Below, piece after piece: positions 1-35,130 of a DNA stretch of 35,130 nucleotides; position 1 is the stretch's first letter, and each line of letters starts with the position of its first letter. Source of the DNA: Elusimicrobiota bacterium (GTDB lineage Bacteria; Elusimicrobiota; Elusimicrobia; Elusimicrobiales; UBA9959); the NCBI GenBank assembly GCA_009773155.1, contig WOVA01000025.1, forward strand, positions 1 to 35,130, in the 5' to 3' direction. The translations under genes and the position numbers were made by a program. Below the pieces are notes generated by a model, which worked only from the letters and a program-made list of their open reading frames with translations, was not told the origin of the DNA and ran no database searches.

Positions 1-222
1 AAGAGCCTGCTTCCCCTCCATCAACCCCTTTACGGCCTCAAGAGACAGTGTACAGCCCTCTATAGCGGTCGAACCCCAGGCGGCGCGGGCCATGGCGTCT
101 TTTACCAGGGAAGGCACCCAGGGCACCTTGACGGCAGAGGCGCGGATCTGCTCTTTGATCTCCGTTATGTTTTCCAGGAGGCGATAGGCCCTGGCCGGGA
201 CTTTAAATTCAGGCTTGTACAT
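1..222 (-). CDS. Fic-family-like protein, N-terminal part (runs off the window)
   Basis: The open frame starts at an ATG at 222 and leaves the left edge of the window after 74 codons without a stop. It reads as a helical N-terminus with the segment WGSTAIEGCTLSLEAV at about residues 49-64. This resembles the S-x-IEGN-x-hydrophobic-x-L segment seen before the Fic domain in many Fic/DOC AMP-transferase family proteins. The catalytic HPFxxGNGR motif would lie outside the window, so activity cannot be judged. The gene is divergent from the downstream cotransporter gene. A repeated acataaagtt lies just upstream of its start (about 223-242) and could be a promoter or operator. The family call rests on one segment only. 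Confidence 0.5.
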   Translation of the reverse strand, partial: MYKPEFKVPARAYRLLENITEIKEQIRASAVKVPWVPSLVKDAMARAAWGSTAIEGCTLSLEAVKGLMEGKQAL

Positions 223-391
223 ACATAAAGTTTACATAAAGTTATTCGTAAAGTCAAACGAGCTATCATCTTAGGAAGCACCGCGCTCACCCGGCAGTCA
301 TGGTCGGATAAAGCGGCACTATTGTGTTAAAATGTCGCAGGGCTCCCGGGGCGGCGCGGCGGCCGGGATGGTCATAACGGAGGACTCAACA

Positions 392-2056
392 GTGTTCGAC
401 GCCTGGAGTTTTTTCGCGGGGCTGGGCATGTTCCTCTTCGGCATGTTCATGCTCGAAGAGTCCATAAAGGCGCTGGCGGGACGGTCGCTCAAGACCCTGA
501 TACGCCGCGCCACCGGTACCCGCGGCAGGGCCCTGCTCACCGGGGTCGCGACCACTTCCGTCCTCCAGAGCAGTTCCGCCGTCTCACTGATGGCCCTGGC
601 CTTCGTAGGGGCCGGCATGCTCACCCTCTCCAACGCCCTGGCCACGCTGCTGGGGGCAATGGTCGGCACCACCGCGACCGCCTGGCTGGTGGCCTTCTTC
701 GGCTTTTCCGTAAAGATAGACCGCTTCGCCCTGCCGCTGGTGGGACTGGGCGGGCTGGGCCTGGTCCTATTCGGCGGTTCGCCGCGCTGGATGAACGCCG
801 GCAAGCTGCTTTTCGCCTTCGGGCTCCTTTTCCTGGGACTGGATTACATGAAGAACGCCACGGAGGCCATGGCTGCGGGCGCGGACCTGTCCGCCCTGCC
901 GGACCTGGGCCTCTGGGTATACGTGCTCGCCGGCCTGGCGCTGACCGCCGTAATGCAGTCCAGTTCCGCATCTATCGCGGTGGTGCTTACGGCCGTTTTC
1001 GGCGGGATAATCGATTTCAGGCAGGCCGCGGGCATGGTAATCGGCGCAAATGTGGGCACCGCGGTGACCATACTGCTGGGCGCGATAGGAGGGATACCGG
1101 CCAAGAAACAGACGGCCCTGGGCTCGCTGACCCTCAAGATCGGCACGGCCCTTGTAGTCATACCGTCCCTGCCGCTGCTCTTCAAGGCGGTGAGTCTGGT
1201 AGTGGACCCGGCGACCAACCCGACGCTGGCCATAGCCGCCTTCCACACTCTTTTCAACCTCGTAGCCGTGCTGCTCTTCTACCCGGCCATCCCACGGCTG
1301 GCGGGGCGGCTGGAAAAATTCTTCCCCGAGAAGCGTACGATACTCGCCAGGTTCATACCCAACGCTTCGCCGCAGGTGCCGGAGGCGGCATTGCACGCGA
1401 TGCGCAACGAGGTGCTCAACCAGCTCGCGCTCTCGCTGCGCTATACCGCCGGCAGGTACGGCCTGCCCGCGCCGGCCGGGGACGCGCAGGCGGAAGAGGC
1501 CGAAGTGCATTACTACGATCTGGAGCGGCTGCACGCCGAGATCTTCACATTTTACGCCCAGGTGCAGTCGCAGGAGACGGAGGAATCCGAGGCCCTGCAG
1601 CTGGAGCCTGTCATCCGGGCCAGCCGCAGCGTCATGAACTCCACCAGGAACTTCTACGATCTGCGCGCGGAGGTGGAGGATATCTCCTCCGACGAGAACG
1701 CCTTCCTGACCGGCTCGGCGCGCGACCTGAAGGAAAGGCTGACGTCGCTGCGCGACCTCTCAGTCAGGCTGTCCGGGATGCCCGACAGCGCCGGCGCCGC
1801 GCCGGAACTGAAGGCTTTCTTCAGGGCGGCGGAGGAGGCCGACGCGCAGTTCATCGCCTCCTGCGCCGAGGCCGTCGCGGGCGGAGCCATACGTAAAAGA
1901 GAGGTCACGCGCCTGCTGATGGCCAACCGCCTCTTCACCCAGTCCACCCGCATGATAGTGCTGAGCCTGAAGAGCCTCACCAGCGATTTCAACTCCCCCC
2001 CGAAGAACTCCGCCGAGGAGCCGGAGCAGGTGCTTCTGGACCTGGATCCCGACTAA
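392..2056 (+). CDS. Na/Pi cotransporter family protein with PhoU-like C-terminus
   Basis: This is probably a sodium-dependent phosphate transporter of the inner membrane. Two inverted membrane repeats each carry the family signature QSSSA, at about residues 58-62 and 188-192, inside glycine-rich hydrophobic helices typical of the Na_Pi_cotrans domain. The last 200 or so residues are helical and charged, as in the PhoU-like tails of NptA/YjbB-type proteins. I chose the GTG at 392 because GGAGG lies 8 bases upstream. An ATG at 332 in the same frame would add 20 residues that look non-membrane and low in complexity. The gene ends just before a strong hairpin shared with the convergent operon. 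The family call is secure; direction of transport (uptake or efflux) is not shown by the sequence. Confidence 0.9.
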   Translation: MFDAWSFFAGLGMFLFGMFMLEESIKALAGRSLKTLIRRATGTRGRALLTGVATTSVLQSSSAVSLMALAFVGAGMLTLSNALATLLGAMVGTTATAWLVAFFGFSVKIDRFALPLVGLGGLGLVLFGGSPRWMNAGKLLFAFGLLFLGLDYMKNATEAMAAGADLSALPDLGLWVYVLAGLALTAVMQSSSASIAVVLTAVFGGIIDFRQAAGMVIGANVGTAVTILLGAIGGIPAKKQTALGSLTLKIGTALVVIPSLPLLFKAVSLVVDPATNPTLAIAAFHTLFNLVAVLLFYPAIPRLAGRLEKFFPEKRTILARFIPNASPQVPEAALHAMRNEVLNQLALSLRYTAGRYGLPAPAGDAQAEEAEVHYYDLERLHAEIFTFYAQVQSQETEESEALQLEPVIRASRSVMNSTRNFYDLRAEVEDISSDENAFLTGSARDLKERLTSLRDLSVRLSGMPDSAGAAPELKAFFRAAEEADAQFIASCAEAVAGGAIRKREVTRLLMANRLFTQSTRMIVLSLKSLTSDFNSPPKNSAEEPEQVLLDLDPD

Positions 2057-2059
2057 AGT

Positions 2060-2092
2060 AAAAAGACCGCCGGGTGCGCCCCGGCGGTCTTC
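2060..2092. terminator. Bidirectional rho-independent terminator
   Basis: A perfect 11-bp stem (2064-2074 with 2080-2090) encloses a 5-base loop. An A-run lies on the left and a short T-run on the right. It sits between the stop of the phosphate transporter and the stop of the convergent phosphatase-like gene, so it can serve both. Confidence 0.85.
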
Positions 2093-2114
2093 GTAATCCT
2101 GCCTTTCCGTCCCG

Positions 2115-3323
2115 TCAGGGAACAGCCGGCTTCTCCAGCCGGAAGATATCCAGTACCGTCCCGTCCTTGCCATATATGAGCAGGGTGAACAGCCGTCCGC
2201 TTACGCGGCCCTCGGCGAAATGGTGGCCGGCGATGAATTTCTCCGACCACTCGACCGTCTCTTCGCGCGGCGCGGCCGGCGGCCGTCCCCCGCCCCCGAG
2301 CGTTATATAGGACAGGCCTCCCTCGGTCACGGCGTCCTCCACCAGCGGCGAGGTGCGCTCATAGGCGCGCTCATGGCCCTGGAAGACCGCGTCCACCTGG
2401 TGCTTCTCCAACAGCGGGCGCAGCGTCTCGTTCAGCTCCTCGATTATTCCGTATTCACCGCTCGAATAGAGCGGGTGATGCAGGATGACGAATTTCCAGT
2501 CCTTATTGGTGCGCGTTAGGACATACTCGAGCCACTTATACTGCTTGGAGCCTCTGGTAAGCGCCGGGGCGGCCGCCGCGCCGCCGAAGGCGTTGGAGTC
2601 CAGCGCGATGAAGCGCGCTTTGCCTATGTCGAAATAATAATAGTGCGGCGGGAGGCCGTTGAGCGGAACGCTCTGGAAAGGAGAATAGTTCTCGCGCAGG
2701 AAGTTCTTCCCCTCGGAAGTCCCGGCCTCGGGGCCGTATTCCGACGAGCCGGGCACGGGGAAGAAAGGCGCCCGGCGGAGCAGCCCCGCGTAAGGGCCGA
2801 AATACTGCGCGTCGGCGTCCGCGTCCAGGCCGCCCTCGACCAGCCCGCCGGTATGTATGACGAAGTCCGGGGTCAGGCGGTCCATCTGAGCGGCCAGCGC
2901 CGCCTGTTGTACTGGGACACCATGCGGCATGGTGTCCCTCGCTGATGCCGAGCCGGATTCGCCGAAGGCGAGGAAGGTGAAGGAGTCTTTCTCCGCCGGC
3001 GGGAAGGTCTTGAACCGGCCTTCCGCGGCTTTGTAGACGGCCTGCCCCGTGGGTTCGGGCAGGAAAATGCGGTAGCAGTAGGTCGTATCGGCCAGCAGTC
3101 CGAAGAGCGGAAAGCGGTGCTCCTGGGTGGCGTAGTTCAGCGTGGTGACGCGTTCGCAGTCGGGCTCTATCCCGTAGCGCAGCCAGGCCACCGTGCTGAC
3201 GTCGGCGCGGAAACGCACCGTCATGGAGTCATGCGCCCCCGCCGCCAGGTAGGGGCCGCGGACTATCTGGGCGGCCCCGGCCGGCAGGGAGAGCACCAGA
3301 AGGAGGAGCGCCCCCAGCCTCAT
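2115..3323 (-). CDS. Exported purple-acid-phosphatase-like metallophosphoesterase, degenerate active site
   Basis: The protein has 402 residues and a Sec signal peptide (about residues 1-18), so it should act outside the cytoplasm. A fibronectin-III-like domain (about 20-108) precedes a calcineurin-like phosphoesterase fold, as in purple acid phosphatases. The metal-ligand motifs are eroded. GDxG reads G-E-S-G at 121-124, GDL reads G-G-L at 159-161, GNHE reads G-S-S-E at 192-195, and GHxH reads G-H-E-R at 316-319. Only the HH at 282-283 looks intact. With this many ligands lost it is probably a pseudoenzyme or binding protein, though this is inference. Its start overlaps the stop of adenine deaminase by 4 bases (ATGA), so the two are translationally coupled. 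It is the last gene of its operon. Confidence 0.8.
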   Translation of the reverse strand: MRLGALLLLVLSLPAGAAQIVRGPYLAAGAHDSMTVRFRADVSTVAWLRYGIEPDCERVTTLNYATQEHRFPLFGLLADTTYCYRIFLPEPTGQAVYKAAEGRFKTFPPAEKDSFTFLAFGESGSASARDTMPHGVPVQQAALAAQMDRLTPDFVIHTGGLVEGGLDADADAQYFGPYAGLLRRAPFFPVPGSSEYGPEAGTSEGKNFLRENYSPFQSVPLNGLPPHYYYFDIGKARFIALDSNAFGGAAAAPALTRGSKQYKWLEYVLTRTNKDWKFVILHHPLYSSGEYGIIEELNETLRPLLEKHQVDAVFQGHERAYERTSPLVEDAVTEGGLSYITLGGGGRPPAAPREETVEWSEKFIAGHHFAEGRVSGRLFTLLIYGKDGTVLDIFRLEKPAVP

Positions 3324-5056
3324 TTCTTCCCGCAGAAGAGGTCGGTGACGGTGAACTTCACCGCGTCGATGACGCCCCTGTCGGTTATGCGGAGCTCGGG
3401 TATCGGCGGCAGCGTTAGAAAAGCCATCGCCATGAACGGGTCTGAGAGTTTTGAGCCCAGCATGCGCGCCGCCTCGGAGAGGCGCTTGAGCTTCTCCTTG
3501 ACGTATTCGGAGCTGCGGTCGGACATCAGTCCCGCCACCGGCAGCGGCAGGGCTTCGAGGACCTGGCCGTTGAGCGCGGCCACTATGCCGCCCTGCATCT
3601 TGACCACCTGCACGGCCGCGGTGTACATGTCGCCGTCGTGCGTGCCGATGACGACGATATTATGGGAGTCGTGGGAGACCGACGACGCTATCGCGCCTTT
3701 CTTGAGGCCGAAGCCGCGGACCAGCCCCTTGGCGACGCGGCCCGAGGCCATGTGCCGCTCGATGACGGCGATCTTGAGTATGTCGCGGTCGGTATCGGCC
3801 GAGACGAAGCCGCCGTCCTGCTTGACCGGCTCGATGGTCTGCTTTGTCACTATCTGGTCGGGGATCACATTGATCACCTTGGCGTATTTCCCCTCCGCCC
3901 TGAGGGCGAAGTCCTCGTGCTCTATCCACTTCACGTTGACGGTGCCGCGCACCTTGCCCTCGTATTGCTTTATGACGCCGGGCTCGATGCGGCGGTTGAC
4001 GGCGACCTGGCGGCCTTTTTTGAAGACGCGGGAGATATTGAGCTTCTTAAGATCGTCCACTACTATCAGGTCGGCCTGGTAGCCGGGGGCGATGGCGCCG
4101 AGGTGCTTGAGGCCGAAATACTCGGCGGTGTTTATCGTCGCCATCTGTATGGCGCGTATCGGGTCCACTCCCAGCTTTATGGCGGTGCGGACCAGGTAGT
4201 CGATGTGACCCTGCTTCTCTATGTCCTCGAGGTGGCGGTCGTCGGTGACCAGTATGAACTTGCGGGAATTCTCGGAATTGACCAGCGGCAGCAGCCCTTT
4301 GAGGTTCTTGGCCGCCGTGCCCTCGCGTATCATGATGTACATGCCGGCGCGCAGCTTCTCGCGGGCCTCGGCCACGTCGGTGCACTCGTGGTCGCTCTTG
4401 ATGCCCGCCGAGACATAGGCGTAGAGCTGCTTGTCTTTGAGCATCGGCGCGTGGCCGTCTATGACCTTATTGCCGGCTATGGCTATCTTCTCCAGCACGC
4501 CCCTGTCCTGGTAGATGACGCCGGGGTAGTTCATCATCTCGCCTATGCCCAGCACGCGCTCGTCGCCCAGCAGGAGCGAGAGGTCGTGGGCGTCCAGCTC
4601 GGCGCCGGCGGTCTCCAGGTGCGTGGCCGGCACGCAGGACGGCAGCATGACGTAAACGCCCAGCACGGCGTTCTGGCTGGACGAGAGCATATACTTGATG
4701 CCGTCCAGGCCCAGCACATTGGCTATCTCGTGCGGGTCGATGACGACGGAGGTGGTGCCGCAGGGCAGCACCGTGCGGGCGAACTCGGGTATTTTCACCA
4801 TCGAGCTCTCGATATGGACGTGCCCGTCGATGAAGCCGGGAGCGACGTACGACCCCTTGAGGTCTATGGTCTTCTTGGCGGGGTAGGAACCGAAGCCGAT
4901 TACGCGGCCGTTGTGCACGGCGACATGGGTCTTGTGTATGTCGCCGGAGAAGGTGTTGACGACCCGCGCGTTCTTGAGCAGCAGGTCCACGCGCTTGGCG
5001 CCGCCGGAAAGCTCGATGGTGGCCTTAAGTTCTTTTACGGAATTTTCGATGTCCAT
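3320..5056 (-). CDS. ade: Adenine deaminase
   Basis: This enzyme deaminates adenine to hypoxanthine and ammonia in purine salvage (EC 3.5.4.2). The 578-residue length is normal for the bacterial Ade family of amidohydrolases. The metal-binding HxH lies in GFIDGHVHIESSM near residue 79. It is followed by CGTTSVVIDPHEIANVLG, then the HAP and SDHEC segments and the conserved C-terminal deaminase domain. The start is supported by AGGAG 7 bases upstream of ATG 5056. It lies 56 bases after the TauE/SafE gene and overlaps the next gene by 4 bases. The YfiH-type protein three genes upstream acts on adenosine in studied homologues, so the operon has a purine-salvage theme. Confidence 0.93.
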   Translation of the reverse strand: MDIENSVKELKATIELSGGAKRVDLLLKNARVVNTFSGDIHKTHVAVHNGRVIGFGSYPAKKTIDLKGSYVAPGFIDGHVHIESSMVKIPEFARTVLPCGTTSVVIDPHEIANVLGLDGIKYMLSSSQNAVLGVYVMLPSCVPATHLETAGAELDAHDLSLLLGDERVLGIGEMMNYPGVIYQDRGVLEKIAIAGNKVIDGHAPMLKDKQLYAYVSAGIKSDHECTDVAEAREKLRAGMYIMIREGTAAKNLKGLLPLVNSENSRKFILVTDDRHLEDIEKQGHIDYLVRTAIKLGVDPIRAIQMATINTAEYFGLKHLGAIAPGYQADLIVVDDLKKLNISRVFKKGRQVAVNRRIEPGVIKQYEGKVRGTVNVKWIEHEDFALRAEGKYAKVINVIPDQIVTKQTIEPVKQDGGFVSADTDRDILKIAVIERHMASGRVAKGLVRGFGLKKGAIASSVSHDSHNIVVIGTHDGDMYTAAVQVVKMQGGIVAALNGQVLEALPLPVAGLMSDRSSEYVKEKLKRLSEAARMLGSKLSDPFMAMAFLTLPPIPELRITDRGVIDAVKFTVTDLFCGKK

Positions 5057-5112
5057 GGTCCTTCTCCTGTCGCTTGTCTTGGTTAAATTTTACTTATTTT
5101 GACCGGTCTTTA

Positions 5113-5892
5113 TCACCTGAGCATGTCCCAGGCCACCTTGGCCAGCAGGCCGAAGGAGACGATTATCAGCATTGGGCGTATTATCCACGCCCCCCGCTTC
5201 AGCGCCACATGGGCGCCCAGCCAGTTGCCGGCCATGCCGAAAAGCCCCATGACCAGGCCCAGTTTAATGTCCACCCGGGCCAGATACAGGAAAGCTGCCA
5301 GCGAAAAAACGTTGGAGGTCAGGTTGAGCAGCTTGCTGAGCGCGGTGGCGCGCAGCAGGTCGTAGCCGCAGACCCTGGCGAAGGACAGCGCCAGGAAAGT
5401 GCCGGTGCCGGGGCCCAGCAGCCCGTCGTAGAAACTTATCACCGAGGAGATGAGGCCCGAGCCGAACCAGATCCGCTCCGGGGACTTATGCGCGCTGGTG
5501 TCGCGCAGGCCGAAATCCTTGCGGGCGACCAGGAACAGCGCGGCCGGCGGCAGGAAGATTATCAGCAGGTAGCGCACGGTCTCCGGCGGCACCGCCGAGA
5601 TGAGCGCCGCCCCCGCCGCCGAGGAGACCGCCGCCAGCGCGATCACGAAGAACAGGTAAAGCGGCGGGAAGGCCGCCGAGCGGAGGAACCGGGCCGCGGC
5701 GACCAGCGTGCCCATGCTGGAGGAGAGCTTATTGGTGCCCAGCAGCAGGTTGAGCGGCAGGCCGGCGGAAAGGTAAGCCGGGAGCGTGATAAGGCCGCCT
5801 CCCCCCGCCATCGAATCGATGAACCCGGCCAGCGCCACCAGCGCGGCCAGCAGGGCGAAAGTCTCCGGCGTCAGATTCTCAAAGTATGGCAT
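5113..5892 (-). CDS. TauE/SafE-family membrane permease
   Basis: The protein has 259 residues and about eight hydrophobic helices. A GFIDSMAGGGGLITLP segment near residue 21 is the hallmark of the TauE/SafE (formerly DUF81) family of putative anion or organosulfonate exporters. A related glycine-rich segment, YDGLLGPGTGTF, starts the second half. The start ATG at 5892 overlaps the stop of the upstream YfiH-like gene by one base (TAATG), which fixes the start. The open frame continues upstream to 6054, but that part is only a shadow of the neighbouring gene. The substrate cannot be read from the sequence; the purine-salvage neighbours do not settle it. Confidence 0.87.
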   Translation of the reverse strand: MPYFENLTPETFALLAALVALAGFIDSMAGGGGLITLPAYLSAGLPLNLLLGTNKLSSSMGTLVAAARFLRSAAFPPLYLFFVIALAAVSSAAGAALISAVPPETVRYLLIIFLPPAALFLVARKDFGLRDTSAHKSPERIWFGSGLISSVISFYDGLLGPGTGTFLALSFARVCGYDLLRATALSKLLNLTSNVFSLAAFLYLARVDIKLGLVMGLFGMAGNWLGAHVALKRGAWIIRPMLIIVSFGLLAKVAWDMLR

Positions 5893-6677
5893 TATCTCAG
5901 CATCGCGGCCAGGGCGAAGCGGCCTGTGACGCCCCTGTCGCGCCTCCACGAGAACAGCCGCTCGTCTTCCCGTGTGCACAGCGGCGAAAATTCGGAATTG
6001 GTTATACCGAGCTCCAGCAGCTGCTCGCGCAGCAGGGCGCGCAGGTCGAAACACTGCCCGCCGTCCTGCCGGCGCAACAGGCGCGCGGCCTTCTCCGGGC
6101 CGAAAAGGCCCTTGAGCCTCTCCGTGAAATCGCTCCCTACGGGATAATGCGCCGCGCAGATGCAGGGCCCCACGCCCGCGATAATATCCCCGGGCCGGCT
6201 GCCGTAAAGCAGCGCCATGCGCTCGAAAGCCGCGCGGAAGATGTTCTGCGCCGCGCCCCGCCAGCCCGCGTGCGTCACGCCGAGGGCGGCGTTGCGCCTG
6301 TCATAGAAGACCGCGGTGGCGCAGTCCGCGGAGAAGGCGATCAAAGGAGTATTCTTAAGGCGGGTAACCAGGCCGTCGAGGTGGGGCTGGAAGACGGGTT
6401 CGCCGGGCGGGCCGAAGGGCCAGTCCTCGCGCACCTCCGCCACATTGGCGGTATGCTCCTGCCTCATCGCGGCCAGTCTCTCCGCCGGCATCCCGGCGGC
6501 CGCCAGGAAGCGGCGCAGGTTCTCAGCCGCGTTCTCCGGCTCGTCGCCGGTCGCCGCGCCGACATTTAGCGAAGCGTAGGGGCCGGAGCTGACGCCGCCG
6601 GCGCGCGTGGAGACCGCGTGGGCCAGTCCGGCCTCGCCGTCCAGGTTGCCGAACCTGAGCAGTTCCGGTACGCCCAT
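5892..6677 (-). CDS. YfiH/PgeF-type laccase-domain protein (purine nucleoside phosphorylase/adenosine deaminase-like)
   Basis: This belongs to the Cu-oxidase_4 (DUF152) family, originally called polyphenol oxidase. Studied homologues are zinc enzymes acting on purine nucleosides (adenosine phosphorylation and deamination). Visible signatures are RAGGVSSGPYASLNVG near the start, SADCATAVFYD with the conserved Cys, GVTHAGWRGAA with the conserved His, and GVGPCICAAHYPVG. Length (about 261) is normal. ATG 6677 lies just after the stop of the upstream gene. A TTG at 6683 in the same frame overlaps that stop and has a better-spaced GGAG, so either could be used. The stop overlaps the next start by one base. 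Confidence 0.88.
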   Translation of the reverse strand: MGVPELLRFGNLDGEAGLAHAVSTRAGGVSSGPYASLNVGAATGDEPENAAENLRRFLAAAGMPAERLAAMRQEHTANVAEVREDWPFGPPGEPVFQPHLDGLVTRLKNTPLIAFSADCATAVFYDRRNAALGVTHAGWRGAAQNIFRAAFERMALLYGSRPGDIIAGVGPCICAAHYPVGSDFTERLKGLFGPEKAARLLRRQDGGQCFDLRALLREQLLELGITNSEFSPLCTREDERLFSWRRDRGVTGRFALAAMLR

Positions 6678-6679
6678 CG

Positions 6680-7579
6680 TCAATTCTTCAGCTCCAGCGT
6701 GTAGGATTTGACTATTTTAACGGGAAAATAGGATTCCTTGGCCTTTTTGAGGCCCGCCAGGCCCAGGTCGTTCTCCTTGTCTATGAACGAATAGGCGGCG
6801 GGCACGGCGCGGGCCGCCTCGCGGTCGAGGAACTGGTACAGACCCTTGAAAGAGATGTCGGCCTTCTCGAAATTGAGCGCCCAGGTCCCGTCGCTCAGCC
6901 GCGAGCCGAAGGCGAAGCCGGCCAGCCGGCCGGAGAGCTCCACCGCGACGCCGGACATCTCCAACTCCCTGAAATGCGCCAGCGCGTTGGCGATGGCCTT
7001 GCGCTCGCATTTCTTGATGTCCATGGCCTCGCCGCGCGACTTCTCCCAGTGGTCGAAGAGGTCGAGACAGTTCTTCAGGCAGGCTCCTTTCATCGCGCCG
7101 ACGGCGGCGGAAGCCCCGCAAGCTTTTTCGAACTGGGAGACGAGGTTGCGCTTCTTGGCGTAGCGGCGTCCGTCCAGCGCGGCCAGCGCGGTCCGCTCGT
7201 AGATGTAGTCGTGGTAGCCGTCCTCTTCCTTCACGGTGAAAAATTTCTCCGCTTCGGCCCGGCCGACGGCGTCCAGCCAGTCCTGCGGCACATAGCGGAA
7301 CTCCCGGTAGCCCAGCCGGGCGGCCCCGTCGGCCAGTTCCGCGGGCGATGGCATGCGGAAGGGGCGGCAGACCGGCAGCAGGAGCCGGCGGCGGCCGCCC
7401 TCTCCCTGCTCGTGCTCGGCGAACCAGGCGCGGTCCCCGTCCTCGAAATAGAAGGCGTCGTGAACGCAGCCGGCCCAGATTATCATAGAGGCCGGCGAAT
7501 AAGGGCAGAGCTGGTAGCCCTGCCCGGCGAAATAGGGTTTCAGCCTGGCATAATCGCCCGGCCCCAGCGGTTTAAACAT
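6680..7579 (-). CDS. DUF2156 (phosphatidylglycerol lysyltransferase C-domain-like) protein
   Basis: A 299-residue soluble protein with the tandem GNAT-like fold of the LPG_synthase_C/DUF2156 family. The pattern DYIYERTALAALDGRRYAKK followed by RN near residues 123-145 matches the family's conserved YxxLSGRKYxxKRN segment. Near the C-terminus FIDKENDLGLAGLKKAKESY matches the family's final NEDLGIxGLRxAKxSY-type motif. There is no membrane flippase domain, unlike MprF, so this is a stand-alone acyltransferase-like protein whose acceptor is unknown. Its start overlaps the stop of the GNAT gene by 8 bases, so the two are probably co-translated. Confidence 0.85.
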   Translation of the reverse strand: MFKPLGPGDYARLKPYFAGQGYQLCPYSPASMIIWAGCVHDAFYFEDGDRAWFAEHEQGEGGRRRLLLPVCRPFRMPSPAELADGAARLGYREFRYVPQDWLDAVGRAEAEKFFTVKEEDGYHDYIYERTALAALDGRRYAKKRNLVSQFEKACGASAAVGAMKGACLKNCLDLFDHWEKSRGEAMDIKKCERKAIANALAHFRELEMSGVAVELSGRLAGFAFGSRLSDGTWALNFEKADISFKGLYQFLDREAARAVPAAYSFIDKENDLGLAGLKKAKESYFPVKIVKSYTLELKN

Positions 7580-7991
7580 TGGTGCCGCCTTTCATCATGG
7601 CGCGCGCGCCGCGCGGGGTGACGAAACCGAGCCGGCTGTAGAAAGGCGAGGAGTTATTGGAGGAAATAAGGCCCACCCAGCCCACGCCGAGGGACTTGAG
7701 CCGCCGGAGCATGCGCCGGACCAGGCCGGAGCCTATATCGCGGCCGCGGAATTCCCGGGCGACGGTTATATCGTGCAGATAGGCCTCGGCCGAGTGGGCG
7801 TCTATGGCCCGCCCCATGCCCGCCAGGCGCCCGTCCTCCTCCGCCACTATGAAGCAGAGGCTGCGCTCGACGGTGCGGCGCAGCCCGGCCCGCCTGTCCG
7901 AGGGCTTCCACCAGCCCTGAGCCCGGTACAGGGCCTCGATCCGGAGGAGGTCGGAGGCTGAAGGTTTCTTTATGAATCTATAGCGGATCAT
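7572..7991 (-). CDS. GNAT-family N-acetyltransferase
   Basis: A 139-residue protein with a complete GNAT fold. The segment YLHDITVAREFRGRDIGSGL (about residues 71-90) contains beta-4 and the acetyl-CoA pyrophosphate-binding R/Q-x-x-G-x-G/A motif (here R-G-R-D-I-G-S-G). The end of the domain, NNSSPFYSRLGFV, is the usual FYxxxGF segment. It is the first gene of the minus-strand operon that runs down to 2115. The acceptor substrate is unknown. A C-rich/G-rich inverted repeat and a second hairpin lie upstream, so the operon promoter must be close to 7991-8030. Confidence 0.87.
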   Translation of the reverse strand: MIRYRFIKKPSASDLLRIEALYRAQGWWKPSDRRAGLRRTVERSLCFIVAEEDGRLAGMGRAIDAHSAEAYLHDITVAREFRGRDIGSGLVRRMLRRLKSLGVGWVGLISSNNSSPFYSRLGFVTPRGARAMMKGGTNV

Positions 7992-8032
7992 CGGGAAAGA
8001 AATAGTAACTTTTCCCCCGTCGGGGGGTCAAT

Positions 8033-8066
8033 AAAAAGAACCGCCCGCCGCAGCGGGCAGTTCTTC
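8033..8066. terminator. Terminator of the M14 peptidase gene
   Basis: An A-run is followed by an imperfect stem in which agaac pairs with gttct and gcccgc with gcgggc, around a cgca loop, then a short T-run. In the minus direction it lies just after the carboxypeptidase stop at 8082. A separate cccccg/cgggggg inverted repeat at about 8014-8026 adds to the insulation before the next operon. Confidence 0.65.
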
Positions 8067-8081
8067 GGGAGCGCCGCCGGC

Positions 8082-9419
8082 TTATTCGGCCGCGGCCTTG
8101 CGCGGATCGCCGGTGTTGCGCAGGAGGTAGAGCGCCGCCTGCACATTATCGCGCACCGACTTCTCTATGACGCCGGCGCCGGGGTAGAAAGTACCGCCGC
8201 CGCCCCAGCCGCCCTTGGGCGTAAGCTCGAAGGTGAAGGCGAAGATGCCGGCCTCGGCGTAGGCCCAGTCGCAGGAGTCGCCGGTGGCGGCGTAGAGGTC
8301 GCTGGATTTCTGGGCGGTGTAGCCGGTCAGCCGCGCCATTCCCTGGGCAATATTCTTAAAGACTTTCAGATCGTTCTGGTCGGGGATATCCTCGTACTTG
8401 CCGCCCCAGGGATAAAGTATCAGCTCGCCGTAGGTGTGGTAGCTGATCATGGTCTTGAGGTTGGGGCGGGCTTTCACGAAATCGCGCACTGCGCGGCTCT
8501 CGGGCTCGGAGAAAGCCGCGGGCCCGCAGTAGGTGTCGGCCCAGGGCGAGTTGGAGGCGCCCGCCTGGCACCACCAGGAATCGTAGTTGCGGTTGAGGTC
8601 CACGCCCTGCGACCCGGAGTTCACGGACATATTCTTGCGCCACCATTTGTACTTGCCGGTGCTGATATCGTACTCGGCGCCGTCGGGGTTGATCATCGGC
8701 TGTATGTATATGTCCAGGGTGGTTATGAACTTCTTCACCTCGGCGTTATTGCGGTTCTCCAGCAGCCACACCGCGAAAAGCAGCGGGACTTCCACGCTGA
8801 GATGCTCGCGCGCGTGATGGGCGCCCTGGAAAACGGCGCCGGGCTTGGAAGAGGGCTTCGTCCCCTTGGCGGAAGAATTTATCCGCAGCGTCCAGATCTC
8901 GCGGTTCTCCACCGTCTTGCCGATGGAGAACAAGGAAACGATGTCGGAGTTGGCTGTCTCCAGCGCCTTAAGGCGGTCGTACATTTCCCGGTAGTTATGG
9001 TAGGCGGCGTCCTGCGACGGAAAATCCTTGAAAGCGGAGACGGCGAACTGCGAGAGCGGCATCCGGGAAATAACGTTCACGCTCTTGGTCTCGAAGGCCG
9101 GCAGCGAGTCGCGATGGATAATACCGGAGACGGCGGTCGGGGTCACTTCCTCTATTGAAAGGCCCAGCTCCAGCAGGCGGGTGCGCTCCTCTTTGGTGGC
9201 GGCGGCGACCGTTATCCAGAAGCGGGGATCGTTCTCGAGAGCCTTCTCTATGGCCGGCACGGGCTCTTCGACGTTCGGAACGGGCGGCGCTTCATAAGCC
9301 GCGGACATCGACCGGAGCAGCTGGTTAAAAGAAAGCGAGGATTTTTCGGGCGCTTCGGAAGCGAAAGCGTTGAGCGAGAGTGAGGCAAAAAAAGTTAAGG
9401 ACAGCAGCAGCCTGATCAT
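8082..9419 (-). CDS. Exported M14-family zinc carboxypeptidase
   Basis: The protein has 445 residues and a clear signal peptide (about 1-20). A propeptide-like region is followed by a peptidase M14 domain from about residue 137. Zinc ligands are visible as H202 and E205 in GAHHAREH and H328 in ISYHTYGE. The substrate-binding DLNRNY lies at 274-279, and the catalytic glutamate is E398 in FTFEL. All catalytic residues are therefore present, so it should be an active secreted or periplasmic carboxypeptidase; specificity (A/B or D-glutamyl type) is not evident. It is monocistronic, with its own terminator downstream and a 16-bp palindrome 35 bases upstream of the start. Confidence 0.92.
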   Translation of the reverse strand: MIRLLLSLTFFASLSLNAFASEAPEKSSLSFNQLLRSMSAAYEAPPVPNVEEPVPAIEKALENDPRFWITVAAATKEERTRLLELGLSIEEVTPTAVSGIIHRDSLPAFETKSVNVISRMPLSQFAVSAFKDFPSQDAAYHNYREMYDRLKALETANSDIVSLFSIGKTVENREIWTLRINSSAKGTKPSSKPGAVFQGAHHAREHLSVEVPLLFAVWLLENRNNAEVKKFITTLDIYIQPMINPDGAEYDISTGKYKWWRKNMSVNSGSQGVDLNRNYDSWWCQAGASNSPWADTYCGPAAFSEPESRAVRDFVKARPNLKTMISYHTYGELILYPWGGKYEDIPDQNDLKVFKNIAQGMARLTGYTAQKSSDLYAATGDSCDWAYAEAGIFAFTFELTPKGGWGGGGTFYPGAGVIEKSVRDNVQAALYLLRNTGDPRKAAAE

Positions 9420-9453
9420 TCGTTTCTCCTGGTACGGCCTGATTAGTTATGCT

Positions 9454-9469
9454 CAATCTATATAGATTG
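9454..9469. promoter_or_regulatory. Perfect 16-bp palindrome upstream of the M14 peptidase
   Basis: CAATCTATATAGATTG is a perfect palindrome, centred about 42 bases upstream of the peptidase start. It lies in an AT-rich patch of an otherwise GC-rich region. A second inverted repeat (tgact-tt-agtca) lies at 9479-9490. A dimeric repressor or activator operator is plausible, but no promoter elements can be assigned with certainty. Confidence 0.4.
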
Positions 9470-9542
9470 TATCCGACATGACTTTAGTCAACAAGGCCAA
9501 TAGTCCCAGGCCGGCTTAGGCCCAAAGGCCTATTGATTTCAA

Positions 9543-10169
9543 TCAAACAAGAGAAGCGATGCCGTTGCCGGCCAGCCAGAGGCCGGAGAGGAAAAGCGCC
9601 ATGCGGCCGATCATCCTTACGCGGTCGGTCAGGAAGGGGACGGGCAGCAGGGCGGGCAGCAGGAAAAGCGCGGTGGCGGCGAAGAAGCCGCCGAAATAAA
9701 CGATGCCCGAGACGAAGTCCGGCAGCGAGGCCAGGCGCACCAATCCGGCCAGCACCGGCGGGCAGAAATTGAAGCCGGTAAGAAAACCCAGCGAAAAGGG
9801 AAGGGTCTTGCCGGCCGCCGGCAGGGCCGCCGGGCAGCCGCGCTTGTCCTTGCCTTGCGGGGACGAAAGTTTCATAAAAGGCGCGGCCAGCAGTATGAGG
9901 CCGGCGGCGAGCATGGCGGCTCCCCCCGCCCAGGCCGGCAGTGACGGAGCGGCCAGCCGTCCCAGCAGCATCGCGGCGGCGGCGAAAACCAGATAAGCGG
10001 TCAGGCGGCCGCCGAGGAATATGGAGAATATGAGCAGGCCCCGGGGCAGCGACTTCTCCCCCGCCCCCATGATGTACGGGGCCAGTACCGGCAGGCAGGA
10101 GACCGCGCAATAAGCGCCGGTGGCCAGGCCGAGCGTCCAGCCTTCCGCCAGCGCCGGCGCCGGGCTCAG
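9543..10169 (-). CDS. CcdA/DsbD-like sulfite-exporter-family membrane protein
   Basis: About 208 residues with six predicted helices, resembling the DsbD_2 (TauE/SafE-superfamily, CcdA-like) proteins. Cysteines sit where thiol-shuttling CcdA-type proteins have them: AYCAVSCLPVLAPYI in the first helix and FNFCPPVLAGL in the fourth. No ATG, GTG or TTG lies at a sensible position before the first helix. The best start is a CTG at 10169 overlapping the stop of the upstream small gene (CTGA), which implies coupled translation from a non-standard start. The role, moving reducing equivalents or an anion, is inferred from the cysteines and from the adjacent Fe-S protein. Confidence 0.7.
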   Translation of the reverse strand: MSPAPALAEGWTLGLATGAYCAVSCLPVLAPYIMGAGEKSLPRGLLIFSIFLGGRLTAYLVFAAAAMLLGRLAAPSLPAWAGGAAMLAAGLILLAAPFMKLSSPQGKDKRGCPAALPAAGKTLPFSLGFLTGFNFCPPVLAGLVRLASLPDFVSGIVYFGGFFAATALFLLPALLPVPFLTDRVRMIGRMALFLSGLWLAGNGIASLV

Positions 10170-10360
10170 AGCGTCACCGCCCGGTTGCAGGCCTTGCACC
10201 AGCCGGAGCGCCGGGCGGCGGCGTTCTTGCGGTTGAGCGCCACGCTGGCCTTGCAGCCCGGGCATTTCACCTCGACGCCCGACAGGTCCAGCTGGGAATA
10301 ATCCTTCTCTAAGATCTCCTTGCTGGTATACCGCGGCTCGAGCCACTTTCCATCTTTCAT
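10166..10360 (-). CDS. Small CxxC...CxxC zinc-ribbon-like protein
   Basis: A 64-residue protein with two CxxC knuckles, CPGC near residue 34 and CKAC near residue 55, separated by about 18 residues. This is the layout of a small zinc ribbon or rubredoxin-like fold. It has no signal peptide. It lies between the polyferredoxin gene (18 bases upstream) and the CcdA-like gene (overlapping by 4 bases), so it probably works with them. I do not recognise a named family. Confidence 0.7.
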   Translation of the reverse strand: MKDGKWLEPRYTSKEILEKDYSQLDLSGVEVKCPGCKASVALNRKNAAARRSGWCKACNRAVTL

Positions 10361-10378
10361 ATTCTTAACCCTCCGCTA

Positions 10379-11515
10379 TCAGAAGATCCCGCTAAAGACC
10401 CGGACCAGGTCGGACAGTCCGGCCGGCGCCCACAGGGACGCGAAGACCGCGCTGAAGGTCAGGACCGAGAAAATAAAAAGCGATTCCGGCGACAGCAGCC
10501 GTCCCCAACCGGAGCGGGGATCGCCCGCCTTGACCCCGAATATGTAATAGCCGATGCCGCTCTTGGGGCAGGCCGGGAAGCAGGAGGCGCACATATTGCA
10601 GTAGTCGAGTATCTCCATCTTCCCCTCTCCGCCTTTTTTTATGGCGAACATGGGGCAGGCGGCCTCGCAGAGCCCGCACGAAGCGCAGGCGGCCTCGTCG
10701 AACTTAACGCGGAAAGGATTGAGCCTGCCCCAGAAGGACTGCCAGGCGCCGAAGGGGCAGAGGAAGGAGCAGAAAGAACGGCGGGCCGTGAGCAGCGGCA
10801 GCAGCACGACGAAACCCAGCGCCAGCCACATCAGCCCCAGCTGGAAGCTGCGCCTGGCGTCCTCGTTGAGGAATTCCCCTCCCAGTTTGAAAGGGCAGAG
10901 CCAGTAGCAGAACATCGGCGTCATGTAGGCCAGCGAGATCAGCATGAAAAATATCAGCAGGGCCATTGGAAAATCGCGCAGCCGCAGCGCCCAGGCCTGG
11001 ACGGCGGCCGGCAGTTTCTTTACCGGCGAGAGGCGCGAGAAGAACTCGTCGAGCCCGCCGTAGAAGCAGGTCCAGGAACACCACGCCCGCCCGACGATGA
11101 TGGTGGCGAAAAGCCAGACGAAGCCCAGCGAGAGCGGGCCCCACACCTTCCAGTCGCCGCTCATCAGCGCCAGGTACTGCTGGTAGAGATAGTTCAGGAA
11201 GGACGGGGCCAGGGCGATATGGCAGTAGGGCGTATCCTGGAAGCATTGCGCCTCGAATAGCTTCGAGAAAAGGCTGAACTTGAAATGGACCAGGAAGGCG
11301 AAGGCCGAAACTATGAAGAAAAGGCGGCGCCAGGGCGCGATGCCGCGGGTATAGAAGATGGCGAAGGCGACGGCGGAAGAAAAGAGGGACCAGGCCCAGA
11401 CATAGGCCGGGTGGAGCTGACCCGAGGCCAGCTTGAGGCCCAGCGGCAGGACGACGGCCAGCGCCGCGGCGGCGTAGGCCAGCGAGGGAAAAAGTGATTC
11501 TCTTTCGCCTTTCAT
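10379..11515 (-). CDS. Membrane-bound 4Fe-4S polyferredoxin (NapH/CcoG-like)
   Basis: About 378 residues. Several N-terminal membrane helices include the RAWCSWTCFYGGLDEFF and YWLCPFKLGGEF segments typical of NapH/NosR/CcoG-type electron-transfer proteins. The C-terminal part carries two ferredoxin clusters, CASCGLCEAACP near residue 275 and CNMCASCFPACP near residue 308, and a CPFGAWQSFWGRLNPF segment. A last helix anchors the C-terminus. The ATG at 11515 was chosen because the open frame further upstream (to 11578) crosses the divergent promoter region. It probably passes electrons between the quinone pool or cytoplasm and an exported acceptor. It is the first gene of a three-gene unit with the CxxC protein and the CcdA-like permease. 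Confidence 0.85.
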   Translation of the reverse strand: MKGERESLFPSLAYAAAALAVVLPLGLKLASGQLHPAYVWAWSLFSSAVAFAIFYTRGIAPWRRLFFIVSAFAFLVHFKFSLFSKLFEAQCFQDTPYCHIALAPSFLNYLYQQYLALMSGDWKVWGPLSLGFVWLFATIIVGRAWCSWTCFYGGLDEFFSRLSPVKKLPAAVQAWALRLRDFPMALLIFFMLISLAYMTPMFCYWLCPFKLGGEFLNEDARRSFQLGLMWLALGFVVLLPLLTARRSFCSFLCPFGAWQSFWGRLNPFRVKFDEAACASCGLCEAACPMFAIKKGGEGKMEILDYCNMCASCFPACPKSGIGYYIFGVKAGDPRSGWGRLLSPESLFIFSVLTFSAVFASLWAPAGLSDLVRVFSGIF

Positions 11516-11545
11516 GGCTGATATTATAGTATAGCCGTAAGCTCC

Positions 11546-13678
11546 ATGAATACGACAGCTTTCACTCTGGGCTTTCACGCCCTTTTCGCGCAGGCCCTGG
11601 CCCTGCGGGAGATCGGCCTGCTTTTCAGCGCGGGCGAGCTCTCCGTCTCGGCCGGCCTGTCGGCCTGGCTGCTCTGGACCGCGGCGGGGATAGCGCTGGC
11701 CCGCCGGCCTTCCCTGCCTTTCTGGACGGCGCTTTTCGCGGCGGCCTCGCCGGCGGCGCTGGCGCTCTGCAGGGCGGCCGCGCTGCCGCTGACCGTCGGG
11801 ACACCGCCGGGCCTGTTCGGCACCGTCCTGCTCGGGGCGCTGCTGACCCTTCCTTTCGGACTGCTCAACGGGGCCGCCATCGCGGCGGGCCTTAAAGCGC
11901 TGACGCCCCAGCGCTTCTACCTGCTGGAGAGCTGCGGCGCCGCGGCCGGCGGACTGGCGGCGGCGCTGCTCTTCGCCGGCGCGCCCGGGACCGACTATGT
12001 CGCGGCCTGCTCGGTCACGGCCGCCGCCGCTATTTTCCTCTCGCTGCGCGCGGCCGGCTATTCACGCCGCGGCGCCGCCGCCGGAACAGGGCGGCTTTCG
12101 CCGCAGTCGGTGTCACGAGCTCTGCGAGTGACCGCCCTGCTTTTCATCCCCCTGGCGCTGTTCTCCGCCTGGGCCGGCCGCCGGGTATACCCGGCGCTCT
12201 ATGACCGCGGCGAGGTCAAGGAGGTCTTCCAGTCACGCGAGACCAGGCTGGTCTTCGTCGAAAGGGAAGGGGCTCTGACCGTTCACGCCGACGGAGTCGC
12301 GCTGGGCGAGGCACCGGCCGGAGAGGCCGGGGAGATACCGGTCCATATCCCGCTGCTCTTGCGCCCGTCGCCAAAGTCGGTGCTGCTGATGGGCCCGGCC
12401 GCGCCGCTTTACGCGGTCGAGGCGGCCCGGCACTCCCCCGCGGAACTTTTCGCCGGCTCCGACGATGAGCCCGCCGCCGCGCGCCTGCTGGAGCGCTCTG
12501 GCGGACAGGCCACCCTCTGCCGCGCCAGGGACTGCCTCTCGCGCGCGGCGGCCTACGACGCGGTGATAGTGCCGGCCGGCGATCCGGCCAACTCCGGGCT
12601 CAACCGTTACTACACCGCCGAGTTCATGGAGGCCGTGAAGGCGACGCTCAAGCCCGGCGGCATAGCCGCTTTCGCCTTCTCCTCCGCCGAGAACTACCTC
12701 TCGCCGCCGGAAGCCTACGCGGCGGCCTGCCTGCGCGCCACGGCCCGGTCGGTGTTCCCGCATGTCGAGGTGATACCCGGCGGCAGGGCGCTCCTGCTGG
12801 CTTCGGCTGATGAAATAAAACTGGACCCCGGCCTGCTGGGCAAGCGGCTCAGGTCCCGCGGGATAAAAACGCGCACTGTGACAGGGGAGACTCTGCCCTT
12901 TATCCTGCATCCCTACAAACGCGCCTGGTACGCCTCCCGTCTCGACGCGGCCGGCGACACGCCGGTCAATTCGGCGCTGCGGCCGCTCGCCTATTTCCTG
13001 AGCTGGAAGGTCTGGGTTTCGATGTACGCCGGGCCTGACCAGTTCCTGGGGCTGGCGGCCCTGCTTATCGCGCTGGCCTGGGGCTCGCGCCGACTGGCGG
13101 CGGGACTGAAAGGTTCGGCCTCCAGGGGACTTATGGCCGGCGCTTTCCTCGCCGGGGCCTGGGGCATGGCCTTCGAGATCTGCCTGATGCTGGCCTGGGA
13201 GGCGAGGCTGGGGACGATGGCTTCCTCGCTGGGGCTCATCTTCACGCTTTTCCTTGGCGGCATGGCCGCCGGCGCGGCGGCTTTCCGGCGGCGCGGCGGC
13301 GTGGCCCTCTCGGCGGGACTGATGGCGGCCGTATCGGCCGCGGCGGCCGTCTGGCTGCCGGGAGCTTTTGCTTCACAGGGGCAAACCTCTTTCGCCGTCG
13401 CCTGCTCGCTGCTGCTGGCGGCCGGCGGTTTCGCGGCGGGGTCCTATTTCCCCGCCGCCGCCAGGCGCGGCCCGGCCGGGGCCGGCGGCGTCTACTCGGC
13501 CGACCTCTACGGCGGAGCCGCCGGCGGCCTGCTGGTCTCGGCGGCCGCCGTACCGCTGCTGGGAATAGAGAACGCGCTCCGGGCCTGCGCGGCCCTCGGC
13601 GCGTTCTCCTGCGTGCCGCCGCTGGCGGCGGCGCTGCTTCAGCGCAGCTCTTCGAAAGACTCCGAAGTGAAAAGATAG
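11546..13678 (+). CDS. Spermidine-synthase-like membrane protein (fused transporter/spermidine synthase type)
   Basis: A 710-residue protein. Hydrophobic helices at about 1-175 are followed by a spermidine-synthase-like Rossmann domain at about 215-460 and then by more helices at about 490-700. The middle domain shows the family segment LNRYYTAEFMEAVKATLKPG. The usual GGGDG nucleotide-binding loop is replaced by MGPAAP, so polyamine synthesis is doubtful. Such fused proteins are common in environmental bacteria, and their function is not established. It is divergent from the polyferredoxin gene with a 30-base gap containing tattatagtat. Its 3' end overlaps the convergent Memo-AMMECR1 gene by 40 bases. 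Confidence 0.8.
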   Translation: MNTTAFTLGFHALFAQALALREIGLLFSAGELSVSAGLSAWLLWTAAGIALARRPSLPFWTALFAAASPAALALCRAAALPLTVGTPPGLFGTVLLGALLTLPFGLLNGAAIAAGLKALTPQRFYLLESCGAAAGGLAAALLFAGAPGTDYVAACSVTAAAAIFLSLRAAGYSRRGAAAGTGRLSPQSVSRALRVTALLFIPLALFSAWAGRRVYPALYDRGEVKEVFQSRETRLVFVEREGALTVHADGVALGEAPAGEAGEIPVHIPLLLRPSPKSVLLMGPAAPLYAVEAARHSPAELFAGSDDEPAAARLLERSGGQATLCRARDCLSRAAAYDAVIVPAGDPANSGLNRYYTAEFMEAVKATLKPGGIAAFAFSSAENYLSPPEAYAAACLRATARSVFPHVEVIPGGRALLLASADEIKLDPGLLGKRLRSRGIKTRTVTGETLPFILHPYKRAWYASRLDAAGDTPVNSALRPLAYFLSWKVWVSMYAGPDQFLGLAALLIALAWGSRRLAAGLKGSASRGLMAGAFLAGAWGMAFEICLMLAWEARLGTMASSLGLIFTLFLGGMAAGAAAFRRRGGVALSAGLMAAVSAAAAVWLPGAFASQGQTSFAVACSLLLAAGGFAAGSYFPAAARRGPAGAGGVYSADLYGGAAGGLLVSAAAVPLLGIENALRACAALGAFSCVPPLAAALLQRSSSKDSEVKR

Positions 13679-15189
13679 AATTCCGTCGTCTTGTCCTTCC
13701 AGCAGTCCCGGGGCAACCCGGCCTTCTGCTCGCACAGCTCGCCCAGGAAAACCTCCTTCGACGGCAGCTGCCCCCAGACCTGCGGCAGGAAGAGACCGCT
13801 CTTCCCTTTTTTTGATATGGCCACGCCGTGAACGCCCGGCTTCACCTCGTCGTGGCCGGCGGCGAGCTCGAGCGGCGAGAGCAGCGAGATCTCGAACCTC
13901 ACCAGCGGCAGTTCGTCGGCGGAGAGCGGCTCGAAACGGCGGTCCTCGAAAGCGGCCGAGAGCGCGTTGCGCACCACGGCGTCGCGCAGAGTGTAGGACG
14001 GCGAAACATTGCCGATACAGCCGCGCAGCGCGCCCGATTTGTTTAGGGTAACGAAGACGCCGGCCGGCAGATTTAAGAAAGGGTCGTCGGCCAGCACCGG
14101 CAGCGCGGGCGGCGCGGGCGGCGCGGGCGGCGTCTCGGCCGGTCGTATAACTCCCGGCACCGACTGCGGCGAATGCCGCCCTGTTCCGTCGAAGGCGCGC
14201 TCCACCGCCCGGCGGGCCAGCCGCAGCAGTTCTTTTTTCTGCTCCCTCGACGGCGAGGGACTGAAGGAGGCGGGACCGGCGCCCGCCAGGAAAACGCCGG
14301 AGCCATAGCCTACCACGCGCGTCTCCGGCGAGCCGGCGGGATATTCGCGGTGTGAGTCGGAGTAGCCGAGCAGGTCGAAGCGGGCCGCGCCCACCTCGCG
14401 CAGGGCGTGCAGCCCCGCCTCCACGGCCGAGGAGCCGCAGGCCGGGGTCTCCAGCCCCTCCGGCTTCTTGGAGGCCAGCAGCGAATGGGCCAGGCGGAAA
14501 TAAGCGGGATCCATCTTTTCAAGGGCTTTGAGCAGGGCCAGGTCGGAGCGGCGCGCGTCGGCGCTCGACGGGTAATGGGACAGGTCCGTCGAGATCAGCA
14601 GAAGTACCTTCCGGCCTTTGAGCAGCCGGCCCAGGGCCCGGCCCGCAGCCTCCAGCTCTTTCTCGTCGGCGCGGCCGAAGAGTACCGGGAGTATCCTGAA
14701 CGGTTTTTTAAGCCTGCGCTGGAGGAACGGTATCTGCACTTCCAGGTTGTGGTCGCGCGCGTGGGCGCGGGGATAGTCGCGGAAGAAGGGATTTTTCTTT
14801 ATCAGCGCGGCGGCGAGCCTGGCGTCCACCTCCGCCTTCCCCAGCGGCGTGGCGTAATGGCCGGAGGCCATGACGGCGGCGCCGGCGAAGCCTTCGGCGT
14901 GGGCGGAGCCCAGGAGCACGACGGTGTCGTACTGGTCTTTCAGCGAGGCGAAAGCGTGCGCCGCCACGCCGCCCGAGAACACATAGCCGGCGTGCGGGAC
15001 CAGTATGCCGGCGACTTTGCCCTTGCCTTTGTAGGGTTTGGCGGCGGCCAGGGCCTTGTCGACGGCGGCCGTAAGTTCCGCGGGGGCCGCGGGATAAAAG
15101 GACCCGGCGAACTGCGGCTCCCTCGCCGCCGCGCCCGCCGCCCCGGCCAAAAGCAAAAAGATTGCGAAAAATACCGGTCTTTTCAACAT
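13639..15189 (-). CDS. AmmeMemoRadiSam system protein B-A fusion (Memo + AMMECR1), exported
   Basis: A 516-residue fusion with a signal peptide (about 1-22). The Memo domain (about 24-300) keeps residues equivalent to the metal ligands of human MEMO1: H66 in VPHAGYVFSG, H97 in GSAHAEGF and C251 in TPACGSS. It also has DHNLEVQIPF and STDLSHYP. A proline-rich linker (about 345-368) leads to the AMMECR1 domain, which has LRGCIG at 388-393 and a complete C-terminus. In many bacteria these are two proteins; here they are one. ATG 15189 has GGAGG about 9 bases upstream. It lies 52 bases after the radical SAM gene of the same system. The biochemical role of the trio is not settled; the secreted location is read from the signal peptide. 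Confidence 0.9.
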   Translation of the reverse strand: MLKRPVFFAIFLLLAGAAGAAAREPQFAGSFYPAAPAELTAAVDKALAAAKPYKGKGKVAGILVPHAGYVFSGGVAAHAFASLKDQYDTVVLLGSAHAEGFAGAAVMASGHYATPLGKAEVDARLAAALIKKNPFFRDYPRAHARDHNLEVQIPFLQRRLKKPFRILPVLFGRADEKELEAAGRALGRLLKGRKVLLLISTDLSHYPSSADARRSDLALLKALEKMDPAYFRLAHSLLASKKPEGLETPACGSSAVEAGLHALREVGAARFDLLGYSDSHREYPAGSPETRVVGYGSGVFLAGAGPASFSPSPSREQKKELLRLARRAVERAFDGTGRHSPQSVPGVIRPAETPPAPPAPPALPVLADDPFLNLPAGVFVTLNKSGALRGCIGNVSPSYTLRDAVVRNALSAAFEDRRFEPLSADELPLVRFEISLLSPLELAAGHDEVKPGVHGVAISKKGKSGLFLPQVWGQLPSKEVFLGELCEQKAGLPRDCWKDKTTEFYLFTSESFEELR

Positions 15190-15241
15190 ATAGTCACCCT
15201 CCGGGTATAATGTCTTCGGTCGTACGGCGCCCGCTCCCCCT

Positions 15242-16462
15242 TTACTTCCAGACGCCAGGGACGCGGGTGCCGTCGTGGGGACAGCGGCCGCCGCCCGGCG
15301 TCAGCAGGTCCTGCAGCACCGCGTAGCCCCGCCGCACCACCAGCGGCCTGCCGCACTTCGGGCAATAGGTCGTCTCCCCCTCGTGGCCGGGCAGGTTCCC
15401 GGCGTAAACATACTTCAGTCCCGCCTTCATCGCCGTCCGCCTGGCCTCGCCTATGGTCCGGTCCGGCGTGGGCTCCAGGTTGCGCAGGCGGTAATTAGGC
15501 GTGAATTTCGAAAAAAAAAGCGGCGCGTCCGCTCCCAGCTCTTTCCTGACCCATTCGGCCAGCGCCGCTATATCCTCCGGCGCGTCGTTGAGCGAAGGGA
15601 CCACCAGGTTCACTATCTCGAAGAGTTTTCCTTTCTCTTTGAGCGTCAGCAGCGTGTTCTTGACCGCCTCCAGTTCGCCGCCGGCGTAGGAGCGGTAGAA
15701 ACCGTCCGAAAAACCTTTAAGGTCTATCTTTATCACGTCGAAATAAGGCAGCAGTTCAAGCAGCGGCTCGCGGTTTATGTAGCCGGCGCTGACCATGACG
15801 TTCTTCAGGCCTTTTTTTTTGGCCAGCACGGCCGTGTCGCGCATATACTCGTAGAAGACCACCGGCTCGGCGTACGTATAGGCGATGGACTTGCAGCCGG
15901 TGGCCAGGGCGTTGGCGACTATGTCCGCCGGAGAGAGGAAGGCGTAATCGGCGGTCTTCACCCGGCCGTAGACCATGCCGCTGGCCGGGTCGCGGAAAAC
16001 CTCCAGCCCGGTCGGCGCTGGGACAGACGGCGGGGCCTGCTCGGGCCAGATCTGCGAGATCTCCCAGTTCTGGCAGCCGGAGCATTTGAGATTGCAGCCC
16101 GGGGCCGCTATCGAATAGATGAGGCTTCCCGGGAGAAGGTGGAAGACGGGCTTTTTCTCTATCGGGTCCAGGTGCGCCGAGACGGTCTTGCCGTACACCA
16201 CGGTGCGCACCTTGCCGCCGTGGTTGAGACGCACCTTGCATACGCCGCGCGCGCCCTCGGGAAGAAAGCAGTTGAAAGGGCAGAGATTGCACTGCGCGCC
16301 GTTGCAGGAGCGGCGGTAGAAGCTGCCCTCGCGCACCCACCTGTTCTCGGCCGGGACCAGAGAGGAAACCGTCGAGGGCGGAGGATAATGGGCGACGGCC
16401 GCCGCGAAGGCCAGGCTCAGGGCGAGCATGACCAGCGCGGCGGCCGTCGGCAGGGGTCTCAT
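15242..16462 (-). CDS. AmmeMemoRadiSam system radical SAM enzyme
   Basis: A 406-residue radical SAM protein of the AmmeMemoRadiSam type. The cluster motif is C123-NLK-C127-SG-C130, in PGCNLKCSGCQNWEIS. It is preceded by a cysteine-rich segment (C53, C58, C61, C65, C75) that is typical of this family and resembles pyruvate-formate-lyase activating enzymes. A C-terminal CPKC...CPHD zinc-ribbon-like tail is also present. The first 25 residues form a hydrophobic stretch ending AAAVAHYPPP that looks like a signal peptide or anchor, which is unusual for an oxygen-sensitive radical SAM enzyme. It lies 6 bases after the LOG gene and 52 bases before the Memo-AMMECR1 gene. Confidence 0.9.
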   Translation of the reverse strand: MRPLPTAAALVMLALSLAFAAAVAHYPPPSTVSSLVPAENRWVREGSFYRRSCNGAQCNLCPFNCFLPEGARGVCKVRLNHGGKVRTVVYGKTVSAHLDPIEKKPVFHLLPGSLIYSIAAPGCNLKCSGCQNWEISQIWPEQAPPSVPAPTGLEVFRDPASGMVYGRVKTADYAFLSPADIVANALATGCKSIAYTYAEPVVFYEYMRDTAVLAKKKGLKNVMVSAGYINREPLLELLPYFDVIKIDLKGFSDGFYRSYAGGELEAVKNTLLTLKEKGKLFEIVNLVVPSLNDAPEDIAALAEWVRKELGADAPLFFSKFTPNYRLRNLEPTPDRTIGEARRTAMKAGLKYVYAGNLPGHEGETTYCPKCGRPLVVRRGYAVLQDLLTPGGGRCPHDGTRVPGVWK

Positions 16463-16468
16463 CGGGAT

Positions 16469-17317
16469 TTACTCCAGTTCCTTTGGATTCTTCCGGTAGA
16501 ACTTCTCGATGAAATCCCAGGCCTCCTCGGCGGTGTCGGCGAAGTGGAGCAGGTTCAGGTCCTCGTAGCAGATATATCCCCACCTGGCCATATTGCGGAA
16601 GTTCATGACGTCGTTCCAGTATTTCCTGCCCATCAGCACGATGGGGAGACGGCGCTTCTTGCCGGTCTGCACCAGCGTCAGCACCTCGAAGAGCTCGTCC
16701 ATGGTGCCGAAGCCGCCGGGGAACGCGACCAGCGCGCGGGCGCGCATGACGAAATGCATCTTGCGTATCGCGAAATAATGGAAGCGGAAACAGAACTCGG
16801 GCGAGACATAGGGATTGGGCCCCTGCTCACAGGGCAGCGTGATATTAAGCCCGATGCTCTTGGCCCCGGCCTCCCAGGCGCCGCGGTTGGCGGCTTCCAT
16901 GATGCCGGGGCCGCCGCCGGTGACCGTAATGAAGTGGGTGGAACCGAAGTTGCCGTTGCGGGCGACGAGAGCCGAGAACCGGCGGGCCTCCTCGTAATAC
17001 TTCGCCGAGCGGAGAAGCCGCCTGGCCCCCGCCAGTCTGGACTTAAGCTCTTTGTCGTTGCGGTCCTTGCGCAGCGCCGCGGAGATTTTCTTCACCTTGT
17101 CCTGCGCCTCGTCGAGCGGCAGCGTGCGGGCGCTGCCGAAGACGACGACCGTGGTCTTTATCCCGTGCTCGGTCAGTATGGTCTCGGGCTTGAGCAGCTC
17201 CAACTGCAGCCTTATGGGCCGGTTCTCCGGCCTGCTGAGGAATTCCGCGTCGTTATAGGCCCTGCGGTAGGACTTGGCCCGGCGCAGCGCCAGCACCTGT
17301 TTCATGAGTTTAGGCAT
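16469..17317 (-). CDS. LOG-family protein (TIGR00730-like nucleotide phosphoribohydrolase)
   Basis: A 282-residue protein of the LOG/'lysine decarboxylase' Rossmann family. The nucleotide-binding GGGPGIMEAAN lies at 134-144 and the signature PGGFGTMDE at 200-208. Family members hydrolyse nucleoside 5'-monophosphates to base and ribose 5-phosphate, including cytokinin activation in plants. The N-terminal 55 or so residues extend beyond the minimal domain, as in the longer subgroup. Its start overlaps the end of dxs by 8 bases, so it is coupled to the isoprenoid genes. In principle it could act on prenylated nucleotides such as those from tRNA, but that is a guess from context. Confidence 0.88.
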   Translation of the reverse strand: MPKLMKQVLALRRAKSYRRAYNDAEFLSRPENRPIRLQLELLKPETILTEHGIKTTVVVFGSARTLPLDEAQDKVKKISAALRKDRNDKELKSRLAGARRLLRSAKYYEEARRFSALVARNGNFGSTHFITVTGGGPGIMEAANRGAWEAGAKSIGLNITLPCEQGPNPYVSPEFCFRFHYFAIRKMHFVMRARALVAFPGGFGTMDELFEVLTLVQTGKKRRLPIVLMGRKYWNDVMNFRNMARWGYICYEDLNLLHFADTAEEAWDFIEKFYRKNPKELE

Positions 17318-19229
17318 GGGTTGTAGTCTCCTTGCTGTCTTGATGTGGATCGGATGCGCGTTCTTTCCGCAGCCAGTCCGCCGCCGAGGCGGCTATACCG
17401 GCGGAATCTATCTTCAGATCGGCGTAAAGCTCGTCGGGGCGGCCGTGCTCGACGTACTGGTCGGGTATGCCCAGGCGCAGAAGATCGGCGCGCAGGCCGG
17501 CGGTGTTGAGATATTCCAGCACGGCCGAGCCGAAGCCGGTCGCCAGCACGTTATCCTCCACGGTGAGCAGGCGGCCGCCCGAGGCCTCCAGCATCTCCCG
17601 CACGCAGGCTTCGTCCAGCGGTTTTATAAAACGCATATCGGCGACGCCGGCCTCTATCCCCTTCTCCGCCAGGAGTTCCGCCGCGCGCAGGGCGGGATGG
17701 ACGCGGTTGCCGACCGCCAGTATCGAAAGGTCTTTTCCCCGGCGCAGGACGCGGCCCTTACAGGCCTCCAGTATCATCGGCTCCGGGTCCAGCGGCACAC
17801 CCGCGCCCCTGCCGCGCGGGTAGCGCAGCAGCACGGGCGCGTTAAGATGGAGGGCGGTCTTGAGCATGTGCTGCAGCTCGTTCTCGTCGGCGGGGGCCAT
17901 GACGGTCACGCCCGGCAGCATACGGAAAAGCCCCAGGTCGAAGACGCCGTGATGGGTGGGGCCGTCCTCGCCCACTATCCCGGCGCGGTCCATCGCTATC
18001 ACGACGGGCAGTTTCTGCAGGGCGATGTCGTGCATGACCTGGTCGAACGAGCGCTGCATGAAGGAGGAATAGATGGCGACCACGGGCTTGAGCCCTTCGC
18101 AGGCCATGCCCGCCGCGAAGGTGAGGGCGTGCTCCTCGGCGATGCCCACGTCGTAGTAGCGGCGCGGGTACTTGTCGCGGAAGGCGTCCAGGCCGGTGCC
18201 CTCGGGCATGGCCGCGGTTATGGCCGCGACGCGCCGGTCATCCTTGGCCAGTTTCAGCATCGTATCGGAAAAAACTTTCGTATAGGTGGGCACGCCGGAG
18301 CAGTCCTTCTTGCCGTTGGCCAGGCCTGTCTCCACGTCGAAGCAGCCGGTGCCGTGAAAATCTATCGGCTGGTCCTCGGCCGGCTCATAGCCTTTGCCCT
18401 TCTTGGTGACGACGTGAAGAAGCACGGGGCCTTTGAGTTCCTTGAGGTAGCCCAGCACTTCGACCAGCTCGGGGATACTGTGGCCGTCGACGGGGCCGAA
18501 ATAGGAGAAGCCCATCTCCTCGAAGATCATGCCCGGGAAGAAGAGCACGCGGGCGCGCTTGGCTATCCTCATCACCCTCTTGCCCCAGAACTGGAACCGG
18601 TTGAGGAAGAGCTCGGCCTTCTTGCCGGCGTCGCGCACCGTGCCCAGCGTCAGCAGCTTGGTCAGTATCTTGCCGAACTGGCCGACGCGGCGGCTGATGA
18701 ACATCTGGTTGTCGTTGAGGACCACCAGCATGTCCGTGCCGGCCTGACCGATGTTCTGCATGGCCTCCCAGGCCATACCGCCGGTCATGCAGCCGTCGGC
18801 GACGACCGCGACCACCTTGAAGTCGTCGCGGTTATGGTCCCTGGCCACGGCCAGGCCCGCGGCGGCGGACAGCGCCGTGGAGGCGTGGCCGGCGCCGAAA
18901 GCGTCGTGCTCCGATTCGTGCCGCTTGAGGAAGCCGGAAAGCCCGCCTTTCTGGCGTATCGTGGAGAACCCGTCGGCGCGGCCGGTAAGTATCTTGTGGG
19001 CGTAGGCCTGGTGTCCGGTATCGAAGACGATCTTGTCGTCGGGCGTCTCATAGATGTAGTGAAGCGCGGTGATAAGGTCCGAGGCGCCCAGGCTGGAGGC
19101 CAGGTGCCCGCCCGTCCGGCTGACCCCCTGTATCATCAGCGCCCGGACCTCGGCCGCCACGCGCGGCAGGTCTTTAACCGGTATTTTTTTCAGGTCCCTG
19201 GGACCCCGTATCTTGGACAGAAATTCCAT
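17310..19229 (-). CDS. dxs: 1-deoxy-D-xylulose-5-phosphate synthase
   Basis: This thiamine-diphosphate enzyme condenses pyruvate and glyceraldehyde 3-phosphate in the first step of the MEP isoprenoid pathway (EC 2.2.1.7). The length of 639 residues is normal. Visible landmarks are DTGHQAYAHKILTGR near 70, GAGHASTALSAAAGLA, the ThDP/Mg site VADGCMTGGMAWEAMQN ending in NDN near 175, the catalytic GIAEEHALTFAAGMA near 370, and DRAGIVGEDGPTHHG. AGAGGG just upstream supports the ATG at 19229. It lies 12 bases after the prenyl synthase gene, so two isoprenoid steps are encoded together. Confidence 0.96.
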   Translation of the reverse strand: MEFLSKIRGPRDLKKIPVKDLPRVAAEVRALMIQGVSRTGGHLASSLGASDLITALHYIYETPDDKIVFDTGHQAYAHKILTGRADGFSTIRQKGGLSGFLKRHESEHDAFGAGHASTALSAAAGLAVARDHNRDDFKVVAVVADGCMTGGMAWEAMQNIGQAGTDMLVVLNDNQMFISRRVGQFGKILTKLLTLGTVRDAGKKAELFLNRFQFWGKRVMRIAKRARVLFFPGMIFEEMGFSYFGPVDGHSIPELVEVLGYLKELKGPVLLHVVTKKGKGYEPAEDQPIDFHGTGCFDVETGLANGKKDCSGVPTYTKVFSDTMLKLAKDDRRVAAITAAMPEGTGLDAFRDKYPRRYYDVGIAEEHALTFAAGMACEGLKPVVAIYSSFMQRSFDQVMHDIALQKLPVVIAMDRAGIVGEDGPTHHGVFDLGLFRMLPGVTVMAPADENELQHMLKTALHLNAPVLLRYPRGRGAGVPLDPEPMILEACKGRVLRRGKDLSILAVGNRVHPALRAAELLAEKGIEAGVADMRFIKPLDEACVREMLEASGGRLLTVEDNVLATGFGSAVLEYLNTAGLRADLLRLGIPDQYVEHGRPDELYADLKIDSAGIAASAADWLRKERASDPHQDSKETTTHA

Positions 19230-19241
19230 GTTTCCCTCTGC

Positions 19242-20159
19242 TCAGCGGTCGCGCTCGGCGAAAAAATCCGTGAGCGCGTAAAATACTCCGGCGCGGCGGC
19301 CGAAAGGCCGCAGCTTCGACTTGGCCTGCGCCGCCAGGGAGCGCAGCCGGCGGCGGGCGCCCTCCACCCCGTAAAGGGAGGTGTAAGTCAGTTTTTTATT
19401 GCGGGCGTCGCTGCCGCTCTTGCCCAGTTTGCGCTTATCGCCGACGACGTCGAGAATATCGTCGGCGGCCTGGAAGACCAGGCCCAGCTTCAGCCCGAAA
19501 CCGGAAAGGGCCCGGTATTCCCGGCCGGAAGCGCCGGCCAGAGCCGCGCCCATCTCGAGCGAGGCCGCTATCAGGTCCGCCGTCTTGTGCAGGTGTATGT
19601 AGCCGAGCAGCCTTGCCGCGCGCGCCCCGGGGGCGCCTTTTTTAGAGAGGAAGCCCTCGGCCTCCAGGTCGGCGGACTGGCCGGCCACCATGCCGGAAGC
19701 CCCCGCGCGGGCGGCGAGTATGGCCGCGGCCTTAAGGACGCGGCCGGCGGGCAGGGGGACACCATACCGTATGGCGTCCCCGGCCAGCACCGTGAAAGCG
19801 CTGGTCAGGAGCGCGTCCCCCGCCAGTATAGCCCCGGCCTCACCGAACACTTTATGGCAGGCCGGCTTGCCGCGCCGCAGGTCATCGTCGTCCATCGCGG
19901 GGAGGTCGTCGTGGACGAGAGAATAGGTGTGAACCATCTCCAGCGCGCAGGCGGCCGGCAGGACGTCGCGGTAGCGGCCGCCGAAAAGCTCGTAGGACGC
20001 CCCCAGCAGGACGGAGCGTATCCTCTTGCCTCCGGCGCGGAGAGTGTAGAGCATCGCGGCGCGGAGAGGCGGATGGACGAAAGGCAGGGCTTTCACCGCG
20101 GACACCAGGGCCTTGTCGGCCAGCCGGGCGCGCGGCCCCATGTAGGACAGTATATCCAT
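19242..20159 (-). CDS. ispA: Short-chain polyprenyl diphosphate synthase (farnesyl/geranylgeranyl type)
   Basis: A 305-residue trans-prenyltransferase that elongates allylic diphosphates with isopentenyl diphosphate. GGKRIRSVL lies near residue 43. The first aspartate-rich motif is D84-D85-LPAM-D90, followed by DDDLRRGKPACH. The second is D233-D234-I-L-D237 followed by GDKRKLGKSGSD. The two extra residues in the first motif are typical of bacterial FPP/GGPP synthases of the IspA type. Product length cannot be fixed by eye. It appears to be the first gene of the operon leading through dxs, the LOG gene and the AmmeMemoRadiSam genes. An in-frame ATG seven codons in is an alternative start. Confidence 0.92.
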   Translation of the reverse strand: MDILSYMGPRARLADKALVSAVKALPFVHPPLRAAMLYTLRAGGKRIRSVLLGASYELFGGRYRDVLPAACALEMVHTYSLVHDDLPAMDDDDLRRGKPACHKVFGEAGAILAGDALLTSAFTVLAGDAIRYGVPLPAGRVLKAAAILAARAGASGMVAGQSADLEAEGFLSKKGAPGARAARLLGYIHLHKTADLIAASLEMGAALAGASGREYRALSGFGLKLGLVFQAADDILDVVGDKRKLGKSGSDARNKKLTYTSLYGVEGARRRLRSLAAQAKSKLRPFGRRAGVFYALTDFFAERDR

Positions 20160-20202
20160 GCGAAGAAAAATTATAGCAAAAGGGGAACGCGGACGCGGGG
20201 AT

Positions 20203-21243
20203 TTACCACACGGCCTGCAGACCTATGCGGTTGGTCGACCCCAGCTCCCCGTAACCGATATTGGCGTAATCGACGCGGATGCCCTTGAGGAACCCGGTCT
20301 CGGTGAATTTGTCGAAGTTGAAGCCGAACCCCACCGTGCTCTTCGCCCCCGCGTTCTCGATGGTCTTGTGCCCGGCCCTGACCTGCAGGAACCTCAGTAT
20401 GTCCACCTCCAGGCCGAAAGACTGGTACAGGCCGGCGTCCCGGTACTTGACCGCGTCGGCGGCCAGCGTGAAGACCATAAGTTCCTTCACCGTGTGAAAG
20501 TCCTTGGCCAGGCCGAAACGGAAGGAGCTGGGCAGCGCGGCGGACTCGGAATGAAAATCCTGCGAGGTCCCCAGGTTCAGCACCGAGGCGCCCAGCTGCA
20601 CCCGGCCCGGCAGCACCAGCATGACGCCGGCGTCGGCCGCCCAGGCCGCGGAAGAGTCGTCGTCGAGCGTCTCCATTATGCGCTTGACCGTGGCGCCGGC
20701 GGCGAAGCGATAGGACCTGGGACGGTAGTCGCGCACCTCCTGTATGCGGGTCCAGCTGGGCGGGATTATCATCGGGTCTATCATGCCTATATCCGACGGG
20801 AAATTGGGCCAGGACTGCGCGAAAGTGATGGCCGCGACGCGGTGGGAGGTCTCGGTCTCGCCGATTATCTGGTCGTCGTCGTCGTAGGCCGTTATCCCCC
20901 CGCTGGAGAGGGACGAGAAGGAGAAACCGGCCGTGCCGTAGCGCGTGCGCAGCGACAGCGCCGCGTATTCCTGGGTTATGCCGGCGAGGTAGGTGTTATG
21001 CGAGCCCGAGAAAGCCGAGTAGCCCAGCAGCCCCAGCGCGCCCGGGTTGTAAAGCGCGGAGTCGGGGCCGATAAGGGCCGTGTAGGATTCTCCCAGCGCC
21101 GCGGGCATGGCGGCGACGGGGATCTTGAGGAAGTTCGCGCTCGTCAGGCCGGGAGAATCCCCGGCCAGGACGGGGCCCGCCTGGTACGCGGCGAAAAGCG
21201 CCGCCGGCAGGAGGACGCGAAGCATGAAGAAATGTCTTCCCAT
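20203..21243 (-). CDS. PorV/PorQ-family outer-membrane beta-barrel protein
   Basis: About 346 residues with a signal peptide (about 1-27, ending VLAG). The start of the mature chain, SANFLKIPVAAMPAALGESY, matches the conserved N-terminus of PorV/PorQ/UPF0164-type barrels. YNPGALGLL and alternating amphipathic strands follow to the end, and the chain ends with a tryptophan after a hydrophobic strand. In Bacteroidetes PorV takes part in type IX secretion, but in other phyla such proteins are common without that system, so the role is open. A strong promoter lies directly upstream. An in-frame ATG at 21225 is an alternative start. Confidence 0.83.
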   Translation of the reverse strand: MGRHFFMLRVLLPAALFAAYQAGPVLAGDSPGLTSANFLKIPVAAMPAALGESYTALIGPDSALYNPGALGLLGYSAFSGSHNTYLAGITQEYAALSLRTRYGTAGFSFSSLSSGGITAYDDDDQIIGETETSHRVAAITFAQSWPNFPSDIGMIDPMIIPPSWTRIQEVRDYRPRSYRFAAGATVKRIMETLDDDSSAAWAADAGVMLVLPGRVQLGASVLNLGTSQDFHSESAALPSSFRFGLAKDFHTVKELMVFTLAADAVKYRDAGLYQSFGLEVDILRFLQVRAGHKTIENAGAKSTVGFGFNFDKFTETGFLKGIRVDYANIGYGELGSTNRIGLQAVW

Positions 21244-21288
21244 AAAAGCGCCGCGGACCGGCTCGGCCGGCCGCTTCAGCGCGAATAT

Positions 21289-21316
21289 AGTATACACTAC
21301 CCGAAGAACTTTTCAA
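21289..21316 (-). promoter_or_regulatory. Sigma-70-type promoter of the PorV-like gene
   Basis: On the minus strand TTGAAA (21311-21316) and TATACT (21289-21294) are separated by 16 bases. This is close to the sigma-70 consensus and about 46 bases upstream of the start codon. Confidence 0.65.
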
Positions 21317-21369
21317 TGACGTAATTGTTACAGGGGACGCTGTGACCAGCAGATTTCCGAACCTGTTTT

Positions 21370-21810
21370 TCATCCTGTCGTCAATAGTTTCCGCAGATAT
21401 TTCAAATCCTCCATATCCTTGGGCCTGCCGGCGGCTCGTTTCATTCTTATCAGGTCCTTTAGAGAGGCGAAATTAACGAAAGTGGCGCCGAATCTGGCTT
21501 TTACCCTGTTCTTCCAGACTCTTTCAAAAGTCACGCCCGTGACAAACGGATGGATATCGGTTTCAACGAGATATTGACGGATAAGGAGTTTTTTCTCAAG
21601 CATATCGGAGATTCCCACATCGGTCAGGTCATACCCGAATTCACTGAGCGCATTCCATACCTTTTGGGCGTTCTCAGCCGAGGGCCTGATAAAAATGTCG
21701 ATATCCAGCGTCGCTCTCGCGTAACCGTGCACCGGAAAGGCGGTGGCCCCGATCACCACAAAATCGGCCTTATGCTCTTTTAATAACTTCAGCAGTTGTT
21801 CGGCGTCCAT
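21370..21810 (-). CDS. Nucleotidyltransferase-fold protein (DUF6036/AbiEii-like)
   Basis: A 146-residue protein with the minimal nucleotidyltransferase core: VIGATAFPVHGYARATLDID at about 20-39, with D-x-D metal ligands and then IFI. The C-terminal part (about 117-140) contains the SLKDLIRMKRAAGRPKDMED segment common to this group. These proteins are often found with a small partner and are thought to include toxin-antitoxin and abortive-infection components, though many are untested. The gene starts inside the end of the neighbouring small gene (40-base overlap). It is the first of three related genes in this region, whose base composition is more AT-rich than the flanks. Confidence 0.75.
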   Translation of the reverse strand: MDAEQLLKLLKEHKADFVVIGATAFPVHGYARATLDIDIFIRPSAENAQKVWNALSEFGYDLTDVGISDMLEKKLLIRQYLVETDIHPFVTGVTFERVWKNRVKARFGATFVNFASLKDLIRMKRAAGRPKDMEDLKYLRKLLTTG

Positions 21811-22162
21811 TTTTCCTCAATAAACCGAATATTTCCCGCGTCTTCCTGAACATCATTTCAAAGCGCTGCCTGGTGGTGAGGGAAGCCAGGTATTTAAGCT
21901 CGAATTCTATTTCCCTGTCGGCGTTGTGCTTTTTCAGTTTCAGAATATGCCCGGCCATAGATTTTTCCTTGCCGCCGCCGGCTTCACCCCGTCTCATTCT
22001 TCCCATATCCTGAAGCCTCTTCAGCTTTTCGGGATATGCCCGCCTGAGAACATTACCCGCGTACAGCCAGCCAAGGCGCAGCACTGCCGGCTTCTCTTTA
22101 TAGGCCGCAAGCATCCCGCCGCTTATAAAATACGCGAATCCGCGGTTTTCGTTTCCTTTCAT
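21770..22162 (-). CDS. Hypothetical protein, likely partner of the nucleotidyltransferase
   Basis: The frame codes for 130 residues from ATG 22162, 3 bases after the previous gene's stop. The C-terminal 62 residues begin at an internal ATG (21958) with AAGGA 7 bases upstream. They form a charged helical unit with REIEFELKYLASLTTRQRFE, which looks like small proteins often encoded next to nucleotidyltransferases of this type. The real protein may therefore be only 62 residues long. The N-terminal half (with LRLGWLYAGNVLRRAYPEKL) I do not recognise. The pairing with the next gene, which it overlaps by 40 bases, suggests an antitoxin-like or accessory role, but this is inference. Confidence 0.55.
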   Translation of the reverse strand: MKGNENRGFAYFISGGMLAAYKEKPAVLRLGWLYAGNVLRRAYPEKLKRLQDMGRMRRGEAGGGKEKSMAGHILKLKKHNADREIEFELKYLASLTTRQRFEMMFRKTREIFGLLRKNGRRTTAEVIKRA

Positions 22163-22165
22163 CTT

Positions 22166-22654
22166 TTATCGACCTTTAACTCCGCGCAGGTATCTTATGT
22201 CCGCCTCGTCCTGCCTCCTGCCGGTATTTCTCTTCATTTCTATCAGATCCGCAAGCGCTATCACGGGAACGGTGATGCTTTTTAGTTTAATGTGTTCGGC
22301 GTTTTTGGCGGCTTTCCCGTAATCCACCGGGGAATCAATAATTATGTCGATCTCTGAAATCGCCCAGTCGGGGTTTATAAGGCAAAACGCTTTCATATGC
22401 TTGTTCTTTATCCAGTCCTCCCTTTTTTCTTTTTGGGCCAGTTCCATGATCCCCACCGGAACCCGCGGTTTAAAACCCCATGCCTGCGCCAGCTTTAAAA
22501 ACTTCGCCAGATTTTTATCGCTTAGATCCAGCAGCAGATCCACGTCATAGGTCATGCGCGGAATACCATGCAGGTTCACCGCTATGCCGCCCACCACCAC
22601 ATAGGCGACTTTGCTTTTATTCAGCTCACCGAAAATCCCCAGATAATCAAGCAT
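22166..22654 (-). CDS. Nucleotidyltransferase-fold protein (DUF6036-like), second copy
   Basis: A 162-residue protein with YVVVGGIAVNLHGIPRMTYD followed by VDLLLDL at about 18-44. This is the GG...DxD core of minimal nucleotidyltransferases; a second acidic segment, EIDIII, lies near 103. It also has the ALADLIEMKRNTGRRQDEAD tail seen in the first copy. The ATG at 22654 lies exactly at the edge of a 93-bp leader that is repeated upstream of the third copy, so the start is well supported. It is followed closely by the hypothetical gene at 22162. Confidence 0.78.
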   Translation of the reverse strand: MLDYLGIFGELNKSKVAYVVVGGIAVNLHGIPRMTYDVDLLLDLSDKNLAKFLKLAQAWGFKPRVPVGIMELAQKEKREDWIKNKHMKAFCLINPDWAISEIDIIIDSPVDYGKAAKNAEHIKLKSITVPVIALADLIEMKRNTGRRQDEADIRYLRGVKGR

Positions 22655-22744
22655 ATTTTTTCTCTTGCAGCCGTCCTGCTTCCCTTTTCCCGCGCCATCG
22701 CCCGTGCGCTTGACTTACCCCTATGTCGCTGGTATGCTTAAGGC
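22652..22744 (-). repeat. Leader repeat A upstream of nucleotidyltransferase gene 2
   Basis: This 93-bp segment, from the start codon outwards, is nearly identical to 23439-23530: four mismatches and one T-run length difference. It has a run of A's and AAGAG just before the ATG, so it contains the ribosome-binding region and probably the promoter. Confidence 0.9.
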
Positions 22745-22770
22745 GTATGAACCGGTTGAAATATTTCCGT

Positions 22771-22941
22771 TCACCCCTTCCCCCACATCATGCGTTTTTT
22801 CCAGACCGCGGGTCTTATGGAATAATCTATCCGTTGCAAAGCCGCCACCGCCCTGATCTTTTCCTCGATAGGCAGGTTCGCCATGGTTTTGTGGAAGTTT
22901 TTCTTCCCCGCGAATATGCGTTCAGCGTCTACGCGTCTCAT
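22771..22941 (-). CDS. 56-residue small protein paired with the third nucleotidyltransferase
   Basis: An ATG at 22941 overlaps the stop of the upstream gene (ATGA) and opens a 56-codon frame ending in TGA at 22771. It reads as a charged helical protein with MANLPIEEKIRAVAALQRID at about 20-39. The hydrophobic-P-x-EEK-I-x-x-hydrophobic pattern is like that of small antitoxin-type partners of nucleotidyltransferases. The overlap, the pairing and the coding-like composition make it a credible gene despite its length. Confidence 0.6.
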   Translation of the reverse strand: MRRVDAERIFAGKKNFHKTMANLPIEEKIRAVAALQRIDYSIRPAVWKKRMMWGKG

Positions 22942-23441
22942 AATGGCCCTTCCAACGCGCTGAATTTTGCCGCCAGTCCGTATTTTTTAAGGATTTTGGA
23001 CAAAGCCCGCCTGTCAATTTTAGCTTCCTCGAGCATTTTCAGCGCATTTACGGCGTCCTTTTTTCTCGCGGTCTGGAGCATAATGGCGACCAGGTACTCA
23101 GGCGCGACGACGCGGGCTTTCAGCGGGCCTATTTTTTTCCCGACCGCTTTTTCAACAGCTTCCCTTACCAGGTCATTGTAAACCGGAATAAATTGCACGG
23201 GCAGGCCCTCGATCAGCAAATGCTCCCTAAAGGTTTTATACCCCGCCTGGTCCGCCCATTCATAGATCGGCGCCAGGATGTTCAAGCCCTTTTCTTCACC
23301 TGGGAGAACGCAAAAAATATCCAGGTCGTAAGTAAGCACCGGCTCCATATAGAACATGGCGGCCATGCCGCCGCCTATCGCGTAATCGGTGATTATACCC
23401 AGTTCCAGCATCTGATTTACCGCAGCCAGCGTCTTTTTCAT
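22938..23441 (-). CDS. Nucleotidyltransferase-fold protein, third copy
   Basis: A 167-residue protein. YAIGGGMAAMFYMEPVLTYD followed by LDIFCVL (about 20-46) is the nucleotidyltransferase GG...DxD core, and the C-terminal half is helical (VVAPEYLVAIMLQTARKKD). The ATG at 23441 is preferred over upstream starts because it sits at the same place relative to the shared leader repeat as in the second copy. The protein is not obviously close to the second copy, although the leaders are about 95 percent identical. It is coupled to the 56-residue protein by an ATGA overlap, which suggests a two-gene cassette. Confidence 0.75.
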   Translation of the reverse strand: MKKTLAAVNQMLELGIITDYAIGGGMAAMFYMEPVLTYDLDIFCVLPGEEKGLNILAPIYEWADQAGYKTFREHLLIEGLPVQFIPVYNDLVREAVEKAVGKKIGPLKARVVAPEYLVAIMLQTARKKDAVNALKMLEEAKIDRRALSKILKKYGLAAKFSALEGPL

Positions 23442-23530
23442 ATTTTTCTCTTGCAGCCGTCCTGCTTCTCTTTTCCCGCCCCATCGCCCGTGCGCTTGAC
23501 TTACCCCTGTGTCGCTGGTATCCTTAAGGC
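23439..23530 (-). repeat. Leader repeat B upstream of nucleotidyltransferase gene 3
   Basis: This is the second copy of the 92-93 bp leader described at 22652-22744, again ending at the start codon. Just outside it lies ggtgcctgtccccatt (about 23536-23551), a sequence that resembles the ends of some transposon remnants. Confidence 0.9.
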
Positions 23531-23738
23531 ATAAAGGTGCCTGTCCCCATTTACATAATGCGTATAGCATCACGGCCGCGCCTGGCTGGCTGCCCGGCTA
23601 TAGGTCCTTTGGCCCATCCGGGCCGCAACGGAATTGTATAAAATCATTAGTCCCGTATTATCAAACCGAAATGAAAAAGGAGTTACGGGAGATATTTCCT
23701 CCGGCCCTCCCGACGAAGCGCACACAGCCCACTGAAAC

Positions 23739-23909
23739 CTGAAAATGGCCGGCGCCGCGGGCCGCCCCTGGGTCGGGTAGACCGTCTGATGAGCATAGCT
23801 CCCGATACGGCACTGGCATAGCCTTGACTGGGGGAAGCCGCGCGGCGCCGGTCAAATTCAGACTGTCTTTCAGCATATTTTTTTCCGAAGCTATGCTAAA
23901 GGCTATGCC
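23739..23909. other. Intergenic element with overlapping inverted repeats
   Basis: This lies in a gene-free stretch (about 23442-24201, apart from the leader repeat and one mini-ORF). Arms of 21 bases at 23739-23759 and 23841-23861 are inverted with three mismatches. Inside and beyond them, agcatagct (23792-23800) matches agctatgct (23889-23897). Likewise ggcatagcctt (23815-23825) matches aaggctatgcc (23899-23909). The last two pairs interleave, so they could form alternative or pseudoknotted stems. A TTGACTGG/CCGGTCAA pair is also present at 23824-23855. It could be a structured RNA or the remnant of a small mobile element; I do not recognise a known family. Confidence 0.45.
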
Positions 23910-24096
23910 CTCAGGGCGGCCAGATTTTCAGATTCATGATTCCCCTGTCCCGGCCGTACAGATCTATCCCGTGCACAGGCCAACCGGAGAGCGGAATCTT
24001 TCCCCGCGCCCGCAATTGGTATTATAATGAATCAAGGGACAAGGCGCAATTGACCGGGCACACGCCCCTGTTACATTGGATACACCGGAGGGTATT

Positions 24097-24147
24097 ATGG
24101 ACGAGAATCTCAGAACGATGAATGAAAGCAGGCTGACGGCCCCATGA
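24097..24147 (+). CDS. Possible 16-residue leader peptide
   Basis: An ATG with GGAGGG 5 bases upstream opens 16 codons and stops directly before a terminator hairpin. A TATAAT lies at 24023-24028, without a good -35 box. A peptide this short cannot be proved from sequence. The layout (promoter-like box, strong ribosome-binding site, mini-ORF, terminator) is that of a leader or a small transcript. Confidence 0.25.
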   Translation: MDENLRTMNESRLTAP

Positions 24148-24150
24148 ATG

Positions 24151-24184
24151 AAAAGAACCCCGGCCTCAGCCGGGGCTCTTTTTA
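24151..24184. terminator. Bidirectional terminator
   Basis: Stem ccccggc (24158-24164) pairs with gccgggg (24169-24175) around a ctca loop, with ctcttttt to the right and aaaagaa to the left. It ends the minus-strand coiled-coil gene and would also stop plus-strand transcripts from the intergenic region. Confidence 0.8.
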
Positions 24185-24201
24185 TTCACTCCGCCGCCAG
24201 T

Positions 24202-24867
24202 TCAGGGCTGGGTCTTGCGGACCAGGTCCTGCGCGTCCCAGCGCATGTCGCGCGTCTTCCACTGTATGTCGCGTGCGGCTCTGGCGATATCCGAGGCCTG
24301 CCACTGCGCGTCGTAGCCGATCGCGCTGGAGTCGATGGCGCGCACCGCCCATTCCAGCTGCTGCGCGGCGTTCTGCACGTCGAACTGGAAGCGGTTGTCC
24401 AGGTCGCGCACGTCCCACTCGATGTCGCGGGCCAGGTCGTTGAGCTTCTTGTCCTTGACCGCCAGCGGCAGCAGACGCTTAAGGTCGAACGCGAGGCGCT
24501 GCATATCGTTGCTCCAGCGGCCCAGGTCGCGGGCCTTGGAGCGCAGGTCGTTCGAGAAGAACGAGTTATGCGAACCCTGGGCTATGCGGCGGGCATCCGA
24601 CTCGAGGCGGTTGAGGTCGCTGCGCAGCCAGGTGGTGTCGCTCTCGAGCCTCCACAGATCGTTCTTTAACTGGTTGAACTTGTAGACCAGGTCCTGCGGG
24701 ACCTGTACCGGCTGTTCCACCACGACCGGGGCCGGGGCCTCGGGGACGACGACCTCGGCCCCGGGCATGGCGAAAGCCGAAGACCTGAGGCTCTCTATCG
24801 TCGGATTATCGGCGGCGCCGGCCGTCACTGCCGCTAACAACGGTACTGCGAAGAGAAGTTTCTTCAT
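24202..24867 (-). CDS. Exported coiled-coil protein of unknown function
   Basis: A 221-residue protein with a signal peptide (about 1-18, ending VTAGAA) and a Pro/Val-rich linker near 40-55. The rest is a long, regularly charged helical region. Short W-D/L-x-x-D-x-x-x-L units recur there (for example LWRLESDTTWLRSDLNRLES and IEWDVRDLDNRFQFD), which suggests a heptad or 11-residue coiled coil. No enzyme motif is visible. AGGAGG 7 bases upstream supports the ATG at 24867. The gene has its own promoter and terminator. It may be a periplasmic structural protein; I do not recognise a named family. Confidence 0.75.
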   Translation of the reverse strand: MKKLLFAVPLLAAVTAGAADNPTIESLRSSAFAMPGAEVVVPEAPAPVVVEQPVQVPQDLVYKFNQLKNDLWRLESDTTWLRSDLNRLESDARRIAQGSHNSFFSNDLRSKARDLGRWSNDMQRLAFDLKRLLPLAVKDKKLNDLARDIEWDVRDLDNRFQFDVQNAAQQLEWAVRAIDSSAIGYDAQWQASDIARAARDIQWKTRDMRWDAQDLVRKTQP

Positions 24868-24887
24868 CAATGACCCTCCTGGGAATT

Positions 24888-24931
24888 TTTACCCTACGGT
24901 AAATTATACCGTCCCCGGACCTCCGCCGTAA
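24888..24931 (-). promoter_or_regulatory. Promoter with operator-like inverted repeat
   Basis: On the minus strand TTACGG and TATAAT (24903-24908) are 17 bases apart. Directly downstream of the -10 box is tttacc-ctac-ggtaaa (24888-24903), a 6-bp inverted repeat placed where a repressor would block the start site. Confidence 0.45.
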
Positions 24932-24968
24932 GCGGCGAAAGTCCCGGGTCGTATCTGGGCAATAAGTC

Positions 24969-27452
24969 CTATTGACGGAGGACAAGCAGCGTTATCGGCG
25001 GCACCGAAATATGGCCCTTGTGCTCCCTGGGATCCGCGGCCAGGCCCGCCCCGTCGAAGACCAGGGAGTGGGACCCGGGCGGGAGGCTGATGCGCGCCGG
25101 CTTGCGCGACGGGTTTATCAGCACCGTTATCTTCTTCCAGCTGTCGCCAGCGGCGGCGCCGTCCAGTGTGTAGGCGATGGCCGGGGGCGCCACCTTCAGG
25201 CCCTGTTCCTCGTAGAAACGCAGGTTCGCGCGCACCTCCGCCGCGGTCCGCAGCCTGAAGGCCGGGTGCGCCTTGCGCATCGCGATCAGGTCGCGGTAGA
25301 ACCGGAACACGCCGTGATGCTTCCGCTTGGCCGTCCAGTCCAGCCGGTTTATCTCGTCGGGGAGGTTGTAGGAATTATGTTCGCCTTTCTTGGTACGCAG
25401 GAACTCCTCGCCCGCGTGCAGGAACGGGATCCCCTGCGCGGTGAAGACCACGGCCTGCGCCAGCTTGTTCATGCGGACCTTCTCGTCGAAGGAGGCCCCT
25501 TCCGCCGACAGGTCGATGCGGTCCCACAGCGTGTGATTATCGTGGCAGCTGACATAGTTGAGCGTCTCCAGCGGGCCGTCGGCGAAGTCGTCTATCGCGC
25601 CCCTGATGCCGCGCATGACCTTGTCGCGATAATTGCCGGCCTGAACATAACCCAGGTCGGACACCGTAAAGACGCTGCCCTTGAGCGCGTCGCGCAGGTC
25701 GTCGCTGAAGACGGAATAGCCCTTGCCGCGCTGGCTCCCCTTCTTAACGCCGTCGACGGGGCTGTCGCCCGCCTTCCAGGGCTCGCCATAGAGCAGGATC
25801 GAAGGCTTGAGCTCCCTGAGCTCGGCGGCGATCAACGCCGCCGTCTCCAGGTCTATGAGTCCCATCAGGTCGAAGCGGAAGCCGTCCACGCCGTATTCCG
25901 TCACCCAGCGCTTCAGGCTGTCCAGGATGAACCGGCGGCCCATCGGCGACTCGCTGCGGAACTCGTTGCCGCAGCCGGAGCCGTTGTAGAACGACCCATC
26001 GTCCTTCATCCGGTAGAAATAATTCCCGGCCAGCCCCGCGAAGTTGAACTTCTTCCCCCCGGTCTCGGCCGTGTGGTTGTAGACCACGTCCATTATCACC
26101 TTCATCCCCCTGGCGTGCAGGGCCTCGATCATAGCCTTGGTCTCGCGGCGGCGCGAATCGTCGTCGGTACGGCTGGCGTACCAGCCCTCGGGGGAGTTGA
26201 AGTTTACCGGCATATAACCCCAGTCATAGCGCGGGTCCGCCTCGTCGTTCTCGAAATCCTGGAAAGGCAGTATGTGCAGCGCGTTGACCCCGAGTTCCTC
26301 CATGTGGTCCAGCGCTGTCTTGAGGTCCGGGTACGACGGGTGGCGCGTGCCGCCCTCGGCGAAGCCGAGGTACTTGCCTTTCTCCTTGACGCCGGAGAAT
26401 TCGTCGATGGTAAGGTCGCGGATGTGGATCTCGTAAAGGACCGTATCCTCCGCGGGGAACGACGGGCCTTCCGTGGGCGGCGGCAGCGGGCCGTGCAGCA
26501 GGCCCCGGCCGTCGTGGGCCGTGACGCTGCCGGCGTAAGGATCCAGCACCTCGGCGTAACCGCCGTCGCGGCTGACCCCGTATTTATAATATTTGCCGGT
26601 GAAATCCTCGTCGGAGCTGGCCTCCCAGAGGCCCCCCCCCTTATGCTCCATCCTTAGCTCAGCCTGGGACCCGCCCTTGGGTCCGCGGTAGATCAGCGCT
26701 GTCACCGCCTCGGCGCCGGGCGCGAAGGCCGCGAAGCGGGAGCCCTTCCCGGAAGTTTCGGCTCCCAGGAATCCCTCGTGCCGGAAGGGCGGGGCGTCCA
26801 GGGCCGCGCCCGGGTCCACGGCGCGCGAGCCCAGTTTTCCCGTCAGCGTGAAAGTTCCCATGACCCTGGCCTCGGCCGGCTCGGCGAACTCGGGGCCGAA
26901 ATCCAGCCGGGCCGCAGGGGAATAGCGCGACGGCAGCGAGACGCGGACCGGCCTGTATTCGGCGCCGGCGCCGGCCAGCGCGAAACCCTGTTCGCGCACA
27001 AAAGCCTCGTCCACCGGGGTATTGAAAGCCGCCGTGACCGAGGAGTCGCCGGAGAACCTGGCGTAGACGAAAGCGGTGGTCAGCGCCGGCAGTTCGCCGA
27101 AGATCTCCGGCACGCCCTGCCTGATGAAAACGGCGGCGTCCTCTCTCGCGACGATGAAGCGGTCGGGGCCGTCCTTGTCGTCCCATTCCCCTTTGCGGGG
27201 CAGTATGCCCGCCCGTTTCCCGGACAGGCCCCGGGCGGCCAGGTCCAGCTCGAAGACGAGTCCGAAGGCGTCCCTGCCGGAAGGCTCTACGGCAAACCCC
27301 GGTTTGCCGTCCTGGGCGTCCCAGACCCATAGCTGCCACCCTTCGTAATCGCCGGAGATGCGCGAATAGTGCACCGAAGTTTTTTCCTGCGCGTGAACGT
27401 TTAAAGCCATGGCCATGACCCCCGCGGATAAGAACCTTGATATTTTATTCAT
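24969..27452 (-). CDS. pulA: Type I pullulanase (GH13), exported
   Basis: An 827-residue alpha-1,6-glucan debranching enzyme with a signal peptide (about 1-22). A CBM41/PUD-like N-terminal domain binds glucans (about 25-130). A CBM48-like domain (about 245-330) precedes the GH13 barrel. Type-I marker YDWGYMPVNFNSPEG is present (family YNWGYDP). Catalytic regions are DVVYNHTAE near 454, GFRFDLMG with the nucleophile Asp near 526, LLYGEPWKAG with the acid/base Glu near 556, and VSCHDNHTLWDRI near 637. All catalytic residues are kept. ATG 27452 was chosen because it starts the signal peptide; the frame extends 8 codons further. It is divergent from the DUF4015 gene across a 24-base AT-rich gap. 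Confidence 0.92.
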   Translation of the reverse strand: MNKISRFLSAGVMAMALNVHAQEKTSVHYSRISGDYEGWQLWVWDAQDGKPGFAVEPSGRDAFGLVFELDLAARGLSGKRAGILPRKGEWDDKDGPDRFIVAREDAAVFIRQGVPEIFGELPALTTAFVYARFSGDSSVTAAFNTPVDEAFVREQGFALAGAGAEYRPVRVSLPSRYSPAARLDFGPEFAEPAEARVMGTFTLTGKLGSRAVDPGAALDAPPFRHEGFLGAETSGKGSRFAAFAPGAEAVTALIYRGPKGGSQAELRMEHKGGGLWEASSDEDFTGKYYKYGVSRDGGYAEVLDPYAGSVTAHDGRGLLHGPLPPPTEGPSFPAEDTVLYEIHIRDLTIDEFSGVKEKGKYLGFAEGGTRHPSYPDLKTALDHMEELGVNALHILPFQDFENDEADPRYDWGYMPVNFNSPEGWYASRTDDDSRRRETKAMIEALHARGMKVIMDVVYNHTAETGGKKFNFAGLAGNYFYRMKDDGSFYNGSGCGNEFRSESPMGRRFILDSLKRWVTEYGVDGFRFDLMGLIDLETAALIAAELRELKPSILLYGEPWKAGDSPVDGVKKGSQRGKGYSVFSDDLRDALKGSVFTVSDLGYVQAGNYRDKVMRGIRGAIDDFADGPLETLNYVSCHDNHTLWDRIDLSAEGASFDEKVRMNKLAQAVVFTAQGIPFLHAGEEFLRTKKGEHNSYNLPDEINRLDWTAKRKHHGVFRFYRDLIAMRKAHPAFRLRTAAEVRANLRFYEEQGLKVAPPAIAYTLDGAAAGDSWKKITVLINPSRKPARISLPPGSHSLVFDGAGLAADPREHKGHISVPPITLLVLRQ

Positions 27453-27476
27453 GCCGAAATTGTAAAATATATACAT

Positions 27477-28619
27477 ATGCTCCTAAAAGCCCTTTGCCTG
27501 ATTTACCTCGCCGCTCCCGCTCATTCCCAGGCTCCTTCCACCCCACCTGCCGCCCTGCAGGCTCCGGCCACCGCCCAGGCTCCGCAGGAGCCGGACATCT
27601 ACGGGCCGCTGCTCCTGGCGCCGGGCCAGGTCCGCGGCATACACCTCTCTTCCTGGGGATCGGGCTCGGCGAAACTTCGCCGCCAGGCCCTCGAGAAGAT
27701 AAAAAATTCAGTCATAAACGCCGTGGCCGTAGCCCTCAAGGAGACCGACGGCAAGATCTATATCCCCGGCGTCCCTTCCGCGGCTAAGTACGGCGCCTAC
27801 GCCCCGGCCATCTCCCGGCCCGAGGAGATGATGAGCGATTTCCGGGAGGCCGGCCTCTACACTATCGCCAGGATAGTCGTCTTCAAGGACACGGTCCTGC
27901 CCAAGGCCAGGCCGGACCTGGGGGTCCGCACGCCCTCGGGCGAACTCTGGCGCGCCAATAACGGCGCGACCTGGACCGATCCCTACAGCCGCGAGGTCTG
28001 GGACTACAACCTGGAGGTAGCCCTCAGGGCGGCCGAGCTGGGCTTCGACGAGATACAGTTCGACTATATCCGCTATCCCACCGAGGGCAACACCTCCCTC
28101 TGCCGCTACTCCAAACCCCATACCTCCAGGAGCGGCGTGGAAAACCTGGCCGAATTCCTGGCCTACGCCCGTAAGCGTCTGCCGGCCGGCATGAAGATAT
28201 CCGCGGCGATATTCGGCCTCACTACCTCCTCCAAGGACGACATGGGGATCGGCCAGAGCATCCACTCGCTGGCCGAAAACACCGACTTCATCTACCCGAT
28301 GATGTACCCCTCGCATTACAACCCGGGCGAGTACGGCCTGAAGAATCCCGACGCGGAACCGTTCACGGTGATAGACAGGGGCCTGCGCGACGCGCGGCGC
28401 CGCCTGCCCTACGGGGATTACGCCAAGATCAGGCCTTACCTGCAGGATTTCTCGCTGCGCCACAAATACGGCCCCCAGGAAGTACGGGCGCAGCTGATCG
28501 CCTCGCGCAGAAATTACCTGCCCAGCTGGATACTCTGGAACGCCTCCAACCGCTACAACTGGGCGGCCCTCACCCCGCAGTCCTACCGCGCTTTCGTCGA
28601 TCCCGATCACGAACATTAG
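27477..28619 (+). CDS. DUF4015 putative glycoside hydrolase
   Basis: A 380-residue exported protein: signal peptide (about 1-18), an Ala/Pro/Gln-rich linker (about 19-40), then a TIM-barrel-like domain of the DUF4015 family, which is related to glycoside hydrolases. Family landmarks are GIHLSSWG near 55, NAVAVALKETDGKI, LGFDEIQFDYIRYP near 190 and YPMMYPSHYNPGEYG near 275. The acidic residues in FDEIQFD are likely catalytic, but the substrate is unknown. The gene shares a divergent promoter region with the pullulanase, so both may serve extracellular polysaccharide use. Confidence 0.87.
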   Translation: MLLKALCLIYLAAPAHSQAPSTPPAALQAPATAQAPQEPDIYGPLLLAPGQVRGIHLSSWGSGSAKLRRQALEKIKNSVINAVAVALKETDGKIYIPGVPSAAKYGAYAPAISRPEEMMSDFREAGLYTIARIVVFKDTVLPKARPDLGVRTPSGELWRANNGATWTDPYSREVWDYNLEVALRAAELGFDEIQFDYIRYPTEGNTSLCRYSKPHTSRSGVENLAEFLAYARKRLPAGMKISAAIFGLTTSSKDDMGIGQSIHSLAENTDFIYPMMYPSHYNPGEYGLKNPDAEPFTVIDRGLRDARRRLPYGDYAKIRPYLQDFSLRHKYGPQEVRAQLIASRRNYLPSWILWNASNRYNWAALTPQSYRAFVDPDHEH

Positions 28620-28829
28620 TTAGGGGCCGCTGAAAAAGTCCGGCCGTTCTTCCAGGGCGAACCTGTCGCCGGGCACGGCGCGCGCTATTTTTCTGAGCGG
28701 GTCACGGCTAAATGAGAACCGGCAGACCACGATATCGCCTCTCTGCACCTCATGCCTGTCGTAATAACCGTAAAGGGGTACCCCTTTCGTGGTATTATAC
28801 GCCGAGGATATTGCGCCAGCTGAAATCAT
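28620..28829 (-). pseudogene. Truncated S26 signal-peptidase-like fragment
   Basis: The frame from ATG 28829 codes for 69 residues. The part VQRGDIVVCRFSFSRDPL followed by RKIARAVPGDRFALEE looks like the central strand region of S26/TraF-type serine peptidases (substrate groove and RVxAxPGD segment). No catalytic serine segment and no membrane anchor are present, and the chain ends soon after the PGD motif. It is therefore probably a decayed fragment. A perfect 16-bp palindrome (AAAGGGGTACCCCTTT, 28772-28787) lies inside it. Nothing codes convincingly between 28830 and 28944. Confidence 0.45.
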
Positions 28830-28944
28830 AGCATGGGGACAAAAACCATATAACCGCGACGGCCCCTTATGAACCGCCTGCTGGTTCGGCGATGGTCCCC
28901 GCAGTTTTGTGGAACCAGCCCGGTGAATTAAGTTGTGTGTCACC

Positions 28945-30156
28945 TTAATCGTTTTGAGTCCGCGTAAAGCGTGTCCGGGCAGATATCCTGTTCGTGAGGC
29001 CAGCCTCATCTGGGCCTGCGGCGTCCCTGCTCCTTCCGCTTATCCATTCGCGGAACCAGATATCCGAGAACACCGTAACGCCATCCTCCTTCTCCAGTAT
29101 GCCTTTAGCTATCAAAAGAGCCTCCGATTTTTGCACGGAAGACGCCGACCCCAGGCGGTAGGTATTGATAAACACCATTGAGAACATATCGGTTCCTGAG
29201 GCCATGGCCATGGCTTGCAGCAGTTTCCTCTGTGTAAGCGCCAACGAATCCCATATTGAAAGGAACATAGGAGACAGCCCCTGCACGATCCGGCCGACAG
29301 CTTCGGCTACCGCGGAGCGCGGCACTTTTTTTATATCAGCGCAGCCGCTCCATATTTCATGACATAAATGCAGCGTATAATACGGGATGGCATGGGAGAC
29401 CTTTATTATCTCATCCATAGTCCCGGCGTCGATGGTTTTATCCGTAGCCCCGAACTTGCGGGAAATGAAAGAACTGAGTTCACCCGAAGGGATCTTTCCC
29501 AGGAAAAGAACTTTTCCCATTTTATAGAAAGGCTTGTTTTTATTCAGCACCATGTCGGCCATTATATGTTGCTTTGAGCCGGCAAACAGGTAGCCTACAT
29601 CTTTCTGACGCTGAAAAACGGATCGCATCGCCTTTTCAAGAGCTTCGCCTCCCACATTTCTTATTTCCTGAAATTCATCAAAGAACACGGCAAACTTCTT
29701 TTTTCTTCTCTCTGCGGCTTTTTGCGGAATCTCCAGGAGATCTTTGATAAGCAGGGAAAGTTCCGGCTTTTTCGGGGCCGCCTCTATCCCCACCGATATT
29801 TCTCCTTCGGCGCTTATAGTGACGCTCGGCCGCAGCGAAGGGATAACCTCTCTGATGAAACCGACGATGCTTTCGGTTTTTGTTTCCGTCGCCCTCGCAA
29901 TAGCTCTGGCATAATGCGCGGCGAATTGCTCCACCGTGGAAACATCATACATATCTATATAAGCGGTTATAACGCCGCGTTCTTTGAGCGCAGCTAGCGC
30001 GTTGAACGCCAGCGACGTTTTCCCATACCGCCTTGGTGAAATAAGGAACACCCGGGCGCCGCTGTCAAGCTCGGCCACCAGCTCCTTAAGTTCTGTTGTT
30101 CTGTCGGTGAAGTCCCCTCCTGTCGCGACCTGACCGTAATAAAAAGGGTTAAGCAT
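28945..30156 (-). CDS. AAA ATPase (archaeal-type ATPase_2/MNS-STAND-like)
   Basis: A 403-residue protein. NPFYYGQVATGGDFTDRTTE at the start and the P-loop SPRRYGKTSL near residue 36 are typical of the ATPase_2 family, common in archaea and accessory bacterial regions. Walker B is FAVFFDEFQEI near 165, followed by FAGSKQHIM. The C-terminal part carries a winged-helix-like region (LTQRKLLQAMAMASGTDMFS). GGAGG 7 bases upstream fixes the ATG at 30156. Members often pair with nucleases or mobile elements and their roles are mostly unknown. It lies immediately downstream of the DGR reverse transcriptase in the same direction, with its own AT-rich promoter region. Confidence 0.82.
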   Translation of the reverse strand: MLNPFYYGQVATGGDFTDRTTELKELVAELDSGARVFLISPRRYGKTSLAFNALAALKERGVITAYIDMYDVSTVEQFAAHYARAIARATETKTESIVGFIREVIPSLRPSVTISAEGEISVGIEAAPKKPELSLLIKDLLEIPQKAAERRKKKFAVFFDEFQEIRNVGGEALEKAMRSVFQRQKDVGYLFAGSKQHIMADMVLNKNKPFYKMGKVLFLGKIPSGELSSFISRKFGATDKTIDAGTMDEIIKVSHAIPYYTLHLCHEIWSGCADIKKVPRSAVAEAVGRIVQGLSPMFLSIWDSLALTQRKLLQAMAMASGTDMFSMVFINTYRLGSASSVQKSEALLIAKGILEKEDGVTVFSDIWFREWISGRSRDAAGPDEAGLTNRISARTRFTRTQND

Positions 30157-30182
30157 GCTATCGCCTCCGCATCCTATATGAA

Positions 30183-30215
30183 TTATACTTTGTGGTATTA
30201 TACTATAAAGTATAA
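30183..30215 (-). promoter_or_regulatory. Operator-like inverted repeat in the ATPase promoter
   Basis: ttatacttt (30183-30191) and aaagtataa (30207-30215) are perfect 9-bp inverted arms 15 bases apart in an AT-rich block. Several TATAAT-like boxes overlap them on the minus strand. The site is 27-59 bases upstream of the ATPase start codon. Confidence 0.5.
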
Positions 30216-30301
30216 GTTGCGGACAGAATACAAAAACAAGCACAGCACCGGCAGTATATATTTCAATATCCAGGCCATAATTGCCCCCATCGCTTTCAAG
30301 T

Positions 30302-30868
30302 TCAGAACACTTCCCGCTCCAGCAGTTCCCGCGTAAGCCTGGCGGCGTCGGCGTGCGACGTATAGGCGCAGAAGCTCTGCACGGACTGGCCGATATCGGG
30401 GAAGCCAATCCGGCCCTGTCGGAACAGCGCGCGCAATTTCCGGTTGCGCAGACGGAAGCGGATAATATTGCGGCGGCGCACCCGCACGCGTTCCGGGAAT
30501 ACTTTATAGCCCACCCAGTCGATGCCGCAACTTACGGGCGAGACCGTGCGCTTTTTTGGGTGGACGCGCAGTCTCAGTTTTTCCGCCAGGAACACCTCTA
30601 TCCGGTAAAGAACGGCCCATAATTCCTTTTTGTCCGCGCCGAAGAGCAGAAAATCGTCCATGTAACGCAGATACGGCTTCCACCGCAATTGCTGCTTCAC
30701 AAAATGATCCAGCTCGCCCAGGTAGACATTGGAGAACAACTGCGAAGTGAGGTTGCCTATGGGAATGCCGGTCGGCCGCTGGAGCGCGAACAGATCGTCG
30801 CCGGGGAAATACGCGCGGAAGCGGACGTCTTCCGACGACGCCAGTATCGCGGCTATAAGCGCCAGCAC
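30302..30868 (-). CDS. DGR reverse transcriptase, C-terminal part
   Basis: The frame encodes the palm, thumb and C-terminal part of a diversity-generating-retroelement reverse transcriptase. The DGR-specific nucleotide-pocket motif IPIGNLTSQLFSNVYLGELD is followed by HFVKQQL, the catalytic YMDDF, DWVGYKVFP, and the RSVQS-like tail QSVQSFCAYTSHAD. The first codon shown is a GTG (30868). The frame is open a little further upstream, where GRHIADKRVLALIAAIL matches the usual segment after motif A. Motif A itself, with the first catalytic aspartate, is absent, so this product cannot be a complete polymerase. The N-terminal part lies in another frame just upstream. Confidence 0.85.
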   Translation of the reverse strand: MLALIAAILASSEDVRFRAYFPGDDLFALQRPTGIPIGNLTSQLFSNVYLGELDHFVKQQLRWKPYLRYMDDFLLFGADKKELWAVLYRIEVFLAEKLRLRVHPKKRTVSPVSCGIDWVGYKVFPERVRVRRRNIIRFRLRNRKLRALFRQGRIGFPDIGQSVQSFCAYTSHADAARLTRELLEREVF

Positions 30869-30879
30869 CCGTTTGTCGG

Positions 30880-31062
30880 CTATGTGCCGGCCCAGAACGG
30901 CGCGGCCTTCACCTCCCGCTGTTTGGGATCGCGCACGGTGAATTCCCGGTAAGCGCCGTGCCTGTAGGTGCCGGCCAGCAGTTCCTCCTGGAGCTTTAAG
31001 ATCTCACGCTCCCGGCCGTAGGAAAACCCGGCCCGGTTCGGCCTTTCGCCCGCGCGGGCGGG
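30880..31062 (-). pseudogene. DGR reverse transcriptase, N-terminal fragment (frame-shifted)
   Basis: An open frame of 60 codons between two stops reads EREILKLQEELLAGTYRHGA then YREFTVRDPKQREVKAAPF. This is the conserved N-terminal region of DGR reverse transcriptases, where such a segment is normally followed by RDRVVHHAL. Here the match breaks off after AAPF near 30895, and the homology resumes in a different frame with VLGRHIADKRVL. The missing part is an estimated 75-85 residues, covering the GKGTH region and motif A. The real N-terminus before ARAGERPNRAGF is also not evident. Confidence 0.75.
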
Positions 31063-31195
31063 CTACCGGGCCTCGCCGGGGTACTTCGTTTTTCTCACCC
31101 GGCCCCGCGCCGGATGAAAGGAGCAGGCCTGCCGTAGGGAGGGTTGCGCGGGGCGCGCCTCCGTGAAGGCGCGCCATCTGGCCATATACCCCTCT

Positions 31196-31312
31196 GCCGC
31201 AGCGGAAGCCGACGTTGTCGTTCCAGTTGGACGGGCCGTTGTTCGCGTTGAAGGCGAACACGCCCGCGTTGGCGCCATTGTCCCAGTTGCCACCGCGGAT
31301 CACCGCTTTCTT
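31196..31312 (-). repeat. DGR template repeat (TR)
   Basis: This non-coding copy of the variable region lies directly after the stop of avd and before the reverse transcriptase, the usual TR position. Its core (31197-31298) aligns without gaps to 32341-32442, an offset of 1144. There are 14 differences, all at adenines of the minus-strand template, and none at the other 82 positions. The codons affected are mostly AAC/AAT, the design that gives the widest amino-acid choice on adenine mutagenesis. The alignment continues more loosely to 31312, where adenine changes still dominate. Confidence 0.95.
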
Positions 31313-31318
31313 CCGGGC

Positions 31319-31684
31319 CTACCCCTTGGGCAGCGCCGCAACTCCGGCGCCGCCGGATTTTTTATTCCAGCCGCCCAGCAGGCGGCCGAGCTCGTCCAGC
31401 CTCCTGGACCCGAACTCGTATTGTTTAAGGCTCATAAAGCGCAGTTCAAAGCCCAGGCGCACCCAGACCCTCGTCTTCTCCAGCGCCAGATCCGCCCGCC
31501 CGAGGGCCGGAGCCTTGTCGCGGGCATTGTTGGCCTCAATGACGGCTGAAAGCAGGTCCAGCGCCGCGTTCTCCGTCCTGGCTGCCAGCACGAACTTCTC
31601 GGCTTTCGGGTATTTGCCGGTAAGAACATGAACCCATTTCAAAAAATCATACGCTTTCTGGAATATTATCAGGTCTTTAAGCAT
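31319..31684 (-). CDS. avd: DGR accessory variability determinant (Avd), four-helix-bundle protein
   Basis: A 121-residue all-helical protein related to the S23/four-helix-bundle family. It begins LKDLIIFQKAYDFLKWVHVL and contains FPKxEKFxLAxR-like YPKAEKFVLAARTENAAL, then LRFMSLKQYEFGSRRLDELG followed by RLLGGW. These are typical of bacterial Avd, which forms a basic pentamer that binds the DGR reverse transcriptase and the template RNA. It overlaps the end of the MutS-like gene by 16 bases. Its stop lies about 7 bases before the TR, so the same transcript would carry avd, TR and the reverse transcriptase. Confidence 0.92.
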   Translation of the reverse strand: MLKDLIIFQKAYDFLKWVHVLTGKYPKAEKFVLAARTENAALDLLSAVIEANNARDKAPALGRADLALEKTRVWVRLGFELRFMSLKQYEFGSRRLDELGRLLGGWNKKSGGAGVAALPKG

Positions 31685-31989
31685 CGGATCACCTCGCCGG
31701 CCTCGCGCCGGATCTCCCCGTCTTCCAGCCTTACCTGGCTACAAACTGCGACTGAAAAACCGGCCCTGACAAGTTTGCCTATATACTTATCCAGTCCGCT
31801 TTTCGGGAATCCGCAATAGATCAAAGGATTATCCGCTTCCCCACTTATAAGCAGTTTCAGCCCAAGCTGTTCCGCGACTTTTTTGGCATCGTCAAGCATT
31901 ATTCTGTAAAATATTCCCACCTGGAAAAGCAGAATATCGCCTGGATATTTTTCCTTCATTTGTTTATATTCTTCCGTAACGCTGTCCAT
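31669..31989 (-). CDS. MutS N-terminal-domain-like protein (DGR-associated)
   Basis: A stand-alone 106-residue version of the MutS mismatch-recognition domain I. EEYKQMKEKYPGDILLFQVG, IFYRIMLDDAKKVAEQLGL and YIGKLVRAGFSVAVCSQV align with the start of MutS (QYLxxKxxYPDxLLFFRxGDFYELF...YIxKLVxxGYKVAICEQ). The mismatch-wedge phenylalanine is kept in FYR, but the following glutamate of F-x-E is an arginine. There is no clamp, lever or ATPase. MutS-like small proteins have been noted before as DGR accessory genes. ATG 31989 was chosen because MutS similarity begins right after it; the frame is open to 32031. Confidence 0.8.
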   Translation of the reverse strand: MDSVTEEYKQMKEKYPGDILLFQVGIFYRIMLDDAKKVAEQLGLKLLISGEADNPLIYCGFPKSGLDKYIGKLVRAGFSVAVCSQVRLEDGEIRREAGEVIRCLKT

Positions 31990-32169
31990 AAAAACACCGC
32001 CTTTTAAGAAAGATCGTAAGGGAGCGCGCAATCCCAGGAACCGGGCGCTGCCGCTTGACGCGTACCGATTTGCGAATTTTTAGAATTGGCCGCCTGAGCA
32101 CGCCGCGTTTGTAGCGGCACAAACGCACGTTTGACAAGGGCATAAAAAAATGCCCAGAAAATAATATCA

Positions 32170-32204
<35 letters not shown>

Positions 32205-32253
32205 GTTCGGTTTTAAAGAATGTATAAGTCTCATATTCTGCCCCTGAATTTTC

Positions 32254-32270
32254 GCCCGCCTTTGGCGGGC
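32254..32270 (-). other. Hairpin downstream of the variable region
   Basis: gcccgcc and ggcgggc form a 7-bp stem around a 3-base loop, about 70 bases past the VR on the minus strand. DGRs often have a short cruciform just after the VR that helps retrohoming. This one is farther away than usual and could instead be a weak terminator (no T-run). Confidence 0.4.
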
Positions 32271-32327
32271 ATATAAACTGCGCCCGCATCAGCAACCGAG
32301 AGATTCCAGATGTTCAGATTTCAGATT

Positions 32328-34838
32328 TCAACGGCGTCTACCGCAGCGGAAGCCGACGAAGCCGGCCCAGACGGACGGGCCGTAGTACGCGTCGAAGGCG
32401 AACACGCCCGCGTTGGCGCCATCGCCCCAGAAGCCACCGCGGCCCACCGCCGGAACCTGGCCAGCTCTCCAACCGGCAGGGGCGTTATAATTTGTGTATG
32501 CGTTACCGCCTATATTCCACATACCGTCATTGTTGTAGTCAGTCCCGCTACCATCAACTTCTACCATTGCTCCAGCTCCGCCTGAAGCTCCGGATCCTGC
32601 TGTTCCCCAGTCTGCCACCCACTCCCATACGCTCCCTATCATGTTCTCCGCGCCAAAGCTTGACAGGCAGCTTGTGCCCTGCCCTGTCTGCATGGACTGG
32701 GTTCCTGACGTATTACATTGCGGCCCGGTATCCTGAGAAATGGCGCCGGGGTCCGGCGTACCGGCCGCAGCCATTTGCCAGATGGCATTGGGCAGAAGCT
32801 CCTTGCCGGAGTTACCGCAGGCGATATTGGCCTGGAACCAGGTAAGCGAGGTGGACGGTTTGACACCTATTATACTGCGCGCATAGATATAGGTTGTCCC
32901 GGCGGCGCAGTTCTGGGCATTATCATTACAGGGATAATTGTCCGTTCCGTTTATTCCGTACTGCGTGCCGCCTGTGGCGGTTGACCAGACGGAGGTTTCG
33001 TATTTATCCACACACCAGGCCCCAACCGGCACCATACTGTCGTTGGCGTCGGCTGGGTTGACGCAGCCGCCCTGTATCCACTGCGTCGCCCGTATATTAC
33101 CCGCCACATCCAGCTTAGCCCCCGGCCCCGTTGTCCCGATGCCGACGTTGCCGCCGTTTGCAATACTAAATACCTCGCCTCCTGGACTGCCAGTGCCATA
33201 CTTATGTATGCCAAATCTACCGTCACCATAGGAGTACAAGTGTGTTTCAATACCACCGCCCGGCGCCATTCTGAAATCAGAAAGACCATCTCCTCTGTTT
33301 CCCAGTAAAAAACTGCCATCAGTCACATGAAGTTTCACCCCCGGATTTGTTATCCCGATGCCGACATTGCCGTTGGCTAAAACGGTCATTGTCCCGCCGA
33401 TTACCTGAAACACAGGCGTTGTCCCGGAAAGACCGGTTCCTGAAACAGACATGCTCGAGGTAACTATGGCGTTGCCCGATACATGTAGTTTATGCGTCGG
33501 CCCAGCGGTCCCGATGCCGACGTTGCCGCTGTCTTTGATCATCATCTTCTCGCTCCATGAGGTCCCGTTGAACCCCCAGTAGCTCATGTCGCCGGTTGTG
33601 CCGTTGAAGTCCAAACTGCTCCGGAACGTACTGCCGACATCGAATCCCAGCGAGGCCCATGTGGGGTTGCTCTGTCGCGCGCCAATGAGCAGGCTTCGAT
33701 CGGCTAGGTTCGCGGTCCCCACGGGACTACCAACGATGGCATTACCCAGCACCTGCAATTTTCCCACAGGCCCCGTGGTCCCGATGCCGACATTGCCCGT
33801 TGTTGAAACTACCATACTATATGCCGTGCTTGTTCCTACTGCTAAGTTGAACGCTTGAGTATTTGACCCGCGCACATCTAACCTTGCCCCCGGCCCCGTT
33901 GTCCCGATGCCGACGTTGCCGGAGGTGTTCCAGATGCCGGAACCGGGGAAGTTGGTATTGGCGCTGAACGTATGCGCCCCGGTCCACGTCGGCGTTATCG
34001 CCTTCGACAGCGTGAAAGCGCCGGCATTGGACAGCGCGCCCTCGCCGGACATAGCCACAGCGGCCGCAAGGTTTGAACTGTTCCCCACCCAGATATTGGC
34101 GCTTGTCAAAGCCGACCCGACAGGCGAAGCGCCGGCTATGCCGGTAAGCGCCGAACCGTCGCCGAAGAACTTGGTCGCTGACGCGAAGCCGACTATATAA
34201 ACGTTGGTGGATACGCGCACACCGCCGCCCAGCGCGGCGGAAGTCTCGGGCGAGATGACGCGGCTTGAGTTTTCAAGAATCAGGGCGGCGTTCGTTCCGC
34301 GCACCGTTATTGAACCGTCCAGCACGTCAAATTTTGAACCAGGCCCCGTCGTCCCGATGCCGACATTGCCGGTGTTTTTGATAATCAAACGTGCCTGAGG
34401 CGCATCGCTGCCCTCCTGGGTAGTAGTAAACTCAAGCCTAGTGGGTAAATTAGTAGTTCCCGGTGTTCCATCCATAACTGCATTAATACCGGCTACGCGA
34501 CCCCTAAAAGCGGTGCCGTCATGAGCGCGCCAACTTAAAGTGCCTAGCCACGTCGTGCTACTGACTGCGGTGGGAGCAGAGGCAGTCCCTCGAGCCCTGT
34601 GGATATCAATGTCAAACTTAGATTCATCAGCGTCGGCGTAACTATAGGCATGCATGTCTCGGTTAGATCCTGAAATAGTAAGAATTGCAGTAGGCGCCGT
34701 CGTCCCGATGCCGACGTTGCCGTTTGCATCAATTCTCGTCCATTCAGAAGAGCCAGTGTTGTCAGTGATTCTCAAACCACCCGCATTTAATCCGCGAGCC
34801 TGGAAACCGCTCCCCGATGTGTTATTGGTCAAACGCAT
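32328..34838 (-). CDS. DGR target protein: tail-fibre-like repeats plus FGE/C-type-lectin variable domain
   Basis: About 836 residues from the first ATG (34838); the frame is open to 34928. Seven units with the motif GNVGIGTTxPxxKLxV are spread over residues 25-600, interleaved with GDGSALTGI-type segments, as in phage tail fibres and bacterial surface fibres. The C-terminal domain (about 605-836) is an FGE-sulfatase/C-type-lectin fold: VPVGAWCVDKYETSVW, FGAENMIGSVWEWVADW and the final GFRCGR. The VR occupies the last 40 residues. Ten residues differ from those encoded by the TR, all Asn or Asp codons there. No signal peptide is seen, probably because the 5' end is missing: a foreign frame ends at 34912. 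Confidence 0.85.
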   Translation of the reverse strand: MRLTNNTSGSGFQARGLNAGGLRITDNTGSSEWTRIDANGNVGIGTTAPTAILTISGSNRDMHAYSYADADESKFDIDIHRARGTASAPTAVSSTTWLGTLSWRAHDGTAFRGRVAGINAVMDGTPGTTNLPTRLEFTTTQEGSDAPQARLIIKNTGNVGIGTTGPGSKFDVLDGSITVRGTNAALILENSSRVISPETSAALGGGVRVSTNVYIVGFASATKFFGDGSALTGIAGASPVGSALTSANIWVGNSSNLAAAVAMSGEGALSNAGAFTLSKAITPTWTGAHTFSANTNFPGSGIWNTSGNVGIGTTGPGARLDVRGSNTQAFNLAVGTSTAYSMVVSTTGNVGIGTTGPVGKLQVLGNAIVGSPVGTANLADRSLLIGARQSNPTWASLGFDVGSTFRSSLDFNGTTGDMSYWGFNGTSWSEKMMIKDSGNVGIGTAGPTHKLHVSGNAIVTSSMSVSGTGLSGTTPVFQVIGGTMTVLANGNVGIGITNPGVKLHVTDGSFLLGNRGDGLSDFRMAPGGGIETHLYSYGDGRFGIHKYGTGSPGGEVFSIANGGNVGIGTTGPGAKLDVAGNIRATQWIQGGCVNPADANDSMVPVGAWCVDKYETSVWSTATGGTQYGINGTDNYPCNDNAQNCAAGTTYIYARSIIGVKPSTSLTWFQANIACGNSGKELLPNAIWQMAAAGTPDPGAISQDTGPQCNTSGTQSMQTGQGTSCLSSFGAENMIGSVWEWVADWGTAGSGASGGAGAMVEVDGSGTDYNNDGMWNIGGNAYTNYNAPAGWRAGQVPAVGRGGFWGDGANAGVFAFDAYYGPSVWAGFVGFRCGRRR
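32337..32456 (-). repeat. DGR variable region (VR)
   Basis: This is the 3' end of the target gene, ending 9 bases before the far edge of its stop codon. The core 32341-32442 matches the TR at 31197-31298 except for 14 substitutions, each at a template adenine. Changed codons give Asn to Phe, Asp, Tyr, Val or Ala and Asp to Gly. The last 18 bases of the core (ccgcagcggaagccgacg on the plus strand) are invariant and GC-rich, as expected for the initiation-of-mutagenic-homology region. Just beyond it, one C/T difference distinguishes the two copies. Confidence 0.95.
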
Positions 34839-34911
34839 GAAAGGTTCGCTTGTGTTGTCACGATTCCAGACCTCCTGACATAGCCCCCGTCTAATTTGTC
34901 CGCTTTTTCGT

Positions 34912-35130
34912 TCAAACAGCAGCGGCAACCCGATAGCGCAGCCTTAATTTTGAACCCGGAAAAACCGCGGCCTGGGCGGTAAGTTCCTCACACAAGGCCG
35001 CCACCGCCCTGGTGCGGTGCGCCGAACTCAGCGGCGCCAGCACAACTTCCAGCTCCGTATCCGTCACCAGCAGGTCGGCCGCAGAAGCGAGCGCGGCGTG
35101 TATAAGCGTGCGGCCCTCGTCACCGGCGCG
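34912..35130 (-). CDS. Unidentified protein, C-terminal 72 residues (possible transposase end)
   Basis: The frame enters from the right edge and stops at 34912. It reads DLLVTDTELEVVLAPLSSAH then RTRAVAALCEELTAQAAVFP and GSKLRLRYRVAAAV. The alternating strand-helix-strand end and the position, directly abutting a 5'-truncated gene, would fit the end of an insertion-sequence transposase. No DDE or HUH motif is visible in the part present. The 35 bases after its stop (about 34877-34911) would then be the element's terminus. The identity is uncertain. Confidence 0.45.
   Translation of the reverse strand, partial: RAGDEGRTLIHAALASAADLLVTDTELEVVLAPLSSAHRTRAVAALCEELTAQAAVFPGSKLRLRYRVAAAV

What the first reader, a model, noticed from the sequence alone, without database searches (positions are those of the whole stretch)
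31196..32456. Diversity-generating retroelement with exclusively adenine-directed TR/VR differences
The 102-bp cores of TR (31197-31298) and VR (32341-32442) differ at 14 positions. All 14 are adenines on the TR coding strand (14 of 20 adenines changed), while none of the 82 other positions differs. Ten Asn/Asp codons are diversified in a C-terminal FGE/C-type-lectin-like domain. Avd, TR and a DGR-type reverse transcriptase follow in canonical order. The protein that is varied carries seven tail-fibre-like GNVGIG repeats, so a surface or phage-like adhesin with programmed binding diversity is likely.
Basis: partly seen in the sequence, partly recalled or inferred. Interest (0 to 1): 0.9.

Follow-up and report, generated by a model that had tools for sequence, protein, structure and literature searches.

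The report
Recently inactivated diversity-generating retroelement in Elusimicrobiota
The genome holds a real 'mutate-my-own-adhesin' cassette, but in this assembly its reverse transcriptase has lost essential parts and the adhesin gene is cut in two by a transposon, so the striking pattern is a fresh fossil of past activity and not a working system.

Summary
TR (31197-31298) and VR (32341-32442) differ at 14 of 20 template adenines and at 0 of 82 other positions (chance about 6.5e-13). Avd, a MutS-I-like accessory (MSL) and an FGE/C-type-lectin target are present, so this was a genuine DGR. (1) Against the intact 350-aa reverse transcriptase of a same-genus genome, the window's RT lacks 125 bp (start region to codon 34) and 220 bp (codons 79-152, including the catalytic motif ADISKFF, plus a frameshift). 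Both deletions lie at 6-bp direct repeats, and the genome holds no other RVT_1 match. (2) The target gene is split by an insertion sequence: 34867-35130 is the IS end, the N-terminal half lies on another contig, and joining the flanks minus one 5-bp duplication (GAATC) gives one 1136-residue open frame with a signal peptide. Death looks recent: A-only TR/VR differences, and 2 nonsynonymous against 11 synonymous RT changes on this lineage. A relative (G026) shows a later stage: RT scar, no TR or Avd, two intact VR-bearing adhesins. Such inactivated DGRs were described in 2012, so this is a new member of a known kind.

The parts
34867..35130 (-). 3' end of an insertion sequence (Transposase_29 gene end plus 17-bp terminal repeat at 34867-34883); the contig breaks inside it
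   Evidence: 96-100% identical to G000:C90:2057-2229, which carries a Transposase_29 gene (PF21804, 3.2e-67); TIR found again at the start of C86
34862..34866 (-). 5-bp target-site duplication GAATC of that IS
   Evidence: same 5 bp at the IS boundary on contig C86; empty site restores one open frame
32328..34866 (-). C-terminal part of the split DGR target gene (GNVGIG repeats, FGE/C-type-lectin domain, VR); the N-terminal part is on contig G000:C86
   Evidence: intact orthologue with the same N-terminus in L201:6009-9215
32337..32450 (-). Variable repeat (102-nt core 32341-32442)
32300..32331 (-). Phased short repeat (GAAATCTGAAATCTGAACATCTGG) directly 3' of the VR
32254..32270 (-). GC hairpin GCCCGCC-AAA-GGCGGGC 3' of the VR (possible DGR target hairpin or terminator)
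31669..31989 (-). MSL accessory gene (MutS domain I alone), apparently intact
   Evidence: PF01624 3e-20; conserved next to avd in L041 and L043
31319..31684 (-). avd, apparently intact
   Evidence: NF033474 4.9e-31, above its cut-off; PF22296 3.9e-23
31192..31306 (-). Template repeat (102-nt core 31197-31298)
   Evidence: all 21 adenines kept in the TR of L041 while 11 of 84 other sites differ
31021..31039 (-). Junction of the 125-bp deletion (from 23 bp before the ATG to codon 34 of the RT; microhomology GCCGGG)
   Evidence: alignment with the intact RT gene of L008
30889..30906 (-). Junction of the 220-bp deletion (RT codons 79-152 incl. ADISKFF; frameshift; microhomology CCGTTC)
   Evidence: motif A placed by alignment to the BPP-1 DGR RT, PDB 8ub7
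30302..31032 (-). Reverse transcriptase pseudogene (two fragments; keeps IGNLTSQ and YMDD, lacks start and motif A)

Best explanation
This was a chromosomal DGR of an Elusimicrobiota bacterium. Its RT, with Avd and probably MSL, copied the TR transcript with errors at adenines and the cDNA overwrote the VR at the 3' end of a secreted adhesin-like gene. In this genome it has recently been switched off. Two short deletions at 6-bp direct repeats removed the RT start and the catalytic motif-A region, and an IS jumped into the target gene and cut off its signal peptide and N-terminal part. The VR is a frozen product of the last homing events. Shown here by sequence: the TR/VR pattern, the two RT deletions, the IS with its duplication, and the lack of another RVT_1 in the assembly. 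Inferred: that the cells no longer diversify, and that loss was recent. The order of the two lesions is unknown.
For: TR/VR A-only differences. Only one RVT_1 hit in a genome rated 100% complete, covering profile positions 117-204 of 205; a search with the intact relative's RT finds no copy of the deleted 94-162 segment anywhere in G000. Intact 350-aa RT in same-genus L008, 88.5% identical DNA, with two clean deletions in the window at 6-bp microhomologies. Motif A of the BPP-1 DGR RT (LKSDFSKFF, PDB 8ub7) aligns to the deleted LKADISKFF. IS in the target: TIR, GAATC duplication on both contigs, in-frame 1136-residue empty site, and an intact orthologue with the same N-terminus in L201. Recency: no non-A change at 82 core sites; 2 N and 11 S polarised RT substitutions on the window branch against a 3:1 neutral expectation in favour of N (binomial p 1.1e-5), with 9 N and 16 S on the L008 branch. 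Of the eight family loci with Avd above cut-off, the window's is the only one whose RT match lacks large segments.
Against: This is one metagenome-type assembly and no reads could be examined: the deletions could belong to a minority strain, or an intact RT could sit on an unbinned phage, plasmid or strain variant. The purifying pattern in the RT remnant is also what one would see if most cells still carry an intact RT. Avd, MSL and TR remain apparently intact.
Confidence: 0.84

Rival explanations
1. The DGR is active in the population: the RT deletions and the IS belong to one strain or are assembly errors, or an RT acts in trans.
For: The TR/VR pair is pristine at non-A sites and the RT remnant shows purifying selection up to very recently. 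Avd, MSL and TR look intact. Assemblies of mixed strains can fix a minority allele.
Against: Two separate deletions with exact 6-bp microhomology in one gene, plus a separate IS with matching TIRs and duplication in the target gene, are normal mutations and not a usual assembly error. No other RVT_1 is in the genome.
Confidence: 0.13
2. The RT remnant still works in some way: the 188-aa C-terminal ORF with SQ and YMDD motifs, with another protein supplying the N-terminal part.
For: The C-terminal ORF is open from a GTG and keeps IGNLTSQ and YMDD.
Against: Motif A with its catalytic Asp and the finger region are gone and no matching protein piece exists in the genome.
Confidence: 0.02
3. The TR/VR pair is a chance or ordinary duplication unrelated to a DGR.
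For: Short direct repeats do occur elsewhere in the window.
Against: A-only mismatches (6.5e-13), Avd, MSL, DGR-type RT remnant, and the same layout in L041, L042 and L043.
Confidence: 0.01

Closest known systems
Bordetella phage BPP-1 DGR (mtd/avd/TR/brt)
   Same: Target-avd-TR-RT order on one strand, A-only TR/VR differences, Avd, RT related to bRT (intact orthologue hits 8ub7 at 3.1e-57)
   Different: Elusimicrobiota genome contig, FGE-like secreted GNVGIG protein instead of Mtd, extra MSL gene, broken RT and target
Inactivated DGRs with intact TR/VR (Schillinger et al. 2012, PMC3521204, Figure 4)
   Same: RT truncated by mutation while TR/VR still shows only A changes, read by the authors as very recent inactivation
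   Different: Here the RT is lost through two internal deletions and the target gene is also split by an IS
DGRs with MSL (MutS-like, PF01624) accessory (PMC10053308)
   Same: Stand-alone MutS domain I next to avd
   Different: Nothing found beyond the taxon; the role of MSL is unknown
Treponema TvpA (PDB 2y3c) and Thermus TaqVP (PDB 5vf4)
   Same: C-terminal FGE/C-type-lectin-like VR domain (profile E 1e-4 and 1.6e-4)
   Different: Long N-terminal GNVGIG repeat region in the protein studied here

Membership tests
Diversity-generating retroelement | TR/VR pair differing almost only at TR adenines | tested here: met
   14/14 core mismatches at A, 0/82 elsewhere
Diversity-generating retroelement | RT of the DGR clade, (I/V/L)GxxxSQ and YxDD motifs | tested here: met
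   Remnant has IGNLTSQ and YMDD; its intact orthologue hits bRT (3.1e-57) and PHROG 1423 (4.1e-120)
Diversity-generating retroelement | Complete, potentially functional RT gene | tested here: not met
   125-bp and 220-bp deletions, no start, motif A missing, frameshift; no second RVT_1 in the genome. It is therefore filed as an inactivated DGR.
Diversity-generating retroelement | Avd or another accessory gene | tested here: met
   NF033474 above cut-off; MSL PF01624
Diversity-generating retroelement | Target gene with VR at its 3' end in a C-type-lectin-type fold | tested here: met
   FGE-like domain by profile; the fold model was too poor to place the variable residues
Diversity-generating retroelement | Intact target gene | tested here: not met
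   Split by an IS with GAATC duplication
Diversity-generating retroelement | IMH/IMH* and a hairpin 3' of the VR | tested here: inconclusive
   C/T difference at 31196/32340 and a 7-bp hairpin with AAA loop about 70 nt from the VR; published hairpins of phage-related DGRs lie 4-34 bp away (PMC3240598)
Diversity-generating retroelement | Observed VR diversification in a population | not testable with these tools
   No reads available
Insertion sequence with a Transposase_29 gene | Transposase, terminal inverted repeats, target-site duplication | tested here: met
   PF21804 3.2e-67; 17-bp TIR; 5-bp GAATC

The most novel reading that the evidence does not exclude
Elusimicrobiota lineages may repeatedly shed the DGR machinery and keep already diversified adhesins as fixed genes: intact DGRs in G016 and G022, a just-broken one here, and G026, where TR, avd and MSL are gone, the RT is a scar of about 40 codons, and two full-length VR-bearing adhesin-like genes remain open. 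If so, some VR-type proteins in genomes without an RT are frozen DGR products.
Probability: 0.3. Interest if true: 0.45.

Novelty: new member of a known kind. Interest (0 to 1): 0.32.

Why it matters
It shows that a textbook A-only TR/VR pair with Avd and RT-like sequence nearby is not evidence of a working DGR: RT integrity and target integrity have to be checked. The locus and its relatives give a decay series (intact, just broken, machinery gone but adhesins kept) in which the fate of diversified genes after loss of a DGR can be studied.

Tried and rejected
RT in trans: no other RVT_1 in the genome and no copy of the deleted RT segment. AlphaFold model of the target's C-terminal domain (8-sequence alignment): mean pLDDT 48.5, so exposure of the variable residues could not be judged; Foldseek hits were FGE, EgtB and TaqVP but not significant. 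A broken RT in G049 (L048) was suspected from a reported in-frame TAG and dropped, since the alignment runs through as a shorter but continuous RT. A VR for the TR of G022 (L041) was sought by DNA and not found. The third TR/VR-like stretch, on C25, is a decayed FGE fragment and not a second working target. G001's TR could not be seen because its 3374-bp contig ends about 117 bp upstream of the RT start.

Full report
Observation. On the minus strand the order is target gene with VR (32328-34866), MSL (31669-31989), avd (31319-31684), TR (31192-31306) and RT sequence (30302-31032). The chance of this is about 6.5e-13. Families: Avd (NF033474, 4.9e-31; PF22296), MutS domain I alone (PF01624, 3e-20), FGE-sulfatase domain in the target (PF03781, 4e-5). 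A profile of the target domain hits sulfatase modifying factor 2 (1e-7) and the DGR variable proteins TvpA (1e-4) and TaqVP (1.6e-4) (the name TaqVP for 5vf4 is).

The RT is broken. In the window the longest RT ORF has 188 aa and matches RVT_1 only from profile position 117; it is the only RVT_1 in the genome. A same-genus genome, G001 (its contig is identical to L049, Elusimicrobia bacterium UBA11179), has an intact 350-aa RT that is 88.5% identical in DNA. Against it the window lacks 125 bp, from 23 bp before the ATG to codon 34, and 220 bp, codons 79-152, which shifts the frame. Each deletion has a 6-bp direct repeat at its ends (GCCGGG; CCGTTC). The second removes LKADISKFF, which aligns with LKSDFSKFF (motif A) of the BPP-1 DGR RT, PDB 8ub7. 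A search with the intact RT finds no other copy of the missing segment in the genome.

The target gene is split. The last 264 bases of the window (34867-35130) are the end of an IS whose Transposase_29 gene is on contig C90. The first stage's ORF start at 34928 lies inside it. Contig C86 begins with the other IS end, and beyond it, on the minus strand, lies the N-terminal part of a GNVGIG-type gene. The two flanks share the 5-bp duplication GAATC and the 17-bp terminal repeat. The empty site reads as one frame of 1136 residues with a signal-peptide-like start, MLQVTAPSARRIPGRSGPCVRAALLAVLSAFIWPAPAHC. G026 carries an intact orthologue with the same start.

How recent. The 82 non-adenine sites of the TR/VR core are identical. 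RT substitutions polarised with three outgroups give 2 nonsynonymous and 11 synonymous on the window branch, 9 and 16 on the G001 branch; under neutrality about 3:1 in favour of nonsynonymous is expected (p 1.1e-5). So the gene was under selection until close to the present. All 21 TR adenines are shared with the TR of G022 while 11 of 84 other sites differ.

Relatives. G016 and G022 have intact RT, avd and TR, with MSL in G022 (L041) and in one of the two G016 loci (L043, where it matches in two pieces). L043 has an adjacent VR with A-only differences over 76 nt; L042 has an adjacent VR with a few non-A differences; G022 has no VR nearby and none was found by DNA search. Of eight family loci with Avd above cut-off, only the window's has an RT missing large segments. 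G026 (L201) is a later stage: RT scar of about 40 codons, no TR, avd or MSL by search, two open full-length targets of 1013 and 1024 residues ending in VRs that differ from the window TR at 14 and 13 of 21 adenines and 8 and 9 of 84 other sites.

What it is. It works like, and descends from, a standard DGR; as assembled it fails two functional requirements (complete RT, intact target), so I file it as an inactivated DGR. Precedent: the DiGReF survey reported inactivated RTs with intact A-only TR/VR pairs and concluded that inactivation must have been very recent (PMC3521204). MSL is a known DGR accessory (PMC10053308). Roux et al. classed DGRs as active or inactive from read-level variants (PMC8144416); that test is the one to run here.

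Limits. No reads were available, so strain mixture, a minority allele in the assembly or an RT on an unbinned element remain possible. The order of the two lesions is unknown. The fold model of the target domain was too weak to judge whether the variable residues are exposed.

Side lead. Directly 3' of the VR, here and in many unrelated DGRs including phage contigs, lies a short phased repeat of the type AATCTGAAATCTG, often followed by a GC hairpin. A 7-12-nt periodicity score averages z 1.44 after VRs (n=62), -0.12 after TRs (n=60; p 2e-8) and 0.26 after other gene ends in the same loci (n=170). In further viral contigs fetched afterwards it averages 0.95 against 0.00 (n=48, p 4e-4). The discovery set was scored after the pattern had been seen in it, many loci are related to each other, and in the papers I read only the hairpin is described (PMC3240598, PMC4372165). 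It is a lead, not a result.

Noticed in passing
32300-32331; also L042, L043, L048, L201, L178, L179, L184, L188 and others: Short phased repeat (AATCTG type, 7-12-nt period) directly 3' of VRs and not of TRs, often before a GC hairpin; enriched in a discovery set and in a second viral set. Possibly part of the homing target site.
   Followed up: partly
28789-30203: An AAA/ATPase_2 gene (28945-30156) sits inside a Peptidase_S26-like gene that is intact in L008 and L201 (remnants at 28638-28773 and 30234-30271). It is flanked by the direct repeat GTGGTATTATAC (28789, 30192), and similar TGGTATTATAC...AAAGTATAA motifs lie near homologous ATPase genes in L150 and L154: perhaps a mobile gene unit.
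   Followed up: partly
32170-32204; L177 (C86) near 1500-1573; L041 about 8630-8710: Tetranucleotide tracts (GGCT type in the window and C86, CCTG type in L041) upstream of the MSL gene or of the target gene.
   Followed up: no
L004 (G000:C25) 5683-6088: A second, decayed FGE fragment with a VR-like stretch (73% identical to the TR, one-base gap); the contig ends in what looks like a group II intron end, judged by eye only.
   Followed up: no
L041 (G022:C17) 5469-8321: Intact RT, TR, avd and MSL with no target gene next to them (TolA/ExbD-type genes upstream) and no VR found in the genome by DNA search: a DGR whose target is remote or lost.
   Followed up: partly
L201 (G026:C43) 2827-9215: Two paralogous full-length VR-bearing targets kept without TR, avd or a complete RT.
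   Followed up: partly
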